The position numbers and the translations under genes are program-made. The notes beneath the pieces were generated by a model. It was not told the origin of the DNA and made no database searches. It was given only the letters and a program-made list of their open reading frames with translations. A DNA stretch of 64,000 nucleotides, from positions 1 through 64,000 of the forward strand of contig JBFMCT010000006.1 of NCBI GenBank assembly GCA_040754375.1. Direction: 5' to 3'. This DNA comes from Actinomycetota bacterium (GTDB taxonomy: Bacteria; Actinomycetota; Acidimicrobiia; Acidimicrobiales; AC-14). Positions within the stretch are counted from its first letter, which is position 1; each line of letters opens with the position of its first letter. Below are positions 1 to 64,000 of this stretch, piece by piece.

Positions 1-119
1 TCGCCCACCTACGCAGCTACCTGTCCACCACCCGCAAGCACGACGTCCCCGCCATCGACGCCCTCACCCGGCTCTTCAAGGGCGATCCGTGGATGCCACC
101 CACGCCGCCAGCTACGTGA
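1..119 (+). CDS. 3' end of a transposase-like gene (partial)
   Basis: An open frame enters from the left edge (codons from base 3) and stops at TGA 117-119. The 38 readable residues run through RSYLSTTRKHD, DALTRLFKG and DPWMPP. This resembles the C-terminal tail of IS66-type transposases, but the match is from memory and the piece is too short to name a family with confidence. No terminal inverted repeat is visible in the 100 bases after it. It lies in the tRNA-Cys-linked element remnant, which suits a mobile gene. Confidence 0.35.
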   Translation, partial: AHLRSYLSTTRKHDVPAIDALTRLFKGDPWMPPTPPAT

Positions 120-221
120 ACACTTACCTCCGCCGTGTAGCGCTGCGGTGATCTCCCTGCCATACGGACATCCTCTCTACCAGCTCATACTGGTTCGCGT
201 GTCCGGGCTCCGGGGGTAGGT

Positions 222-806
222 TCATGCCGCCTGTCGGAACAGCGCGGAGCGCGCCAGGACCAGGTTGCGACGCCGGAACGGTTCAGGTGTGGTGGCCGCC
301 GCCTCGGCCCTCATCCTGGGGGTCCCCGGTGCTGCCCACTCCTCCTGCAGAGGCCCGACCGACCTCGTCCAGCGCGGTCGCGGAAGGCCGTGCTCTGCGG
401 CCAGCTCCTCAGCGAAGGCGGCGAGGAGGGCGTCGAAGGGCGTCCCGGTCCGGGCCGGCGGGTCGGCCAGGGCCCGTCCGAGCCGCTCAGGATGCTGGGC
501 GCCCCAGTCAGCGAAGCCGCGCAGGCGGGTCCAGTCGATCTTGAGCCTCCCGCCAACCTGCTCGACGGCGGTGGAGAGTGAGGCCAGCGTCGGCTCGGCG
601 TCGGCAGGCTCCAGCGCAAGGACCAGGCGGGACCCAGCGGCTTCGACGATGCGCTCGAGCATCCCGACCGTTGGGTCGACCTCCCCGGCCTCGATCCGCG
701 AGACTGTGGATGTCGGCACCGCTGCTCTCGAAGCCAGGGCGCGCCGAGACAAACCTGCCCGGTCGCGCGCCGCCTTCGCGAGTGTCGCGGCGAGCCCTTC
801 ATCCAT
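222..806 (-). CDS. XRE-family helix-turn-helix regulator (antitoxin-like)
   Basis: A 194-aa cytoplasmic DNA-binding protein. An N-terminal HTH (about residues 5-60) shows the Cro/C1 pattern: RAGLSRRALASRA, then VPTSTVSRIEAGEVDPT. The rest is an uncharacterised helical domain of about 130 residues. I chose the ATG at 806 over the TTG at 845 because a perfect palindrome lies just upstream of it (812-827), as expected for an autoregulator. Proteins of this shape often pair with a nucleotidyltransferase-type toxin, but no partner is present: the next sequence downstream is the transposase-like fragment, so a partner may have been lost. It sits beside a broken integrase, suggesting element cargo or an orphaned antitoxin. 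Confidence 0.75.
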   Translation of the reverse strand: MDEGLAATLAKAARDRAGLSRRALASRAAVPTSTVSRIEAGEVDPTVGMLERIVEAAGSRLVLALEPADAEPTLASLSTAVEQVGGRLKIDWTRLRGFADWGAQHPERLGRALADPPARTGTPFDALLAAFAEELAAEHGLPRPRWTRSVGPLQEEWAAPGTPRMRAEAAATTPEPFRRRNLVLARSALFRQAA

Positions 807-811
807 AAGGG

Positions 812-827
812 GTAGCGTAAACGCTAC
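812..827. promoter_or_regulatory. Palindromic operator of the XRE regulator
   Basis: GTAGCGT-AA-ACGCTAC is a perfect inverted repeat with 7-bp arms and a 2-bp centre, ending 5 bp upstream of the ATG at 806 of the minus-strand XRE gene. Position and symmetry suit a dimeric autorepressor site. The binding itself is inference. Confidence 0.6.
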
Positions 828-854
828 TACTACGGTCGACAACACCGGCGCGCG

Positions 855-1944
855 TCAGCTCGCGCTTCGCAGGCGCCGCACCTCCGCCAGCCGTGCTCCG
901 AAGCCAACGGCGATCGCCTCGTCCAGCTCCGGGAACAGGTGGCCGTAGCGGTCCAGCGTCACGTTGATCGAGGAGTGGCCCATGCGCACCTGGATGGCCT
1001 TCGGGTGGGCGCCCTCGGCGATGGCCAGGGCGACGCTCGTGTGCCTGAGGTCGTGGAACCGGCAGGTGAGACCAGCAGCGTCGAGCGCCGGCTTGAAGTA
1101 GTGCTGCCAGAAGCTCGATGAGATCAGCGGGTTCGGGAAACACGAGCGAGTCGAGGCCCGGCACGGTGAACCGCTCGACATGCTCGGCGAGAATCGCCGC
1201 CGTCTCCCGAGAGATCGTGATCGACCGGACGCCAGCCGCCGTCTTCGGCTCCTTGCGGAGCCACTCACCCGCCTCGAGCCGGATGTGCTGCTCGGTGACC
1301 CGCACCTTGCCGCGGTTGAGGTCGACCTTCGCCCGGCGGAGCCCGACCAGCTCGCTGCACCGCATGCCGCTGTCGACCGCCAGGTAGATCAGTGCCCGGT
1401 AGCGCTCGTTGATCGCCTCCGCGAGGTCGACTGCTTCCTCCCAGGTGAGGAAGACCATCTCCCTCTTCGGCACCCGTGGCGGCTGGACGCGGTCGCACGG
1501 GTTGGTCGGGATCTTCTCCTTCTCCACCGCGACCTGCAGCTCGCGGCGGAGCACCCGGTAATGGCGGTGGACCGACGACGGCGCGATGCCGGCGGCGATC
1601 TCGTCGTTGAGCCAGTTCTCGATCTCGTCCGCCGGTAGCCGTCCGATGCGGTACGAGCCGAACCTCGGCGGCACGTACCGGTTGAGGTCGCGGGCGTAGG
1701 TCTCCTGCGTCGACGGCGACAGCCGCCGGGCGAGCGACAGGAACTCCTCGGCCCAGGTGCCGAGCGCGACATCGGCTCCGGCCGGGTCGATCCACCGACC
1801 CCGCTCGATGTCGACCTGCATCTCGCGGATGAACCGCTCGGCGTCGGCCTTGCAGCTGAACCTCTCGGACCGCTGGCGCCCCAGCGGGTCCCGGTAGCGC
1901 GCGCGGTAGCGGCCGCTGCGCTTCTCGATGAACCCCATCTCCAT
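855..1944 (-). pseudogene. Tyrosine site-specific integrase, split by a one-base frameshift
   Basis: Read from the ATG at 1944, the protein has an AP2-like N-terminal arm (GRYRARYRDPLGRQR), a SAM-like core-binding domain (STQETYARDLNRY) and the first catalytic Arg region (SGMRCSELVGLRR). Near base 1135 the frame is lost. The other frame supplies the remaining catalytic parts: FHDLRHTS, MGHSSINVTLDRYGH with the nucleophilic Tyr, and a tail ending at 855. The break is at TTT-CCC-G: removing one C restores VFPNPLI. Without frameshifting, the first frame runs on as nonsense to 799 and lacks the H-R-H-Y residues. Its position next to the tRNA-Cys 3' end is typical of an integrase. It could be a decayed gene, a +1 recoding site or an assembly error. 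Confidence 0.85.
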
Positions 1945-2092
1945 CCTCCTGTCGATCCCGTGGGAGCGCCTTGAGAGCGCTGTGGGAGCGAAACCAGGGG
2001 TTGTGGGGGTATCCAGCGGTCACTGACCGGCCCTGCCGGACACACCGAAAACGTGGGCCTGACCTGGGGTTATACCAGATCAGGACCCCTGG

Positions 2093-2164
2093 AGGCGGCG
2101 GGGGGAATCGAACCCCCGTACAGGGCTTTGCAGGCCCTTGCCTGAACCACTCGGCCACGCCGCC
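2093..2164 (-). tRNA. tRNA-Cys (anticodon GCA)
   Basis: The minus strand folds as a cloverleaf: acceptor GGCGGCG paired with CGCCGCC, D arm from GCCGAGTGGTTCAGGC, anticodon loop CTGCAAA carrying GCA, and T arm GGGGG-TTCGATT-CCCCC. The discriminator is U at 2093. The 3' end points to the left, towards the broken integrase, so this gene is the likely attB site of the element remnant at 1-2092. CCA is not encoded. Confidence 0.95.
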
Positions 2165-2271
2165 AGGACGATCATCCTACCGGGGCCCGGGGGTCGCCCC
2201 CGGCAGGGCTCTCAGCTTTCTCCCGGGACGCGCCCAGCAATCGGCCAGGAGGATCGACCATCCTGGGGACC

Positions 2272-2991
2272 ATGACAGGCGAACACGAGCCCGCCCCTGA
2301 CCCTTCGATGTCCCGGCGGCGGTTGATCGGGGCCGGCGCGGGTGTGGCCGTGGCCGCTGTGCTGGCTGCCTGCAGCCGCGGTACCGGCGCGGGCACCGAG
2401 GCCGGAGGCCAGGCCCCGACCACGGGGGGCGCTCCCCCAACAGGCGACCGGCCGGTGACCACCGAGACCGCCGGAGGCCAGGCCTCGCCCACCACCTTGG
2501 CGCCGACGCCCGAGTGCGCCGACGCCGACGACCTGACGGTGGCCCAGACCGAAGGGCCGTACTTCACACCCAACTCCCCGGCCAAGACGAACCTCTACGC
2601 CGACGTGAACAGTGGGGCCCGGCTCGTCGTGACGGGTGCCGTCCTCACCACCAGTTGCCAACCGGTGGGCCGGGCCCTGGTCGATATGTGGCAGGCCGAC
2701 GGCGACGGCACCTACGACAACTCGGGCTACCGGCTGCGGGGCCACGCCTTCACCGACGCCCAGGGCCGTTACCGATTCGAGACGGTGGTGCCCGGCCTCT
2801 ACCCGGGGCGCACCCGGCACATCCACGTCAAGGTCCAGGCCCCCAACGGACCGGTCCTGACCACCCAGCTCTACTTCCCGGGGGACGCCCGCAACGCCTC
2901 GGACGGGATCTACAACCGGGCGTTGGAGATGACCATGAGCGACACGCCGGCGGGCCGCCAAGGCGAGTACGACTTCGTAGTCCGTACCTGA
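2272..2991 (+). CDS. Tat-exported lipoprotein, intradiol ring-cleavage dioxygenase family
   Basis: A 239-aa protein. The N-terminus has a twin-arginine signal (SRRRLIGAGAG) ending in a lipobox (LAAC at about residue 45), then a Thr/Pro/Gly-rich linker, so it should be anchored outside the membrane. The C-terminal domain matches the protocatechuate/catechol intradiol dioxygenase fold: TEGPYFTP, VDMWQADGDGTYD, GYRLRGHAFTDAQGRY, PGLYPGR and RHIHVKVQ. The Tyr and His residues at these places are the non-haem Fe(III) ligands in the family. Secreted members are common in actinobacteria and many lack a known substrate. It converges on dabA and is not part of that operon. Confidence 0.85.
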   Translation: MTGEHEPAPDPSMSRRRLIGAGAGVAVAAVLAACSRGTGAGTEAGGQAPTTGGAPPTGDRPVTTETAGGQASPTTLAPTPECADADDLTVAQTEGPYFTPNSPAKTNLYADVNSGARLVVTGAVLTTSCQPVGRALVDMWQADGDGTYDNSGYRLRGHAFTDAQGRYRFETVVPGLYPGRTRHIHVKVQAPNGPVLTTQLYFPGDARNASDGIYNRALEMTMSDTPAGRQGEYDFVVRT

Positions 2992-3013
2992 CCCGAACCC
3001 GGCCCGCGCCCGC

Positions 3014-5611
3014 TCATCGCACCTCCAGTGAGGCGCTGGTGTAGTCCACCGTGTCGTCCGCTGGGGCCCACGGCGCCCATGTCCCGGCCGGGCTACGGAC
3101 CGACCACTGCTCGTCCTCGCGCGATCGGGCGGCCACCGTGACCCACTGGCCGCCGATCAGGTCGACCAGCACCTGGTGGCGCCCGATGATGGCCTCGATG
3201 CGGTCGCGGGGCGCCTGGATGACGGCGAGCAGGCGAAGGGGTTCGTGCATACGCCGGTCCCCGACACCCACGGCCTGGGCCGGGAGGCCGACCTGGAGGT
3301 CGCCCCCCTCACCGAGGACGACGCCGATGCCGCCGACCGGGTTGTGAAGCGTCTTGTCCCCCGCGCCGAACTGATCGGGGTCGACCGACGAGAAGTAGTA
3401 CTGGGCGGATATCCACTGGGCCACGACGAGGGGCGCGGTGAGGATCGTCTCCAGGGCGGTCCCGTCGCCATCGGCCTCGGCGTCGTAGGAGTGCAGGAAG
3501 ACCCGGCACGCGAGGTCGAGCCCGGCCGTGATCGAGCGGGGGCCCACGACGAAGGCAGCGTTGCCCGCCAGCCCCCATTCCGGCCGCACCTGCGCCCAGT
3601 CGTGCCCGCGGGCCCGGACCTTCCCGGGCTCTCCCGGGAGCCGCCCGGCGCGCTCGCGGGCCAGCCGTGCGCCAGCAGTGGCCACGTCGCGCTCGAAAGC
3701 GGCCACTAGGGGCTCGTGGCTTTCCGGTACGGCCTGGCGGTCGAGAACGGACACCACGTCCGAGACGGTGTCATGCTGGGCGGCAACGAAGAGGGTGTCC
3801 TCGGGCACCACTATCCCGCCCTCGGCCAGGCCGGCACGGGCCCCGGGGTCGTTGAGGATGGCCGCGGCCATCCGGGCGCTGGGACCTCCGGGGGCGCCGC
3901 CGCACGCGCCACAGTCATAGGAGGACGCATGCGGGTTGTTGAGGTTGTAGCTGCCGTGCCCGCAGAGGACCACGAGCCGGGCGAACCGGGTCAGGCCCAT
4001 CGTCCGGATGATGCTCGTCGCGAACGACACCCGCTCTTCGACGGTCAAGCCGAGCCCGTCGCCGTCCTCCGCTTCGACGGCCGGTCGTGTCTGGGGAGGG
4101 GCGACCAGGCGGGCACTCATCGCTTTGAGGCGCCGCACCAGTCCCGGGGCCAGCGTTCTGGCCGCGGCTGCCGGGCCCATCACGTAACCCGCGGCCTCGG
4201 CCAGGGCGAACGGGCCACCCGGGCTGCCCTTGGCGGCGTGGAAGGCTTCGTGCCCTGCGCCGGCAGCTCGCTGGGCGGTCAGGTAGCCGAGAGCGCCGTC
4301 GGCCACCACAGGCTGCTCGGCGACCTCGTGGCGGGGTGTCAACAGCACCGGGCAACGCGGTTGGCTCAGCCTGGACCCTAGGGGCCGCCAGCGCACGGGT
4401 ACCCCGAAGAACCCGGCGAACCCGAGGGTGTCGTAGGGCCCGCAGGCCTGGAGGTGCCGGTGTAGCCCCTCTGAGCGCACGTCGATACAGAAGGCCACCT
4501 GCACGTCCGGTCGATCGGTCTGCGGGCCCGGCCCCGGTCGGCTCAATAGGCCCAGGAGACGGTCGCGGAAGTTGCCCTCCTGGGCATCGAGCCACATCGA
4601 GTTCCGTACCCGCGGGGGTACCTGCTCCAGCACGCCCCGCACCGCGGAGGTGACGAGCGGGTCGTCGGGCCGGCTACCCAGAGCGTCCAGCACGGCCGCC
4701 ACTCGGCGATCGCGGAGCCTCTCGTCCTCCAGCGCGGCGCTCTGCTGCGCTGCCGGTGGGGCGGCGGAGGCGCTGTGAGCCGCGGCGGCGGTCGCGGCCA
4801 CCTGGGCGGCGAGCAGGTCCACGAGGCGTAACCGGGGACGGTGGCTGTCGGGCGGCGCCCACTCGTCATGCCAGCGGGCGTACCCCGCCCAACCCGGGAG
4901 CCGCCCAAGGTGGTGGCGAAGGGCGTCGACTCGGTCTGGCCCCACGCCCAGCGTCTCGAGGGACACGTCGAGGGCCTCGACTGGTTGATCAGGTAGCCCC
5001 GCCAGCCAACCCATTCCCTCCGGGCCTGCGAGGCGCCGGAGCCGCCGGTCGTAGCTCGCCAGCTCCCGCCACGCACGGAAGAAGCCTCGATCACGGCCGG
5101 GCATGGGCCACGGGACGTGGGCCTCGTCGACGAAGACCGCGCACCACGCAGCCACCAACTCGCTGACCGCTCGGACGGTCTCGACGTCGGTGCGGCCGAG
5201 CCGATCGCGGCTGGCGTCACGGGGCTTGTCGTCGGGCCCCAACAGAAGGTCCAAACGGATGATCTCCACGGCATCGACCGTTCGATCGCCGATCTCGATG
5301 CCGGGCTGGGAGGCCAAGGTAGGGCCAGCCCCGACAATGGCGCGCCGCAGGTCCGCGTCGGAGACGGACCCGCGCTCGTAGGCCTCCCGGGACGCGGCCA
5401 TGGTCAGGTGGGTGCGTGCCCGCAACCACCGCCGGGCGACCGCCGTGGCGTCGTCGAACGAGAGGTGCTGCAGGCCGAGAAGGGGGTTGACCGCCACGAA
5501 GCTGGTCAACGGCCAGAGCGGCGCGACGATCTCGGCCGCCATCGAGATGTCAGCGAGTAGCTCGGCGTCGCGGGCCGATCGTCCGCGGTGGTCGTCGTTC
5601 CGGTCGTTCAT
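3014..5611 (-). CDS. dabA: DabA, inorganic-carbon pump subunit (DUF2309)
   Basis: An 865-aa soluble or peripheral subunit of the DAB inorganic-carbon pump. In characterised DabA the site resembles a beta-carbonic anhydrase, with zinc held by Cys, Asp, His and Cys. Those positions are visible: FCIDVRSE (Cys about 374, Asp 376), LCGHGS (His about 551) and YDCGACGG (Cys about 565). The family idea is one-way hydration of CO2 to bicarbonate, driven by ion flow through DabB. The start overlaps the dabB stop by 4 bp (ATGA at 5608-5611), so translation is coupled. It is the last gene of the cbb/cso operon, directly linking carbon uptake to the carboxysome. Confidence 0.95.
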   Translation of the reverse strand: MNDRNDDHRGRSARDAELLADISMAAEIVAPLWPLTSFVAVNPLLGLQHLSFDDATAVARRWLRARTHLTMAASREAYERGSVSDADLRRAIVGAGPTLASQPGIEIGDRTVDAVEIIRLDLLLGPDDKPRDASRDRLGRTDVETVRAVSELVAAWCAVFVDEAHVPWPMPGRDRGFFRAWRELASYDRRLRRLAGPEGMGWLAGLPDQPVEALDVSLETLGVGPDRVDALRHHLGRLPGWAGYARWHDEWAPPDSHRPRLRLVDLLAAQVAATAAAAHSASAAPPAAQQSAALEDERLRDRRVAAVLDALGSRPDDPLVTSAVRGVLEQVPPRVRNSMWLDAQEGNFRDRLLGLLSRPGPGPQTDRPDVQVAFCIDVRSEGLHRHLQACGPYDTLGFAGFFGVPVRWRPLGSRLSQPRCPVLLTPRHEVAEQPVVADGALGYLTAQRAAGAGHEAFHAAKGSPGGPFALAEAAGYVMGPAAAARTLAPGLVRRLKAMSARLVAPPQTRPAVEAEDGDGLGLTVEERVSFATSIIRTMGLTRFARLVVLCGHGSYNLNNPHASSYDCGACGGAPGGPSARMAAAILNDPGARAGLAEGGIVVPEDTLFVAAQHDTVSDVVSVLDRQAVPESHEPLVAAFERDVATAGARLARERAGRLPGEPGKVRARGHDWAQVRPEWGLAGNAAFVVGPRSITAGLDLACRVFLHSYDAEADGDGTALETILTAPLVVAQWISAQYYFSSVDPDQFGAGDKTLHNPVGGIGVVLGEGGDLQVGLPAQAVGVGDRRMHEPLRLLAVIQAPRDRIEAIIGRHQVLVDLIGGQWVTVAARSREDEQWSVRSPAGTWAPWAPADDTVDYTSASLEVR

Positions 5612-7278
5612 ATCGCTCGCGTCGATCGGACCGTCTCCACGCGGGGCTGAAGGTGGCGGGTCTCCGGCACCGGGGCGACCCCGGTCGAGCTACCGCGCGT
5701 CGTCAACGGGACGGCGACGGGGGCAGAGGTGAGCACGAGGGCGTATACCCGGCTGCGCAGCGCGCGCATCCGCTCCCCCGGGGCCAGCCAGAAGGCGGCC
5801 ACGACAACCGCGATCACCGCCAGGGTCGCCACCAGGAGAGCGGCGCTGACCGGTTCGGCGATGTCGGCCGGCAGCGCCGGGGCGACGAAGGTCTCCAAGG
5901 TCGTGAGCCCGCCGATGTAGGCGAACACACCGGCGGTGGCTCCGAGGGCGGCCGCTACCACTGCCCCCACGGGCCGGAACGGCGCCGAGCGCATCCACCC
6001 GTCGGCCGCCCGGGCTGCCGTTGCCCACGCGAACACCGTCACGAGCACGAACGCGGCTGTTGACATGTGCGGGTGGAAGGCGGCGTACGCGGCCCATAGG
6101 GCCAAGGCGGGAACGACCACCGCGACCGCCAGCCGGGGCCTGCGGGCGACGACCCGGGGGGCCGGGCGCTGGTGGTGACGGTGATGGGCGGCCACCGAGC
6201 CCCCGGCGGCCAGGAACAGCGCGGCCTTGTACATGCCGTGCCCGACGACGTGGAGCAACGCCGCCGCGAGCGCACCGATGGCCACCTGGACCGTCATGAA
6301 CCCCATCTGGCCGGCCGTCGACCAGGCCAGGTTGCCCTTCACGTCGCTGCGTACCAGCTTCACGGAGGTCGCGTAGCAGGCCGTGATCGCGCCCGCCGCG
6401 AAGGCGAGGTGCGTGGCCAGGGCCGACGACCCGAACACCGGGGCCAGCCTTACCAGCAGGACGCCGGCCCCGTTGACCACGCCCGCGTGGAGCAGCGCCG
6501 AAACCGGCGTGGGGGCGGCGATCGTGGATGGCAGCCACCGGTGCAGCGGCACGAGGGCGGACCGAGAGACGCTGGCGACCGCCAGAAGCACGGCGACCAC
6601 CGGCAAGACGCTCCAACCGAGCAACGGGATCGACTCGTTCGCCAGCTCGGTGGCAGCCCCGGCTGGTGAGCGGAGATCGACCTCGCCGGCGGACACGATG
6701 GCCAGCAGGGTGGCCAGCAGGAGCGCGCCGTCGCCCACCTGGAGGCTACGCCTGACCCGTTCGGCAGCACGGGGCGCCGGTTGCCAGGTGGCCCGGTGCG
6801 CCACCAGTTTCGCCAGGGCCGCGCCGGCCACGATCCACGAAGCACACAGCACGCCGAGAGTGGCCGCGAAGGCCACCGAGGTGGTCGCCGCAGTCAGGAG
6901 CGAGGCCAGCACGAAGAAGCGACGCCCTCGGAGGTCCCCCTGCATGTTGCGGCCGGCGAACGACTGCACGACCAGGCCGACGCCGGTGGTGAGCAGGCCG
7001 AGCACACTCGTGACCCGGCTCGCATGGAAACCGACGAGGGCGTCGCCGTCACTCCCCTCGACGACCGCCGCGAAAGGTCCGTCCACAGCCACGACGACGG
7101 CTACGGCGACCGCCACCGCGAAGGCGGCCGCGGCCGCCCCCACCGCCCACCGGCAGCTCCGCTCCCCGACCCTCGCCGTGGGGGTCGACCAGCCAACGGG
7201 GGTGGCGAGGGCTATTGCCCCGGCGGCGATGGCAGGCAGGGCCGGGACGAGGACCACCAATGCCTCGGTCAGAGTCAT
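5608..7278 (-). CDS. dabB: DabB, NuoL/MrpA-like membrane subunit of the Ci pump
   Basis: A 556-aa polytopic membrane protein with roughly 14 hydrophobic segments and the proton-conducting transporter domain of NuoL/NuoM/Mrp proteins: PLHRWLPSTIAAPTPVSALLHAG, followed by the conserved Lys/His-bearing helices (VKLVRSDVKGNLAWSTAGQMG, LHVVGHGMYKAALFLAAG). Next to dabA this defines the DAB system rather than respiratory complex I; no other nuo genes are nearby. It would use cation flow to energise DabA at the inner face of the membrane. It starts 15 bp after the NUDIX-domain gene and overlaps dabA by 4 bp. Confidence 0.93.
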   Translation of the reverse strand: MTLTEALVVLVPALPAIAAGAIALATPVGWSTPTARVGERSCRWAVGAAAAAFAVAVAVAVVVAVDGPFAAVVEGSDGDALVGFHASRVTSVLGLLTTGVGLVVQSFAGRNMQGDLRGRRFFVLASLLTAATTSVAFAATLGVLCASWIVAGAALAKLVAHRATWQPAPRAAERVRRSLQVGDGALLLATLLAIVSAGEVDLRSPAGAATELANESIPLLGWSVLPVVAVLLAVASVSRSALVPLHRWLPSTIAAPTPVSALLHAGVVNGAGVLLVRLAPVFGSSALATHLAFAAGAITACYATSVKLVRSDVKGNLAWSTAGQMGFMTVQVAIGALAAALLHVVGHGMYKAALFLAAGGSVAAHHRHHQRPAPRVVARRPRLAVAVVVPALALWAAYAAFHPHMSTAAFVLVTVFAWATAARAADGWMRSAPFRPVGAVVAAALGATAGVFAYIGGLTTLETFVAPALPADIAEPVSAALLVATLAVIAVVVAAFWLAPGERMRALRSRVYALVLTSAPVAVPLTTRGSSTGVAPVPETRHLQPRVETVRSTRAI

Positions 7279-7293
7279 CTGATGGCCCCTCGA

Positions 7294-8292
7294 TCAGCGC
7301 GTGGTCGCGTCGCCGCCCGGCCAGGGAAGGCGGGAGGCGTCGACTGCCACACCCAGCGCCCCCGCGTCACGTGCAGCGCGGACGTCGTCGGGCCCGAGGC
7401 CCCCTTGGGCGTACACGGGTACCGGGCTGGCTTCGACCAGCGCCCGCAGTCCGGGCCATCCCAGCGCCTGGTCGCCAGGGTGGGAAGGTGTGGGGAGAAC
7501 GGGCGACAGGAGCGCCACGTCGGCCCCGAGAGCTGCGGCCCGCCCGAGGTCGCCGGCGCTGTGAGCGGAAACGGCCCACAGGCGAGCCGGAGGCCGCTCC
7601 GTCATGCGAGCCAGGGCGGCGGCGGTGCTATGCACACCGCAGGCCCCTGCCTGCCGGGCCTCGAGTGCCGTCCCCGACAGGAGCAGGCGCAGGTCGGTCC
7701 CCCGCCGGAGCTGGCGCAGCCGGCGGGTGAGCTGGACCCGCTGGGCGGGAGCGAGCTCCGGTGCCCGGACTATCACCAAGCGCACACCTCTGGCCGCCAG
7801 CGACGGGATCGTGGCCAGCGTCTCTTCCAATGCGCCCGGCGCCCGGGCGACACGGGCGACGGCCACCAGGTCGGGGAGCGCCAACGTGGTGAGGGCGAGC
7901 TCGTTGCTGGGCAGCAACGGCCCGACCGTGGGGCGCCCCGGGTCCACCCAGGCCAGCCGTTGGCCTTCCCTGCCGCGGGGCTCACCTGACCACCGGCACA
8001 CGTGGAACCAGTGCAATCGCACCCGTTTAGCCGGGAAGTCGTGCTCGTACACCCTCCACGGCGCAAGTTCGAGGGCCTGGACGCCGACCTCCTCGAGCAG
8101 CTCGCGAGCCGCGGCCTGGGCCGCGCTCTCGCCGGGGTCGACTTGGCCCCCGGGCAGCTCCCAGAAGCCGGCCGCGTCCTTGCCGGGCTTACGCTCGGCC
8201 AGCAACACGCGCCCGTCCGGAGCTCGGAGAACGCCGACCGCGACGTCGACCACGGGACGACCGACTAGCGGTCGGCGGCGGCAGGGCAGCAT
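7294..8292 (-). CDS. NUDIX hydrolase fused to a ThiE/TenI-like domain
   Basis: A 332-aa two-domain protein. The N-terminal half is a MutT-type NUDIX hydrolase with a complete Nudix box (GGQVDPGESAAQAAAREL, then LEEVG). The C-terminal half looks like thiamine-phosphate synthase/TenI: LWAVSAHSAGDLGRAAALGAD, LLSPVLPTPSHPG, GWPGLRALVEAS, PVYAQGGLGPDDVRAARDAGA. This architecture is known for MutT-ThiE-like proteins in proteobacteria. The ATG at 8292 overlaps the upstream stop as TGATG, which favours it over the GTG at 8304. Its substrate is unknown. Co-transcription with RuBisCO and shell genes suggests clean-up of a phosphorylated by-product or cofactor, but that is inference. Confidence 0.85.
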   Translation of the reverse strand: MLPCRRRPLVGRPVVDVAVGVLRAPDGRVLLAERKPGKDAAGFWELPGGQVDPGESAAQAAARELLEEVGVQALELAPWRVYEHDFPAKRVRLHWFHVCRWSGEPRGREGQRLAWVDPGRPTVGPLLPSNELALTTLALPDLVAVARVARAPGALEETLATIPSLAARGVRLVIVRAPELAPAQRVQLTRRLRQLRRGTDLRLLLSGTALEARQAGACGVHSTAAALARMTERPPARLWAVSAHSAGDLGRAAALGADVALLSPVLPTPSHPGDQALGWPGLRALVEASPVPVYAQGGLGPDDVRAARDAGALGVAVDASRLPWPGGDATTR

Positions 8293-8507
8293 CAGTCCGG
8301 CCACACCCGTTCCGGGTGCAGCGCCCGATGTGTCCTGGGCGACACCGTTGTCCCCCCTCCTCCCGGGCCGGCGGGCCCGGTGCTCACCGGCGGGGCCGAA
8401 CCCTGGTCCGCAGTGCCCGTCCGACCCCCTCGGGTGCCGTCCTTGGTCGCCGCCGCCGTCCTCGCCTGTCGCGCGGGGATGGCCGCGCTGGGTTTGGCGG
8501 GTGTCAT
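8292..8507 (-). CDS. 71-aa disordered protein inside the cso operon, possible McdB-like
   Basis: The ATG at 8507 overlaps the acRAF stop (ATGA, 8504-8507) and the stop at 8292 overlaps the next ATG (TGATG). Third codon positions are about 80% G/C. This double coupling makes a real gene likely. The product is rich in Ala, Gly, Pro, Thr, Arg and Lys, has no predicted globular or membrane part, and ends HPERVWPD. McdB proteins, which position carboxysomes with the ATPase McdA, are small, disordered and share a Trp at or near the C-terminus, and alpha-McdB genes sit in cso operons. No McdA/ParA gene is in the window, so this assignment is a hypothesis only. Confidence 0.5.
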   Translation of the reverse strand: MTPAKPSAAIPARQARTAAATKDGTRGGRTGTADQGSAPPVSTGPAGPGGGGTTVSPRTHRALHPERVWPD

Positions 8508-8785
8508 CTCAACGCCGCGTCCACGTTGGCGAGAGCCCCGGCACGGGCGGCGAACATCCGTGCCTCCATCCCGACGACCGCTCCACCGGGCCCGTAGACC
8601 GTGACGTTGACATGCGTCCGGCTGAAGCTGAGGTCCGGGTAGAGGCCGGTCTCCTTCGACAGGCAGGCGAGCCGGTCGAGGAAAGCCCGTGCCTCGGGGT
8701 AGGCGGCAAAGTCGAAGCGGCGGTACAGCATCGACGGCTGCGCGACCTCTGTCCAGCCCTCCGGCCCTTGGGGTTCCATGGTCAT
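8504..8785 (-). CDS. acRAF, PCD-like alpha-carboxysome RuBisCO assembly factor
   Basis: A 93-aa protein with the pterin-4a-carbinolamine dehydratase fold: YRRFDFAAYPEARAFLDRLA, then GLYPDLSFSRTHVNVTVYG. Genuine dehydratases carry His-His-Pro where this protein has Gly-Leu-Tyr-Pro, so dehydratase activity is unlikely. PCD-like proteins without catalytic residues in cso operons are the acRAF family, which help RuBisCO large subunits assemble. The ATG at 8785 has a GAGGAG ribosome-binding site 6-8 bases upstream. It lies 80 bp after csoS1 and overlaps the 71-aa ORF by 4 bp. Confidence 0.85.
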   Translation of the reverse strand: MTMEPQGPEGWTEVAQPSMLYRRFDFAAYPEARAFLDRLACLSKETGLYPDLSFSRTHVNVTVYGPGGAVVGMEARMFAARAGALANVDAALR

Positions 8786-8865
8786 CTTGGTCTCCTCACG
8801 ATGAATGGGATCCTCGACGCCGAGCCCGGCCGGCTGGCGTCGCCCCTTCCGCGGTGAGCTGACGA

Positions 8866-9198
8866 TCAGCTCGCCGCCTGGCCGGAGATCTGGGTGTCGT
8901 CGGCACCGGTCGGAAGGATCTGCTCCACCTCGGTGTGCGGGCGGGCAATGATGTGGGCGGCAGCCAGGCCGTCACCAACCCGCTCGCAGGCGTCAGCGCC
9001 GGCACGGACTGCGGCGTTGACGGCACCCGTCTCGCCCCGGACGAGCACGGTGACATAGCCGCCCCCGACGAACTGGCGACCGATCAGCCTCACCTCGGAA
9101 GCCTTGGTCATGGCGTCGGCAGCCTCGATCGCCGGGACGAGCCCCCGGGTTTCGATCATGCCCAAGGCGATACCCATCTTCTCATTCTGGCTGGCCAT
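8866..9198 (-). CDS. csoS1: CsoS1, hexameric BMC shell protein
   Basis: A 110-aa single BMC-domain protein forming the facets of the carboxysome shell. Typical CsoS1 features: ALGMIETRGLVPAIEAADAM, KASEVRLIGRQFVGGGYVTV, VRGETGAVNAAVRAGADA and HIIARPHTEVE. I chose the ATG at 9198 because GGAGG touches the ATG at 9204 directly but stands 6 bases from 9198. Proteobacterial cso operons usually carry two or three csoS1 copies plus csoS1D; only this one is present here, so other hexamer or trimer genes must lie elsewhere or the facet is built from one protein. Confidence 0.96.
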   Translation of the reverse strand: MASQNEKMGIALGMIETRGLVPAIEAADAMTKASEVRLIGRQFVGGGYVTVLVRGETGAVNAAVRAGADACERVGDGLAAAHIIARPHTEVEQILPTGADDTQISGQAAS

Positions 9199-9255
9199 CT
9201 TCATCCTCCATTAGTCAGTTGGATCTCGGGTGTAACAGGGGTCAGTCGGACCGAG

Positions 9256-9516
9256 TCAGGCGCGCCAGCGCTCCTCGCTCCAGTGGTCGATGATCCCGCC
9301 GATGGTCAGGTCGGTGGTGATCCTCGGGTCGCCGGCGGCTATGCGGGCCGCCGAGATGCCGATGGTGATCACGAAGTCGCCCGGCTTGGCGCCGACCGGG
9401 TCGAGGGCAACTTCGAGGTTCCCGCTGTGGTCCTCGACCACCCGTAGCGACTTGTCGGCCAGCGAGGGAGTTCGATGGGTGGCGACGAGGTCGCTGGCGA
9501 CGCGATGGATGTTCAT
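9256..9516 (-). CDS. csoS4B: CsoS4B, pentameric vertex protein
   Basis: An 86-aa BMV (EutN/CcmL-type) protein capping the icosahedral vertices. Seen: MNIHRVASDLVATHRTPSL, VALDPVGAKPGDFVITIG, SAARIAAG and LTIGGIIDHW. The ATG at 9516 overlaps the csoS4A stop by 4 bp. About a 57-bp gap with a GGAGG site separates it from csoS1. It is a paralogue of the neighbouring CsoS4A, as in all cso operons. Confidence 0.95.
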   Translation of the reverse strand: MNIHRVASDLVATHRTPSLADKSLRVVEDHSGNLEVALDPVGAKPGDFVITIGISAARIAAGDPRITTDLTIGGIIDHWSEERWRA

Positions 9517-9818
9517 CGCCGCCTCCCGCCGTCCGGCGACCGGGGGGCCGGTGCCTCCCCCTGGCCCTCCTCGTCGTCCCAGTAGTCGATGATGCCGACG
9601 ATGGTGAAGTCGCTCGGGTAGTCCTTGTTGCCGGCGGCCTCGCGCGCCGCCGAACTGCCGACCACGATCACCCAGTCGCCGGGCTTGCACCCGACAGGGT
9701 CGACAGCCACCTGCTTGCCCCCGCCCCGGCGCTCCTGCACGACCAACAGCCGGTGGTGGTCCAGCCCGCCGATGCGAGCGGTGGCCACGAGGGTCCCTTC
9801 GACACGGCAGATCTTCAT
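9513..9818 (-). CDS. csoS4A: CsoS4A, pentameric vertex protein
   Basis: A 101-aa BMV-domain protein. Seen: MKICRVEGTLVATARIGGLD, VAVDPVGCKPGDWVIVVGSS, AAREAAGNKDYPSDFTIVG and IIDYWDD. It carries a 20-residue Pro/Glu/Arg-rich tail missing from CsoS4B. The start overlaps csoSCA (ATGA at 9815-9818) and the end overlaps csoS4B, so the three are translationally coupled. Confidence 0.95.
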   Translation of the reverse strand: MKICRVEGTLVATARIGGLDHHRLLVVQERRGGGKQVAVDPVGCKPGDWVIVVGSSAAREAAGNKDYPSDFTIVGIIDYWDDEEGQGEAPAPRSPDGGRRR

Positions 9819-11356
9819 CGCTGTGCCCCCTGCTCGACCACATCGAGGCGCGCCCGCCCGCGCGCTCGGACGACGCTCTGGGTGACGAGACCGGCAGGGC
9901 CGGCCGCCCCCGCGTACCGGGTCTCGATGGCCGAGGCCAGGCGCAGCGCGCGTTCGCGCGCCCCGTCGCTGGCACCGGGAATGCGCTCGTCGTAGGCCAC
10001 GTGCACGAGCACGGGGACAGCGAGGCCCTGGGGCGAGTTGGTCTTGCGCAGGATCCCGATCCCGACGTCGAGGTCGACGGCCCCTTCTTCGACCGTGCGC
10101 ATCTGCGCCTGGAAGGCGAGGTTGCGCAACTGGACGTCGTCCATGGCGTCGCCGGCCACGACCAGCCTCTCGGTGTGCCCCGGGTCCGCGTAGCTCCCGC
10201 CGCTCCAGCCCCGCACGGCGTCCACCTGGCCGATGTTGTTCTTCAGCAGGTAGCCGCACAGCCAGCGCATGCCCTCGGTCGGCGCGTCAGCCGCGTCCAC
10301 ACCGGCACTGTCGGCTACCTCCTGTCGGATCAGCTCCTTGGCGGTCTCACGATCGAGGCTTGCCGTGCGCTCGTAGAGCGTGGCGCTGGAGACGAAGCGG
10401 CCCACGTCCGTCCTGCCGGCCGCGTCGGGGACGTGGACGCGGATGGCGTCTGTGTCGGTGTCCACCCCGACAAGGAGCGTGGCCACACTCGCGGCGCAGC
10501 ACTGCGTGGACTCGATGGCGCCCTCGAGCTCGCGGAGCCGGTCGAGCAAGGCTGTGGCGGCCCGCACCTCGTCACTGCCGTGGGCGGCACACCCTTGGCG
10601 GCGTGGGTCGACGCTGCTGAAGTGGTACAGCCCGATCTTGAGGTAACGGGTGGGCTCGCTGGCGTCGTTGGGCCAGCCCTCGCGCCAGCGTCGCAGCTCC
10701 ACGCCTTCCCAGCGGTGCAGCGCGTCCTCGACGTTGAACATGGCACCGGCATAGGAGTCGTGCCACACGACGACTGCCGGCGGGACCCGTAGGATGTAGT
10801 CCACGGCCCCCCCGAGGCGCCCGTCGGCGCAGGAGGTGATGTCGACGGCGTGGAAGCCGAACCGCCGGATCAGCACCTCGGCGCTCTCGCCGTCGTCGAG
10901 GAGCAGCCCGAGGTCCCGGTCGAACTGGCGCTCGACCAGGTTGCAGAAGGTCCCGAGCACGCAGCCAGCGTGAACGCGACCTAACGGAAGAGGTGTGCTC
11001 CAGGACGACTCCAGCTCGGCCGTGGCGATGTCGACCCCGAGGGCGTCAACAAGCTCACGGTGGGCCTGCTCGGGGAAGCCCTCGTCGAACTGGCGTGGTG
11101 CCAGGCGCCGCAATGTGGGCTCGATCCGAGCGAAGGCAGCGCCGATCTCCTCGGCCCGCTGCCGCAGGGCGGCGCTGAGCGCTGGCTCGGCCAGTGGGTG
11201 CGCCGCGACGCCCGCCGGTGAGGTCGGGGCAGGCCCCTCGTCCCAGGGCTGTCGCCGCCCCGCCACGGGCGTCGCCACCGCCCCCGGGGTAGGCCAGGCG
11301 GCCTCATGGTCCCAGGGAGCGCGCCAACGCCCGTCAGGCTGGACGAGCGACCTCAT
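9815..11356 (-). CDS. csoSCA: CsoSCA, carboxysomal beta-carbonic anhydrase
   Basis: A 513-aa enzyme that turns bicarbonate into CO2 beside RuBisCO inside the shell. Zinc ligands can be placed: SCADGR (Cys about 176), LYHFSSVD (His about 245) and GCAAHG (Cys about 256). The spacing equals that of the Halothiobacillus protein (173, 242, 253). The Asp-Arg pair of CADGR is the family's catalytic dyad. The first 60-80 residues are disordered and Pro-rich, as expected for the stretch that contacts RuBisCO. The start at 11356 is fixed by an ATGA overlap with the csoS2 stop; longer starts would overlap csoS2 more. Confidence 0.95.
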   Translation of the reverse strand: MRSLVQPDGRWRAPWDHEAAWPTPGAVATPVAGRRQPWDEGPAPTSPAGVAAHPLAEPALSAALRQRAEEIGAAFARIEPTLRRLAPRQFDEGFPEQAHRELVDALGVDIATAELESSWSTPLPLGRVHAGCVLGTFCNLVERQFDRDLGLLLDDGESAEVLIRRFGFHAVDITSCADGRLGGAVDYILRVPPAVVVWHDSYAGAMFNVEDALHRWEGVELRRWREGWPNDASEPTRYLKIGLYHFSSVDPRRQGCAAHGSDEVRAATALLDRLRELEGAIESTQCCAASVATLLVGVDTDTDAIRVHVPDAAGRTDVGRFVSSATLYERTASLDRETAKELIRQEVADSAGVDAADAPTEGMRWLCGYLLKNNIGQVDAVRGWSGGSYADPGHTERLVVAGDAMDDVQLRNLAFQAQMRTVEEGAVDLDVGIGILRKTNSPQGLAVPVLVHVAYDERIPGASDGARERALRLASAIETRYAGAAGPAGLVTQSVVRARGRARLDVVEQGAQR

Positions 11357-13473
11357 CCTTGGGCCCCGCCCGACAGGGTCACCCTGGCCGCCGCCTTCGG
11401 GCTCCAACCGGACAGGCCGGTGACGTTCTGGCGGTCGTCACCAGGCGTCGCCCGGTCGCGGAACTTGGCTGCGCCGGCCCAGCCGTGGCGCCCGCCGCCG
11501 CCTTCGCTGGGGTTGCGCCCGGCTGCGATGTAACCCTCGGTGCCCGTCACCCGATCGTGAGCCGTCCAAGCCGACCCGGTGATCGTCCGGCCTTCGGTGC
11601 TCCCTTCGCCGGTCACCACGGGCTGCTGGGGGCCGCGGTTCGGGCGGGCCCGGAACAGGAACTCGTTGTTGCCGGTCACCTTGCCGTCGCCAACGGCGAA
11701 CGAACCGGTTATGCGCCCTGGCACGCCGGAAGCAGGCACGACGTCCTCGCCCTTCTGGGTGGCGGGACCGTCGCTCTGCTCGCCTGCCAGGCGACGGGCC
11801 AAGGCCACCGGGAAGGCCTGCACGCTGGTCCAGTCGTCAGAGGCCGGCTCCGCGGCCCGCAGGTCGCGGTAGTAGGGCGTACCCGTGACGTTCCTCTGCT
11901 GGCCGCGCTCGGTGCCCGTGACCGCCTTGGCGGGCATGGGGAGGTCACCGGTCACGGCCACACCCTGCGGCCGGGGGACCAAGCGCTGGGCCGTGGGCTC
12001 ACTCTCGTCGGGCTCGCACCAGCCGAGAACGGTGGACGGGCCCTGGTAGGGCGTGCCCGTCACCGGGCGGCAGACGCCCGGCTCGTCGCCGGTGACGTTG
12101 CGGCCGTGCTCCACGTTGGGGCCGGTGACCCGCTGGCCCCCCCAGGTCTGGGCGACCGTCACCTTGGCTCCGGTCACCGGGTCGATGCGCGCCCGGTTGA
12201 GGTGCGGGGCCGGCGCCGTGCCACCGCCGGTGCCGCCGCACTCGCTGGAGTAGGAGGCGAGATGCTGGTACTGGTCGCCCGTGATCGGGCGGCAGGCGCC
12301 CGCTTCGTTACCGGTGACGCGCCCGCTACGGCCGACGGCGGTCCCGGTGACGGCCAGCCCTCCGTCGGTGTTCTCCAGCGGGTGCCAGCGCCCGCCGTCG
12401 TCGCGGACCACCGTCCGCGGGGGCGCCAGCCTGGTGCCGACCGCCGTCGCGCCGTGAGGGTCAGCCCGGCGCGGGAACTGGGCCGAACGGTAGGTGCCGT
12501 CCTCGCGGGGGGTGAGGTCGTCGTCGAGCTTGGGCTCGGCTTCGCCCGTGATCCGAAGGTGCTCCCCCGCCTCGTCACCGGTGATGGCGACCTTGTTGCG
12601 GACCGTCGTGCCCGAGACGACCAGGCCTTGGGGGGTCCGCACCTGCCCGACCTTGCGCCCGGCACTGGAGGACGGGGAGGGGCCGTCGGCCGCGATGTAC
12701 TGCGAGCCCGAGACCGGGAGCGCGGCGCCCGCCTCGTCACCGGTGACGCGGGCACCCGGACCGATCCGCAGCCCGGTCACCCGCTGGCCGCCGTGGGTCG
12801 GCGACAGGACCACCTTGGGCGCGTAGGTCACCCTTCCCTCGCGCCCCGGGCTGCTGGCCCCCGCGCCCGGCTGGCTCACCTCGGCGGGGCGAGCCCGATC
12901 CTGCTCCGGGGCCGTCCCGGCGCCGTCGTGAGCGGGCCGCGCCCCCACCAGGGCGTGCTTGCCCTGGGAGAGCTGGCGGCGACGCTCCATGGAGAGGGTG
13001 CGGCCGACGTGGGCATCGGCCACCCCACCGGTGGACGAGGGCGGGGCGGCGGGGACGGCTTGGCCGGCGGCCGGCGGCGCCGAGCCGTTGGCCTGGCCGT
13101 GGGTGGCACCGGTGGCCGGGCCGCCATCCGCGCCGACGGCGCGCTTGCCCTGGGAGAGCTGGCGGCGACGCTCCATGGAGAGGGTGCGGCCGACGTGGGC
13201 ATCGGCGACCCCCCCGGTGGACGAGGGCGGGGCGGCGGGGACGGCTTGGCCGCCTTGAACGGCGGGGGGCGGAGGTGGCGCGGGGGTTGCGGGCGGAGGT
13301 GGCGCGGCCGTGCCCGGGCGGGTACGGGCCGCCTGGCGCCCGGGCGCCAGCGCCGACCGGCCGGCCGCGACCGCCCGGCGCCTCGCCATGGCTGCGTGGC
13401 GGCCCTCGCGGGCGACGTCTGCCAGCGCGGCCAGGTCACCGCTGTCGGCGGTCTGGACCGCGTACATCCCCAT
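11353..13473 (-). CDS. csoS2: CsoS2, disordered carboxysome scaffold
   Basis: A 706-aa intrinsically disordered scaffold joining RuBisCO to the shell. The N-region has at least three Arg-rich helical repeats (MARRRAVAAGRSAL; two copies of VGRTLSMERRRQLSQGK) of the kind that bind RuBisCO. The middle region has four or five M-repeats built on RVTG...VTGDExG...PVTG...Y; two of them keep the Cys of ACRPITG and VCRPVTG with a partner Cys (SSEC, GWCEP). The C-region has VTG repeats and ends NVTGLSGWSPKAAARVTLSG, the shell-facing end. The ATG at 13473, 2 bp after the cbbS stop with GGAG upstream, fits better than 13641, which runs antiparallel into cbbS coding. Confidence 0.93.
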   Translation of the reverse strand: MGMYAVQTADSGDLAALADVAREGRHAAMARRRAVAAGRSALAPGRQAARTRPGTAAPPPPATPAPPPPPAVQGGQAVPAAPPSSTGGVADAHVGRTLSMERRRQLSQGKRAVGADGGPATGATHGQANGSAPPAAGQAVPAAPPSSTGGVADAHVGRTLSMERRRQLSQGKHALVGARPAHDGAGTAPEQDRARPAEVSQPGAGASSPGREGRVTYAPKVVLSPTHGGQRVTGLRIGPGARVTGDEAGAALPVSGSQYIAADGPSPSSSAGRKVGQVRTPQGLVVSGTTVRNKVAITGDEAGEHLRITGEAEPKLDDDLTPREDGTYRSAQFPRRADPHGATAVGTRLAPPRTVVRDDGGRWHPLENTDGGLAVTGTAVGRSGRVTGNEAGACRPITGDQYQHLASYSSECGGTGGGTAPAPHLNRARIDPVTGAKVTVAQTWGGQRVTGPNVEHGRNVTGDEPGVCRPVTGTPYQGPSTVLGWCEPDESEPTAQRLVPRPQGVAVTGDLPMPAKAVTGTERGQQRNVTGTPYYRDLRAAEPASDDWTSVQAFPVALARRLAGEQSDGPATQKGEDVVPASGVPGRITGSFAVGDGKVTGNNEFLFRARPNRGPQQPVVTGEGSTEGRTITGSAWTAHDRVTGTEGYIAAGRNPSEGGGGRHGWAGAAKFRDRATPGDDRQNVTGLSGWSPKAAARVTLSGGAQG
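12957..13252 (-). repeat. Pair of near-identical 110-bp direct repeats in csoS2
   Basis: Bases 12957-13066 and 13143-13252 are nearly identical (a few mismatches around the Thr/Pro codons), offset by 186 bp. Each encodes one RuBisCO-binding N-repeat plus the following Gly/Val/Ala linker. Identity at silent positions points to recent duplication or ongoing gene conversion rather than conserved protein sequence alone. Confidence 0.9.
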
Positions 13474-13475
13474 CG

Positions 13476-13814
13476 TCAGGTTGCTCCGCCGCGGTAGACG
13501 ATGAAGGCCGTGCCCTGGGACTGCAGGAAGTTGTCGTAGCCCAGAAGGCGCACGTGGTGACCGGGGTTGGCCCGGTGGCAGGCCTCGACCTCGGCCATGA
13601 CCTTGTCGACCGACCGCTCCCCGAAGAGCGGCAGCTCCCACAGGTACCAGAAGTTCGACAGCGCCTTCTCGGGCTCGGTGTGCTCGATGGCCGGGTTCCA
13701 GCCCGACCCGACGAGGTACGCGACCTGCTGGCGGAGCCGCTCGGGCGTCATCGGTGGCAGGTACGAGAAGGTCTCCCCACGGCGCTGGGTGGGCCCGTAG
13801 GCTTCAATGTGCAT
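13476..13814 (-). CDS. cbbS: RuBisCO small subunit
   Basis: A 112-aa small subunit that caps the L8 core. Seen: [64 protein letters not shown] and LLGYDN. It lacks the long hairpin insertion of plant small subunits, as usual for carboxysomal form IA. It follows cbbL by 62 bp with a GGAGAG site before the ATG, and is followed almost without a gap by csoS2. Confidence 0.97.
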
Positions 13815-13876
13815 GTCAATCTCTCCTTGAGAGGCCGGGAGGGCGAACCGGTGACCAGGCCCGGACCGGTTCGCGA

Positions 13877-15292
13877 TCAGGCGACGTCGAGCTTGTCCAC
13901 GGTGTCGAACTCGAACTTGATCTCTTTCCAGGTCTCCATGGCGATCGCCAGCTCGGGGCTGTGGCGGGCGGCCTCGGTCAAGATCTCGCGACCCTCGCGC
14001 TCGACCTCACGGCCCTGGTTACGGGCCTCCACGCACGCCTCGAGGGCCACCCGGTTGGCGTGAGCGCCGGGCGCGTTGCCCCATGGGTGGCCCAGCGTGC
14101 CGCCGCCGAACTGCAGGCAGGCGTCGTCGCCGAAGATCGCCACCAGCGCGGGCATGTGCCAGACGTGGATGCCCCCCGAGGCGACGGGCATGACCCCGGG
14201 CATCGATGCCCAGTCCTGGTCGAAGAAGAGGCCGCGCTTGCGGTTCTCGGGGATGAAGGACTCCCTCATCGTGTCGATCCAGCCGAGCGTGGCCTGGCGG
14301 TCGCCTTCGAGCTTGCCGACCACGGTGCCGGCGTGGAGGTGGTCACCGCCGGACAGGCGCAGGCACTTGGCCAGCACCCGGAAGTGGATGCCGTGCATGG
14401 GGTTGCGGTCGACCACGGCGTGCATGGCCCGGTGGATGTGGAGCAGCATGCCGTTCTCCCGGCACCAGTTGGCGAGGCCCGTGTTGGCCGTGAAGCCGGC
14501 GGTGAAGAAGTCGTGCATGATGATCGGAGCGCCGAGCGACTTGGCGAACTCGGCCCGCTTGTACATCTCTTCGGGCGTCGCCGCCGTGACGTTGAGGTAG
14601 TGGCCCTTGCGCTCGCCCGTCTCGGCCGCGGCCTTGTGCACCGCTTCCATCACGAACTCGTAACGGTGGTTCCAGCGCATGAACGGCTGGCTGTTGATGT
14701 TCTCGTCGTCCTTGGTGAAGTCGAGCCCGCCTCGCAGGCACTCGTAGACAGCCCGCCCGTAGTTCTTGGCCGACAAGCCGAGCTTGGGCTTGATCGTGCA
14801 GCCCAGCAGGGGCCGCCCGTACTTGTTGAGGCGGTCACGCTCGACCTGGATGCCGTTGGGCGGGCCGCCACAGGTCTTCACGTAGGCCACCGGGAAGCGA
14901 AGGTCCTCCAGGCGCAGGCTGCGCACAGCCTTGAAGCCGAAGACGTTGCCCACGAGCGAGGTCAGGACGTTTACGACCGAGCCTTCCTCGAACAGGTCCA
15001 TGGGGTAGGCCACGAACGCGAAGAAGGCGCTGGCGTCGCCCGGCACCTGCTCGATCCGGTAGGCCCGGCCCTTGTAGTAGTCGAGATCGGTCAGCAGGTC
15101 GGTCCACACCGTGGTCCACGTGCCGGTCGACGACTCGGCCGCCACCGCCGCGGCCGCCTCCTCGCGCGGCACGCCGGCCTGGGGGACCACCTTGAAAACC
15201 GCCAGAAGGTCGGTATCCAGCGGGACGTAGTCCGGGGTCCAGTAGGTCTTGGCGTAGTCCTTCACGCCGGCCTGGTAGGTCTTCTCTGCCAC
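13877..15292 (-). CDS. cbbL: RuBisCO large subunit, form I
   Basis: A 471-aa catalytic subunit fixing CO2 onto ribulose 1,5-bisphosphate. Seen: the first Lys motif [11 protein letters not shown], the carbamylation and metal site [16 protein letters not shown] (Lys about 194, Asp 196, Glu 197), His of IHRAMHAV, loop 6 [11 protein letters not shown], and the phosphate-binding SGGIHVWHM and [12 protein letters not shown]. Operon context (cso genes) indicates form IA. The start is GTG at 15292 with GAGGAGA five bases upstream. It is the first gene of the operon, transcribed from the promoter at 15378-15406. Confidence 0.98.
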
Positions 15293-15377
15293 GCGGTTCT
15301 CCTCGGCTGAAGCCCGGTCTGGGCCCGGTCTCGGACTCCCACTACGGGGTGTGACGCCTGTCTGGGTAGCTACTAGG

Positions 15378-15406
15378 ACCCTAACGCCGCCCCTTCGCAG
15401 CGTAAA
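15378..15406 (-). promoter_or_regulatory. cbb/cso operon promoter
   Basis: On the minus strand TTTACG (15406-15401), a 17-bp spacer and TAGGGT (15383-15378) form a sigma-70-type promoter about 85 bp upstream of the cbbL GTG. An inverted repeat sits just upstream of the -35 box, a good place for CbbR. The same -10 hexamer occurs in the promoter proposed for fur. Confidence 0.55.
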
Positions 15407-15410
15407 ATGA

Positions 15411-15426
15411 ATACATGGTTATGTAT
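15411..15426. promoter_or_regulatory. Candidate CbbR operator in the cbbR-cbbL intergenic region
   Basis: ATACAT-GGTT-ATGTAT is a perfect inverted repeat with 6-bp arms, centred near -47 of the proposed cbb promoter. A third ATACAT lies at 15512-15517 and another inverted repeat, GGACAT-N7-ATGTCC, at 15488-15506. Several half-sites spread through a divergent promoter region suit a LysR-type tetramer. The 252-bp gap 15293-15544 holds nothing else recognisable. Confidence 0.5.
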
Positions 15427-15544
15427 CATCGCTGTTCGCTTATGAGTAGAGGGCTCTCCGAAACCGGTCCAGACCAGCGCGCTTGCAGGACATGACCTCG
15501 ATGTCCGGCTCATACATACGTAAACAGTTATCGTTAGCCCCACC

Positions 15545-16474
15545 ATGGCCATGACGCTGAGCCAACTCCGTACGTTCCTGGCCGTGGCCGACTCGGGGTC
15601 GGTCCGGACCGCAGCCGAGTCGCTCTTCGTGTCTCAGCCGGCGGTGTCGGCCGCCATCGCCTCCCTCGAGCGGGAGCTGAGGGTGGCCCTCGTCGCTCGC
15701 CACGGGCGTGGCCTGCGGCTCACCGCGGCCGGGACGGCCTTCGCCGACGACGTGCGCACCAGCCTCGGCCTGCTCGACCAGGGCTCTCGCCGCGCCCGCA
15801 GCATCGAGGACCCAGCTCGGGGCACGGTCCGGCTGGTTGCCGTGGCCACAGCCGCCGAGCGGGTGCTCCTACCCGTCGTCGCCCGCTTCCGCGAGCAGCA
15901 CCCCGACGCCGGGGTCACTATCGAGGTCGGCAACAGGACGACCGTCTGGGAGGCCTTGCGCCACCGCCAAGCGGACCTCGTGGTAGCGGGGCGCCCGCCT
16001 GCGGCCGTACCGGCAGACACCCTGGCCCGGGGCGAGAACCGGCTCGTGGTCATCGGGCCCGCCTCCGGTACGCCGCCCACGGACCGCGCCAGCGCACTCC
16101 GTGAGGCGGCCCAGGAGACCTGGCTGTTGCGCGAACCGGGGTCCGGGACGCGGGCCGCAGCCGACTCCTTGCTCGCCGACCTGGGCATCGACCCACCCAC
16201 GATGATCCTCGGCTCGAACGCCGCCGTCGAGCGGGGCGTGGAGATGGGCCTGGGCGTGGGGCTGATCTCCCTGGACTCCGCAGCCGATCGCATCTCCGGG
16301 GGGTCGGTGAAGGTATGGGCGTGCCCTGGCACCCCTATCGACCGGCCGTGGCACCTGGTCTGCCACTCGGGTGAACCACTCGGTCCGACGGCGCTTGCCC
16401 TGGCGAGGTCGATGGTGGGGCCCGGCGGCAGCCTGAGGGCGACGGCCGAAGGCAGGCGGGTGCTGAGGAACTGA
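15545..16474 (+). CDS. cbbR: CbbR-type LysR regulator
   Basis: A 309-aa LysR-family regulator. The N-terminal winged HTH reads LSQLRTFLAVADSGSVRTAA, ESLFVSQPAVSAAIASLE and LRVALVARHGRGLRLTAAG. The C-terminal periplasmic-binding-like domain would sense a metabolite such as RuBP or NADPH in CbbR proteins. Divergent placement opposite cbbL is the classic cbbR arrangement and is the main reason for the name. ATGs at 15545 and 15551 are both possible; neither has a clear ribosome-binding site. Confidence 0.88.
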   Translation: MAMTLSQLRTFLAVADSGSVRTAAESLFVSQPAVSAAIASLERELRVALVARHGRGLRLTAAGTAFADDVRTSLGLLDQGSRRARSIEDPARGTVRLVAVATAAERVLLPVVARFREQHPDAGVTIEVGNRTTVWEALRHRQADLVVAGRPPAAVPADTLARGENRLVVIGPASGTPPTDRASALREAAQETWLLREPGSGTRAAADSLLADLGIDPPTMILGSNAAVERGVEMGLGVGLISLDSAADRISGGSVKVWACPGTPIDRPWHLVCHSGEPLGPTALALARSMVGPGGSLRATAEGRRVLRN

Positions 16475-16583
16475 GCGGCCCGCAGCTCGTCCCCCAGCGG
16501 GAAAGCCCACTCTGGTGGCGGGCAGGCCGGAGGACTAACCTCGGCCTTGATCTGACCTGATTTCGAGGAGGACGACCAACGAC

Positions 16584-17615
16584 ATGGGCCACAACAGCGA
16601 GCTCGCCGCCATCGCCAAGCAGATGGTCGCTCCGGGGCGAGGGATCCTGGCCGCCGACGAGTCCAACGCGACGATCGGCAAGCGGTTCGGGGCTCTCGAC
16701 ATCGAGTCGACCGAAGAGAACCGCCGGTCCTACCGCAACACCCTTCTGTCCACGCCGGGCCTCGAGGAGTACATCAGCGGCGTGATCCTCTACGACGAGA
16801 CGATCCGCCAGAAGGCCGACGACGGGACCCCGTTCCCCAAGATGCTCGAGCAGCGGGGCATCCTGCCGGGCATCAAGGTCGACACCGGCTCCAAGGAGCT
16901 GGCCGGCTTCCCCGGTGAGCAGGTCACCGAGGGCCTCGACGGCCTGCGGGAGCGCATCGCCGAGTACGTCAGCCTGGGCGCCAAGTTCGCCAAGTGGCGG
17001 GCCGTGATCGTGATCGACTCGGCCAACGGCCTGCCCACCGACGGCGGCATCGCGGCCAACGCCCACGCCCTGGCCCGCTACGGCGCCCTGTGCCAGGAAG
17101 GTGGCCTGGTGCCGATCATCGAGCCCGAGGTGCTCATGGACGGCGAGAACGACATCCACACCTGCTACGAGGTGACCGTGCGCACCCAGCGCCGGGTGTT
17201 CGCCGAGCTGGCCGCCCTGCGGGTCGACTTCGCGGGCATGGTCCTCAAGCCGTCGATGGTCATCTCCGGCAAGAAGTGCCCCGAGCAGGCCCCGCCTGAG
17301 ATGGTGGCCCGCAAGACCCTCAAGTGCCTTTACCGGACGGTCCCGGCGGCCGTGCCCGGCATCGCCTTCCTGTCGGGTGGGCAGTCGGCCGACGTGGCCA
17401 CGCTGCACCTCGACCTCATGAACAAGCAGGGGCCCCACCCCTGGGTCCTGACCTTCTCCTACGGCCGGGCCCTGCAGAACGAGGCCCTGAGCACTTGGAG
17501 GGGCGCGCCCGACAACGTGGGCGAGGCCCAGAAGGCGGCCAGCCACCGGGCCAAGCTGACCTCGATGGCGGCCACCGGGTCCTACGACCGGGAGATGGAG
17601 ACCGCCGGGGTCTAA
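16584..17615 (+). CDS. Class I fructose-bisphosphate aldolase
   Basis: A 343-aa Schiff-base aldolase joining DHAP with GAP (or with erythrose 4-phosphate) in the Calvin cycle and gluconeogenesis. Seen: GRGILAADESNATIGKRF, SGVILYDETIRQ, GIKVDTGSKEL, AKWRAVI, EPEVLMDG, the Schiff-base Lys in GMVLKPSMV (about Lys222), FLSGGQS and LTFSYGRALQ. An AGGAGG site lies about 12 bases before the ATG. Location downstream of cbbR suggests a Calvin-cycle role. Autotrophic proteobacteria usually use class II here. Confidence 0.95.
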   Translation: MGHNSELAAIAKQMVAPGRGILAADESNATIGKRFGALDIESTEENRRSYRNTLLSTPGLEEYISGVILYDETIRQKADDGTPFPKMLEQRGILPGIKVDTGSKELAGFPGEQVTEGLDGLRERIAEYVSLGAKFAKWRAVIVIDSANGLPTDGGIAANAHALARYGALCQEGGLVPIIEPEVLMDGENDIHTCYEVTVRTQRRVFAELAALRVDFAGMVLKPSMVISGKKCPEQAPPEMVARKTLKCLYRTVPAAVPGIAFLSGGQSADVATLHLDLMNKQGPHPWVLTFSYGRALQNEALSTWRGAPDNVGEAQKAASHRAKLTSMAATGSYDREMETAGV

Positions 17616-17627
17616 GGCCCCCTAGAT

Positions 17628-17644
17628 CGGCGCTTCGCGCCGAG
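17628..17644 (+). terminator. Hairpin after the aldolase gene
   Basis: TCGGCGC-TTC-GCGCCGA forms a perfect 7-bp stem with a 3-base loop, 12 bp after the aldolase stop. There is no T tract, so it is a candidate intrinsic terminator of the GC-rich type. A second hairpin (17750-17772) follows before the convergent kinase gene. Confidence 0.5.
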
Positions 17645-17749
17645 CGGCCGACCTGCCCCTGACCAGCACCTTTGCAGTGTCGCCGAGCCGCGAACGGGGC
17701 GGTCGGCCGCCTGGGGAGGGTTTAGACACCAGCCTCCTAGCCCGACGCC

Positions 17750-17772
17750 CGGCCTGGTCCAAGACCGGGCCG
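17750..17772. terminator. Hairpin between convergent aldolase and kinase genes
   Basis: CGGCCTGGTC-CAA-GACCGGGCCG pairs over 10 bp with one G-U wobble. It is 17 bp past the end of the minus-strand kinase gene, so it could stop transcription from that side. No T tract. Confidence 0.4.
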
Positions 17773-17789
17773 GTCGTTTCGCGTCCCGG

Positions 17790-19058
17790 TCAGTTCGGGA
17801 CGATGACCTCGACAGTGGTGCCCCGGCCAGGGCGGCTGGTCACCGTGAGCCGTCCGCCGATGAGCTCGGCCCGCTCCCGCATCCCGACCATCCCGTAAGA
17901 CCCGCGGTCCTCGGCCACCGCGATCCAGTCGTTGGGGAAGCCGTTGCCGTCGTCGGCCACCACCAGGCGCACGCCGTCGTCTGCCGGCCCGAAGCTGAGG
18001 CGTACCCTCGTGGCGTCGGCGTGGCGGGCCACGTTGTGGAGAGCCTCCTGGGCGATGCGGTACAGGGCCATCTCGACGTGCGGTGACAGGTCCTCGGCGA
18101 CCACGTCGACCTCGACCTCGAGATTGGGGAGCGAGCGGGCCAGGCTCTCCAGCCCCGGCCCTAGCCCGAGGTCGTCGAGCACGGTGGGCCGCAGGCCGCT
18201 GATGGCCGACCGGGCCTCGTCGAGGGCGGCGGTGGCCAGCTCCTTGGCCGACCCGAGCTCCTTGACGAGCTGGGCCACCTGGCCGCCGTTGGCCGCGTCC
18301 TCGGCCGCCAGCATGTGGTACCACAGGCTGATCAGCCGCTGGCTGATGCCGTCGTGGATCTCGCCCGCCAGCCGGCGCCGCTCCAGCTCCTGGGCCTCGA
18401 TGGTGCGGGCCGCGAAGGCCTCCAGCATCTCCTCCCGCTCGGCCAGGCTGGCCACCAGCCGGGAGTTCTCGATGGCCCGGGCCATGAGGTTGGCCACGTC
18501 CGACAGCAGGGCCACGTCGCCCTCGTCCCACACCCTGGTGGCTTTGGCGTGGACGTTGAGCACGCCCACGACCTTGCCCCGCACCAGCATGGGGACCGAG
18601 AGCATCGACGTGTAGTCCTCGCCCTTGAGGGCGGGGATGTACTTGTAACGGCGGTCGTCCCACTTGTTGGGGACCACCGCGGGCTCGGCGTGCTGGGCGA
18701 CCCATCCGGCGATGCCCTCCCCCACGGCCAGTTCGACGCTGCCCACGGCCTCGTCGAACGGCGGCGTGGCCCCGATCAAGACAACCCGGTTGTGCTCCTC
18801 GTCGAGGGCGTGGACGAAGCAGACGTCGGCGCCCGTGGCCTCGGTCATCACCGCCGCCACCCGCTGGGCCACCTCGTGGAGGTCGAGCTCGACCGAGGTG
18901 GCCTCGATGATCCGGCGCAGCAGGCGGTTGTCGATGGCCCGGTCGATTCCTGCGGGCGGCGGGGGCTCAGTCGGCGGGAGCCCGGTCGGGGGGGGGCCGG
19001 TCGTCGGCCCGCCTTCGGGGGAGCTACGCCCCTCCGCTGCGTCTCGGTGATCGCTCAA
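17790..19058 (-). CDS. GAF-domain histidine kinase (NarL-type partner)
   Basis: A 422-aa cytoplasmic kinase. A Pro-rich N-terminus is followed by a GAF domain (about 60-200: EGIAGWVAQHAEPAVVPNKW, MLSVPMLVRGKVVGVLNVHA), then a HisKA_3 dimerisation helix with the phospho-accepting His in RRRLAGEIHDGISQRL, and an HATPase domain (LYRIAQEALHNVARHADA, VVADDGNGFP, GSYGMVGMRERAEL). There is no membrane segment, so the signal is internal. It overlaps the preceding response regulator by 4 bp and certainly works with it. It lies between Calvin-cycle genes, which suggests but does not prove control of carbon metabolism. Confidence 0.92.
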   Translation of the reverse strand: MSDHRDAAEGRSSPEGGPTTGPPPTGLPPTEPPPPAGIDRAIDNRLLRRIIEATSVELDLHEVAQRVAAVMTEATGADVCFVHALDEEHNRVVLIGATPPFDEAVGSVELAVGEGIAGWVAQHAEPAVVPNKWDDRRYKYIPALKGEDYTSMLSVPMLVRGKVVGVLNVHAKATRVWDEGDVALLSDVANLMARAIENSRLVASLAEREEMLEAFAARTIEAQELERRRLAGEIHDGISQRLISLWYHMLAAEDAANGGQVAQLVKELGSAKELATAALDEARSAISGLRPTVLDDLGLGPGLESLARSLPNLEVEVDVVAEDLSPHVEMALYRIAQEALHNVARHADATRVRLSFGPADDGVRLVVADDGNGFPNDWIAVAEDRGSYGMVGMRERAELIGGRLTVTSRPGRGTTVEVIVPN

Positions 19059-19750
19059 TGGAAGATCCCCTCCCGCAGGGCGGTGGCTATGGCCTGGGCT
19101 CTGTCGGGCACCTCCAGCTTGCGGTAGATGCCCTGGGTGTGGCTCTTGACCGTCTCTTCGCCGATGTAGAGGCGCTGGGCGATGGCCCGGTTGGACAGGC
19201 CCCGCACCATCAGCCCCAGGACCTCGCTCTCACGCTGGGTCAGCCCGAGGTGGGCACCCGGCCAGAACTCGCCGCTCTGGAGCCGGGCGGCCGTCATGGC
19301 CACCCGTCCGGCCAGGGCGGCGTCGACGGCCACCTCGCCATCCATGACCCGGTCGAGGTGGTCGGCCAACTCGGGCGCGGTCGTGGTCTTGAGCAGGAAG
19401 CCCGAAGCCCCCATGCGCAGCGCCTGGTAGAGGTACTGCTCGTCGTCATAGACGGTGAAGAACACGACACGGACACGGGCGAACTGTTCCACGAGCTGGC
19501 GGCACAGGTCGAGCCCGCTGGCTCCCTTGAGGCGGACGTCGAGCAGCACGACGTCAGGCTTGACCTCGCCGGCCAGGTGCAGGGCCTCGGTCGGGTTGGT
19601 GGTGGCCCCGACGATCTCCACCCGGTGGCGCTGGGACGCCAGCATCGACTGCAGCCCCTCGAGTACCACCTGGTGATCGTCGACCAGCAACAGGCGCACC
19701 GGGGCCCTGTGGAGGTCGACGGGGGCGGCCGGTTCGCTCATCGTCCCCAT
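19055..19750 (-). CDS. NarL/FixJ-type response regulator
   Basis: A 231-aa regulator: receiver domain with RLLLVDDHQVVLEGL, phospho-acceptor VVLLDVRLKG (Asp about 66), VVFFTVYDDE and GFLLKTT, then a LuxR-type HTH (LTQRESEVLGLMVRGLSN, RAIAQRLYIGEETVKSHTQG). It is transcribed first, with the kinase following in a 4-bp overlap. The upstream gap (19751-19928) is shared with the divergent rpe gene, so it may regulate the rpe-prk operon directly. Confidence 0.93.
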   Translation of the reverse strand: MGTMSEPAAPVDLHRAPVRLLLVDDHQVVLEGLQSMLASQRHRVEIVGATTNPTEALHLAGEVKPDVVLLDVRLKGASGLDLCRQLVEQFARVRVVFFTVYDDEQYLYQALRMGASGFLLKTTTAPELADHLDRVMDGEVAVDAALAGRVAMTAARLQSGEFWPGAHLGLTQRESEVLGLMVRGLSNRAIAQRLYIGEETVKSHTQGIYRKLEVPDRAQAIATALREGIFH

Positions 19751-19928
19751 CCCGCTAAGGCGGCCTGGGGACCGTAGTAGTCGTCATCATCGAACACAGT
19801 GCCCTAAACCTACCCGGCTCCCCCTCCGAACTCCCCTCCACCGGGGATGCGCTCGGGGTGCCCGTTGCCCTAGGGTCGTCCGACCGGGCCCCCGCCCCGT
19901 GGTTAGTTCGCGTCCTGAAAGGCCACGT

Positions 19929-20618
19929 ATGACCAACCCGACCCGCTTCGAGATAGTCCCGTCGGTACTGCCCGCCGACTTCGCCCGGCTGGGCGAAGAG
20001 GTGGCCGCCTTGGAGGCCGCCGGCGTCGACCGCATCCAGTGGGACGTGATGGACGGGCGGTTCGTCCCCAACCTCACCTTCGGGCCCGACGTCATCGCCG
20101 CCTGCCGCAAGCACGCCACGGTCACCTTCGAGGCCCACCTGATGGTGGTCAACCCCGACGAGCTGCTTCACCGCTACGTAGAGGCCGGCTGTGAGCTGAT
20201 CATCGTCCACGCCGAGGCCTGCCTGCACCTGCACCGCACCCTGGCCTCGATCCGCGACATGGGCGCCCGCTCCAGCGTCGCCCTCAACCCCTCGACGCCC
20301 GTCGACGTCGTGCGCCACGTGCTCGACTTGACCGACATGGTGCTGGTGATGACCGTGAACCCCGGGTTCGGGGGTCAGGCCTACATCAAGACCATGGAGC
20401 CCAAGGTGCGGGCCGTGCGGGAGATGATCTCCGAGTCGGGCTTCGACATCGACCTCGAGGTCGACGGCGGGGTCAACGCCGAGACGGTCGCGGGGGCAGC
20501 GGCCGCCGGGGCCAACGTCTTGGTGGCCGGGTCGGGGTTGTACAAGCACTCCGGGGGCCTGGCCGCGGCCGTGACCGAGCTGCGCAAGCTGGCGGGGGAG
20601 GCGGTGGTGGCCCAGTGA
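19929..20618 (+). CDS. rpe: Ribulose-phosphate 3-epimerase
   Basis: A 229-aa TIM-barrel enzyme interconverting ribulose 5-phosphate and xylulose 5-phosphate, feeding Prk in the Calvin cycle. Seen: IVPSVLPADFARLGEE, WDVMDGRFVPNLTFGPD, FEAHLMVVNPD, LVMTVNPGFGGQ and LEVDGGVNAETV, holding the catalytic Asp/His residues. The ATG at 19929 has GAAAGG upstream; an upstream start at 19899 has no support. A TAGGGT at 19871-19876 may be its -10 box. It overlaps prk by GTGA. Confidence 0.96.
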   Translation: MTNPTRFEIVPSVLPADFARLGEEVAALEAAGVDRIQWDVMDGRFVPNLTFGPDVIAACRKHATVTFEAHLMVVNPDELLHRYVEAGCELIIVHAEACLHLHRTLASIRDMGARSSVALNPSTPVDVVRHVLDLTDMVLVMTVNPGFGGQAYIKTMEPKVRAVREMISESGFDIDLEVDGGVNAETVAGAAAAGANVLVAGSGLYKHSGGLAAAVTELRKLAGEAVVAQ

Positions 20619-21715
20619 GCACCGTCAGCAGCATGAGCATGACCCGGGCTCTGCGCTCCAACGGCAAGACGCCGACCCGCCCGATCATGCTGGCCATCGC
20701 CGGGGACAGCGCGGCTGGCAAGACCACGATCACCAAGGGGCTGGTCGAGGCCCTCGGCCCCGAGCGCATCACCTCTATCTGCGTCGACGACTACCACCGG
20801 TACGACCGCGCCCAGCGCAAGGAGCTCAACCTCCCGTTCACGCCGCTGCACCCCGAGTGCAACTACGTCGAGATCATGGAGCAGCACCTCCAGTTGCTGG
20901 CCATGGGCAACCCCATCCTCAAGCCGGTCTACAACCACAAGAACGGCACCCTCGACCGGCCCGTGCTGGTCGAACCTCGGGAGTTCGTGATCATCGAGGG
21001 CCTGCTCCCGCTGTTCTCCAAGCTGTCGCGGGCCTGCTTCCACGCCACCGTCTACCTCGACCCCCCCGAGCCCGTCCGGTTCCAGTGGAAGGTCAACCGC
21101 GATACGGGCAAGCGGGGCTACCAGCCCGAGGAGGTCAAGAAGGACCTGGCCAAGCGCGAGGTGGAGTCGGCCGCGTTCATCCGCCCGCAGCGGGCCAACG
21201 CCGACATCGTGGTGCGCTTCGGCCCCATCGAGGGCCGCGACGAGCTGCCCGAGGGCCTGGCCCACGCCTTCAAGCCCGCTCCCCCGCTGGCCGAGGCGGC
21301 CACCCGGCTCGACGACTTCCGCGACGACTGCTCCAAGGGCTTCGAGGAGTCGTGGATGGCCATGGAGCAGTGGTCGGCGGCCGCCCGGACGCCTCTTTCG
21401 GCCACCTTGCTGCTGCGCCCGACGATCGCCCACCCCAACCTCAACCGGATCCTCACCGACGACCACCGCGAGGCCATGCACCTGAAGTTGGCCCGCGACG
21501 AGTTCGACAAGCCCGTCGACGCCCTTCACATCCACTCCTACGCCCGCCGGGAGACAACCCGCGAAGTCGAGGAGGAGATATGGAAGGAGCTGGGTGCGAC
21601 CGAGGACATCCCCGAGTCGCTGGGCACGATCGACCAGGGCGTGCGCAGCGAGCCGCTGGCCATCACCCAGCTGATCCTGCTCTACCACCTGTTCCAGGCC
21701 CGGGAAGAGCAGTAG
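20615..21715 (+). CDS. prk: Phosphoribulokinase
   Basis: A 366-aa kinase making RuBP from ribulose 5-phosphate and ATP, the committed Calvin-cycle step. Seen: P-loop IAGDSAAGKTTITKGL (about 28-43), VDDYHRYDRAQRKE, LHPECNYVEIMEQHL, IIEGLLPLFSK and VKKDLAKREVESAAFI. At 366 residues it is longer than the roughly 290-aa proteobacterial form and closer in size to the cyanobacterial type. It starts at a GTG overlapping the rpe stop, so the two are coupled. With Rpe and RuBisCO it completes the autotrophy-specific reactions in the window. Confidence 0.94.
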   Translation: MSTVSSMSMTRALRSNGKTPTRPIMLAIAGDSAAGKTTITKGLVEALGPERITSICVDDYHRYDRAQRKELNLPFTPLHPECNYVEIMEQHLQLLAMGNPILKPVYNHKNGTLDRPVLVEPREFVIIEGLLPLFSKLSRACFHATVYLDPPEPVRFQWKVNRDTGKRGYQPEEVKKDLAKREVESAAFIRPQRANADIVVRFGPIEGRDELPEGLAHAFKPAPPLAEAATRLDDFRDDCSKGFEESWMAMEQWSAAARTPLSATLLLRPTIAHPNLNRILTDDHREAMHLKLARDEFDKPVDALHIHSYARRETTREVEEEIWKELGATEDIPESLGTIDQGVRSEPLAITQLILLYHLFQAREEQ

Positions 21716-22201
21716 TCAGCCGGCCGCCTCCCGGGGGAGGCGGCCGGTCCGCCAGAAGGTGGCCCTAGCCGCGGGGGCAGCCAGTCCCGTCCGGGTCACG
21801 AACCAGGCGACGGCGACCGCCCCGGCCAGCTCCATGGCCAAGACCACGGCCAGGCCGTGGTCGAGCGACGGAAGAGGCCCGGCCAGCTCCCCGCCGAGGA
21901 ACGGCCACCAGAAGGTCTCGGCCCGCGTCCATGCCCCGTCGGCCACCAGGTGGACGAACGTCCCGATGGGCAGGGCCAGCCACCGGCGGCGCGCTGCCCG
22001 CCGGCCCCGGGTGACAGCCATGACGGCCGCCAGCAAGGCGACGCTGGCCAGCAGGGTGTGGGCCACCCGGGCCCCCCCGAACGGCAGGTCCACGGCGTCG
22101 GGCAGCAGGGCGCCGGCCACCAGCACGCGGTGGTCGATGGCCGGGTCGCGGAACACCACCCAGGCGACCACCAGCGCGGCCCCGACGAACCAGAGGAACA
22201 C
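21716..22201 (-). CDS. Membrane protein of unknown function (YdjM/DUF457-like)
   Basis: A 161-aa protein with four likely membrane helices. Polar motifs between them (LLPDAVDLPFGGARVAHTLL, GTFVHLVADGAW, LPSLDHGLAVV) place Asp and His residues at membrane faces, as in the putative membrane-bound metal-dependent hydrolases of the YdjM type. No activity is proven for that group in general. It converges on prk, with the shared terminator covering its last codons, and lies 6 bp downstream of the zinc-ribbon gene. Confidence 0.6.
   Translation of the reverse strand: MFLWFVGAALVVAWVVFRDPAIDHRVLVAGALLPDAVDLPFGGARVAHTLLASVALLAAVMAVTRGRRAARRRWLALPIGTFVHLVADGAWTRAETFWWPFLGGELAGPLPSLDHGLAVVLAMELAGAVAVAWFVTRTGLAAPAARATFWRTGRLPREAAG
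21720..21747. terminator. Bidirectional terminator between prk and the membrane protein
   Basis: CCGGCCGCCTCCC-GG-GGGAGGCGGCCGG is a perfect inverted repeat with 13-bp arms starting 5 bp after the prk stop. It also encodes the C-terminal residues of the convergent gene, whose stop is at 21716. Strong and symmetric, so it could act on both strands. Confidence 0.65.
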
Positions 22202-22207
22202 CGGCCG

Positions 22208-22921
22208 TCAGCGCACGAGTATGCGCGAGCACTGGTCGCACTGGACCAGCACGTCGGGGGGCTCCTTGCGGAGGCGGTCGACCTCGGTGGCCGGCAGCGT
22301 CAGGTGGCAGCCCGTGCAGCGCCCGCTGGCCAGCCGGGCCGCCCCCACCCCGCCCAGCTTGGCCCGCAGCCGCTCGTAGAAGGCGGCCAGGTCGGCCGGC
22401 AAGGTGGCCGCCAGCTCACCCCGGGCGGCCTGCTCGGCCGCCAGCTCGCCGTCGATGCAGGCCTGCTCCTCGGCCACAGACACCCGGAGCCGGGCCGCGG
22501 TGGCGTCGTGCTCCCGGCTGCGGGCCCCGAGGGCCTCCACCTCGTCGTCGAGGGGCTCGCGCTCGCCCATGGCTTCCAGTACGCCGTCCTCCAGGACCGA
22601 GCAACGCCGGCGCATGGCCTCGACCTCGGCCCCCATGGCCTGGAGCTCCCGCGGCACGGTCACCGCCCCCGAGTACATGCGGGCCTCGACCTCGGCCACC
22701 TTGGCCTCGACAGCCGCGAGCTCGTCCTCCAATCGCTTCTGGCGGCGGGCCACCTCGTCTCGGCGGGCCGTCACCTCGGTCAGCGCCTTCTCGACGCCCG
22801 CTTGCTCGTCCTCGGTGCGGGCCAGGTCGGCCAGCTCGGGCAGGTTGGCCCGGCGGTGGCGGAGCCGGTCCATGGCCGTGTCGTGCTCCTGCACGGCCAG
22901 CAGGTCGTCGAACCGGCCCAC
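22208..22921 (-). CDS. Coiled-coil protein with C4 zinc ribbon (DUF164/CT398 type)
   Basis: A 237-aa protein: a long Ala/Glu/Arg-rich coiled coil (about 1-175) and a C-terminal zinc ribbon with CTGCH and CDQC knuckles. The architecture matches the COG1579 family, found in most actinobacteria and of unproven function (nucleic-acid or trafficking roles have been proposed). The GTG start at 22921 shares bases with the TAG stop of the penicillin-binding protein gene, so the two are coupled; the longer frame upstream is antisense noise inside that gene. Confidence 0.8.
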   Translation of the reverse strand: MGRFDDLLAVQEHDTAMDRLRHRRANLPELADLARTEDEQAGVEKALTEVTARRDEVARRQKRLEDELAAVEAKVAEVEARMYSGAVTVPRELQAMGAEVEAMRRRCSVLEDGVLEAMGEREPLDDEVEALGARSREHDATAARLRVSVAEEQACIDGELAAEQAARGELAATLPADLAAFYERLRAKLGGVGAARLASGRCTGCHLTLPATEVDRLRKEPPDVLVQCDQCSRILVR

Positions 22922-25092
22922 TACGGCGGGACCGTAGTGGTGAGGTCGCGCTCGCGCGGCGGCCGGCTGGTGCGGGTGGTGCGGGGGCTGTTGTCGTCGT
23001 CGTCGAAAGGCAGCGTCGGGATGGTGAACGACGGGACCGTGATCGGGCCCAGCACCGTCGAGGACGTCTGGCCGCCGGGGCCGCCGGGGCCGCCGCCCCC
23101 GCCCGCCAGGTCGGTGGGCGGCCCGGGCGCCGTGACGAACGTGCGCGGGTCGGGAGCCACCTCGTCGGCCAGTACCAGCAGGCGGGGCTGGCGGGTGGTG
23201 AGGCTGTCGGGGGCCGCGAAGCGGGCCGGGGCCTGGCCGGCGACCGCCTCCCGCATGTAGGCGCCCCAGATCATGGCCGGGTAGGTGCCGCCGTAGACGG
23301 TCAGGCCGCCCACGTTGGTCATCGGGGCCTGGGTGCGGCCCGGTGAACCCATCCACACCGCAGTCGCCAGGTTGGGCGTGTAACCGACGAACCAGGCGTT
23401 GAGGTTGTTGTCGGTCGAGCCTGTCTTGCCGGCCACCCCGCCCGCCCACCCCGCTATGGCGGCCGCCCCGCCCGTCCCCCGGGACACGACCTGGGCCAGC
23501 ACCTGGTTCATGGTCCGGGCGTTCTGCACCGACAGCGCCCGTTCGGCCTTGGGCTCGTGCTTGAAGACCTGCTTGCCGGCTCCGTCGTCTACCCGCTCGA
23601 CGAAGTACGGGGGCCGGCGCTCGCCCTCGGCTGCCAGCGTGGCGTAGGCCGCGGCCATCGACAGGGGCGTCACGTCCTTGGAACCCAGGGTCATCGACAG
23701 CACGGGCGGGTCGAGGGGCTCGGCTACACCCATGCGCTTGGCCACCTCGGCCACCTTCTGGGGCCCCACCAGCTTCACCAGGCGGGCGTAGGCGCAGTTG
23801 ACCGAGTAGACGGTGGCGTCGGTCAGGGTCATCAGTCCCCCACCCTGGCCCTCGACGTTCTTCGGTTCCCAGATGGGGTCCACGGCTTCGGGGTTGGGGA
23901 TGCGGCACGGGGCCGTCCCGCTGATCGTGTCGTTGACCAGGTAGCCCGCTTCCAAGGCGGCGGCCAGGGTGAAGATCTTGAACGACGAACCGGTCTGGCG
24001 TCCCGGGGGGTCGGTCACCAGGTTGTACTTGTTGGCGTCGAACCCGCTGCCACCCACCAGGGCCCGGACCGCCCCAGTAGCCGGTTCGACCGAGACCATG
24101 GCCGCCCCGAACTGGCCCTCGGTGTCGGGCACGATGGCCGCCACCTTGGCTTCGGCGTTCTGCTGGAGGCCAGGGTCGAGCGTGGTGTGGATGTGCAGGC
24201 CTCCCTTGAACACCGCCTGGATGCGGTCCTGGACGGTCTTGCCGAGGCGCTCGTCGGCCAGTAGGAGCTGCTTGACGTGCTCGACGAAGTAGTCGCTGCC
24301 TTCGGCTGGGCGCTCGGCCGGGGGGGTGGGCAGAGGGTCGCCCTTGACCTGCTCGGCCTCCTCGGCGGTGATGTGGCCCAGCTCCAGCATCCGGTCGGCC
24401 ACCAGGTCGCGGCGGGCGATGGCCTCCTCGGGGTAGACCCACGGGTCACCGCCCACCGGGTTGCGGATGAGCCCGGCCAGCAGCACACCCTGGCCGAGCG
24501 ACAGCTCGCCCACGCTGACCCCGAAGTAGAGCCGGGCGGCCGCTTCCAGCCCGTACTGCCCGTTGCCGAAGTAGACCGTGTTGAGGTAGCGCTCGAGGAT
24601 CTCCTCCTTGCTCATCTGGCGCTCGAGGCGGATGGCCAGGGCGGCCTCCTGGAGCTTGCGGCTGATCTCCTGGTCCGGGCTGAGCAGCGCCGTCTTGACG
24701 AGCTGCTGGGTGATCGTGGAGCCGCCCTGGGTGATCCCGCCCGACTCGATGTTCTCCACCAGCGCCCGGGCCATGGCCCGGAAGTCGATGGGCCCGTGGT
24801 CGAAGAAGCGGTCGTCCTCGGCGTCGAGCACAGCCCGCACCACGTGTGCGGGGACGGCCTCCAGCTCGAACAGCACCCGGTTCTCCTCGGCGTGGAACGT
24901 GGTGAGCACACTCCCGTCCCGGGCGTAGACCACCGAGCGGGTGGCCAGCGGGGCCAGGTCGATCTCCTCGTCGGGGCCGGCCACGCCCGCAGTGAAGAAC
25001 GCCTTGACCTGCGGGGCCAACGCCAGCACCCCGACGGCCAAGCCCAACCCGGCGACGAGGACGGCGATGAGGAACCGGGCGAGCATCCGCAT
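22921..25092 (-). CDS. Class A penicillin-binding protein (transglycosylase/transpeptidase)
   Basis: A 723-aa bifunctional peptidoglycan synthase. One N-terminal membrane helix (LIAVLVAGLGLAVGVLALA), then a GT51 transglycosylase domain (DAEDDRFFDHGPIDF, GGSTITQQLVK, ERYLNTVYFGNGQYG) and a transpeptidase domain with SSFK (active Ser), SVN and KTGST motifs. It ends with a Gly/Pro- and Thr-rich disordered tail of about 80 residues, common in actinobacterial PonA proteins. I prefer the ATG at 25092 next to the membrane helix; the GTG at 25149 is also open. It would build lateral wall or septal peptidoglycan outside the membrane. Confidence 0.94.
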   Translation of the reverse strand: MRMLARFLIAVLVAGLGLAVGVLALAPQVKAFFTAGVAGPDEEIDLAPLATRSVVYARDGSVLTTFHAEENRVLFELEAVPAHVVRAVLDAEDDRFFDHGPIDFRAMARALVENIESGGITQGGSTITQQLVKTALLSPDQEISRKLQEAALAIRLERQMSKEEILERYLNTVYFGNGQYGLEAAARLYFGVSVGELSLGQGVLLAGLIRNPVGGDPWVYPEEAIARRDLVADRMLELGHITAEEAEQVKGDPLPTPPAERPAEGSDYFVEHVKQLLLADERLGKTVQDRIQAVFKGGLHIHTTLDPGLQQNAEAKVAAIVPDTEGQFGAAMVSVEPATGAVRALVGGSGFDANKYNLVTDPPGRQTGSSFKIFTLAAALEAGYLVNDTISGTAPCRIPNPEAVDPIWEPKNVEGQGGGLMTLTDATVYSVNCAYARLVKLVGPQKVAEVAKRMGVAEPLDPPVLSMTLGSKDVTPLSMAAAYATLAAEGERRPPYFVERVDDGAGKQVFKHEPKAERALSVQNARTMNQVLAQVVSRGTGGAAAIAGWAGGVAGKTGSTDNNLNAWFVGYTPNLATAVWMGSPGRTQAPMTNVGGLTVYGGTYPAMIWGAYMREAVAGQAPARFAAPDSLTTRQPRLLVLADEVAPDPRTFVTAPGPPTDLAGGGGGPGGPGGQTSSTVLGPITVPSFTIPTLPFDDDDNSPRTTRTSRPPRERDLTTTVPP

Positions 25093-25287
25093 GGGCCCGC
25101 CCAAGATACCCGGGCCCGCCCCCGTTCCATCACCGGGCAGGCCCGCCACCTAGTCGGGCACCCGCCAGGTAGTGACCATGGCCGGTCCACCGGGTGGCGA
25201 CGACGCCGAGGCCGTCCTGCGGGACCTGGGCGCCAGCGCACGGTGGCCGCCCTGTGGTGGCCAGGGACGGCCTGAGGGGCCGGCCGG

Positions 25288-26319
25288 TCAGAGGCCGGTG
25301 AGGAAGTTCAGGGTGCCCTCGGCCACTCGTACGAGAACGGCGCAGTCCTGCCCGTCGTCGGGCGACGAGATACCCAGAAGGTAGGCCTCGGGCCGGCTGG
25401 GGTCGTCGACAAGGGCCACGTCGACGCAGTCGTCGCCCTCGACGAATCCAGGCTTGGCGTAGAGCCGGGCATCGGCCGCCAACACGCTGGCCACCGCCGG
25501 CTCGATGAAGCTCTCGGCCGCCCGCAGGGCCCGGCGCAGGGCGTCGGCGTCGGCGTCGGCGATGGCAAAGCGGTCACCGGGGGGTAGCTGGCGATGGAAC
25601 ACGACCCGGCGCACCGACTCGGTCATCTCCAAGAGGTTGGAGACGTTGCCGGCGGCCACCACTCCGTAGTCGCCCTCGACCGGCCGAGCCGGGAGCGAGA
25701 CCTCGCGATCGCCCTCGCGCACGGTCATGGGGGGCGACGCGAGGACGCCGCCGAAGGCGTAGGAGCGCTGGACCACCGACACGGGGAACCCCCGGGCGGG
25801 ACTGAGGAACGTCTCGTTCAGCCAGTCGACGCCCGCGACCTCGACCAGCCGGTCGTAGGCGTCGTTGGAGCTCTCGGTGACCGCCGCCCAGTAGAGCGTC
25901 CTGACGGCCACCGCCTGCCCGCCTCCGATGGCCACGGTCGCCGACCCCGTGAAACCGAGGGTCCCCAGGTACTCGAGGGCCCCTACCGCGGCCAGCAGTT
26001 TGACCGAGGACGCCGGCCAGAACCCCGACGCTCCGCCACCCCCGCCGGCCTCGTACTCGGCGCGCGCCTGCGGAGCACGCCCGTCGACCACCGCGGCATA
26101 GACGTTGGTCCCGGGCGGCAGCACCACTCCCGCCGAGCGCAGGGCCGCGGGCAGGCTGGAGCGGTCGATCCCGGCCAGGGCTGCCGTCCTTACGAGCGGT
26201 GACATCGGGCCGGCTGACAGCTGGGCCTCAGGACCGGGCGCGGGCGCCCCGCAGGCCGCCACCAGCAAGGCTCCAGCCATCCCGACGGCAGTGGCCGCCG
26301 ACCTGGCTCGCGCTCTCAC
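25288..26319 (-). CDS. Lipoprotein with class A beta-lactamase fold
   Basis: A 343-aa exported lipoprotein (lipobox LVAAC at about residue 23). The serine-hydrolase motifs are recognisable but altered: PASSVK for SxxK, ESSND where SDN is expected, and AKPGF in place of KTG. The substitution of the third motif makes real beta-lactamase activity doubtful; a peptidoglycan-binding or weak carboxypeptidase role is equally possible. The GTG start at 26319 overlaps the stop of the DUF2064 gene. Confidence 0.75.
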   Translation of the reverse strand: MRARARSAATAVGMAGALLVAACGAPAPGPEAQLSAGPMSPLVRTAALAGIDRSSLPAALRSAGVVLPPGTNVYAAVVDGRAPQARAEYEAGGGGGASGFWPASSVKLLAAVGALEYLGTLGFTGSATVAIGGGQAVAVRTLYWAAVTESSNDAYDRLVEVAGVDWLNETFLSPARGFPVSVVQRSYAFGGVLASPPMTVREGDREVSLPARPVEGDYGVVAAGNVSNLLEMTESVRRVVFHRQLPPGDRFAIADADADALRRALRAAESFIEPAVASVLAADARLYAKPGFVEGDDCVDVALVDDPSRPEAYLLGISSPDDGQDCAVLVRVAEGTLNFLTGL

Positions 26320-27032
26320 CCCTCCATGGTGACCCGGAACGCGCCCCGCGTCCGGTCATCTGGGGTGGGACCTCGGCGGCCGGGGTTTCGGCTCGTGCTC
26401 ACCGGTGCCGCAGGGACCAAGCCCAGGGCGCGCGCCAAGGCGGCGGTACGCGACGCGGGGGCCGCCTCGGCGATGGCCACGAGGTCGCTGGCTCGGTCAA
26501 GGTCCACGAGAGTGGGCAGGGGGGCCACGTCCAGGCCGAGGGCCGCCATCCGCGCCTGCTGGTGGGCACCCGTGCGGGCGCTGCTCATGGGGACACCGGC
26601 GAACACCGCCGGGTGGGGACGGCGCAGGGCGATGGCCCACCACCCACCGTCGGACGCGTGGCCCAAGGCGGCCGACGACCCGTCCAGTGCGGCCAGGGCG
26701 TCGTCGAGCAGGCCGGAGGTGAGCTGGGGCGTGTCCATCCCGACCTGTACCCCGGGCCCTGCGGCCACCGCCCAGGCGTGGGCCAGGCGGCGGTCAAGGC
26801 CTCCCTGGCACTGGGCGAACACCTCGAACCCCTCGGGCAGCCAGGGGCCAGCAGGGCCGTCGAGGGCCACCAGGCGGCGGGCGGCCCCGCAGGCGGCGGC
26901 CGCGGTGAGGGTGTCGGCCAGGGCGGCCTCGGCCAGGGCGGCGGCCTCGGCCGGCGTGCACGGCGGGCACAGCCGGGTCTTCACGCGACCGGCCACCGGC
27001 GACTTGGCCACCACCAGCACGTGCATTGTCAT
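26316..27032 (-). CDS. DUF2064/TIGR04282-type glycosyltransferase-like protein
   Basis: A 238-aa protein with a GT-A-like fold: VLVVAKSPVAGRVKTRLCPP at the N-terminus, then QVGMDTPQLTSGLLDDAL and GHASDGGWWAIALR. Members commonly sit beside a GT2 glycosyltransferase as here, and one subgroup acts in arsenosugar synthesis; the sugar used here is unknown. A C-terminal Arg/Pro-rich tail of about 30 residues is unusual. The start overlaps the GT2 stop (ATGA) and the end overlaps the next gene (GTGA), so three genes are coupled. Confidence 0.8.
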   Translation of the reverse strand: MTMHVLVVAKSPVAGRVKTRLCPPCTPAEAAALAEAALADTLTAAAACGAARRLVALDGPAGPWLPEGFEVFAQCQGGLDRRLAHAWAVAAGPGVQVGMDTPQLTSGLLDDALAALDGSSAALGHASDGGWWAIALRRPHPAVFAGVPMSSARTGAHQQARMAALGLDVAPLPTLVDLDRASDLVAIAEAAPASRTAALARALGLVPAAPVSTSRNPGRRGPTPDDRTRGAFRVTMEG

Positions 27033-27682
27033 CCTGAAAGGGCCCGGCGCATGTCCCGCACGGCCCGGGCCGTGCCCATCACCGTGCCCGTGACCTTGGA
27101 CTTTCCCGTACGGGCCACATACGGCACGTCCACCTCGCTGATGGCCCAGCCTGCGGCCGCGGCCCGCAGCACCATCTCCAGCGGCCAGCCGAAGCGGCGG
27201 TCGGCGATCCCCAGGGCCACCAGGCCGTCGCGCCGGGCGGCCCGCATGGGCCCGAGGTCGCGCAAGCGGACGCCCGTCCGGCGCCCGACCTCAGCCGCCA
27301 GGTAGCGGTTGGCGACCCGGGCGTGCACGGGCCAGGCCCGCCGGCCAACGGGACAGCGGGCCCCGAGCACGAGGTCGGCCCGGCCAGCCAGGACGGGGCC
27401 GGCCACCGCCGGCAGGTCGGCCGGGCTCAACGACCCGTCGGCGTCCATGAAGCAGACGACGCCGTCAGCCGGGGCGGTGGCCACCAGCCCGGCCCAGCAC
27501 GCGGCTCCGAAGCCCCGCACCGGCTCCTCCACGACCTGGGCGCCCAGAGCGAGCGCGATGGCCCCCGAGCCGTCGGTCGACCCGTTGTCGACCACGACAG
27601 CCGAGTACCCCGCCGGCAGCACCGACAGGAGCCCGGGCAGGGCTGAGGCTTCGTTCAGCACCGGTAGTACGACGACGGGCAA
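27029..27682 (-). CDS. Family 2 glycosyltransferase
   Basis: A 217-aa GT-A enzyme resembling dolichol-phosphate-mannose-synthase-type transferases: VLPVLNEASALPGLLSVLP, VVVDNGSTDGSG, CFMDADGSLSP (DxD metal motif) and VPYVARTGKSKVTGT. No C-terminal membrane helices. The only usable start is TTG at 27682; the frame closes 48 bp further up. It heads a three-gene operon and is divergent from a GT-C type membrane transferase, which could use the polyprenyl-linked sugar it makes. That link is inference. Confidence 0.85.
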   Translation of the reverse strand: MPVVVLPVLNEASALPGLLSVLPAGYSAVVVDNGSTDGSGAIALALGAQVVEEPVRGFGAACWAGLVATAPADGVVCFMDADGSLSPADLPAVAGPVLAGRADLVLGARCPVGRRAWPVHARVANRYLAAEVGRRTGVRLRDLGPMRAARRDGLVALGIADRRFGWPLEMVLRAAAAGWAISEVDVPYVARTGKSKVTGTVMGTARAVRDMRRALSG

Positions 27683-27793
27683 GCCCCTGTTGTAGCCACC
27701 TTTGAGCGGCGCGCCAACTGCACGGTGCTAACCATTCGGTGAACTGGGCCGCGTCCCAGGCCGGGCGGACCCGCGCTGGGACATCATGCCGGG

Positions 27794-29263
27794 GTGGACG
27801 CCCCCCCCGCCGGGCCCGGCGAGCGGCACCGCCCCACCTGGCCGGCGGCCGGGGCCGCCGCCCTGTTCGGGGTGACGGCGGTAGCCGGGACATGCCTGTC
27901 GGTGGTGTTCGCCCGGGGGGGCGACATATTCGAGGCCCGCTGGGAGGCACTGCACGTCCTGGCCGCCTGGGCGTTGGTGTGGGCCGCCGGCGTGATCGTC
28001 GTGTTCCGGATGCCCCGGCGGGCAGCCGTGGCCGCCACCTTGGCCGCGGGCATCGCCCTCCGACTGGCCGCACTGGCCGGGCCGCCCGTGCTCTCGGACG
28101 ACCTCTACCGGTACTCGTGGGACGGCCGGGCCCAGGCCGCCGGGGTCAACCCGTACCTCCACCCGCCTCTGGCCCCCGAGCTGGCGGGGCTGCGCGAACC
28201 ATGGCTGTGGCCCGACGAGCAGGGCTGCCGGGCGCTGAGCCGGCCCCCCGGGTGCACCCGCATGAACCGGCCGGCGGAGCGCACGATCTACCCGCCGTTG
28301 GCCCAGGCCTGGTTCGCGGCCGCCTACCGCCTCGGGGGCATTGACGCCCAGCACAAGCTCTGGCAGGTGGCTGGGCTGCTCGGCGAGGTTGCCCTGCTCG
28401 GTCTGGCTGTGGCCGCTTTGCGGGCCTGGGGTCGCAACCCGCGCTGGGTGGCCCTGTACGCCCTGTCGCCTGTCCCGGTCGTCGAGGTGGTCAACAACGG
28501 CCACGTCGACGGGGTGGCGGCCGCCCTGGTGGTGGCTGCGCTGGTGGTGGCTGCCCGGCACCGGCCCACGCTGGCCGGCGCCCTGCTGGGCGCGGCCGCC
28601 CTGGTCAAGCTCTACCCGGTCGCGCTGATCGTGGGACTGGCCGGCCTGGCCACGGGTCGCCGGCCGAAGGCGGCTGTGCTCGCCAAGGCGGGCGGCGCGG
28701 CGGTCGCGATGGTGGCCGCCGGCTACCTGCCCCACGTGCTCTCGGCCGGGCCCAGGGTGCTGGGCTACCTGCCCGGGTACCTCCGGGAGGAGGGCTACGA
28801 CGCGGGCACCCGCTACCTGCTGGCCGGGCTCGTCCCGGGGCCGGCAATGCTGGCCACCGCCCTGGCCTCCCTGACGGTGGTGGCCACCGTCATATGGGCG
28901 GTGCGGGCCGGGCCCGAGGCTCCCGTGCCCGCCCGCTTCACGGTCCTGATGGGGGTGCTGCTACTGGCGGCCACCCCCGTCCAGCCCTGGTACGCGGTCG
29001 TCCTGCTGGCGATGGCCACCGTGGCCGTGGCACCCGTCTGGGCGGCCGTGGCCCTGGCCGCCTACCCCTTGTTCTTCGCGGTGATCCTGGACGCGCCGGG
29101 TGCGGCCGCCTTCGGGCGGTGGGGCTACGGGCTGGCGGCGGCCGCCGTGGGGGTGTGCCACCTGGTCACCCGGCCGCGCCCGAGACCGGGAAATGGCGAT
29201 CGGGGGCCGGCGGCCACGGCTACCATCGGCCCGCGACGATGGTCCCGGGCACACACGAACTGA
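27794..29263 (+). CDS. GT-C polyprenyl-phosphate-sugar-dependent mannosyltransferase-like protein
   Basis: A 489-aa membrane protein with about 11 helices. The first external loop holds GPPVLSDDLYRYSWDGRA and GVNPYLHPP, the acidic GT-C signature, and ERTIYPPLAQ, HVDGVAAALVV and ALVKLYPVALI follow. This is the pattern of the DUF2029/MptA-PimE group in actinobacteria, which adds mannose from polyprenyl phosphate mannose to envelope glycolipids. GTG start. It is divergent from the GT2 gene and 68 bp upstream of aroC, though probably unrelated to it. Confidence 0.8.
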   Translation: MDAPPAGPGERHRPTWPAAGAAALFGVTAVAGTCLSVVFARGGDIFEARWEALHVLAAWALVWAAGVIVVFRMPRRAAVAATLAAGIALRLAALAGPPVLSDDLYRYSWDGRAQAAGVNPYLHPPLAPELAGLREPWLWPDEQGCRALSRPPGCTRMNRPAERTIYPPLAQAWFAAAYRLGGIDAQHKLWQVAGLLGEVALLGLAVAALRAWGRNPRWVALYALSPVPVVEVVNNGHVDGVAAALVVAALVVAARHRPTLAGALLGAAALVKLYPVALIVGLAGLATGRRPKAAVLAKAGGAAVAMVAAGYLPHVLSAGPRVLGYLPGYLREEGYDAGTRYLLAGLVPGPAMLATALASLTVVATVIWAVRAGPEAPVPARFTVLMGVLLLAATPVQPWYAVVLLAMATVAVAPVWAAVALAAYPLFFAVILDAPGAAAFGRWGYGLAAAAVGVCHLVTRPRPRPGNGDRGPAATATIGPRRWSRAHTN

Positions 29264-29331
29264 CGGCGGAACCCCCGGTCGAGGTCCCGCCCGTAAGGTC
29301 ACTGCGCACCCGGCCGGCCCGGTAGGGGGCC

Positions 29332-30444
29332 ATGGGCAGCACGTTCGGCCACCTGTTCCGGGCCACCACCTTCGGGGAGTCCCACGGGGGCGGCATCGGT
29401 GTCGTCGTCGACGGCTGCCCTCCCCGCCTGGCCCTGGCCGTCGAGGACGTCCAGCACGACCTGGACCGGCGCCGGCCGGGCCAGAGCCGCCTGACCACCC
29501 AGCGAGGGGAGGCCGACCGGGCCGAGGTCCTCTCCGGGGTGTTCGAGGGCTTCACCACCGGTTCGCCCATTGCAGTGCTGGTCCGCAACACCGACGCCCG
29601 GCCCGGGGCCTACGAGGCCATGCGCGACGTGTACCGGCCGTCCCACGCCGACTACACCACCGAGGCCAAGTACGGCCACCGCAACTGGCAGGGCGGCGGG
29701 CGGGCCAGTGCCCGCGAGACGGTCGGGCGGGTGGCGGCCGGGGCCGTCGCCCGCAAGCTCCTGCGTACGGTGGCCGGGGTGGAGGTGCTGGCCTGGGTGG
29801 ACAGCGTGCACACGATCGGCTCGTCCGTCGACCCGGGGTCGGTCACCGCCGAGCACGTCGAGGCCAACGACGTGCGCTGCCCCGACCCCGAGGCCGCGGC
29901 CCGGATGGCCGAGGCCATCGCCGCCGCCCGGCGCGACGGCGACTCGCTGGGCGGGGTGGTGGCGTGCGTGGCCCGCCGGGTGCCGCCCGGTCTGGGCGAG
30001 CCCGTCTTCGACAAGCTGGAGGCCGACCTCGCACGGGCCATGCTCTCGGTGCCGGCGGCCAAGGGGTTCGCCATCGGGAGCGGCTTCGCCGGCACCCGCC
30101 TCACCGGCCGGGAGCACAACGACGCCTTCGTGACCGGTCCCGACGGCCGGGTGCGCACGGCGACCAACCGCTCGGGAGGCGTGCAGGGCGGGATCTCCAA
30201 CGGCGAGGACATCTGGTTCGAGGTCGCCTTCAAGCCCACGGCCACGATCTCGTCCCCCCAGCAGACCGTTGACCGGGCGGGCGCGCCCGTCACTTTGGCG
30301 GCTGCCGGCCGCCACGACCCGTGCGTGCTGCCCCGGGCCGTGCCCATCGTCGAGGCCATGGCCTGCCTCGTGCTGGCCGACCACTGGCTGCGCCAGCGGA
30401 CGGTCGACATCCTGGCCCCCCTCGACGCCCCCGCCCCGGGCTGA
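29332..30444 (+). CDS. aroC: Chorismate synthase
   Basis: A 370-aa FMN-dependent enzyme making chorismate from EPSP in aromatic synthesis. Seen: [20 protein letters not shown] at the N-terminus, [74 protein letters not shown] and [16 protein letters not shown]. Full length. It lies one base before the GTG of aroA, so the last two steps of the shikimate pathway are made together. Confidence 0.97.
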
Positions 30445-30445
30445 G

Positions 30446-31744
30446 GTGCCCGTGCCTGCAGCCGTCCCGCCCCGGGCCGTCCGCCCGCTCGTGCGGCCGC
30501 CCGACGCGGTGGTGACCGTCCCGGGGTCCAAGAGCATCACCAACCGGGCGCTGGTGGTGGCCGCCCTGGCCGCCGGGCGCAGCCGGCTGACCGGCGTCCT
30601 GGTCAGCGACGACACCGAGGCCATGGCCGGCGCCCTGACCTCCATGGGGTCGCGGCTGGCCCTCGACCCGAGCACGCTCACCATCGAAGTCGAGGGGTGG
30701 GACGGGCGGGTGCCACCCGGGCCGATGCGCATCGACGTGCGCCAGGCGGGCACGGCCGCCCGCTTCCTCCCGGCCGTCTGTGCCCTGGGGACGGGTCGCT
30801 ACCTCGTCGACGGCGACGCCCAGATGCGGGCCCGGCCCATGGCCGGCCTCGTCGAGGGCCTGCGGGCACTGGGCGTGGAGGTGGCCAGCTCCCCCGGGGG
30901 CGGCCTGCCCCTCGAGGTCACCGGTCAGGGCGGCAAGGGCGTGGCCGGGGGCCGGCTGGCCGTCGACGCCTCGGTGAGCAGCCAGTTCCTCTCGGGCCTC
31001 CTGCTCAGCTCGCCCTACTTCACGGCCGGGATCGCGCTGGAGGCGACCGGCCGGGTGGTGAGCCGCCCCTATCTCGAGCTGACGGCGGCCACGATGGCCG
31101 CCTTCGGCGTCGGGGTGGACATCGGGACCGGAGGCGACCGGTTCACGGTGGCCGCCGGCCAGCGCTATTCGGCCACCCAGTTGGCCGTCGAGCCCGACGC
31201 CTCGGCCGCCTCGTACTTCTTCGCGGCGGCGGCCGTCACCGGTGGACGAGCCCGGGTCGAGGGGCTCGGCACTGCCTCTCGCCAGGGGGACCTGCGGTTC
31301 GTCGACGTCCTGGCCGCGATGGGGGCAACCGTGGAACGGGGGCCGTCGTACACCGAGGTGAGGGGCGGCCCCCTGCGGGGCGTCGACGTCGACATGGCCG
31401 ACCTCTCCGACACCGTCCCCACGCTGGCCGTGACCGCCGCTTTCGCATCCTCCCCCACCCGCATCCGGGGCGTCGGCTTCATCCGGGCCAAGGAGTCCGA
31501 CCGCCTGGCGGCCGTGGCCGCCGAGCTGCGCCGGTGCGGGGTGAGGGCCGAGGAGCTCGACGACGGGCTCGTCGTCCACCCCGGCCCGCCCCGGGCCGCC
31601 GAAGTCCACACCTACGACGACCACCGCATGGCCATGGCGTTCGCGGTCGCCGGCCTGGCCGTGGACGGCATCTCGATCGCCGGCCCCGGCTGCGTGGCCA
31701 AGACCTTTCCCGGGTTCTTCGAGGCGCTCGACCAGCTCCGCTGA
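30446..31744 (+). CDS. aroA: EPSP synthase (3-phosphoshikimate 1-carboxyvinyltransferase)
   Basis: A 432-aa enzyme joining shikimate 3-phosphate and PEP. Seen: VPGSKSITNRALVVAALA, the PEP-site variant RQAGTAARFLPAV, DGDAQMRARPM, SSQFLSGLLLSSPY, FIRAKESDRLAAV and YDDHRMAMAFAVAGL. The first motif has Gly-Thr-Ala where Gly-Asn-Ala-Gly-Thr is usual, so glyphosate response may differ from the E. coli enzyme. The start is GTG at 30446, one base after the aroC stop. Order aroC-aroA reverses the reaction order. Confidence 0.95.
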   Translation: MPVPAAVPPRAVRPLVRPPDAVVTVPGSKSITNRALVVAALAAGRSRLTGVLVSDDTEAMAGALTSMGSRLALDPSTLTIEVEGWDGRVPPGPMRIDVRQAGTAARFLPAVCALGTGRYLVDGDAQMRARPMAGLVEGLRALGVEVASSPGGGLPLEVTGQGGKGVAGGRLAVDASVSSQFLSGLLLSSPYFTAGIALEATGRVVSRPYLELTAATMAAFGVGVDIGTGGDRFTVAAGQRYSATQLAVEPDASAASYFFAAAAVTGGRARVEGLGTASRQGDLRFVDVLAAMGATVERGPSYTEVRGGPLRGVDVDMADLSDTVPTLAVTAAFASSPTRIRGVGFIRAKESDRLAAVAAELRRCGVRAEELDDGLVVHPGPPRAAEVHTYDDHRMAMAFAVAGLAVDGISIAGPGCVAKTFPGFFEALDQLR

Positions 31745-31821
31745 CCGCCAGCCCGTTCCCGAGGTGGCCCCCAGGGACGGGTCGTGGCATCGGGTGCCCC
31801 CGGTGGCCCATGATGAGGCCC

Positions 31822-32502
31822 ATGGCGACGCGCGTCCTCATAGTCGAGGACGACGAACATGTGCGGACCTCGCTCCGGCTGGCGCTGGAGCAGGAGGGCA
31901 ACGACGTCTCGGAGGCGGTCAGCGCCGAGGAGGGGCTCCCCGCGTTCCGCGCCCGGCCCAGCGACGTCGTCCTGGTCGACATCATGCTGCCCGGCGCCAA
32001 CGGCTTCGAGCTGTGCCGCGACCTGAGGCGCGAGAGCGACGTGCCCATCCTCGTGCTCACCGCCCGCTCCGACAGCCACGACGTGGTGGCCGCCCTGGAA
32101 GCCGGGGCCGACGACTACGTGGTCAAGCCGGCCGTACCGAAGGAGCTGGCCGCCAGGATCCGTGCCCTGTTGCGCCGGGCCAGCCGGGCCCCGTCGTCCA
32201 GCCCGTGCCTGACGGTGGGCGAGCTCACCATCGAGCCCGACCGCGCCGAGGTCCGCCGCCGGGGTGAGGTCGTCCCCCTGACCAAGACCGAGTTCCGCCT
32301 GCTGTGCGAGCTGGCCGACATGCCGGGACGGGTCCTGACCAGGGAGATGCTGCTCGAGCGGGTGTGGGGCTACGACTACTTCGGCGACAGCCGATTGGTC
32401 GACGTCCACGTCCGCCGCCTGCGGCGCAAGATAGAGGACGACCCGGGCCAGCCCCGGTGGGTGATCACCGTCCGGGGGCTCGGGTACAAGGTCGACCCGT
32501 GA
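31822..32502 (+). CDS. OmpR/PhoB-type response regulator, MtrA-like (copy 1)
   Basis: A 226-aa regulator: receiver (VLIVEDDEHVRTSLRLAL, VLVDIMLPGANGFELCRD with the phospho-Asp at about 53, ILVLTARSD, DYVVKPAVPKEL) and winged-helix DNA-binding domain (LTKTEFRLLCELADMPGRV, ERVWGYDYFGDSRLVDVHV, ITVRGLGYKVD). It is closely similar to the regulator at 40013-40711 through both domains. It forms an operon with a kinase and a short lipoprotein in the order of mtrA-mtrB-lpqB. The ATG at 31822 is preceded by AGG; 31810 is an alternative. Confidence 0.9.
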   Translation: MATRVLIVEDDEHVRTSLRLALEQEGNDVSEAVSAEEGLPAFRARPSDVVLVDIMLPGANGFELCRDLRRESDVPILVLTARSDSHDVVAALEAGADDYVVKPAVPKELAARIRALLRRASRAPSSSPCLTVGELTIEPDRAEVRRRGEVVPLTKTEFRLLCELADMPGRVLTREMLLERVWGYDYFGDSRLVDVHVRRLRRKIEDDPGQPRWVITVRGLGYKVDP

Positions 32503-33884
32503 CGACCCCGGCCGGGCGGGGGCGCCGCCTCGGCCTCAGGAGGCGGCTGACGCTCATCTTTGCCATCGGCGCCCTGCTGCTGTCGACATCGGTAGCGGTG
32601 ATCAGCTACGAGCTGTCGCGCAATTACCTGGTCCGCCAGCGCCAGACGTCGCTGGAGCAGCAGGCGTTCGTCAACGCCCGCCTCGTCCGCAGCCGCATCC
32701 GGGCGGGTGAAACCGACGTGGCCGCCCTGCTGGCGTCCCTCAGCCCCCGGTCGACCTCCCAGCACCTCAGCCTGCAGGACGGCCAGTGGACCGTGGGTTC
32801 CCCTTCGGCTGACCCCTCCCAGGTGCCTGCGGGGCTGCGGTCGGCCGTGGTGTCGGGCCGGGCCGGCCACCAGCTCTTCCGCCTCGAAGGCCAACCGCAC
32901 ATGGCCGTAGGCGTGCCGATCGCCGAGGCGGACCTCGCCTACTTCGCCGTCTACTCCCTCGACGTCCTCGACCGGACGCTCACCGTCCTTGGCAACTCGC
33001 TCATGGTGGCCGCGCTGATCACGACCCTGGTGGGGGCGGCGACCGGCCAGTGGGCCAGCCGCCGGGTGCTGCAGCCGCTGACCGACGTGGCCGAGGCCTC
33101 GGCCGCGGTGGCCGGCGGGGGCCTGGACGTGCGCCTCGACGCCGGCAACGACCCCGACCTGGCCATCGTGGCCAAGTCGTTCAACCGCATGACCGATGCC
33201 CTGGTGGCCCGGATGGAGCGCGATGCCCGGTTTGCCTCATCGGTGAGCCACGAGCTGCGGTCCCCCCTCTCGACGCTGGTGGCATCGGTCGAGGTCGTGA
33301 CGGCCAAGCGCCACGAGCTGGGTGCGCCCGCCCGGGAGGCCCTCGACCTGCTGGCCGACGAGGTCAACTTGCTGGTCCGCCTGGTCGAGGACCTGCTGGA
33401 GATCTCCCGGCTGGAGGCGGGCGTGGCCGACCTGGCCCTCGAAGAGGTCAACCTTGACGAGTTCGTCCATCGGGCGGTGGGCACAAGCTCGTCGGCCGAC
33501 GTCCAGATCGACGTGCAGGCGAGCGTCGGCTCGACCGTCGTCCGGGCCGACAAACGCCGCCTGGAGAGGGTCCTGGGGAACCTCATCAGCAACGCCGAGA
33601 ACTACGCCGGCGGGGTGTCCCGGGTGGCCGTCGAGCGGGAGGACGGGGTGGCCCGCATCGCCGTGGAGGACTCCGGCCCCGGGGTCCCCGCCGACGAGCG
33701 TGAGCAGATCTTCGAACGCTTCGTCCGGGGCCGGGCGGCCGTCAAGCGGCGCCACGACGGCGGCGCGGGCCTCGGCCTCTCGCTCGTCTCCGAACACGTA
33801 CGCGCCCACGACGGACGCGTCTGGGTCGAGCCGAGCCCCAGCGGCGGCGCCCGCTTCGTGGTCGAACTACCCGTGGTCTCTTGA
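32499..33884 (+). CDS. Membrane histidine kinase, MtrB-like (copy 1)
   Basis: A 461-aa kinase. Two membrane helices (LTLIFAIGALLLSTSVAVIS; SLMVAALITTLVGAATG) bracket a 130-residue extracytoplasmic sensor. Then HAMP (VLQPLTDVAEASAAVAGG), HisKA with FASSVSHELRSPLSTLV, and HATPase (LISNAENYAGGV, IAVEDSGPGVPADE, GGAGLGLSLVSEHV). GTG start overlapping the regulator stop. The paralogue at 40708 is alike throughout, with the sensor the least conserved part. It phosphorylates the coupled regulator; the signal is unknown. Confidence 0.92.
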   Translation: MTTPAGRGRRLGLRRRLTLIFAIGALLLSTSVAVISYELSRNYLVRQRQTSLEQQAFVNARLVRSRIRAGETDVAALLASLSPRSTSQHLSLQDGQWTVGSPSADPSQVPAGLRSAVVSGRAGHQLFRLEGQPHMAVGVPIAEADLAYFAVYSLDVLDRTLTVLGNSLMVAALITTLVGAATGQWASRRVLQPLTDVAEASAAVAGGGLDVRLDAGNDPDLAIVAKSFNRMTDALVARMERDARFASSVSHELRSPLSTLVASVEVVTAKRHELGAPAREALDLLADEVNLLVRLVEDLLEISRLEAGVADLALEEVNLDEFVHRAVGTSSSADVQIDVQASVGSTVVRADKRRLERVLGNLISNAENYAGGVSRVAVEREDGVARIAVEDSGPGVPADEREQIFERFVRGRAAVKRRHDGGAGLGLSLVSEHVRAHDGRVWVEPSPSGGARFVVELPVVS

Positions 33885-34057
33885 CGAGGGCCCGCCGGCG
33901 GGGGGCGCGGCCCCTCATCGCGGCCCTCGCGGTGGCCGCCTCCCTCGGGACTGCCTCCTGTGGGGTGCCCACCCACGACGAGCCCCGACTGGTCCGCGAC
34001 GCCGACGTGCCCTACGGCCTTCTGGACCGCCCGGTTCCCACCACGACCGCCCGCTGA
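33881..34057 (+). CDS. 58-aa lipoprotein, truncated relative of the GerMN lipoprotein
   Basis: A short gene starting at TTG 33881 that overlaps the kinase stop (TTGA). It encodes a signal peptide (RPLIAALAVAASLGTAS), lipobox Cys at residue 27, then CGVPTHDEPRLVRDADVPYG and LLDRPVPTTTAR. The GerMN lipoprotein after the second kinase copy has the matching CGVPSDSSPRTISADRVPFG and LLEPDDGRAPTT, then goes on into a domain that this one lacks. So copy 1 keeps only the anchor and linker, a mature peptide of about 31 residues. A CCGCGG inverted repeat follows at 34064-34081. The same position in both operons argues that it is a real gene. Confidence 0.7.
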   Translation: MTRARRRGARPLIAALAVAASLGTASCGVPTHDEPRLVRDADVPYGLLDRPVPTTTAR

Positions 34058-34498
34058 CGCCTACCGCGGGCCGGTCCGCGGATCGTCAACAAAAAGTCAT
34101 CTCCGCGCCCGCTGAAAGTCGCATTGCTGGCGGAGGCTGATCGTGGTCCGGCGAACGAGGGCCGTCCCGGAGCCATGGCCCCCAGGTAGCGGCCTCGGCG
34201 TGACCGGGGCACATGCGACGCCATTCACAGTAGTAATTGCGCCTTAGTAGAGGCGCTTTTGGCGCGCTGGCTCGCCGCTATATGGGGTGATCGAGGTCAG
34301 TAATCCCTGTTCAGTGCCCTGACCTGGGCCGTTGCGAGCCCAGCTATAGGCTAATAGGCTCTAGCATGAACGCGGTTATTGCACTATTTACTGCAGAACG
34401 CGACACTTAGGTACCCGACAAAGGGAGGAAGGCGCAGGCACTCGCGCCGACCACACCGAGGCGGGGCTCACAAACCAACAGAAAGAGAGAAGGTGGGA
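34058..34498 (+). other. 441-bp intergenic region and leader of the secreted protein gene
   Basis: No gene is supported here. It contains an inverted repeat CCGCGG-N6-CCGCGG (34064-34081), a T-tailed terminator (34239-34260), an inverted repeat AGGTCAG-N18-CTGACCT (34294-34325), a tandem TAGGCT motif near 34350, a small hairpin GGCGC-N8-GCGCC (34431-34448), and AAGG before the ATG. The stretch is clearly AT-richer than its surroundings, as expected of a strong promoter and long leader. No riboswitch class was recognised. Confidence 0.6.
34239..34260 (+). terminator. Intrinsic terminator
   Basis: GCGCCT-TAGTAG-AGGCGC followed by TTTT: a perfect 6-bp stem with a 6-base loop and T tract, a textbook rho-independent terminator and the clearest one in the window. 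It would end the regulator-kinase-lipoprotein operon 180 bp upstream and insulate the gene at 34499. Confidence 0.75.
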
Positions 34499-35083
34499 AT
34501 GAACCTTCGTAGAAAGGTTGCAGTGACCTTCGGGGCCGCTGCGGCTGCCACCGTCATTGCCGGTGCCTCCGCGTTCGCGTGCACCAACCTGGCGACCCTC
34601 AACCTGTCCAGCTCCGCTGGCAAGGCGGGCGACACGGTGACCGTGACCGGCTCGTCGTTCCGGGTCAACGCCCAGAACCTGTCGGCGTCCTTCCCGGTCG
34701 TCATGAAGTGGAACGGTGTCGACGGCGCGACGCTCGCCCAGGTCCAGCCCGACCGTGCCGGCAACATCTCGGCCACGTTCACCGTGCCCGACGGCCAGCC
34801 CGGCTACTACGTCATCGTGGCCACCCAGCGTGACGCCAACGGGACCGACGTGTACGGCACCCCGGCTCGCGCCAGCTACCAGATCCTCGGCCCCAACGGT
34901 CAGTCGGTCGTCACCCCGGCCGCCACCACCGCAGGCGCTCTTGGCTCTGAGAGCAGCTCCTCGGGCATCATCGCCCTGACCGTCGGCCTCGGTGCCCTTG
35001 GTCTGGCCCTGTTCGGCGCGGGCTTCATCGCCTTCGTCCGCCAGGCCCGCCGGGCCCCCGCGGCTGCGGCCGTGCGCAAGTAA
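34499..35083 (+). CDS. Secreted, C-terminally membrane-anchored surface protein of unknown function
   Basis: A 194-aa protein. Signal peptide (VAVTFGAAAAATVIAGASAFA), an Ig-like beta domain of about 110 residues (LNLSSSAGKAGDTVTVTGSS; ISATFTVPDGQPGYYVIVA), a Ser/Thr/Ala linker, a single membrane helix (IIALTVGLGALGLALFGAGF) and a basic cytoplasmic end (VRQARRAPAAAAVRK). One Cys follows the signal cleavage region, so it might be a lipoprotein instead. There is no LPxTG motif. The domain order suits a surface-displayed wall-face protein. A long AT-richer leader and strong terminators on both sides suggest high expression. I do not recognise the family. Confidence 0.8.
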   Translation: MNLRRKVAVTFGAAAAATVIAGASAFACTNLATLNLSSSAGKAGDTVTVTGSSFRVNAQNLSASFPVVMKWNGVDGATLAQVQPDRAGNISATFTVPDGQPGYYVIVATQRDANGTDVYGTPARASYQILGPNGQSVVTPAATTAGALGSESSSSGIIALTVGLGALGLALFGAGFIAFVRQARRAPAAAAVRK

Positions 35084-35109
35084 CCAGCAGTACCTGTAGG
35101 TCCGGGTTA

Positions 35110-35141
35110 CCGGCCGGGGCCCCTCCGTGGGCCCCGGCCGG
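35110..35141. terminator. Strong hairpin terminator after the surface protein
   Basis: CCGGCCGGGGCCC-CTCCGT-GGGCCCCGGCCGG: 13-bp perfect stem with a 6-base loop, 26 bp after the stop codon. No T tract follows. It lies in the 217-bp gap to the convergent universal stress protein gene, so it may serve both strands. Confidence 0.65.
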
Positions 35142-35300
35142 CGGCCGGAGCAGTACCGAGGCGGTGCCAGCCTCAAGAGAACGCCGGTACGGGCCCCCGT
35201 GCCCTCGGCTCACGGCAGTCGGGTTCTCCACCTCTTTCCCAGCCTGCTGCGAGCTCGGGGCACCGGGGCCCGATCGCGTACCGCCCCGGGGCCCGGCGCC

Positions 35301-37582
<2,282 letters not shown>

Positions 37583-37603
37583 GCCCGGGCGGCTCGGCCG
37601 GGA

Positions 37604-37639
37604 CCGGGTCAGGGGCCGGGTCAGGGGCCGGGTCAGGGG
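37604..37639. repeat. Tandem repeat, 3 x 12 bp, between convergent genes
   Basis: CCGGGTCAGGGG occurs three times in exact tandem, followed by a partial fourth unit. On the minus strand each unit carries TGA, and one of these is the stop codon of the membrane Usp gene (37633). Likely a replication-slippage tract with no coding role. Confidence 0.85.
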
Positions 37640-38238
37640 CCGGGGCGGCCGCTCACCAGTAGGACGGGCACCTTGCAGTTGCGGGCCAGCTCGCTGGCCG
37701 CGCTGCCCAAGATGGCCTTGCTGATCCCTGTCCCCCGGGTGCCGATGGCGACCACGTCGAAGCCCGATCCGACGGCGAACTGGGCCAGCGCAGTCGCGGG
37801 GTGGTCCCGAAGGAGCAGCGGCTCGGCCCCGGCCTGGCCGGCCACCGCCTGGGCGAGGGCCTGCTCGGCCCGGCGCTCGACGTCGGGCAGGTCGCCGAAG
37901 GGGACCACCGTGGCCACCGTGAAGCGTCCCGTCCGGTCGGCGAAGAGGTGGGCGGCGGTGGCGAGGGCGGCCGCCGACTCGGGCGAGCCGTCGTAGCCCA
38001 CCAGGACGTCGACCGGGCCCACCCGGGTACCCGGTGCCTCCTGCTCCGCCCCGTAGGACGACTCGCCCCGGCGGGTGGCGTCCACCGCCAGTACGAGGCT
38101 CAGGGGGCCCAGGACCGTACCGAGGACCAGCCACCCGAACCCGCTGTGGCCCCGCCGGCCCATGACCACGGCCAACGCCAGCCCGATGACCAGCCACGCG
38201 GCCGCCATGATCACGACGACCGCAACCCCCTCAGACAT
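37633..38238 (-). CDS. Membrane-anchored universal stress protein
   Basis: A 201-aa fusion. Two N-terminal membrane helices (VAVVVIMAAAWLVIGLALAV; FGWLVLGTVLGPLSLVLAV) joined by a short basic loop, then a linker and a C-terminal Usp domain (VDVLVGYDGSPESAAALATA; ATP motif GTRGTGISKAILGSAASE). Usp proteins are normally soluble; a two-helix hairpin would hold this one at the inner face of the membrane. The ATG at 38238 has GAGAGG upstream. It converges on the DosS-like kinase. Confidence 0.82.
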   Translation of the reverse strand: MSEGVAVVVIMAAAWLVIGLALAVVMGRRGHSGFGWLVLGTVLGPLSLVLAVDATRRGESSYGAEQEAPGTRVGPVDVLVGYDGSPESAAALATAAHLFADRTGRFTVATVVPFGDLPDVERRAEQALAQAVAGQAGAEPLLLRDHPATALAQFAVGSGFDVVAIGTRGTGISKAILGSAASELARNCKVPVLLVSGRPGP

Positions 38239-38330
38239 CGCGCTCACCTCTCGGCCGGGCCACGGACCTCATCCTCGCCATCCTCCGCCCCCGAGGGCTC
38301 GCCGCCAAGGGCCGGAGGTCACGAAGCTAC

Positions 38331-38359
38331 AGGCCCCGACAGCGGCGCGGTCGGGGCCT
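38331..38359. other. Hairpin in the divergent usp-mscS promoter region
   Basis: AGGCCCCGAC-N9-GTCGGGGCCT, a perfect inverted repeat with 10-bp arms, in the middle of a 225-bp gap between two divergent genes. A terminator makes little sense between divergent genes, so an operator or leader structure is more likely. A TAGGGT at about 38375, resembling a -10 box, follows it. Confidence 0.55.
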
Positions 38360-38463
38360 GCGGCAGGGGCGGGTAGGGTTTGGGGAGCCCGTGGTTCGGC
38401 AAGGTCCGTGGAGGTCCGTCGACCGCCGGGCCGCACCCACGAAGCTTGTGCCGAGGAGGTGCC

Positions 38464-39645
38464 GTGTTCTCTCCAGGTGCGTTCATCGCTGTGCTGGCCC
38501 AGGCCACCACGACCACCACCGTCGCCCCCTGCGGGCCGCCGGAGGAAGCGGGGGCGGTCTGCAGCAGCATCTACTCGATAACCGGCAACGAGGCCCTCGC
38601 CCAGGCCAGCAACGCAGTCATCGTCATGCCCGCCCGCATCGGGCTGATAGTGGTGATGGCCTTCATCGGCACCCGGCTGGTCAGGCGAGCGGTGCGGCGG
38701 TCGGTGCGGGGCGTCCGCAACGCCCAGGCTGACATCATCGGAGGCGAGCGTTCGCCGGGCACCCTGCTGCGCACGTCACCGGGCAGCTCGCCCCGGGCCG
38801 CCCAACGGGCCGAGACGATCGGGTCGCTGATGATCAGCGTCACGACCGTAGCGATCTGGACGATCGCCACGTTCATGGTCTTCGGCGAGCTGGGCCTGGC
38901 CATCGGCCCCCTGCTGACCGGTGCCGGCATCGTGGGCATCGCCTTGGGCTTCGGTGCCCAGAACCTCGTGCGGGACTTCCTGTCGGGCGTGTTCATGCTG
39001 ATCGAGGACCAGTACGGCGTGGGCGACGTGATCAACGCCGGGCCGGCCACCGGGGTGGTGGAGGGTGTGAGCCTGCGCACGACGCGGCTCCGAGACGTCG
39101 AAGGAAACGTGTGGCACATCCCCAACGGCAGCATCGAGCGCATCGCCAACATGTCCCAGCAATGGTCCCGCTCGCTCCTCGACATCGGGGTCGCCTACGG
39201 GACCGACATCGACCGGGCCACGGCGGTGATCAAGCAGGTGGCCGTCGAGACCTGGCGCGACCCCAAGTGGGTGGGCGAGATCCTCGAGGAGCCCGAGGTC
39301 TGGGGAGTGGAGCGCTTCGAGGCCGACGGGATCGCCATCCGTCTCGTCACCAAGACCAGGCCCCTGTCGCAGTGGAAGATCGGGCGCGAGCTGCGGGCCC
39401 GGATCAAGCAGGCCTTCGACCGAGAGGGCATCGAGATCCCCGTCCCCCAGCGGGTGGTCTGGCACCGCGACGGCAACGGCCACGAACCAAACGGACCGGG
39501 CAACGGGCAGGGGCCCGGGCCCGGGCCCGGGCCCGGCAAAGGCTCTGCCCAGGATCCCGGCAGCACGCCGGGCTCCGAGCGGCCCCAGGACGCCGGCAAG
39601 GACGCGCCCGCGGCCTCGCGCCCCGAAACCGGTACGCCGCCGTAA
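38464..39645 (+). CDS. MscS-family mechanosensitive ion channel
   Basis: A 393-aa channel. Three membrane segments (IGLIVVMAFIGTRLV; ISVTTVAIWTIATFMVFGEL; the pore helix LTGAGIVGIALGFGAQNLVRDFLSG), then the MscS beta domain (YGVGDVINAGPATGVVEGVSL; TTRLRDVEGNVWHIPNGSIE) and alpha-beta domain. A disordered C-terminal tail of about 60 residues is rich in Gly, Pro and Asn. The GTG at 38464 has GAGGAGG upstream. It would release solutes on hypo-osmotic shock. Near stress proteins and envelope-sensing kinases, a turgor-stress role fits. Confidence 0.92.
   Translation: MFSPGAFIAVLAQATTTTTVAPCGPPEEAGAVCSSIYSITGNEALAQASNAVIVMPARIGLIVVMAFIGTRLVRRAVRRSVRGVRNAQADIIGGERSPGTLLRTSPGSSPRAAQRAETIGSLMISVTTVAIWTIATFMVFGELGLAIGPLLTGAGIVGIALGFGAQNLVRDFLSGVFMLIEDQYGVGDVINAGPATGVVEGVSLRTTRLRDVEGNVWHIPNGSIERIANMSQQWSRSLLDIGVAYGTDIDRATAVIKQVAVETWRDPKWVGEILEEPEVWGVERFEADGIAIRLVTKTRPLSQWKIGRELRARIKQAFDREGIEIPVPQRVVWHRDGNGHEPNGPGNGQGPGPGPGPGKGSAQDPGSTPGSERPQDAGKDAPAASRPETGTPP
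39511..39534 (+). repeat. Self-complementary GGGCCC x4 tandem repeat in mscS
   Basis: Four exact GGGCCC units encode a Gly-Pro alternation in the disordered tail of the channel. Each unit is its own reverse complement, so the tract can fold on itself and is prone to slippage in units of two codons. Confidence 0.85.
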
Positions 39646-39679
39646 CCGAACCGCAGTACGGGGCGGCGATACTGCCTGG

Positions 39680-40006
39680 GTGGAGGGTCGCATCCTGCTG
39701 GGAGGGAGCGAGGGAGAGCTACGGCTCACGTCGGCCGCCGACACGATCACCATCGAGGCCCACGGCACCCTCGACGCGGCGACCGTGGCAGCCATGGCCG
39801 GTGCGGCCGCCGGCGCCCTCGAGAACGGCTGGGACCGGGTGCACATCGACCTCGGCCACATCACCGGTCACACCGACGACGGCTTGGATGCACTAGCCGA
39901 CCTCCAGGGCCGCTACCCTCCCGGCGCGGGCCGCCGGATCGCCTACCGGGCCAGCTCCGACACGGGCCAGGAGGCGCTGCTCGCCGCTTACTCCCGCGCT
40001 GGTTGA
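39680..40006 (+). CDS. Small STAS-like protein
   Basis: A 108-aa protein starting at GTG 39680. The pattern ADTITIEAHGTLDAATVAAM, then DRVHIDLGHITGHTDDGL and GRRIAYRA, looks like a STAS/anti-sigma-antagonist fold, but the usual Asp-Ser phosphorylation site is replaced by His-Thr-Asp-Asp, so ordinary regulation by an anti-sigma kinase is unlikely. It ends 6 bp before the second MtrA-like operon, which makes it a probable first gene of that transcript. Confidence 0.55.
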   Translation: MEGRILLGGSEGELRLTSAADTITIEAHGTLDAATVAAMAGAAAGALENGWDRVHIDLGHITGHTDDGLDALADLQGRYPPGAGRRIAYRASSDTGQEALLAAYSRAG

Positions 40007-40012
40007 GCCATC

Positions 40013-40711
40013 ATGGGGCCCGTGGGGGCGCACATCCTTCTCGTCGAAGACGACCCGCGGATCCGGACCTCGTTGAGCCTCGTTCTCGAGGACGAGGGCA
40101 ATGAGGTCGACCAGGTGGCCAGCGCCGAGGAGGCTCTCGAGGTCTTCGACCGCAAGCCGGCCGACGTGGTGATCGTCGACCTGATGCTCCCGGGCATGGA
40201 CGGCTTCGACCTCTGCCGGCGCCTGCGGGCCCACCACGACGTACCGATCCTGATCCTCACCGCCCGCTCGGACAGCCACGACGTGGTGGCCGGCTTGGAG
40301 GCGGGGGCCGACGACTACGTGGTCAAGCCGGCCGTCCCCAAGGAGCTCTCGGCTCGGGTCAGGGCCGTCCTACGGCGGACCAGCCGTACTGGAGGAACAG
40401 GGCTCGACGTCCAGCGCCTGATATTCGGCGACCTCGAGGTGATGCCCGACGCCGGTGTCGTACGCGTCGACGGTGAGCCCGTTCCCCTGACCAAGACCGA
40501 GTTCCGGCTCCTGTGCGAGCTGGCCGAGGCGGCCGGGCGCATCTCGACCCGCGAGAGCCTCCTGGAGCGGGTCTGGGGGTACGACTACTTCGGCGACAGC
40601 CGGCTGGTCGACGTCCACATCCGCCGTCTGCGCACCAAGATCGAGAAGGACCCGGCCAACCCCCGGCACATCGTCACCGTCCGCGGGCTGGGTTACAAGC
40701 TGGAGCAGTGA
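40013..40711 (+). CDS. OmpR/PhoB-type response regulator, MtrA-like (copy 2)
   Basis: A 232-aa regulator parallel to the one at 31822: ILLVEDDPRIRTSLSLVLED, VVIVDLMLPGMDGFDLCRR (phospho-Asp about 56), LILTARSDSHDVVAGLEAGA, DYVVKPAVPKEL, then winged helix LTKTEFRLLCELAEAAGRI, RVWGYDYFGDSRLVDVH and VTVRGLGYKLE. The DNA-recognition part is almost the same as copy 1, so the two may bind overlapping sites. It overlaps the kinase by GTGA. Confidence 0.9.
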   Translation: MGPVGAHILLVEDDPRIRTSLSLVLEDEGNEVDQVASAEEALEVFDRKPADVVIVDLMLPGMDGFDLCRRLRAHHDVPILILTARSDSHDVVAGLEAGADDYVVKPAVPKELSARVRAVLRRTSRTGGTGLDVQRLIFGDLEVMPDAGVVRVDGEPVPLTKTEFRLLCELAEAAGRISTRESLLERVWGYDYFGDSRLVDVHIRRLRTKIEKDPANPRHIVTVRGLGYKLEQ

Positions 40712-42120
40712 GCCAGGAGAGGTCAGGACTGGCCGGCAAGAGCGGTCCTGCCCGCCGGGGCCGCCCCGGGCTGCGGACCCGGGTCACCGTGGCGTTCGCC
40801 CTCGGTGCCCTCCTGCTGTCGGCCGGGCTGGCAGTGCTCACCTACCAACTGGCCAGGTCCTACCTGCTGCGCCAGCGCGAGACGTCTGTGATGCGCCAGA
40901 CCTACGCCAACGCCCGCCTGGTCAACAGCGTCCTGCGCTCGCCCGACCCCGACATCCCCCGGCTCCTGGTGTCGCTCCAGCGACCGTCGGGCTCGTTCCC
41001 CGTCGTCTCGCACCGCCAGGAGTGGTTCGGCTCGTCGGTAGCCGTGGGGCGTGACAGCCTGCCCGCCGCCCTACGGGAGACGGTCTCGTCGGGGGAGGCC
41101 GCCCGCCAGCGCTTCGTGCTCGGCGGCACGACCCAGCTCGTTGTGGGCGTGCCCCTCCCGGCCGTTGAGGCGGCCTACTACGAGGTCTTCCCGTTCGCCG
41201 AGCTGGAGCGCACGCTGCGGGTGCTGGGCAACTCCCTGGCGGCTGCGGCTGCGGCCACCACGGTGGCCGGGGCGACCATGGGCCGGTGGGCCAGCCGCCG
41301 TGCCCTCTCCCCCATGGCCGACGTCTCGGCGGCCGCCGCGGCCGTGGCCGGGGGCCGCTTCGACGTGCGCCTCGACGAGAGCGGCGACCCCGACCTGTCG
41401 TCGATGGCCGTTTCCTTCAACCGTATGACCGACGCCCTCCAGGCCAGGATCGAACGCGATGCCCGCTTCGCGTCAGACGTGAGCCACGAGCTGCGGTCCC
41501 CACTGACCACGCTGGCGGCTGCCCTCCAGGTGGTGAGCTCCCGGCGCGAGGAGATGCCCGAGCGGGCCCGGCGGGGCCTCGACCTGCTCAACGCCGAGGT
41601 CGGCCGGTTCGAGCGGCTGGTCGAGGACCTGCTGGAGATGGCCCGCATCGACTCGGGCGTGGGAGAGCTGGCCACCGACGAGGTCGTCTTGGGCGAGTTC
41701 GTACTGAGGGCCGTCCGCCAGGGCCGCAACGGGCTCGTGCCCGTGGAGATCGACGCCGAGGCGGCCGGCACCGTGGTCAAGGCCGACAAGCGGCGCCTGG
41801 AGCGGGTGGTGGCCAACCTGGTGGAGAACGCCGTCCGGCACGGCGGGGGCGTGACCCGGGTCAGCATCGAACGCGACGGCCCGTGGGCCAGGTTCGCCGT
41901 GGAGGACGCCGGTCCCGGCGTGCCCCCCGAGGACCGGGAGAGGGTCTTCGAACGTTTCGCCCGGGGCGACGCCGCCGGCAACCGGGGCGACGGCGACGGG
42001 ACGGGGCTGGGCCTGGCCCTGGTCCGCGAGCACGTCCGCCTCCACGGCGGGCGGTCCCGGGCCGAGGACCGCCCCGGTGGCGGGGCGCGGTTCGTCATAG
42101 AACTGCCGGTCGTTAAATGA
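40708..42120 (+). CDS. Membrane histidine kinase, MtrB-like (copy 2)
   Basis: A 470-aa kinase: membrane helix VTVAFALGALLLSAGLAVLT, an extracytoplasmic sensor of about 130 residues, a second helix (LGNSLAAAAAATTVAGATMG), HAMP (SPMADVSAAAAAVAGG), HisKA (FASDVSHELRSPLTTLA) and HATPase (LVENAVRHGGGV, VEDAGPGVPPED, GTGLGLALVREHV). GTG start overlapping the regulator; the stop overlaps the lipoprotein ATG. Outside the sensor it matches copy 1 closely. Confidence 0.92.
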   Translation: MSQERSGLAGKSGPARRGRPGLRTRVTVAFALGALLLSAGLAVLTYQLARSYLLRQRETSVMRQTYANARLVNSVLRSPDPDIPRLLVSLQRPSGSFPVVSHRQEWFGSSVAVGRDSLPAALRETVSSGEAARQRFVLGGTTQLVVGVPLPAVEAAYYEVFPFAELERTLRVLGNSLAAAAAATTVAGATMGRWASRRALSPMADVSAAAAAVAGGRFDVRLDESGDPDLSSMAVSFNRMTDALQARIERDARFASDVSHELRSPLTTLAAALQVVSSRREEMPERARRGLDLLNAEVGRFERLVEDLLEMARIDSGVGELATDEVVLGEFVLRAVRQGRNGLVPVEIDAEAAGTVVKADKRRLERVVANLVENAVRHGGGVTRVSIERDGPWARFAVEDAGPGVPPEDRERVFERFARGDAAGNRGDGDGTGLGLALVREHVRLHGGRSRAEDRPGGGARFVIELPVVK

Positions 42121-42719
42121 GACACCACGGCACGCGCCGCCCGGCTCTCACCGCCGCGGTCGTCCTGGCCGTGGTGGCCCTCGCCCTGTCCGGCTGCGGC
42201 GTACCTTCGGACAGCTCACCTCGCACGATCAGCGCCGACCGAGTGCCGTTCGGGCTGCTCGAGCCCGACGACGGGCGGGCCCCGACCACCGCCGGCCCCG
42301 GGGCCACCGCCACCACGGTCTACCTGGTGGGCGACGAGCGCCTGGTGGCCGCCGAGCGGGATGTCGCGGGCCCGCCGGGGGTGGCCACGTCGATAAGAGC
42401 CCTGCTCAGCGGCCCCACCGAGGCCGAGGCCAGGCGGGGCCTGCGCACCGCCGTACCCCCCACGGCCGCAGTGGCGCTGGCGGCCACGGTGGGCGACACG
42501 GTCACCCTCGACCTGTCCCGGTGGTTCACCGAGGCAGCCGGCGGCCCCGAGGAGGTCCTGGCCATCGCCCAGATCGTCTACACGGTCACCGGCGTCGAGG
42601 GGGTGGGCGCCGCCCGCTTCACGCTCGCGGGCCGGGCCGTCGAGGTGCCCGGGGGCGACGGCACACTCCGGAGCGGCGCCCTGCGCCGCACCGACTTCCC
42701 CTTGGTGGGCCCGGCCTGA
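42117..42719 (+). CDS. GerMN-domain lipoprotein, LpqB-like
   Basis: A 200-aa lipoprotein (lipobox ALSGC at about residue 27). After a 40-residue linker comes a GerMN domain: TTVYLVGDERLVAAER, SIRALLSGPTEAEARRGLRT, DTVTLDLSRWF and QIVYTVTGVEGVGAARF. In LpqB two such regions precede a beta-propeller; here only one GerMN is kept, so it is a reduced form. LpqB modulates MtrB in mycobacteria; the coupled position (ATGA overlap with the kinase) suggests a similar accessory sensor role. Confidence 0.85.
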   Translation: MRHHGTRRPALTAAVVLAVVALALSGCGVPSDSSPRTISADRVPFGLLEPDDGRAPTTAGPGATATTVYLVGDERLVAAERDVAGPPGVATSIRALLSGPTEAEARRGLRTAVPPTAAVALAATVGDTVTLDLSRWFTEAAGGPEEVLAIAQIVYTVTGVEGVGAARFTLAGRAVEVPGGDGTLRSGALRRTDFPLVGPA

Positions 42720-42839
42720 ACGGGGGGCGTTCACGGACTGTTACTGAACCGCAAGGTGGCAGAAGTCGGATCTTCAGGTCGAGCGGTCATCATCGTGGGC
42801 GTGATCCCGACCAGTGCCGCCCGGGGGCCGCAGGCCACC

Positions 42840-43184
42840 ATGTCGGCCGTCATCGAGTCCAACGGGGCCGACCTGGCCGTGTGCCGGCTCGCGGGCGCCC
42901 TCGACGCCGAGGGGGCCGAGCAGCTCCGGGAGGCGATGGCTGAGTGTGCCGCTTTCCGAGACGTCTACCTCGACCTGTCCCACGTGAGGTTCATGGACTC
43001 GACGGCGCTGTCGGTGATCATCGTGGGGGTCCGCCGGGCCCGGGAGAACGGTGGTGAGGTCTCGGTGTGCGGCGTGCGGGGCAACATCGCCCGCCTGCTC
43101 ACGACCGTGGGCTTCGACCGCGTCGCCCCCATCCACGAGACCGTGCCCGCGGTCGCGGCCGGCACCCTGGTGGCCGCCAGTTGA
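42840..43184 (+). CDS. STAS-domain anti-sigma-factor antagonist
   Basis: A 114-aa STAS protein: LAVCRLAGALDAEGAEQLRE, VYLDLSHVRFMDSTALSVII with the usual Asp-Ser phosphorylation site, GEVSVCGVRGNIARLLTTVG and FDRVAPI. Anti-sigma antagonists of this type are switched by Ser phosphorylation from an RsbW-like kinase; none is in view. I took the ATG at 42840 directly before strand 1; a GTG at 42756 is also open, and neither has a clear ribosome-binding site. A hairpin follows the stop. Confidence 0.8.
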   Translation: MSAVIESNGADLAVCRLAGALDAEGAEQLREAMAECAAFRDVYLDLSHVRFMDSTALSVIIVGVRRARENGGEVSVCGVRGNIARLLTTVGFDRVAPIHETVPAVAAGTLVAAS

Positions 43185-43205
43185 CCCAGCACGCACGGTG
43201 CTGGG
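43185..43205 (+). terminator. Hairpin after the STAS gene
   Basis: CCCAGCAC-GCACG-GTGCTGGG, a perfect 8-bp stem with a 5-base loop starting at the base after the stop codon. No T tract. It separates the two STAS genes. Confidence 0.6.
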
Positions 43206-43248
43206 CCGATAGGAGCGGGGCCAGACCGATCGAACAGGGAGCGTGCCC

Positions 43249-43614
43249 ATGGCGATGATCAAGTTCGACGACCTGCCGGCGGGCGACGGGACGACCCTGC
43301 AGGTGACGGGGGACATCGACTCGTCGAACGCGGCCGAGCTGCGGGAGAACCTGCGCCGTGCCGCCGTCCACGGGGCCGTCGTCATCGACCTGCGCACCGT
43401 GCCGTTCATGGACTCCGCCGGCCTCGGGGCCTTGATCTGCGGGGTGCGCGAGATCCGCACGGCGGGTGGGCGAGCCGCCCTGTGCGTCCGCCGGGGCAGC
43501 GTGCAGCGCCTTCTCTCGGTAACCGGCTTCGACCGGGTGGTCCCCATCGGGGCCACAGTGGAGGAGGCCCACGCGGCGATCACCGTCGGCGAGGTCCCCG
43601 AAGCCGTGGCCTGA
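43249..43614 (+). CDS. STAS-domain anti-sigma-factor antagonist (second)
   Basis: A 121-aa STAS protein: TTLQVTGDIDSSNAAELREN, VVIDLRTVPFMDSAGLGALI with the Asp-Ser site, and VQRLLSVTGFDRVVPIG. GGGAG lies about 8 bases before the ATG at 43249. Similar to the protein at 42840, so probably an old tandem copy. It may act on the same or a parallel anti-sigma factor. It converges on the NarL-type regulator. Confidence 0.82.
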   Translation: MAMIKFDDLPAGDGTTLQVTGDIDSSNAAELRENLRRAAVHGAVVIDLRTVPFMDSAGLGALICGVREIRTAGGRAALCVRRGSVQRLLSVTGFDRVVPIGATVEEAHAAITVGEVPEAVA

Positions 43615-43684
43615 GACCCGGTCGGTCCCCAGGGCCGGCCCGGGCCACACCGAGCCGGCGCGAGCAGCCGCGCCGGGCGGGCCG

Positions 43685-44299
43685 TTACTCGATGCCGTGC
43701 TCCAGGGCGTAGCGGACAAGTTCCTGCCGGCGGCTGAGGTGGAGCTTGCGCAAGATGTTGCGGACGTGGTTCTCGACGGTGCGTTCCGAGATGAACAGGT
43801 CCTCGCCGATAGAGCGGTAGGTGTGGCCCCGGGCCACGAGCTGGAGCACCTCCCGCTCACGCTCAGAGAGGGGTTGGGCCCCCGAGGCAGCCTTGGCCAG
43901 GCGCCGGAACTCACCCAGCACGAGGGCGGCCAGCGCCGGTGAGAAAACGGGCTCGCCGCCTGCAGCCCGCTTCAAGGCGGCCCGCAGGTCGGCGGCTGTG
44001 GTCGACTTGAGGAGGTAACCGACGGCTCCCGCGGCCACGGCGTCGAGCAGGTCGCTCTCCTGCTCGCTGACGGTGAGAACGACGATGCGGGTCTCGTGGC
44101 CGCATGCGCGGGCCACCTTGAGGCCCCCTCCCCCGGGCATCTGCAGGTCGCACACCACCAGGTCGGGCCGTTGCTCATGGATGGCCACGATGGCCTCGTC
44201 GGCGCTGGACGCCTCGGCCACCACCGTGAACCCGTCGGCCAGGTCGGCCCGCACCCCGTCCCGCCAGATGGGGTGGTCGTCGGCCAGGACGACCCTCAC
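43685..44299 (-). CDS. NarL-type response regulator
   Basis: A 204-aa regulator: VVLADDHPIWRDGVRADLA, VCDLQMPGGGGLKVARA (phospho-Asp about 52), VGYLLKSTTAADL and a LuxR HTH (LSEREREVLQLVARGHTYR, SIGEDLFISERTVENHVRNI). The GTG at 44299 overlaps the kinase stop (GTGA). It is the last gene of a chain running from the acyl-CoA ligase at 47248 with 4-bp overlaps at every join. Confidence 0.92.
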   Translation of the reverse strand: MRVVLADDHPIWRDGVRADLADGFTVVAEASSADEAIVAIHEQRPDLVVCDLQMPGGGGLKVARACGHETRIVVLTVSEQESDLLDAVAAGAVGYLLKSTTAADLRAALKRAAGGEPVFSPALAALVLGEFRRLAKAASGAQPLSEREREVLQLVARGHTYRSIGEDLFISERTVENHVRNILRKLHLSRRQELVRYALEHGIE

Positions 44300-45459
44300 G
44301 GCGCCCACAAGCACACCTCGGTCCCGTCCCCCGGACGGCTGCGCACGTCGGCCCGCCCGCCCACGTCGGCCAGGCGGCCCCGGACGGAACGGGCCAGGCC
44401 CATACGCTCGGGGGCCTGCGCGGGGTCGAAGCCGGAGCCGTCGTCCTTCACCGAGCAGAACACCCCGCCTCCCTCGGCCGGTTCGACGTAGACGGTCACC
44501 TTCTTGGCCGCCCCGTGCTTGCCGGCGTTGGTGAGAGCCTCGGTCACGGCCCCGGTCAGGGCCTCGCACGGGGCGCGGCCCAGGACCGGGAGGTCCCCGG
44601 CCACGACCACATCCGCCCTGGCCCCGAAGGTGTCCTCGAAGCGGGCGGCCGCCAGGCGCAGGGCCCCGGCCAGGTCGGGACGTCCCCCGTTGGGCAGCGC
44701 CGCGCCGGCCAGGAAACCCCTCAGGTCGCGCTCGGTCTGGCGAGCCAGGCGGGCCAGGCCCGGGTCGGTGGCCCGCCGTTCGACCAGGGCCAGCGTCTGC
44801 AGGACACCGTCGTGGAGCGTACGGGCCACCTCCTCACGGGCGCGGGCGGCCGAGATCTCGCGCTCGGCCCGCCGCAGCAGGCCCATCAGGTAACCGGCGG
44901 CTGCACCCCCCAGGGCGTAGAAGACCACCGTGCTGGCCAGCGAGAGGACCTGGCCGGTGGTCTCGACCGAGGCCCCGTTGGCCACCACCGACCCGAAGCG
45001 AGCCAGGCCCACGACCACGCCCGCGGCCGCCGCCACCACGGGGCCCAGGGCCACACCGGCGGCCAGGATCCCGGCCAGGGGCCACATCGAGCCCAGGGAC
45101 TGGGCGGTGGCGAAGGCGTGGCCCTCGGCGAACACCAGCCCGTCGCACAGCACGAGGGCGGCGCCCACGGCCAGTTCGGCCAGCACGGGGGCGGGCCGCA
45201 GCAGGGCGGTGTGGTCCCGGCGCAGCAGGACCGAGTCGTACACGGTCACGCCCAGGGCGAGCGCCACCAGGACGACGGCCAACTTGGGCCGGACCAGTTC
45301 GCGGTCGGCCACCGCCAGCACGCCCGCCACCCACAGCCAGGCGCCCCACCGGAACAACGCCAGGCCCTGGAGGACCGACCGTTCCACAGGTACAGAGGAT
45401 AGGGCCACGGCGCCCTCATGCAGGCGGCGAGCGTCGCTGCCGGCCCAGGGCCCAGTCAC
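44296..45459 (-). CDS. Membrane histidine kinase, NarL-partner type
   Basis: A 387-aa kinase with about six membrane helices in the first 220 residues (for example WGAWLWVAGVLAVA, LAVVLVALALGVTVY, MWPLAGILAAGVALGPVVAA), no extracytoplasmic domain of size, then HisKA_3 (REEVARTLHDGVLQTLALVE) and HATPase (GAVTEALTNAGKHG, SVKDDGSGFDP). The GTG at 45459 overlaps the preceding 80-aa ORF (GTGA), which decides the start over 45408 and 45387. It likely senses a membrane-embedded signal. Confidence 0.85.
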   Translation of the reverse strand: MTGPWAGSDARRLHEGAVALSSVPVERSVLQGLALFRWGAWLWVAGVLAVADRELVRPKLAVVLVALALGVTVYDSVLLRRDHTALLRPAPVLAELAVGAALVLCDGLVFAEGHAFATAQSLGSMWPLAGILAAGVALGPVVAAAAGVVVGLARFGSVVANGASVETTGQVLSLASTVVFYALGGAAAGYLMGLLRRAEREISAARAREEVARTLHDGVLQTLALVERRATDPGLARLARQTERDLRGFLAGAALPNGGRPDLAGALRLAAARFEDTFGARADVVVAGDLPVLGRAPCEALTGAVTEALTNAGKHGAAKKVTVYVEPAEGGGVFCSVKDDGSGFDPAQAPERMGLARSVRGRLADVGGRADVRSRPGDGTEVCLWAP

Positions 45460-45698
45460 GGACACCCTAGGTGCCGGCGGCCGCCAGGGCGCCCGCCCAG
45501 GATGGCCACCCACGCCCCGGCTGGCTGGTTGCCCGGCCCGAGGGTGAACAGGGCCCGGCCGGCAGCCACCAACGCGAAGGCGGCGGGCCCGCCGGCCACG
45601 ACCGTCACCGGCCGCCGTACGGCCGAGCCAGCCACCGGCGACAACAGGCGGGTCGCGGCCCGCCAGGCTGCTCCGGCGCCGGCCACCGCCCAGGTCAT
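45456..45698 (-). CDS. 80-aa membrane protein coupled to a kinase and a ligase
   Basis: The ATG at 45698 overlaps the acyl-CoA ligase stop (ATGA) and the TGA overlaps the kinase GTG. The product has two moderately hydrophobic stretches (TWAVAGAGAAWRAATRLL; VTVVAGGPAAFALVAAGRAL) and a Gly/Pro-rich end. No family was recognised. Double coupling is the main evidence that it is translated. Confidence 0.5.
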   Translation of the reverse strand: MTWAVAGAGAAWRAATRLLSPVAGSAVRRPVTVVAGGPAAFALVAAGRALFTLGPGNQPAGAWVAILGGRPGGRRHLGCP

Positions 45699-47248
45699 GC
45701 CGCCCCCTGCTCCTGGCGGCGGCGGCGGACCTCGGTCTTGAGCACCTTGCCGGTGGGGCCCAGGGGGAGGCTGTCCCACACCTCCACCGTCCGGGGCCGC
45801 TTGTAGGAGGCGAGCCGGGCCCTGCAGAAGCCGGCCAGTTCGGGGCCGGTGACCGCCGCCCCGGGGCGCAGCACGACCACAGCCCGCACGTCCTCGCCCA
45901 AGCGCTCGTCGGGCACGCCCACCACGGCGGCCTGGGCCACGGCTGGGTGCTCGTGCAGCACCCGTTCGACCTCGGCCGGGTAAACGTTGAACCCGCCCCG
46001 GATGACAATGTCCTTCTTGCGATCGACCAGGTGCAGGGCGCCGTCGCCGTCCCAGGTGCCGATGTCACCCGTGCGCAGCCAGCCGTCCGGGCACGACTCG
46101 GCGGTGGCCGCCGGGTCGCCCAGGTAGCCCCTCATCACGCCGGGGCCGCTCACAAGGACCTCGCCGGGCACTCCGGGCTCGCCCACCTCGGCCCCGTCGT
46201 CGCCCACCAGGCGGACCTCGGTGCCGGGCAGGGGGTAGCCGACCGAACCCGGGGCGCGGGGACGGCCGGGCACGGTGAAGCTCACGACGGGCGATGTCTC
46301 TGACAACCCGTAGCCCTCGATCACGGCCACCGCGAAGCGTCGCTCGAAGGCCTCCATGACGGCCGCGGGCATGGCCGCCCCGCCCGACACGCACCACCGC
46401 AGGGAGGGGAGGCGGGTATCAGGGCCGGCGGCCGCCAACAGGGCGGCGTACATGGTCGGCACCCCGCCGAAGAAGGTCACCCCGTGCGCCTCGATGAGCC
46501 CGAGGGCGGCGGCCGCGTCGAAGCGGGGTAGCAGTACCAGTGAGCCACCCACGGCCAGCACGGCGTTGTGCATGACGGTCATGCCGAAGGCGTGGAACAG
46601 GGGCAGGGCCACCAGGGCGACGGTCCCGGAGCCGAGCGACACCAGCCCGGCCGCCGCCCGGGCGTTGTACAGCAGGTTGGCGTGGGTCAGCTCGGCCGCC
46701 TTGGGCCGGCCCGTGGTGCCCGACGTGAACAGCAGCACTGCGGTGTCGTCGGGCCGGCTGGGGAAAGGCCCGTCCACGGGGGTGGCCGCCCCCACCACCG
46801 CCACCAGGTTGTGCCAGCCCTCGGGAGCGGACAGGTCGGCCAAGTCGGCCCGGGCGATTACGAGGGAGCGGGCACGGGGCGCCCGGGCCGCGGCTTCGGC
46901 GGCCACAGCCGTGAACGTCTCCCAGGCAACCACCACGGTGGCCCCCGACAGCTCCAGGTGGTAGGCCAGCTCGTCGGCCGTTAGGAGCGGGTTGATGGGC
47001 ACCACCGGGTGGCCGCCGTAGAGGGCGCCGAAGTAAGCGACCGTGAAATGAGGGACGTTGGGCAGCAGCAGGGCCACGGGCTCGCCCGGGCGGGCGCCCA
47101 GGCCGGCCAGGGCACCCGCGAACATGCGGGCCATGGTGTCGACGGTGCCGTAGTCGAACGAACGGTCGCCCACGACCAAGGCGGGACGATGAGGGTGGGC
47201 AGCGGCCGGACCGGCCAGGACGGAGACGAGGTTGGTCGCAGTGGTCAT
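45695..47248 (-). CDS. AMP-dependent acyl-CoA synthetase/ligase
   Basis: A 517-aa ANL-superfamily enzyme: VLLFTSGTTGRPKAAELTHA (P-loop), ALPLFHAFGMTV, IEGYGLSETSPVVSF, GWLRTGDIGTWDGDG, DRKKDIVIRGGFNVYPAEVE and PTGKVLKTEVR with the catalytic Lys. It activates a carboxylic acid, probably a fatty or aromatic one, to its CoA ester in the cytoplasm; sequence alone does not fix the substrate. Its linkage to a membrane kinase/regulator pair suggests that its expression or substrate is tied to that signal. The promoter lies in the 132-bp gap with CTAG palindromes. Confidence 0.9.
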   Translation of the reverse strand: MTTATNLVSVLAGPAAAHPHRPALVVGDRSFDYGTVDTMARMFAGALAGLGARPGEPVALLLPNVPHFTVAYFGALYGGHPVVPINPLLTADELAYHLELSGATVVVAWETFTAVAAEAAARAPRARSLVIARADLADLSAPEGWHNLVAVVGAATPVDGPFPSRPDDTAVLLFTSGTTGRPKAAELTHANLLYNARAAAGLVSLGSGTVALVALPLFHAFGMTVMHNAVLAVGGSLVLLPRFDAAAALGLIEAHGVTFFGGVPTMYAALLAAAGPDTRLPSLRWCVSGGAAMPAAVMEAFERRFAVAVIEGYGLSETSPVVSFTVPGRPRAPGSVGYPLPGTEVRLVGDDGAEVGEPGVPGEVLVSGPGVMRGYLGDPAATAESCPDGWLRTGDIGTWDGDGALHLVDRKKDIVIRGGFNVYPAEVERVLHEHPAVAQAAVVGVPDERLGEDVRAVVVLRPGAAVTGPELAGFCRARLASYKRPRTVEVWDSLPLGPTGKVLKTEVRRRRQEQGAA

Positions 47249-47275
47249 AGGACCAGCGTGAGCCGCGGGGGGCGC

Positions 47276-47315
47276 GCCCGCCTAGGCGGGCCAACCCTCA
47301 TTTCCCCCTAGGGGG
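47276..47315. promoter_or_regulatory. Two CTAG-centred palindromes in a divergent promoter region
   Basis: GCCCGCCTAGGCGGGC (47276-47291, 16 bp) and CCCCCTAGGGGG (47304-47315, 12 bp) are both perfect palindromes centred on CTAG, with centres about 26 bp apart. CTAG is rare in GC-rich genomes. They lie between the ligase start (47248) and the acyltransferase start (47381), so a dimeric repressor could control both. Confidence 0.5.
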
Positions 47316-47380
47316 CGGGCCCGGGAATTGGGGGCGAGCCCGCCTTCCGGCCGGGGAGGCCGCGGCCCGATGCTGGGCGC

Positions 47381-48751
47381 ATGCACACCGCACGCCCTTC
47401 GCCCCGCCCCTCGCCCCGCCCCTCGCCCCCTCCCGTGCCCCGTCGCGCGCCGGCGGGCCGGCCCTCGCCGGCCGCCATGGCCGCGGCCACGCCCGCGGGC
47501 CGCGACCGCTACGTCGACTTCCTGCGGGTGGCTTCGATGGTGGTGGTCGTCCTCGGGCACTGGCTCATGGCCGTGGTGGTGTTCGAGGGGGGCCGGCTAC
47601 GGGCGTCGAACGTGCTCGAGACCGTCCCCGACGCCCGATGGCTCACCTGGGCTTTGCAGGTGATGCCCCTGTTCTTCGTGGTCGGCGGCTATGCGAACGC
47701 CGCCTCGTGGGCCGCCGCCGGCCGTGACGGCCTGGGCTACGGGACCTGGCTAGGGACCCGCCTGGGCCGCCTCGTCCGCCCCGCCCTGGTGTTCGCAGCC
47801 GTGTGGTCGGCCCTGGTCTTGGCCCTCCGGGCCACCGGGGTCGACCCCGGGGCCGTGCGGGCCGGTTCGATCGCCCAGCCCCTGTGGTTCCTGGCCGTCT
47901 ACGTGGTGGTCGTGGCCTTGGCCCCGGCCGCCGTGGCCGTTCACCGGTGCTGGGGAGGGTGGGCCGCGGTGGCCCTGGCTGCCACGGTGGCGGCCGCCGA
48001 CGCCGGGCACCGGGCTCTGGGGCTGCCCCTGGTCGTGTGGGCCAACCTGGCCGCCGTGTGGCTGTTCGCCCACCAGCTGGGTGTGATCTGGCGGTTGGGG
48101 CTGGTGTCCACCTGGTCGAAGGGACGGCTGCTGGCGATGGCCGTCGGCGCGCTGGTGGGCCTCGGGGCCCTGTGCGGCGGTCTTGGCTACGCCGTGTCCA
48201 TGGTCGGGGGCACCGACGAGGGCTGGTCGAACACGTTCCCGCCGTCGTTCGCCCTCGTGGCCGTGGCCGTGTGGCAGTTCGCCACCGCTTTGGCCCTGCG
48301 GCCGGTGGCCGACCGCTGGCTGGCCCGGCCCCGGGCGTGGACGGCCGTGGTGGCCGCCAACGGTCTGGCCATGACCGTCTACCTCTGGCACATGACGGCG
48401 TTGCTGGCCGTCTCGGCCCTGACCCTGCCCACCGGCCTGCTGCCCGAGACGCCCACTGGGACGGCGGCTTGGTGGGCGTGGCGGCCGGTGTGGGTCGCCC
48501 TGTCAGTCGCCGCCCTGGTGCCGCTGGTCGCCGTCTTCGCACGCACCGAGGCCCCGGCCCCCCGGGGCGCCCGGGCGGCGGCGGCCGTCACCACCACTCG
48601 TGCCCTCGTGGCCACCGGGCTGGCGGCCGGGGGCATGGCCGTGCTCGCCCGCCACGGGTTCACCGCCCCGGCCATGCCCTTGGGCGTGCCCGTCGTCGCC
48701 CTCGCACTGGTCGCGCTGGCCTACCGCCTCCTGTCCCCGGCCCACCAATGA
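47381..48751 (+). CDS. Acyltransferase 3 family membrane protein
   Basis: A 456-aa protein. Residues 1-40 are a Pro/Arg/Ser-rich low-complexity stretch encoded by short direct repeats (CCCCGCCCCTCG). Then about ten membrane helices follow: RDRYVDFLRVASMVVVVLGH with the conserved Arg and catalytic-type His, PLFFVVGGYANA, LRLVRPALVF-like basic loop, WFLAVYVVVVALAP and TVYLWHMTALL. Family members O-acylate envelope sugars or lipids. A start at residue 33 (47477) is possible if the repeat-rich end is not translated. Confidence 0.82.
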   Translation: MHTARPSPRPSPRPSPPPVPRRAPAGRPSPAAMAAATPAGRDRYVDFLRVASMVVVVLGHWLMAVVVFEGGRLRASNVLETVPDARWLTWALQVMPLFFVVGGYANAASWAAAGRDGLGYGTWLGTRLGRLVRPALVFAAVWSALVLALRATGVDPGAVRAGSIAQPLWFLAVYVVVVALAPAAVAVHRCWGGWAAVALAATVAAADAGHRALGLPLVVWANLAAVWLFAHQLGVIWRLGLVSTWSKGRLLAMAVGALVGLGALCGGLGYAVSMVGGTDEGWSNTFPPSFALVAVAVWQFATALALRPVADRWLARPRAWTAVVAANGLAMTVYLWHMTALLAVSALTLPTGLLPETPTGTAAWWAWRPVWVALSVAALVPLVAVFARTEAPAPRGARAAAAVTTTRALVATGLAAGGMAVLARHGFTAPAMPLGVPVVALALVALAYRLLSPAHQ

Positions 48752-48806
48752 CGAAACCCGCGCGGGAATCGTGGGCGAAACGCCCACGATTCCCGCGCAG
48801 GTTTCG
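48752..48806. terminator. 26-bp-arm palindrome between convergent genes
   Basis: The inner arms (48760-48777 and 48781-48798) are an exact 18-bp inverted repeat around AAA; one mismatch is followed by 7 more paired bases (CGAAACC with GGTTTCG). It starts on the base after the acyltransferase stop and ends 12 bp before the katG stop at 48819. This is the longest hairpin in the window and a bidirectional terminator by position. It might also be a genome-wide repeated element. Confidence 0.75.
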
Positions 48807-48818
48807 CGGGGTTCTCGC

Positions 48819-51495
<2,677 letters not shown>

Positions 51496-51503
51496 CCGCT
51501 CCG

Positions 51504-51531
51504 ACCCTAGCGCACTACTGGACCAAGTCAA
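51504..51531 (-). promoter_or_regulatory. fur-katG promoter
   Basis: Minus-strand TTGACT (51531-51526), 16-bp spacer, TAGGGT (51509-51504). Transcription would begin about 7 bases later, close to the ATG at 51495. A good sigma-70-type match, with the same -10 as the cbb promoter. Confidence 0.6.
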
Positions 51532-51572
51532 GATCCGGCCACAGACCAGTTTTCCGGGGCGGCCGGGGTTGG

Positions 51573-51645
51573 TGGGCGCTGAGGGGCTCGAACCCCCGAC
51601 CGCCTCCTTGTAAGGGAGGTGCTCTACCAGCTGAGCTAAGCGCCC
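51573..51645 (-). tRNA. tRNA-Val (anticodon UAC)
   Basis: The minus strand gives acceptor GGGCGCT with AGCGCCC, D arm GCTCAGCTGGTAGAGC, anticodon stem CCTCC/GGAGG with loop CTTACAA (anticodon TAC), and T arm CGGGGGTTCGAGCCCCT. Discriminator A. CCA is not encoded. Confidence 0.93.
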
Positions 51646-51722
51646 CGTAGGTCACGAGGCTACCGAGCCGAGCACGGGACCATCCCCGTTCGGCGCGGCC
51701 CGCGCCGTTACTGTCGGACGGC

Positions 51723-52637
51723 GTGAGCGACCGTAGTCGTGGGGGCATGGTCGACGACCTGCTGCGCCGGTACCTGGTCGAGATCGGGGGCCATGGGCTG
51801 CTCACGGCGGCCGAGGAGGTCGAACTGGGCGGGGCCATCGCCGACGGGCGGGTGGCCGAGGCCCGGTTGGAGGCGGGGCGGCCCCAGGCCGGGGACCCAG
51901 AGGCGGCCGAGGCCGGCCGACGGGCCCGCCAGCGGTTCATCCAGGCCAACCTGCGCCTGGTCGTGTCGATCGCCAAGCGGTACCAGGCCGCCGGGCTACC
52001 GCTGCTCGACCTCGTCCAGGAGGGCAACCTGGGCCTGATGCGGGCGGTGGACAAGTTCGACCACCGCAAGGGCTTCAAGTTCTCGACCTACGCCACCTGG
52101 TGGGTCCGCCAGTCCGTGACCCGGGCCATCGCCGACAAGGGCCGCACCATCAGGGTGCCGGTCCACATGATCGAGACCGTCGGCCAGGTCAACCGTTCCA
52201 CCGTCCACCTGGCACGGGTACTGGGGCGCGAGCCGACCCTGGGGGAGATCGCGGCGGCCACCAACCTCACGCCCAACAAGGTCGTTGAGGCCCAACGCCT
52301 GGCCCCCGATCCCGTCTCGCTCTTCGCCGAGGTGGGCGACGAGGACGCCGAGCTCGTCGACTTCCTGGCCGACCCTACGGTCCAGGGCCCGGCCGAAGCG
52401 GCCGTGGCCTCCATCGAGCTCCAGGAACTGCGCGCCGTGCTCACGTCGCTCTCGGACCGGGAGCAGCGCGTGCTGGAGATGCGCTTCGGCCTGGACGGGG
52501 ACCGGCCCCGCACCCTCGACGAGGTGGGGCGGGAGTTCCGGGTGACCCGCGAGCGGGCCCGCCAGATCGAGGCCAAAGCCCTGTCCAAGCTGCGCCACCC
52601 CTCGACGCCGGTGGCCGCCGGTCAGCTCCCGGGCTGA
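51723..52637 (+). CDS. Sigma-70 family factor, group 2-like
   Basis: A 304-aa sigma factor with regions 1.2 ([20 protein letters not shown]), 2 ([60 protein letters not shown]), 3 ([20 protein letters not shown]) and 4 ([37 protein letters not shown]). Lacking region 1.1, it is probably an alternative factor for stress or stationary phase rather than the main RpoD. GTG start. It could be the target of the STAS-based pathway at 42-43 kb only indirectly, since that pathway usually serves group 3 factors. The end overlaps the convergent NUDIX gene by 16 bp. Confidence 0.92.
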
Positions 52638-53146
52638 GCCGGTCGCCGGGGGGCGGGTGGGCGGTTGGCCCGGCCGATCTGGATGAGGGCGGAGGCGGCC
52701 TCGTCCTGGAGGGCGGGCAGGCCGTCGGGCGGGAACCAGCTCACCTCCACGATCTCGGGCGACTGCGGGCGGGGCCAGGCGGCCGCCGCCTCGTCGACCG
52801 GACGGGCCCCGAAGATCACGTCCACCCGCCGGGCATGGGCGTCGACGACCACCTTGGGGTTGTCGCCGACCACGACCTCGACCCCGACCTCCTCGCCCGT
52901 CTCCCGGCGGGCGGCATCGGCCGGGGCCTCGCCCCGCTTCAGGAACCCGCCCGGGAACCCCCAACCCTGGCGGTAGCTGTTGCGGATGAGCAACAGAGAG
53001 CCGTCGGAGCGTTCGATGACCACGATGGCGCCCACCGAGTAGGACGGCGTGGCCCGGCGGACGACGAACTGGCGCACAGGCTGGGGCAGGACCCGCCAGG
53101 TGCGGAACCCGAGGCGCTGCAGGGCGTTACCCTCCTCGCCCCCCAC
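52622..53146 (-). CDS. NUDIX hydrolase
   Basis: A 174-aa protein with a complete Nudix box ([17 protein letters not shown], then TGEEVG). The N-terminal basic stretch ([20 protein letters not shown]) and the core [20 protein letters not shown] suggest a nucleotide-derivative pyrophosphatase; the substrate cannot be fixed. The GTG start follows the inositol-phosphatase stop directly, so the two form an operon. Confidence 0.87.
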
Positions 53147-53896
53147 TCAGCCCGCCGACAGGCGCAGGGCAAGGGCTTCGTCGAGCAGGGGTGCGGTGGC
53201 GGCGGCCACGACCGACCGGCGCACGCCCTCGTCGCGGGTCACCAGTTGGCGGCCCCACGGTTCGGCCACCACCGCCCCCGCTTCCTGGCACACGAGCAGC
53301 CCTCCCAGGTAGTCCCACGGGCTGTGGGCGTCGCGGCTGAAGTCGACATAAGCGTCCAACGAGCCCGACGCCACCGAGCAGATGTCGAGGGCGGCCGCCC
53401 CCATCGCCCGCACTTGGCGCCAGGGCCCGGGGACGGGCGGGCACGACGTCACCCCCACGATGGCCTCCGACAGCGACTCGGCCGCCGTCGGGCCGGTCGG
53501 CGAACCGTTGAAGGTCGCCCCCCCGCCCTTGACCGCTTCCCAGCGGTCGCCGGTGGCCAGGTTGACGACCAGCGCGGCCTGGGGACCGTCGGGGCCCACG
53601 GCGCACAGGCTGGTGGCGAACCACGGCAGGTGGCGCGAGGCGTTGGACGAACCGTCGACCGGGTCGAGGGCCACCCACACCTGGCGGTCGGGGTGGTGGA
53701 GGCCGCTCTCCTCGCTGAGCACTCCCAGGCCGGCGGAAGTCAAGACCGTCACCGCCGCCTCGTCGGCCACCAGGTCGAGGCTGTACTGGCCCTCACGGCG
53801 GCCCGACGGCCCCCAGTCGTCGACGGTGGCCATGGCCAGGCGCACGGCCTCGGCCGCCTCGCCCAGCACGTCGAGCAGCGTCCCGTCGGCCAGCAT
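53147..53896 (-). CDS. Inositol-monophosphatase family protein
   Basis: A 249-aa Mg-dependent phosphatase: LSEESG (metal Glu), VWVALDPVDGSSNASRHLPW (the DPxDGSxN motif), GAAALDICSVASG and SPWDYLGGLLVCQEAGA (the WDxxG motif). Substrates in the family include inositol phosphates, histidinol phosphate, FBP and PAP. FBPase activity would matter in an autotroph, but nothing in the sequence shows it. The ATG at 53896 begins the conserved region; a longer start at 53965 has no support. Confidence 0.87.
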   Translation of the reverse strand: MLADGTLLDVLGEAAEAVRLAMATVDDWGPSGRREGQYSLDLVADEAAVTVLTSAGLGVLSEESGLHHPDRQVWVALDPVDGSSNASRHLPWFATSLCAVGPDGPQAALVVNLATGDRWEAVKGGGATFNGSPTGPTAAESLSEAIVGVTSCPPVPGPWRQVRAMGAAALDICSVASGSLDAYVDFSRDAHSPWDYLGGLLVCQEAGAVVAEPWGRQLVTRDEGVRRSVVAAATAPLLDEALALRLSAG

Positions 53897-53914
53897 GGCC
53901 TGGACGCTACAGCG

Positions 53915-54547
53915 GTGGGGACGGCCGGCGGCGCGGGCCTGGCCTACGCTCGGGCAACTGTCCATGAACCGTCAGAGGAGGTCTGGGCGCTGGCCGCCAT
54001 CGATGTCGCCGGGTTCGTCGCCGAACTGAAGGACCACGCCGTCGACCACGGCTTCCACGTCCATGACGAACGGCACTTCGTGGAGACCTACTCACTACGC
54101 CAGGTGTGGGAGGTCGACCTCCACCCCGAGGAGGGCTGCGGCGGGCCGGTCGACCTCCACCTCGCCCTGGAGGTCGAGCCCCGCGTGCTGCTGGCCTTCG
54201 AGGACGTGGTGGCCGAGCTGCCCGACGAGGACGAGCCGGCCGACGACTACCACTTCCCGCTCATCTTCACTTGGGCGCTGCCTCCCCTGCCCAAGGGCCC
54301 CGACCTGCTCGTGCTGGCCACCGACCTGGCGGGCGTGGGCGGGCCCGACCTGGCCCTGGAGGTGTCGGCCATCGACTCGTTCGCGTCGGTCACCGACGCG
54401 GCCGAGCGCACGCTCACGGTCGTGGCCCGCCAGCAGGTAAGCCTGGCCCAGGTCCTGGCGGGCGAGGAGCAACTGTGCGAGGTGCTCGAACGGTGCCTGG
54501 GAGTGAGCCGGTTCCTGCTCGAGCACGCCCCGTCCTGGGGGGTCTGA
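53915..54547 (+). CDS. Hypothetical acidic protein
   Basis: Up to 210 aa, rich in Asp, Glu, Leu and Val, soluble, with no signal peptide. The conserved-looking body runs from FVAELKDHAVDHGFHVHDER through VWEVDLHPEEGCGGPVDLHL to CLGVSRFLLEHAPSWGV. I do not recognise the family. The start is uncertain: GTG 53915 is open, but the only good ribosome-binding site (AGAGGAGG, about 53974-53981) precedes a CTG at 53990. It is divergent from the inositol-phosphatase gene. Confidence 0.65.
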   Translation: MGTAGGAGLAYARATVHEPSEEVWALAAIDVAGFVAELKDHAVDHGFHVHDERHFVETYSLRQVWEVDLHPEEGCGGPVDLHLALEVEPRVLLAFEDVVAELPDEDEPADDYHFPLIFTWALPPLPKGPDLLVLATDLAGVGGPDLALEVSAIDSFASVTDAAERTLTVVARQQVSLAQVLAGEEQLCEVLERCLGVSRFLLEHAPSWGV

Positions 54548-54563
54548 CCCGGCGGCCCCGCCG

Positions 54564-54992
54564 TCAGGCCACCGTCACCTCGATCTTCATCCCCGCCGAC
54601 CAGTGCCCGGGGACGTGGCAGCCGATGACCAGCCGCCCCGGGCCGCCGAACGTGTAGACGTGCTCGCGCGTCTGGTTGGGCCCCACCGCTGGGCCCACCC
54701 GCCGCCCCCGGCGGGCGGCCAGCTCCTTCTGGACTGCGTCGTCGCCGAAGGCGGCCTCGTGGGGGACGCGGCCGTCGTTGGTGAAGACGAACCGGACCGT
54801 CGACCCGGCCGCCACGGTGAGCGCCTCGGGCTTGAAGGCGATGTCGACCATGCTCACCTCGATGGTCTGGTCGACCGGGCCGGGCGGGGTCGTCGGCCCG
54901 GCCGACGCTCCCCCGTCGCCGCCCCCGCACCCGGCCGCCAGAAGGGCTGTCACGGCCAGACCGGCCAGGCTGCGTCCACAGGTTCTACCCAA
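54564..54992 (-). CDS. Cupredoxin-domain lipoprotein
   Basis: A 142-aa exported lipoprotein (LAGLAVTALLAAGC). The mature part is a blue-copper fold: VSMVDIAFKPEALTVAAGST, VPHEAAFGD (His ligand), then YTFGGPGRLVIGCHVPGHWS with Cys and His ligands and Met in AGMKIEV. All four type 1 copper ligands can be placed. It should carry electrons outside the membrane, perhaps to an oxidase. The TTG at 54992 has AGGGAG seven bases upstream, which decides the start. It converges on the hypothetical gene. Confidence 0.85.
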   Translation of the reverse strand: MGRTCGRSLAGLAVTALLAAGCGGGDGGASAGPTTPPGPVDQTIEVSMVDIAFKPEALTVAAGSTVRFVFTNDGRVPHEAAFGDDAVQKELAARRGRRVGPAVGPNQTREHVYTFGGPGRLVIGCHVPGHWSAGMKIEVTVA

Positions 54993-55173
54993 GAAATGCT
55001 CCCTTGACTTGTTCGCCGTCGTGGGTATCATGATGCCTGGAGTCCCGAGCGGGCGACCAATGAGCGGCTTTCGGGTCGGTCGGAGGAGACTTGCTTGGGG
55101 CTCCGCTTTTTCGTTCCCGGGCGCCCCGGTGGTCCGCGGCAGCCCAGGGTTGCACTGGTAGCCTTCGGGGCCG

Positions 55174-56247
55174 ATGGCGTCACCGGAGCCCTTCGCCGAC
55201 CGGCTGCGACGGCTACGGGCCCGCGAGCACCTGACCCGCGAGGGCCTGAGCGTGCGCACGGCCGAGCTCGATCCCCAGCGCCCGGTCTCGGTGGCCATGA
55301 TCGCCCTGATGGAGGCCCGCTCCCGGCCTTACCGGCTGCCGACGCGGATGTCGACCCGGGGGTTGGCCATCGTGGCCGTGGCCCGCGCCCTCAACGCCCC
55401 CCTCGACGACCTGCTGGCGTGCTTCTCCCCCGACGAGCTGGCCCGGTCGTGCTTCGCCAACCACGCCCTGGCCGCCGGCCCGCCGGCCTCGGCCCCGGGA
55501 GGCCTGGCCGCCTTCATCGCCTCCCTGCCGGCCACCGCCGAGGAGCTGCTGCGGGTCCCGGGCGTGGCCCGGCTGACCAACCAGGAGGCCTTCGCCTACC
55601 TGTTCGCACTGGAGCGGGAGTACCCCGGGCTCGAGGTCCTGGTGGGCGACGAGCCCCCCCTGTTGTTCGTCGACGACGAGGACCTCGACCGTTGGGTGGC
55701 GGGCATGGGCCTCGACGAGGCCGACGACACCACCTTCCGTGCCCTGTTCGCCGACTACCAGGCCCACTTCCGCAACCTGGCCCTGCGGGGCCGCAAGCGC
55801 TACCAGGTGGCCCTCAACAAGCAGACGTTCGCCGCCTTCCTGTCCCGCAAGAGCCCCAGGCGGGCAGCCGAGCTGGTCGACGACATGATCGCCGTGCTGG
55901 CCGAGGCGCCCTTGTTCCAGCTCTTGCTGGTCGACTACCCCCGCCCCCCCGACGAACTGGAGATCATCTCCTTGCACAACCAGGTGCCGGCCGACTTCGC
56001 GGGCACGCTCAGCGTCGTGATCCGCCAGACGTCGCGCCACTCGGCCTCCATCGAGTACTCGCTCATACCCATGCCCCAGACCTACATGTCCCTGTCACGC
56101 GACATCGCCGAGGCCAACCGGTGCTGGTCGATCGGCCTCGACCAGTACGAGTCCCGCCACCGGCTGGCGGGCGGGGGCGAGTGGTCGGGGGCGTCCAACG
56201 AGACGACGGCCCAGCTCCTCAAGGAAGTCCTGGCCAGCGTCCTATGA
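55174..56247 (+). CDS. Protein with XRE-like HTH N-terminus and unknown C-terminal domain
   Basis: A 357-aa protein. Residues 5-90 look like an HTH of the Cro/C1 type with an insertion (FADRLRRLRAREHLTREGLS; SVAMIALMEARSRPYRLPTR; LAIVAVARALNAPLDDLLAC). The remaining 260 residues form an unrecognised mixed domain (EAFAYLFALEREYPGLEVLV; TSRHSASIEYSLIPMPQTYM). It overlaps the methyltransferase gene by 4 bp, so the two probably act together. The C-terminal domain could be a ligand sensor. Confidence 0.65.
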   Translation: MASPEPFADRLRRLRAREHLTREGLSVRTAELDPQRPVSVAMIALMEARSRPYRLPTRMSTRGLAIVAVARALNAPLDDLLACFSPDELARSCFANHALAAGPPASAPGGLAAFIASLPATAEELLRVPGVARLTNQEAFAYLFALEREYPGLEVLVGDEPPLLFVDDEDLDRWVAGMGLDEADDTTFRALFADYQAHFRNLALRGRKRYQVALNKQTFAAFLSRKSPRRAAELVDDMIAVLAEAPLFQLLLVDYPRPPDELEIISLHNQVPADFAGTLSVVIRQTSRHSASIEYSLIPMPQTYMSLSRDIAEANRCWSIGLDQYESRHRLAGGGEWSGASNETTAQLLKEVLASVL

Positions 56248-57215
56248 GCAGCGGGACGGGCGGCGGGACGGGCGGGGAGGCCGTCCGCCTCGACCGGGAG
56301 CTGGTCGACCTGCTGCGCTGCCCGGCCGAGGGGGGCGGGTCCCTGGCCGCCGACGGGGACGACCTCGTGTGCCCCGAGTGCGGCCGGCGCTTCCCGGTGA
56401 GCGACGGCGTGGTGTCCTTCCTCAGCGCCCAGGAGCTGAGCGACCAGGACCACCGCGAGCGGGAGATGCGCGACGAGGAGAGCTCGTGGTACGACGCCAT
56501 GTTCGAGGGCTACACCAACGCCGTGGAGGTGCCGGCGGCCGTGAGCCGGGTCGGCCGGCCCACCGGCCCCATCCTCGACGCCGGCTGCGGGACGGGCCGC
56601 ATCACCGAGGCCCTGGTCGCGCTGGGCCAGCCCGTCGTGGCCGTCGACTACAGCGGCGTGTGCCTGCGGCGGATGCTGGAGCGGGTCAAAGGGGCCAGGG
56701 TGCTGGCCGTCCAGTCCGACCTGCGGGCCATCCCCTTGGCCCCCGGGTCCATGGCCGCGGCCACGTGCATCGAGGTCTACTCCCAGCTTCGGGCGCCCGA
56801 CCGGCGCCGGCTGCTCGACAGCTTGGCCCGGGCGCTGGCCCCCGGTTCGCCCCTGTCCATCACCGCCTTCAACTACAACCTGCTGTTCCGGGCGTGGAAG
56901 CTGAAGGGTAACCAGGGGGCGCGAACTGGCGAGCACATGCTGGGCGGTGACTACTTCTACCACCGGTTCACCCGCGACGAGCTGAGCGCCGAGATCGGGG
57001 CCGTCTTCGAGGTCGACGAGGTCACGGGCATGCGCAACATCCCGGCCCGCACGATCTCGGCGGCCCTCGGCAAGGTCGGCCTGACGGGCGCCGGGGACCG
57101 CTTTCTGTCCTACATGGTCGAGCGGGGCCACCGGGCCGACACCGCCCTCGAGCGCAAGCCGGCGTTGTCGGGGGTCACCGGCTTCTTCTGGCAGGTGCGG
57201 GCCCGTCGCCGCTAG
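56244..57215 (+). CDS. SAM-dependent methyltransferase with Trm112-like zinc end
   Basis: A 323-aa protein. The N-terminal 60 residues are Trm112/UPF0434-like (LVDLLRCPAEGGGSLAADGD; LVCPECGRRFPVSDGVVSFL), with Cys at 26 and a CPEC pair. Then a class I methyltransferase domain: GPILDAGCGTGRITEALVAL (motif I), VVAVDYSGVCLRRMLERVKG and IPLAPGSMAAATCIEVYSQL. The fused zinc end is typical of small-molecule or lipid methyltransferases of this type. The substrate is unknown. ATGA overlap with the HTH gene. Confidence 0.85.
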   Translation: MSSGTGGGTGGEAVRLDRELVDLLRCPAEGGGSLAADGDDLVCPECGRRFPVSDGVVSFLSAQELSDQDHREREMRDEESSWYDAMFEGYTNAVEVPAAVSRVGRPTGPILDAGCGTGRITEALVALGQPVVAVDYSGVCLRRMLERVKGARVLAVQSDLRAIPLAPGSMAAATCIEVYSQLRAPDRRRLLDSLARALAPGSPLSITAFNYNLLFRAWKLKGNQGARTGEHMLGGDYFYHRFTRDELSAEIGAVFEVDEVTGMRNIPARTISAALGKVGLTGAGDRFLSYMVERGHRADTALERKPALSGVTGFFWQVRARRR

Positions 57216-57236
57216 CCGGTAGCCTTGGGCGGCACC

Positions 57237-57320
57237 GCCCGGATGGTGTAATCGGCAGCCACGATGGACTCAAAATCCATTGCTCGAAAGGGCGTGCGGG
57301 TTCGAGTCCCGCTCCGGGCA
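57237..57320 (+). tRNA. tRNA-Leu (anticodon CAA)
   Basis: Acceptor GCCCGGA pairs with TCCGGGC; D arm follows, anticodon stem TGGA/TCCA with loop CTCAAAA (anticodon CAA), a long variable arm (class II tRNA) and T arm GCGGGTTCGAGTCCCGC. Discriminator A. At 84 nt it has the length expected for Leu. It starts 21 bp after the methyltransferase stop. Confidence 0.95.
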
Positions 57321-57354
57321 CGGCGACCTGCGGCCGGCCAGGTCAGGCGCCGGG

Positions 57355-58005
57355 TCAGCGACGTTCGTCGGGGGGGAGCGTCGAGGGCCCGACGTGCTCG
57401 GCCAGCCACCGGTCGAGGGGGGCGGCGGCCTCGATGAAACCCACGATGCGGGCCTTGGCCGCCTTGGTGCCCAACCAGGCCGCCGGGGGCCACTGCTTCC
57501 AGGCGATGAGGCCCTTGTGGCGCAACAGGGCGACCCGGGGGTGGTCCTTGGGGTAACCCCGGGGGGCGGTCTTGAGCGAACCGTGGCCGGTCACCTCGAT
57601 CCCGGCCCGGGCCAGCTCTCCGACCACCGCTTCGAGGGCCGGGCCGGTCGTGCCGTCGTCCACGGCCCGGCGGTAGCGGTCGAGCTGGTCGGCGGCCATC
57701 ACGTACATGCCCCGGCCCGCGCCCAGCCCGTGGACGTCGACCTGGACGTAGGCCACCTCGCCCACCATGGCCCCGATGTTGGTCTTGTAGGGCGACTTGT
57801 CGGCGCTGAAGCGCATGTCGCGGTTGGGCCGGAACACCTTGCCCGGCCCGTAGTCGGCCGCCAGCTCGGCCAGCAGCTCGTCCATAGGGCCGCGGACGGC
57901 CCGGTCGTAGACGTCGCGATGGGCCACCCACCACGCCCGGGAGTTGTCGGCTTCGAGGCCCTCGAAGAACTCCAGGGCCTCGGCCGGCCACCCCCTGAAC
58001 GTCAC
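57355..58005 (-). CDS. DUF2461-family protein
   Basis: A 216-aa soluble protein matching the DUF2461 pattern: FEGLEADNSRAWWVAHRDVY, FRPNRDMRFSADKSPYKTNI, GAMVGEVAYVQVDVHGLGAG and GTTGPALEAVVGELARAGI, then PRGYPKDHPRVALLRHKGL. The family is widespread with no agreed function. Start GTG 58005; divergent from the CofE-like gene with only 55 bp between them. Confidence 0.85.
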   Translation of the reverse strand: MTFRGWPAEALEFFEGLEADNSRAWWVAHRDVYDRAVRGPMDELLAELAADYGPGKVFRPNRDMRFSADKSPYKTNIGAMVGEVAYVQVDVHGLGAGRGMYVMAADQLDRYRRAVDDGTTGPALEAVVGELARAGIEVTGHGSLKTAPRGYPKDHPRVALLRHKGLIAWKQWPPAAWLGTKAAKARIVGFIEAAAPLDRWLAEHVGPSTLPPDERR

Positions 58006-58060
58006 CGCGGCAGGGTACCGGGATGGAGGTCGCCGGGCCCAGGCGGTACCTTCGGGAGAA

Positions 58061-58699
58061 GTGGAGACCATCCCCCTCAAGACCGACCTCCTGGTGCCGG
58101 GCGACGACATCGTCGATGTGGCCCGCCGGGCGCTCGACACCGCGGGGGTCAAGCCCGAGGCCACCGACGTCCTCGCCATCTCCGAGAGCCCCCTGGCCAT
58201 CACCCAGGGCCGCATCGTCGACATCGACAAGGTGAAGCCCGGGGTGGCGGCACGCGTGCTGTGCCGCTTCTTCGATTTCGACAGCAGCCTCTCGACCCCC
58301 TACGCGGCCCAGACGGCCATGAACGAGGTCGGGCAGTGGCGGTTCGTGCTCGCCTTCGTGGTGGCCGCCCCCGGGCGCCTGATCGGGCGGCGGGGCGACT
58401 TCTACCGGCTGGCCGGTCGCCAGGTGGCGTGGATGGACGACGTCCCGGGCACCATGCCCCCCTACACCCAGCACATCATCCTCGGCCCCGACGACCCTGC
58501 GGGGGTGGCCCGGCGGGTGGCGGGCGAGCTGGGCTGCGGGGCCGCGGTGGTCGACGCCAACGACCTGGGTTACGTCGAGATCTTGGGGGCGTCGGCGTTC
58601 TTGGACCGGGCCGCCCTGGCCGAGGCCCTGCGCCCCAACCCCGCGGGTAACGACGACCAGCAGACCCCGCTCGTGCTCGTGCGGCTGGGCCGGCGGTGA
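58061..58699 (+). CDS. F420-0:gamma-glutamyl ligase-like protein (CofE-like)
   Basis: A 212-aa protein: PLKTDLLVPGDDIVDVARRA, VLAISESPLAITQGRIVDID, LAGRQVAWMDDVPGTMPPYT and ILGPDDPAGVARRVAGELG. This resembles the CofE/FbiB ligase family that adds glutamates to coenzyme F420, but it is shorter than CofE (about 250) and may be one of the divergent paralogues with another role. No other F420 gene is in the window. GTG start with GGGAGAA directly upstream; GTGA overlap with the following gene. Confidence 0.7.
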   Translation: METIPLKTDLLVPGDDIVDVARRALDTAGVKPEATDVLAISESPLAITQGRIVDIDKVKPGVAARVLCRFFDFDSSLSTPYAAQTAMNEVGQWRFVLAFVVAAPGRLIGRRGDFYRLAGRQVAWMDDVPGTMPPYTQHIILGPDDPAGVARRVAGELGCGAAVVDANDLGYVEILGASAFLDRAALAEALRPNPAGNDDQQTPLVLVRLGRR

Positions 58700-59187
58700 A
58701 GCGCCTGCTGGTCATGGGCCTGCCCGCGGCTGCCGCCCTGGTGGCCGGGGGCTGGGCCGCTTTGGTCAGGGCCCAAGGCGACAGCCTCATGGCCGTCGAA
58801 CCCTCTGAGCTCACCGGGATCAGCCAGCCGCCGTCGACCACCGGCCCGGGCCTGTCCGTCCACGGCGAAGCGACCATCCGCAACCAGGGCAAGGCGGGCG
58901 GGGTCGTCCACCGCGTCGAGGGGCGCCTGGTGGGCGGTGGCCCGGGCCGGGTGCTCGTGACCCGCAAGGACAGCGCCACCCCCGAGCGGGGCTGGTGGCG
59001 GTCGCTGTGCCTCACCCCCGGGGAGGCATGCGTGGCCGAGGTCGACATCGAGCTCGACGGTCCCCCCGAGGGCCCGCTGGTCGTCGAGCTCGACGTCCAC
59101 GAGATCGGCCGCCGCCTCAAGGTCCAACGGGTGGCCCGCCTGGCCGTACCGCTGCCGGCCCCGGCGGCCGCTACCGCAGGGCCTTGA
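58696..59187 (+). CDS. Exported small protein of unknown function
   Basis: A 163-aa protein with an N-terminal signal or anchor (LLVMGLPAAAALVAGGWAAL) and a beta-rich C-terminal domain (EGRLVGGGPGRVLVTRKDSA; CLTPGEACVAEVDIELDGPP). Two Cys in the mature part could bond. No family recognised. It is coupled to the CofE-like gene by GTGA, and its end overlaps the convergent peroxiredoxin gene by 17 bp. Confidence 0.65.
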   Translation: MKRLLVMGLPAAAALVAGGWAALVRAQGDSLMAVEPSELTGISQPPSTTGPGLSVHGEATIRNQGKAGGVVHRVEGRLVGGGPGRVLVTRKDSATPERGWWRSLCLTPGEACVAEVDIELDGPPEGPLVVELDVHEIGRRLKVQRVARLAVPLPAPAAATAGP

Positions 59188-59620
59188 GCAGGTTGGCCGA
59201 CGTGTCCTTGGGCGACACCTTGTACCAGGCGTGCTCCACGTTGCCGGCCTCGTCGACCAGGAAGGCCGACCGGATGATGCCCATGTACTTGCGCCCGTAG
59301 AGGCTCTTCTCGCCCCACACGCCGTAGGCCTCGGCCACCGCGTGGTCGGGGTCGGACAGCAGCGGGTACCCGAGCCCGTACTTGGCGTCGAACTTGGCCT
59401 GGGCCGCCGGCTTGTCGGGGCTGATGCCGACGACGGCCGTGCCTGCGATGTCCCCGGCCACGTCCCGCAGGCCGCACGCCTGGGCCGTGCACCCGGGCGT
59501 GCTCGCCTTCGGGTAGAAGAAGATCAGCGTGCGCACCTTGGCCTCCGACAGCGTGAAGGGCTCGCCCTTCTGGTCGAGCAAAGTGAAGTCGGGGGCCTTG
59601 TCACCGGGTCCGAGAGCCAT
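59171..59620 (-). CDS. bcp: Peroxiredoxin, Bcp/PrxQ type
   Basis: A 149-aa thiol peroxidase: GDKAPDFTLLDQKGEPFTLS, FFYPKASTPGCTAQACGLRD with peroxidatic Cys44 and a second Cys five residues on (the PrxQ arrangement), then VVGISPDKPAAQAKFDAKYG and YMGIIRSAFLVDEAGNV. It reduces peroxides in the cytoplasm using thioredoxin. Complete length. Together with katG it gives this window two peroxide defences. Confidence 0.95.
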   Translation of the reverse strand: MALGPGDKAPDFTLLDQKGEPFTLSEAKVRTLIFFYPKASTPGCTAQACGLRDVAGDIAGTAVVGISPDKPAAQAKFDAKYGLGYPLLSDPDHAVAEAYGVWGEKSLYGRKYMGIIRSAFLVDEAGNVEHAWYKVSPKDTSANLLKALR

Positions 59621-59787
59621 CCGGTCACCGTAGGCGCCCGCCGGGGGATGGCGCACCGGGGACAGCGCCCGGGCCGGTTCGCAGAGGCCCTTGGACCGGA
59701 GGTCTGCGTGATCTCGGGTACGGCTGCTGCTCGTTCGGCCCGCTGCCGCGGGGGTGGCAGGCGCCCGCGGTCGGGGCGCCTCGCCCG

Positions 59788-60618
59788 TCAGTCGGGAGCC
59801 GGGACCGGATCGGCCGTGGCCGGGGCGGCGGGGGCGGCGGGGGCGGCGGCCTGGGAGTGGAAGCCACCGTCGACGTGGACGACCTCGCCGGTGGTGGCCG
59901 GGAAGAGGTCCGACAGCAGGGCCACGCACGCCTTGGCCACCGGGGCGGCGTCGCGGGTGTCCCAGCCCAGGGGGGCTCGGGCCTCCCACGTGTCCTCGAA
60001 GAGGGAGAACCCGGGGATGCTGCGGGCGGCCACCGTGCGCAGGGGGCCGGCCGACACCAGGTTCACCCGTACGCCCCGGGGGCCGAGGTCGCGGGCCAGG
60101 TACCGAGAGGTCGACTCCAGGGCGGCCTTGGCCACGCCCATCCAGTCGTAGCCGGGCCACGCCTGGGTGGCGTCGAAGTCGAGCCCCACGATCGACCCGC
60201 GGCCCGCTCGCTGCATGAGGGGCAGGACGGCCTCGGCCAGGGCCTTGAGCGAGTAGGCGGACACGTGCAGGGTGCGGGCCACGTCGTCCCACCCGGCCCG
60301 CAGGATGTCGCCGCCCAGGCACGTCTCGGGGGCGAAGGCCACGGCGTGGACGGCGCCGTCGAGCGACCCCCAGCGGCCGGTCAGGTCGTCGGCCAGGGCG
60401 GCCAGGTGCGATGGCTCGGTCAGGTCGAGCTCGAGCACGTCGGCCGGGCGGGGCAGGCGCCCGGCGGCCCGCTTGGTTATCGACATGGCCCTCCCGAACG
60501 AGGTCAGCACGATGTCGGCGCCGTGCTCCTGGGCCTCACGGGCGATCGAGAAGGCGATGGAGGACTCCGCCAGCACCCCGGTGACCAGGATGCGCTTTCC
60601 GTCGAGCAGGGCGGTCAC
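59788..60618 (-). CDS. fabI: Enoyl-ACP reductase (FabI/InhA type)
   Basis: A 276-aa NADH-dependent short-chain reductase doing the last step of each fatty-acid elongation round: GKRILVTGVLAESSIAFSIA (cofactor loop), LELDLTEPSHLAALADDL, GAVHAVAFAPETCLGGD, WPGYDWMGVAKAALESTSRY with the catalytic Tyr and Lys, and VNLVSAGPLRTVAARSI. The loop and the GYDWMGVAKAAL block are closer to mycobacterial InhA than to E. coli FabI. The C-terminal 20 residues are a Pro/Ala tail. Last gene of the operon. Confidence 0.94.
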   Translation of the reverse strand: MTALLDGKRILVTGVLAESSIAFSIAREAQEHGADIVLTSFGRAMSITKRAAGRLPRPADVLELDLTEPSHLAALADDLTGRWGSLDGAVHAVAFAPETCLGGDILRAGWDDVARTLHVSAYSLKALAEAVLPLMQRAGRGSIVGLDFDATQAWPGYDWMGVAKAALESTSRYLARDLGPRGVRVNLVSAGPLRTVAARSIPGFSLFEDTWEARAPLGWDTRDAAPVAKACVALLSDLFPATTGEVVHVDGGFHSQAAAPAAPAAPATADPVPAPD

Positions 60619-60631
60619 GGGCGGTGGCTCC

Positions 60632-62017
60632 TCATAGGGGTGTGTTCGAGTGGCGGGCGGCGCGGTGGTGGGCCGCCCGCTTAGTCGCCAGGGTGGCCAG
60701 GGCGGCGGCCAGCGCCCGCCGGGTGTCGAGAGGGTCGATGACGTCGTCCACGTAACCCCGCTCGGCGGCCACCGCCGGGGTGCACAGCCGGGCCGCGTAC
60801 TCGGCGGCCAGCTCGGCCTGGAGGCGGGCGCGCTCGTCGGGGGCCTCGACGGCCGCCAACCGCTTGCCGTGCAGGATCTGGACGGCGCCGGCCGCCCCCA
60901 TGACGGCGATCTCGGCCGTGGGCCAGGCCAGGCAGATGTCGTTGCCCAGGCCCTTGGAGTCCAGCACGATGTAGGCGCCGCCGTAGGCCTTGCGCATGAC
61001 CACGCACAGCCGGGGGACGTTGGCCTCGGCGTAGGCGTGGACCAACTGGGCGCCGTGGCGGATCATCCCCCGCCACTCGTGGTCCTTGCCGGGCTGGTAA
61101 CCCGGGCAGTCCACGAACGTGATCAGCGGTAGCCCGAAGGCGTCGCACGACTGGACGAACCGGGCGGCCTTGCGGGAGGCGTCGATGTCGAGGGTGCCGG
61201 CCAGGTGGCAGGGCTGGTTGGCGACCACGCCTACGGCCCGGCCGTCGAGGCGCCCGTAGGCGATGACCACGTTGGCCGCGTAGTCCTCGCGCACCTCGAG
61301 GAACGAGCCCGCGTCGAGCACGTCGCCCAGCACCTCACGGACGTCGTAGGAGGCCGACGCGCTGGCCGGCACGGCGTCGGCCGCGGCCCGGCAGGGGCGG
61401 TCGACCACGTCGTCGGTGGGGCCCATGGGCGGGTCCTCGAGGAAGTTGGAGGGCAGGTAGGAGAGCAGGTCGGCCACCGCCCAGCGGGCGTCGTCCTCGT
61501 CGGCCACGACCATCGAGGCCAGGCCGCTGCGCCGGAGGTGGACGTCGGCCCCGCCCAGGGCCTCGTGGTCGGTCACCATCCCGGTGAAGTCGGCCACGGT
61601 CTGGGGGCCGTTGAGGTAGGCGAACGACTCGGTGGTCATGACCACGTGGTCGGCCAGCCCCAGCAGCAGGGCGGGCCCGCCCACGCACGGCCCGGTGACC
61701 ACCAGGACGACCGGGACGGCCCCCGAGGCCCGGGCCAGGGCGGAAGCCGTCCGTCCCCAGGCGTGCAACGACGCCAGTCCCTCGCTCACGTCCGCCCCCG
61801 ACGTGTCGAGCTCGCCCACCACGGGCACGCCCGTCTCCAGGGCCAGCTCCACCAGGCGCTCGATGACCTCGCCCTCGGACGGCCCGATGGCCCCCCGGTG
61901 CTTGCCGCCGGCCAGGCGGAACCAGGCCACCGGCCGGCCGTCGAGCTCGGTCAGCGACGCCTGGGCCGCCCCTCCCCGGCAGGCGGTGACCGGGACGGCC
62001 GGGGCCGCGCCGATCAC
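60632..62017 (-). CDS. Acyl-CoA carboxyltransferase (AccA/AccD fusion-like beta subunit)
   Basis: A 461-aa carboxyltransferase with two crotonase-fold halves. The N-half has VVLVVTGPCVGGPALLLGLA and the C-half FVDCPGYQPGKDHEWRGMIR and VVMRKAYGGAYIVLDSKGLG, the two oxyanion regions of biotin-dependent carboxyltransferases. Set between fabF and fabI, it is likely the malonyl-CoA-producing subunit that works with a biotin carboxylase elsewhere. The GTG at 62017 overlaps the fabF stop. It is shorter than the usual 520 aa, lacking an extended N-terminus with a zinc finger. Confidence 0.88.
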   Translation of the reverse strand: MIGAAPAVPVTACRGGAAQASLTELDGRPVAWFRLAGGKHRGAIGPSEGEVIERLVELALETGVPVVGELDTSGADVSEGLASLHAWGRTASALARASGAVPVVLVVTGPCVGGPALLLGLADHVVMTTESFAYLNGPQTVADFTGMVTDHEALGGADVHLRRSGLASMVVADEDDARWAVADLLSYLPSNFLEDPPMGPTDDVVDRPCRAAADAVPASASASYDVREVLGDVLDAGSFLEVREDYAANVVIAYGRLDGRAVGVVANQPCHLAGTLDIDASRKAARFVQSCDAFGLPLITFVDCPGYQPGKDHEWRGMIRHGAQLVHAYAEANVPRLCVVMRKAYGGAYIVLDSKGLGNDICLAWPTAEIAVMGAAGAVQILHGKRLAAVEAPDERARLQAELAAEYAARLCTPAVAAERGYVDDVIDPLDTRRALAAALATLATKRAAHHRAARHSNTPL

Positions 62018-63282
62018 GTCGGGGGCGGGCCCAGGACCAACGAGGCGTTGTGGCCGCCGAACCCGAACGAGTTCGACACCACCGGCCCGGGAGCCACCTC
62101 CCGGGGCGAGCCCGAGACGACGTCGATGGCCAGATCGGGGTCTTCGCGCTCGTGGTTGGCGGTGTGGGGCACCACGCCGTCGCGCAGGGCCAGGAAGGCG
62201 GCCACCGCCTCGATGGCCCCGGCCCCGGCCACCAGGTGGCCGGTGACGCCCTTGCCCGAGGTGACGGGCACGGCCCGCTCGCCGAAGACCTTGGTGACGG
62301 CCGACGCCTCGGAGGCGTCGTTGAGCGGGGTCGAGGTGCCGTGGGCGTTGACGTGGGCCACGGCCGGCGGCTCCAGGCCGGCATCGGCCAAGGCCCCGAG
62401 CATGCAGGCCGCCGCCCCTGCGCCCCCGGGAGCGGGGGCGGTGATGTGGTAGGCGTCGCTGGTGCGGGCGTAGCCCAGCACCTCACCCCAGATCCGGGCG
62501 CCCCGGGCCACGGCGTGGTCCCACTCCTCGAGCAGCAGGAACCCGGCGCCCTCCCCCATCACGAAGCCGTCACGGTCGGGGTCGAACGGGCGGGACGCGT
62601 GCCGGGGGTCGTCCACCCGGCTGGACAGGGCGCCCATGCGCCCGAAGGCCGACATGGCCAGCGGCGTGATGCACGCCTCGGTGCCGCCGGCCAGGACCAC
62701 GTCGGCCGCCCCGTGGCGGATGAGCAGGGCACCCTCGCCGATCCCGTGGGACCCGGCCGCGCAGGCCGTGGTGACGCACAGGTTGGGCCCCGTCCACCCC
62801 ATCTTGAGCCCGACCGTGCCAGCGGTGGCGTTGGCCATCATCATGGGCACCAGGTAGGGGCTGACCCGGCCCGACCCCCGCTCGAACAGGTTGCGGTCCT
62901 GCTCCTCCAGGGTCATGAGCCCGCCCACCCCACTGCCCACGAACACGCCGCAGCGGGCCGGGTCGGTGGTGCGGGAGATGGCCTCGCCGCCGGCGTCGGC
63001 GAAGGCGTCCATGGCCGCGGCCAGGCCCAGCTGGGTGCAGCGGTCGGCGTGGCGGGCCTCTTTGAAGTCGAGGTAAGGCGAGAGGTCGAACTCGGGGACC
63101 TCGCAGGCGAACCGGAAGGGCTCGGGCAGGATGGTGGCATCGAAGCGGCGGATGGGCCCGGCGTTGGACCGCCCGGCCAGCAGCGACGCCCAGTAGGTCT
63201 CCAGGTCGGTGCCGGCCGGGGTCTTGACCCCCATGCCCGTCACCGCCACCCGCCGGCGCCCTCCGGGGGCGGGCTCGGTCAC
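62014..63282 (-). CDS. fabF: Beta-ketoacyl-ACP synthase II
   Basis: A 422-aa condensing enzyme: VAVTGMGVKTPAGTDLETYW, CVTTACAAGSHGIGEGALLI with the active-site Cys, VNAHGTSTPLNDASEASA and GKGVTGHLVAGAGAIEAVAA with the two His residues, and NSFGFGGHNASLVLG. It condenses malonyl-ACP with the growing chain. The GTG at 63282 overlaps the acpP stop. Confidence 0.96.
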   Translation of the reverse strand: MTEPAPGGRRRVAVTGMGVKTPAGTDLETYWASLLAGRSNAGPIRRFDATILPEPFRFACEVPEFDLSPYLDFKEARHADRCTQLGLAAAMDAFADAGGEAISRTTDPARCGVFVGSGVGGLMTLEEQDRNLFERGSGRVSPYLVPMMMANATAGTVGLKMGWTGPNLCVTTACAAGSHGIGEGALLIRHGAADVVLAGGTEACITPLAMSAFGRMGALSSRVDDPRHASRPFDPDRDGFVMGEGAGFLLLEEWDHAVARGARIWGEVLGYARTSDAYHITAPAPGGAGAAACMLGALADAGLEPPAVAHVNAHGTSTPLNDASEASAVTKVFGERAVPVTSGKGVTGHLVAGAGAIEAVAAFLALRDGVVPHTANHEREDPDLAIDVVSGSPREVAPGPVVSNSFGFGGHNASLVLGPPPT

Positions 63283-63548
63283 CCGGCGGCGCCCTTCTCG
63301 GCCGGCGTGCCCGCCATCTCCAGCACGAGGTCGGCAGCCTGGCCGATGGTGGTGATGCCCTCCAGCCTCTCCTCGGGGACCTTCACCTCGAACCGGTCCT
63401 CGACCGCCATCACGAACTCGACGAGGCCCAGGCTGTCCACATCGAGGTCCTCGTCGAAGCGCGCGCCCTCGCTCACCTGGTCACGGCTGACGCCCAGCAG
63501 CTCCACCGCGACGTCCGCCAGACCTGCAAGTACTTCCTCGCGCTCCAT
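63279..63548 (-). CDS. acpP: Acyl carrier protein
   Basis: An 89-aa acidic four-helix protein with the phosphopantetheine site DVDSLGLVEFVMAVEDRFEV (Ser about 44). Carries acyl chains for fabF, fabG and fabI of the same operon. The ATG at 63548 has GGAGGA about 8 bases upstream. Confidence 0.96.
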   Translation of the reverse strand: MEREEVLAGLADVAVELLGVSRDQVSEGARFDEDLDVDSLGLVEFVMAVEDRFEVKVPEERLEGITTIGQAADLVLEMAGTPAEKGAAG

Positions 63549-63638
63549 CGATCTCCTCCGACTTCTGTCTCCCGACGACCCTTCGACTCGGGTCGGCCAA
63601 CTCTAGTGACGCTTTCCCCCGGTTATTTCACCCCCGGG

Positions 63639-64000
63639 TCAGTGGCCCATGCCCAGGCCGCCGTCGACGGGGATGACGGCACCGGTGACGTAAGCGGCCG
63701 CGTCCGAGCACAAGAAGGCGACCACGGCGGCCACCTCCTCGGGCGTTCCGAACCGGGCCAGGGGGGTCTGGCGGGCCATCTCCTGGCGGCGGGCTTCGGG
63801 CAGGGCGTCGGTCATGGCCGTCGAGATGGGCCCGGGGGCCACCACGTTGGCCGTCACGTTGCGCGAGGCCAGCTCCCGGGCCACCGACCGGGTGAGGCCG
63901 ATCAGGCCGGCCTTGGCCGCCCCGTAGTTGACCTGGCCGGCCGACCCCGACATGGCCACCACCGAGCTCATGGTCACGATCCGGCCCCAGCGGGCGCGCA
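63639..64000 (-). CDS. fabG: 3-oxoacyl-ACP reductase (partial, N-terminus beyond window)
   Basis: The last 120 residues of an NADPH-dependent short-chain reductase: RWGRIVTMSSVVAMSG, VNYGAAKAGLIGLTRSVARE with the catalytic Tyr and Lys, NVVAPGPISTAMTDAL, and FLCSDAAAYVTGAVIPVDGG at the C-terminus. The frame is open to the right edge, so the ATG inside the piece is not the start. It heads the visible part of the operon, with a 90-bp gap before acpP. Confidence 0.93.
   Translation of the reverse strand, partial: RARWGRIVTMSSVVAMSGSAGQVNYGAAKAGLIGLTRSVARELASRNVTANVVAPGPISTAMTDALPEARRQEMARQTPLARFGTPEEVAAVVAFLCSDAAAYVTGAVIPVDGGLGMGH

Follow-up and report, generated by a model that had tools for sequence, protein, structure and literature searches.

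McdB normally links carboxysomes to McdA, the motor that positions them. Published alpha-McdB proteins are 51-169 amino acids long, are disordered over nearly their whole length, have a low hydrophobicity and no coiled coil, and share an invariant WPD within the C-terminal consensus R(V/I)WPD (PMC11321042). Association with carboxysomes depends on the C-terminal Trp, and in the Halothiobacillus protein the last 10 residues are enough for docking (PMC11321042). Type 1 is exemplified by McdB of Halothiobacillus neapolitanus, which has McdA as its partner. The first 20 residues of this protein, a predicted helix, are both required and enough for it to bind McdA; experiments single out K7 as the key residue, and in silico predictions add L4, L8 and I12 as important (PMC12204374). 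Type 2 proteins are proteobacterial orphans encoded in the cso operon, from genomes that carry mcdAB elsewhere (PMC8262871). McdB has also been proposed to act independently of McdA, and in Synechococcus the loss of mcdB is worse than the loss of mcdA (PMC8406218). Though a role beyond positioning is suspected from the orphan McdBs and from Synechococcus, the presence of McdA in the cells studied confounds the test. Our literature search returned descriptions of alpha-McdAB from proteobacteria only, a result from a search of limited coverage that does not by itself prove novelty, and a text search combining carboxysome, McdA and Acidimicrobiia found no paper.

Here we describe a small gene in the cso operon of a bacterium of the Acidimicrobiales. 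The analysed stretch of 64,000 nucleotides (the window) contains, on the minus strand, an open reading frame at 8292-8507, with its ATG at 8507 and its TGA at 8292. The product, MTPAKPSAAIPARQARTAAATKDGTRGGRTGTADQGSAPPVSTGPAGPGGGGTTVSPRTHRALHPERVWPD, has 71 amino acids, begins MTPAKPSAAI and ends RALHPERVWPD. The operon (3014-15292) runs cbbL, cbbS, csoS2, csoSCA, csoS4A, csoS4B, csoS1, acRAF, the ORF, NUDIX-TenI, dabB and dabA. The stop of acRAF, a pterin-dehydratase-like Rubisco assembly factor (8504-8785, minus strand), overlaps the start of the ORF by four nucleotides in the sequence ATGA (8504-8507). The stop of the ORF in turn shares one base with the start codon of the NUDIX gene (7294-8292, minus strand), in the sequence TGATG with the NUDIX start at 8292. 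The latter gene encodes a fusion of a NUDIX domain with a TenI/TMP-synthase domain that scores above the cut-off of the NCBIfam model PRK08999, and it is wedged between the ORF and dabB/dabA. No Pfam or NCBIfam model matches the ORF itself. The original prediction, made from the letters of the window, had placed the gene at these positions with both overlaps and the end HPERVWPD, all of which we could reproduce. It had also called the GC3 coding-like. The value is indeed high, with GC1/2/3 of 0.69/0.78/0.81, but the dip in GC2 that its neighbours show is missing from the ORF, and the six frames of the surrounding 14.7 kb (3001-17700) hold 123 stop-to-stop segments of at least 71 codons. Thus, openness and GC3 say little when taken alone. 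The disordered composition that had been noted is borne out by a GRAVY of -0.76 and by 69% disorder-promoting residues. An AlphaFold model run from four sequences likewise has no secondary structure, with a mean pLDDT of 59 and a pTM of 0.12.

Stronger evidence comes from related genomes, whose loci were located by profile and family searches. The order acRAF, ORF, NUDIX is kept in the window genome (G000) and in six others, which we call clade 1 and which together span three families and two orders. These are G004 and G008 from the family of the window genome, G018, G074 and G111 from a second family, and G617 from another order. A scan of wider contigs for acRAF returned three loci only, apparently those of the G074, G004 and G008 contigs. 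Most of the acRAF-profile matches at E values of 1e-6 to 1e-9 in the order were set aside, since they are probably ordinary pterin dehydratases; the loci fetched for them had no CsoS1, ParA or WPD signature. In clade 1 the ORF is 71-96 amino acids long, mostly starts with MTPAKRR or MTPARRR, and ends in VWPD and a stop in all seven genomes. When the seven nucleotide sequences were aligned blind to frame, all gaps were multiples of three, and the last four codons (VWPD) differed only synonymously, by GTG/GTC and CCG/CCC. A test put forward with the original prediction was the retention of frame and Trp in related cso operons, and both are kept in seven of the seven genomes. Because of this conservation, the in-frame indels and the invariant VWPD-stop, the ORF is more than a chance opening in GC-rich DNA, an explanation that we reject; judged by sequence conservation, it is a real gene. 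A middle stretch, LLGPxGEPxA, is found in most clade-1 proteins (L119, L138, L041, L042) and is missing from the window copy. It could be another short binding motif.

The properties of the predicted protein coincide with those of the alpha-McdBs. Its 71 residues fall within the published range, it is disordered, and it is encoded in the cso operon between acRAF and NUDIX. The tail ERVWPD, part of a putative shell-docking motif, HPERVWPD, that is encoded with the stop codon at 8292-8318 (minus strand), matches R(V/I)WPD. Across the 3.5 Mb of the window genome, (V/I)WPD followed by a stop occurs at one site, which is this ORF. The gene order supports the same identity. In G040, G044, G089 and G345, which belong to the same order as the window genome, acRAF is followed by a ParA-type McdA, a small VWPD protein and then CbbQ, and the tails of these McdA-linked proteins are PPLAVWPD, HPRRVWPD, HPKRVWPD or HLLAVWPD. 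Nitrobacter hamburgensis has acRAF, ParA, a 'hypothetical protein' that ends FPDRIWPD, and CbbQ. Thus, in these relatives and in Nitrobacter, mcdA lies directly between acRAF and mcdB. A further genome, G159 (85% complete), has bfr, acRAF, McdB and CbbQ with mcdA missing; its McdB (L122:10962-11195) has 77 amino acids and one Cys and ends CEVWPD. The overlap with NUDIX does not explain the tail, because in G159, G044, G089 and Nitrobacter the tail is spelled by other codons ahead of a CbbQ gene that does not overlap it, and we therefore reject the idea that the overlap forces the motif. Since it is only in the tail that the full-length protein resembles the McdA-linked McdBs, homology rests on the tail together with synteny. 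These features argue strongly that the ORF encodes an alpha-McdB. The guess of an actinobacterial McdB is therefore supported by the exact C-terminal motif, by size and disorder and by the acRAF-McdA-McdB synteny. What does not hold is a canonical McdAB partnership, since no McdA was found in the genome and the protein has no McdA-binding helix.

The absence of McdA, which had been noted for the window, extends to the whole genome. A profile built from three McdA-linked loci matched at E values of 1e-78 to 1e-117 in G040, G044, G089 and G345. It gave no McdA in clade 1, whose seven genomes are 95-98% complete and had no match better than E 7e-9, or about 1e-8. The window genome is 97% complete, and neither a McdA nor a second McdB was found in it by this profile and the search for (V/I)WPD-stop, so that a second mcdAB elsewhere in the genome is rejected. 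A search for an orphan ParA or McdA had also been suggested. ParA-type ATPases are present, but by inspection they look ordinary (Soj has ParB as its neighbour, another match is CpaE/TadZ-like, and a ParA is flanked by an RHH-like protein), and no match lies beside a VWPD protein.

The N-terminus points in the same direction. Within the first 30 residues, [LIVM]xx[KR]Lxxx[VILT] is matched by 5/5 McdA-linked McdBs, a count that is partly so by construction, as the pattern was defined after viewing the linked sequences and PMC12204374. It is matched by 0/8 solo McdBs, which shows only that the motif is absent, because shuffled sequences seldom match either (at 0.001-0.006). AlphaFold, run from a single sequence, places a helix at residues 5-19 of the linked McdB of G089; run from four, it places none in the window protein. 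The N-terminal 25 residues of the latter (8433-8507, minus strand) contain Pro and are still basic, with a net charge of +3, and may bind weakly to some ParA. With no McdA found in the genome and no N-terminal helix of this kind, the protein is not one half of a canonical McdAB pair.

Compared with the described types, the gene has features of each. It shares with type 1 the cso operon, the small size, the disorder, the R(V/I)WPD tail and the slot right after acRAF(-McdA), but it is actinobacterial, is not directly downstream of an mcdA, comes from a genome in which no McdA was found, and is without the L4-K7-L8-I12 helix. With type 2 it shares a place in a cso operon without adjacent mcdA and the lack of a McdA-gripping N-terminus. 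However, type 2 proteins are described as second copies in genomes with mcdAB elsewhere, and the searches of the window genome turned up neither mcdA nor another McdB; those of the six clade-1 relatives likewise gave no McdA. Type 2 proteins have no charged N-terminus, and that of the window protein is still somewhat basic. With the McdAB systems of G040, G044, G089 and G345 the locus has in common the taxonomic order, the operon slot and the VWPD tail, but those systems differ in carrying mcdA, bfr and cbbQ as well as the N-terminal helix motif. We file the ORF as an alpha-McdB of a putative solo kind, apart from both type 1 and type 2.

While the identity of the protein is strongly supported, its mechanism is what we infer. 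We think it probable that this alpha-McdB works without McdA, as a shell-docking carboxysome coat or adaptor. The protein would be co-translated with acRAF and the NUDIX protein and would dock on the carboxysome shell through its C-terminal VWPD. The docking partner would probably be CsoS1, the major shell hexamer (8866-9204, minus strand), a role that we deduce from the work on published alpha-McdBs (PMC11321042). The disordered body, rich in Pro, Ala, Gly and Arg, would then reach into the cytoplasm. It may be a passive surface coat that stops carboxysomes from sticking together. Alternatively, the protein may be an adaptor, the conserved MTPAKRR-type N-terminal end of which binds a different partner. 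In neither case would it feed the canonical McdA Brownian ratchet.

A different motor is an unlikely alternative to such a McdA-independent role, though the strongest of those that we considered. The basic N-terminus could engage another ParA-type ATPase, such as the chromosomal Soj, or a McdA that was not recognised. The basic patch MTPAKRR/MTPARRR is conserved in most members, and ParA-family ATPases are there to be engaged. However, none of these ATPases stands out as McdA-like and specific to the clade, their surroundings are those of ordinary ParA proteins as described above, and the N-terminus has no hydrophobic/Lys helix.

It is also rather improbable that mcdB is a functionless remnant, on its way to being lost after the loss of mcdA. 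The McdA-binding helix is gone, the window copy is the shortest of the seven, with two large in-frame gaps relative to its relatives, and dN/dS is 0.68 over the whole ORF. In the 12 N-terminal codons dN/dS is 0.46, and the pattern fits a disordered protein with constrained ends, though it gives little backing to the idea that the body is under selection. Against decay, the frame is open throughout clade 1 with indels in multiples of three, both the MTPAK/RR start and the VWPD end are conserved, and the second lineage, G159, retains its McdB. A short ORF translated only to couple acRAF to NUDIX, its product having no function, would account for the tight ATGA and TGATG overlaps, but it is very improbable, since the tail is an alpha-McdB motif that is kept ahead of CbbQ as well and since the acRAF junction varies between an overlap of 4 and a spacer of 1.

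These genomes seem to have lost both McdA and the gripping helix and have kept the docking tail, so that a McdA-independent function of McdB could be studied by itself. The findings also place both McdAB and solo McdB in Actinomycetota. In addition, they suggest a sorting rule, by which VWPD tails with an N-terminal helix would indicate motor-linked McdBs and those without it solo McdBs.

The relationships among the operons bear on how the solo McdBs arose. In an operon tree rooted on Nitrobacter, from which G018 was left out for lack of data, the clade-1 genomes group together with full support and G159 groups with G099. A single clade of all solo McdBs is rejected (AU p = 2e-6). The simplest reading is that McdAB is ancestral and that mcdA was lost at least twice, in clade 1 and in G159. 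In G099 the cso contig ends inside acRAF, and the only other VWPD-stop site in that genome (C80) is unlike McdB. We give even chances to the broader idea that motor positioning was dropped and that a McdB-derived surface protein with a separate selected role, as shell coat or adaptor, has arisen at least twice in Actinomycetota after the loss of mcdA. If so, nature would have separated the two functions, leaving the role that McdB is proposed to have without McdA.

The operons differ in other genes as well. Those of clade 1 (that of the window and L119, L138, L139, L141 and L041) are without the bfr and cbbQ/cbbO of the McdAB-type actinobacterial operons, and no CbbQ_C domain was found genome-wide in the seven clade-1 genomes. 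In G040 (L023), three near-identical csoS1 genes stand in tandem upstream of bfr-acRAF-McdA-McdB. The operon of G617 (L119) nests within clade 1 on the tree even though this genome belongs to another order, and acRAF had no match in 29 other genomes of that order. A horizontal transfer of the whole cso operon to G617 is therefore likely.
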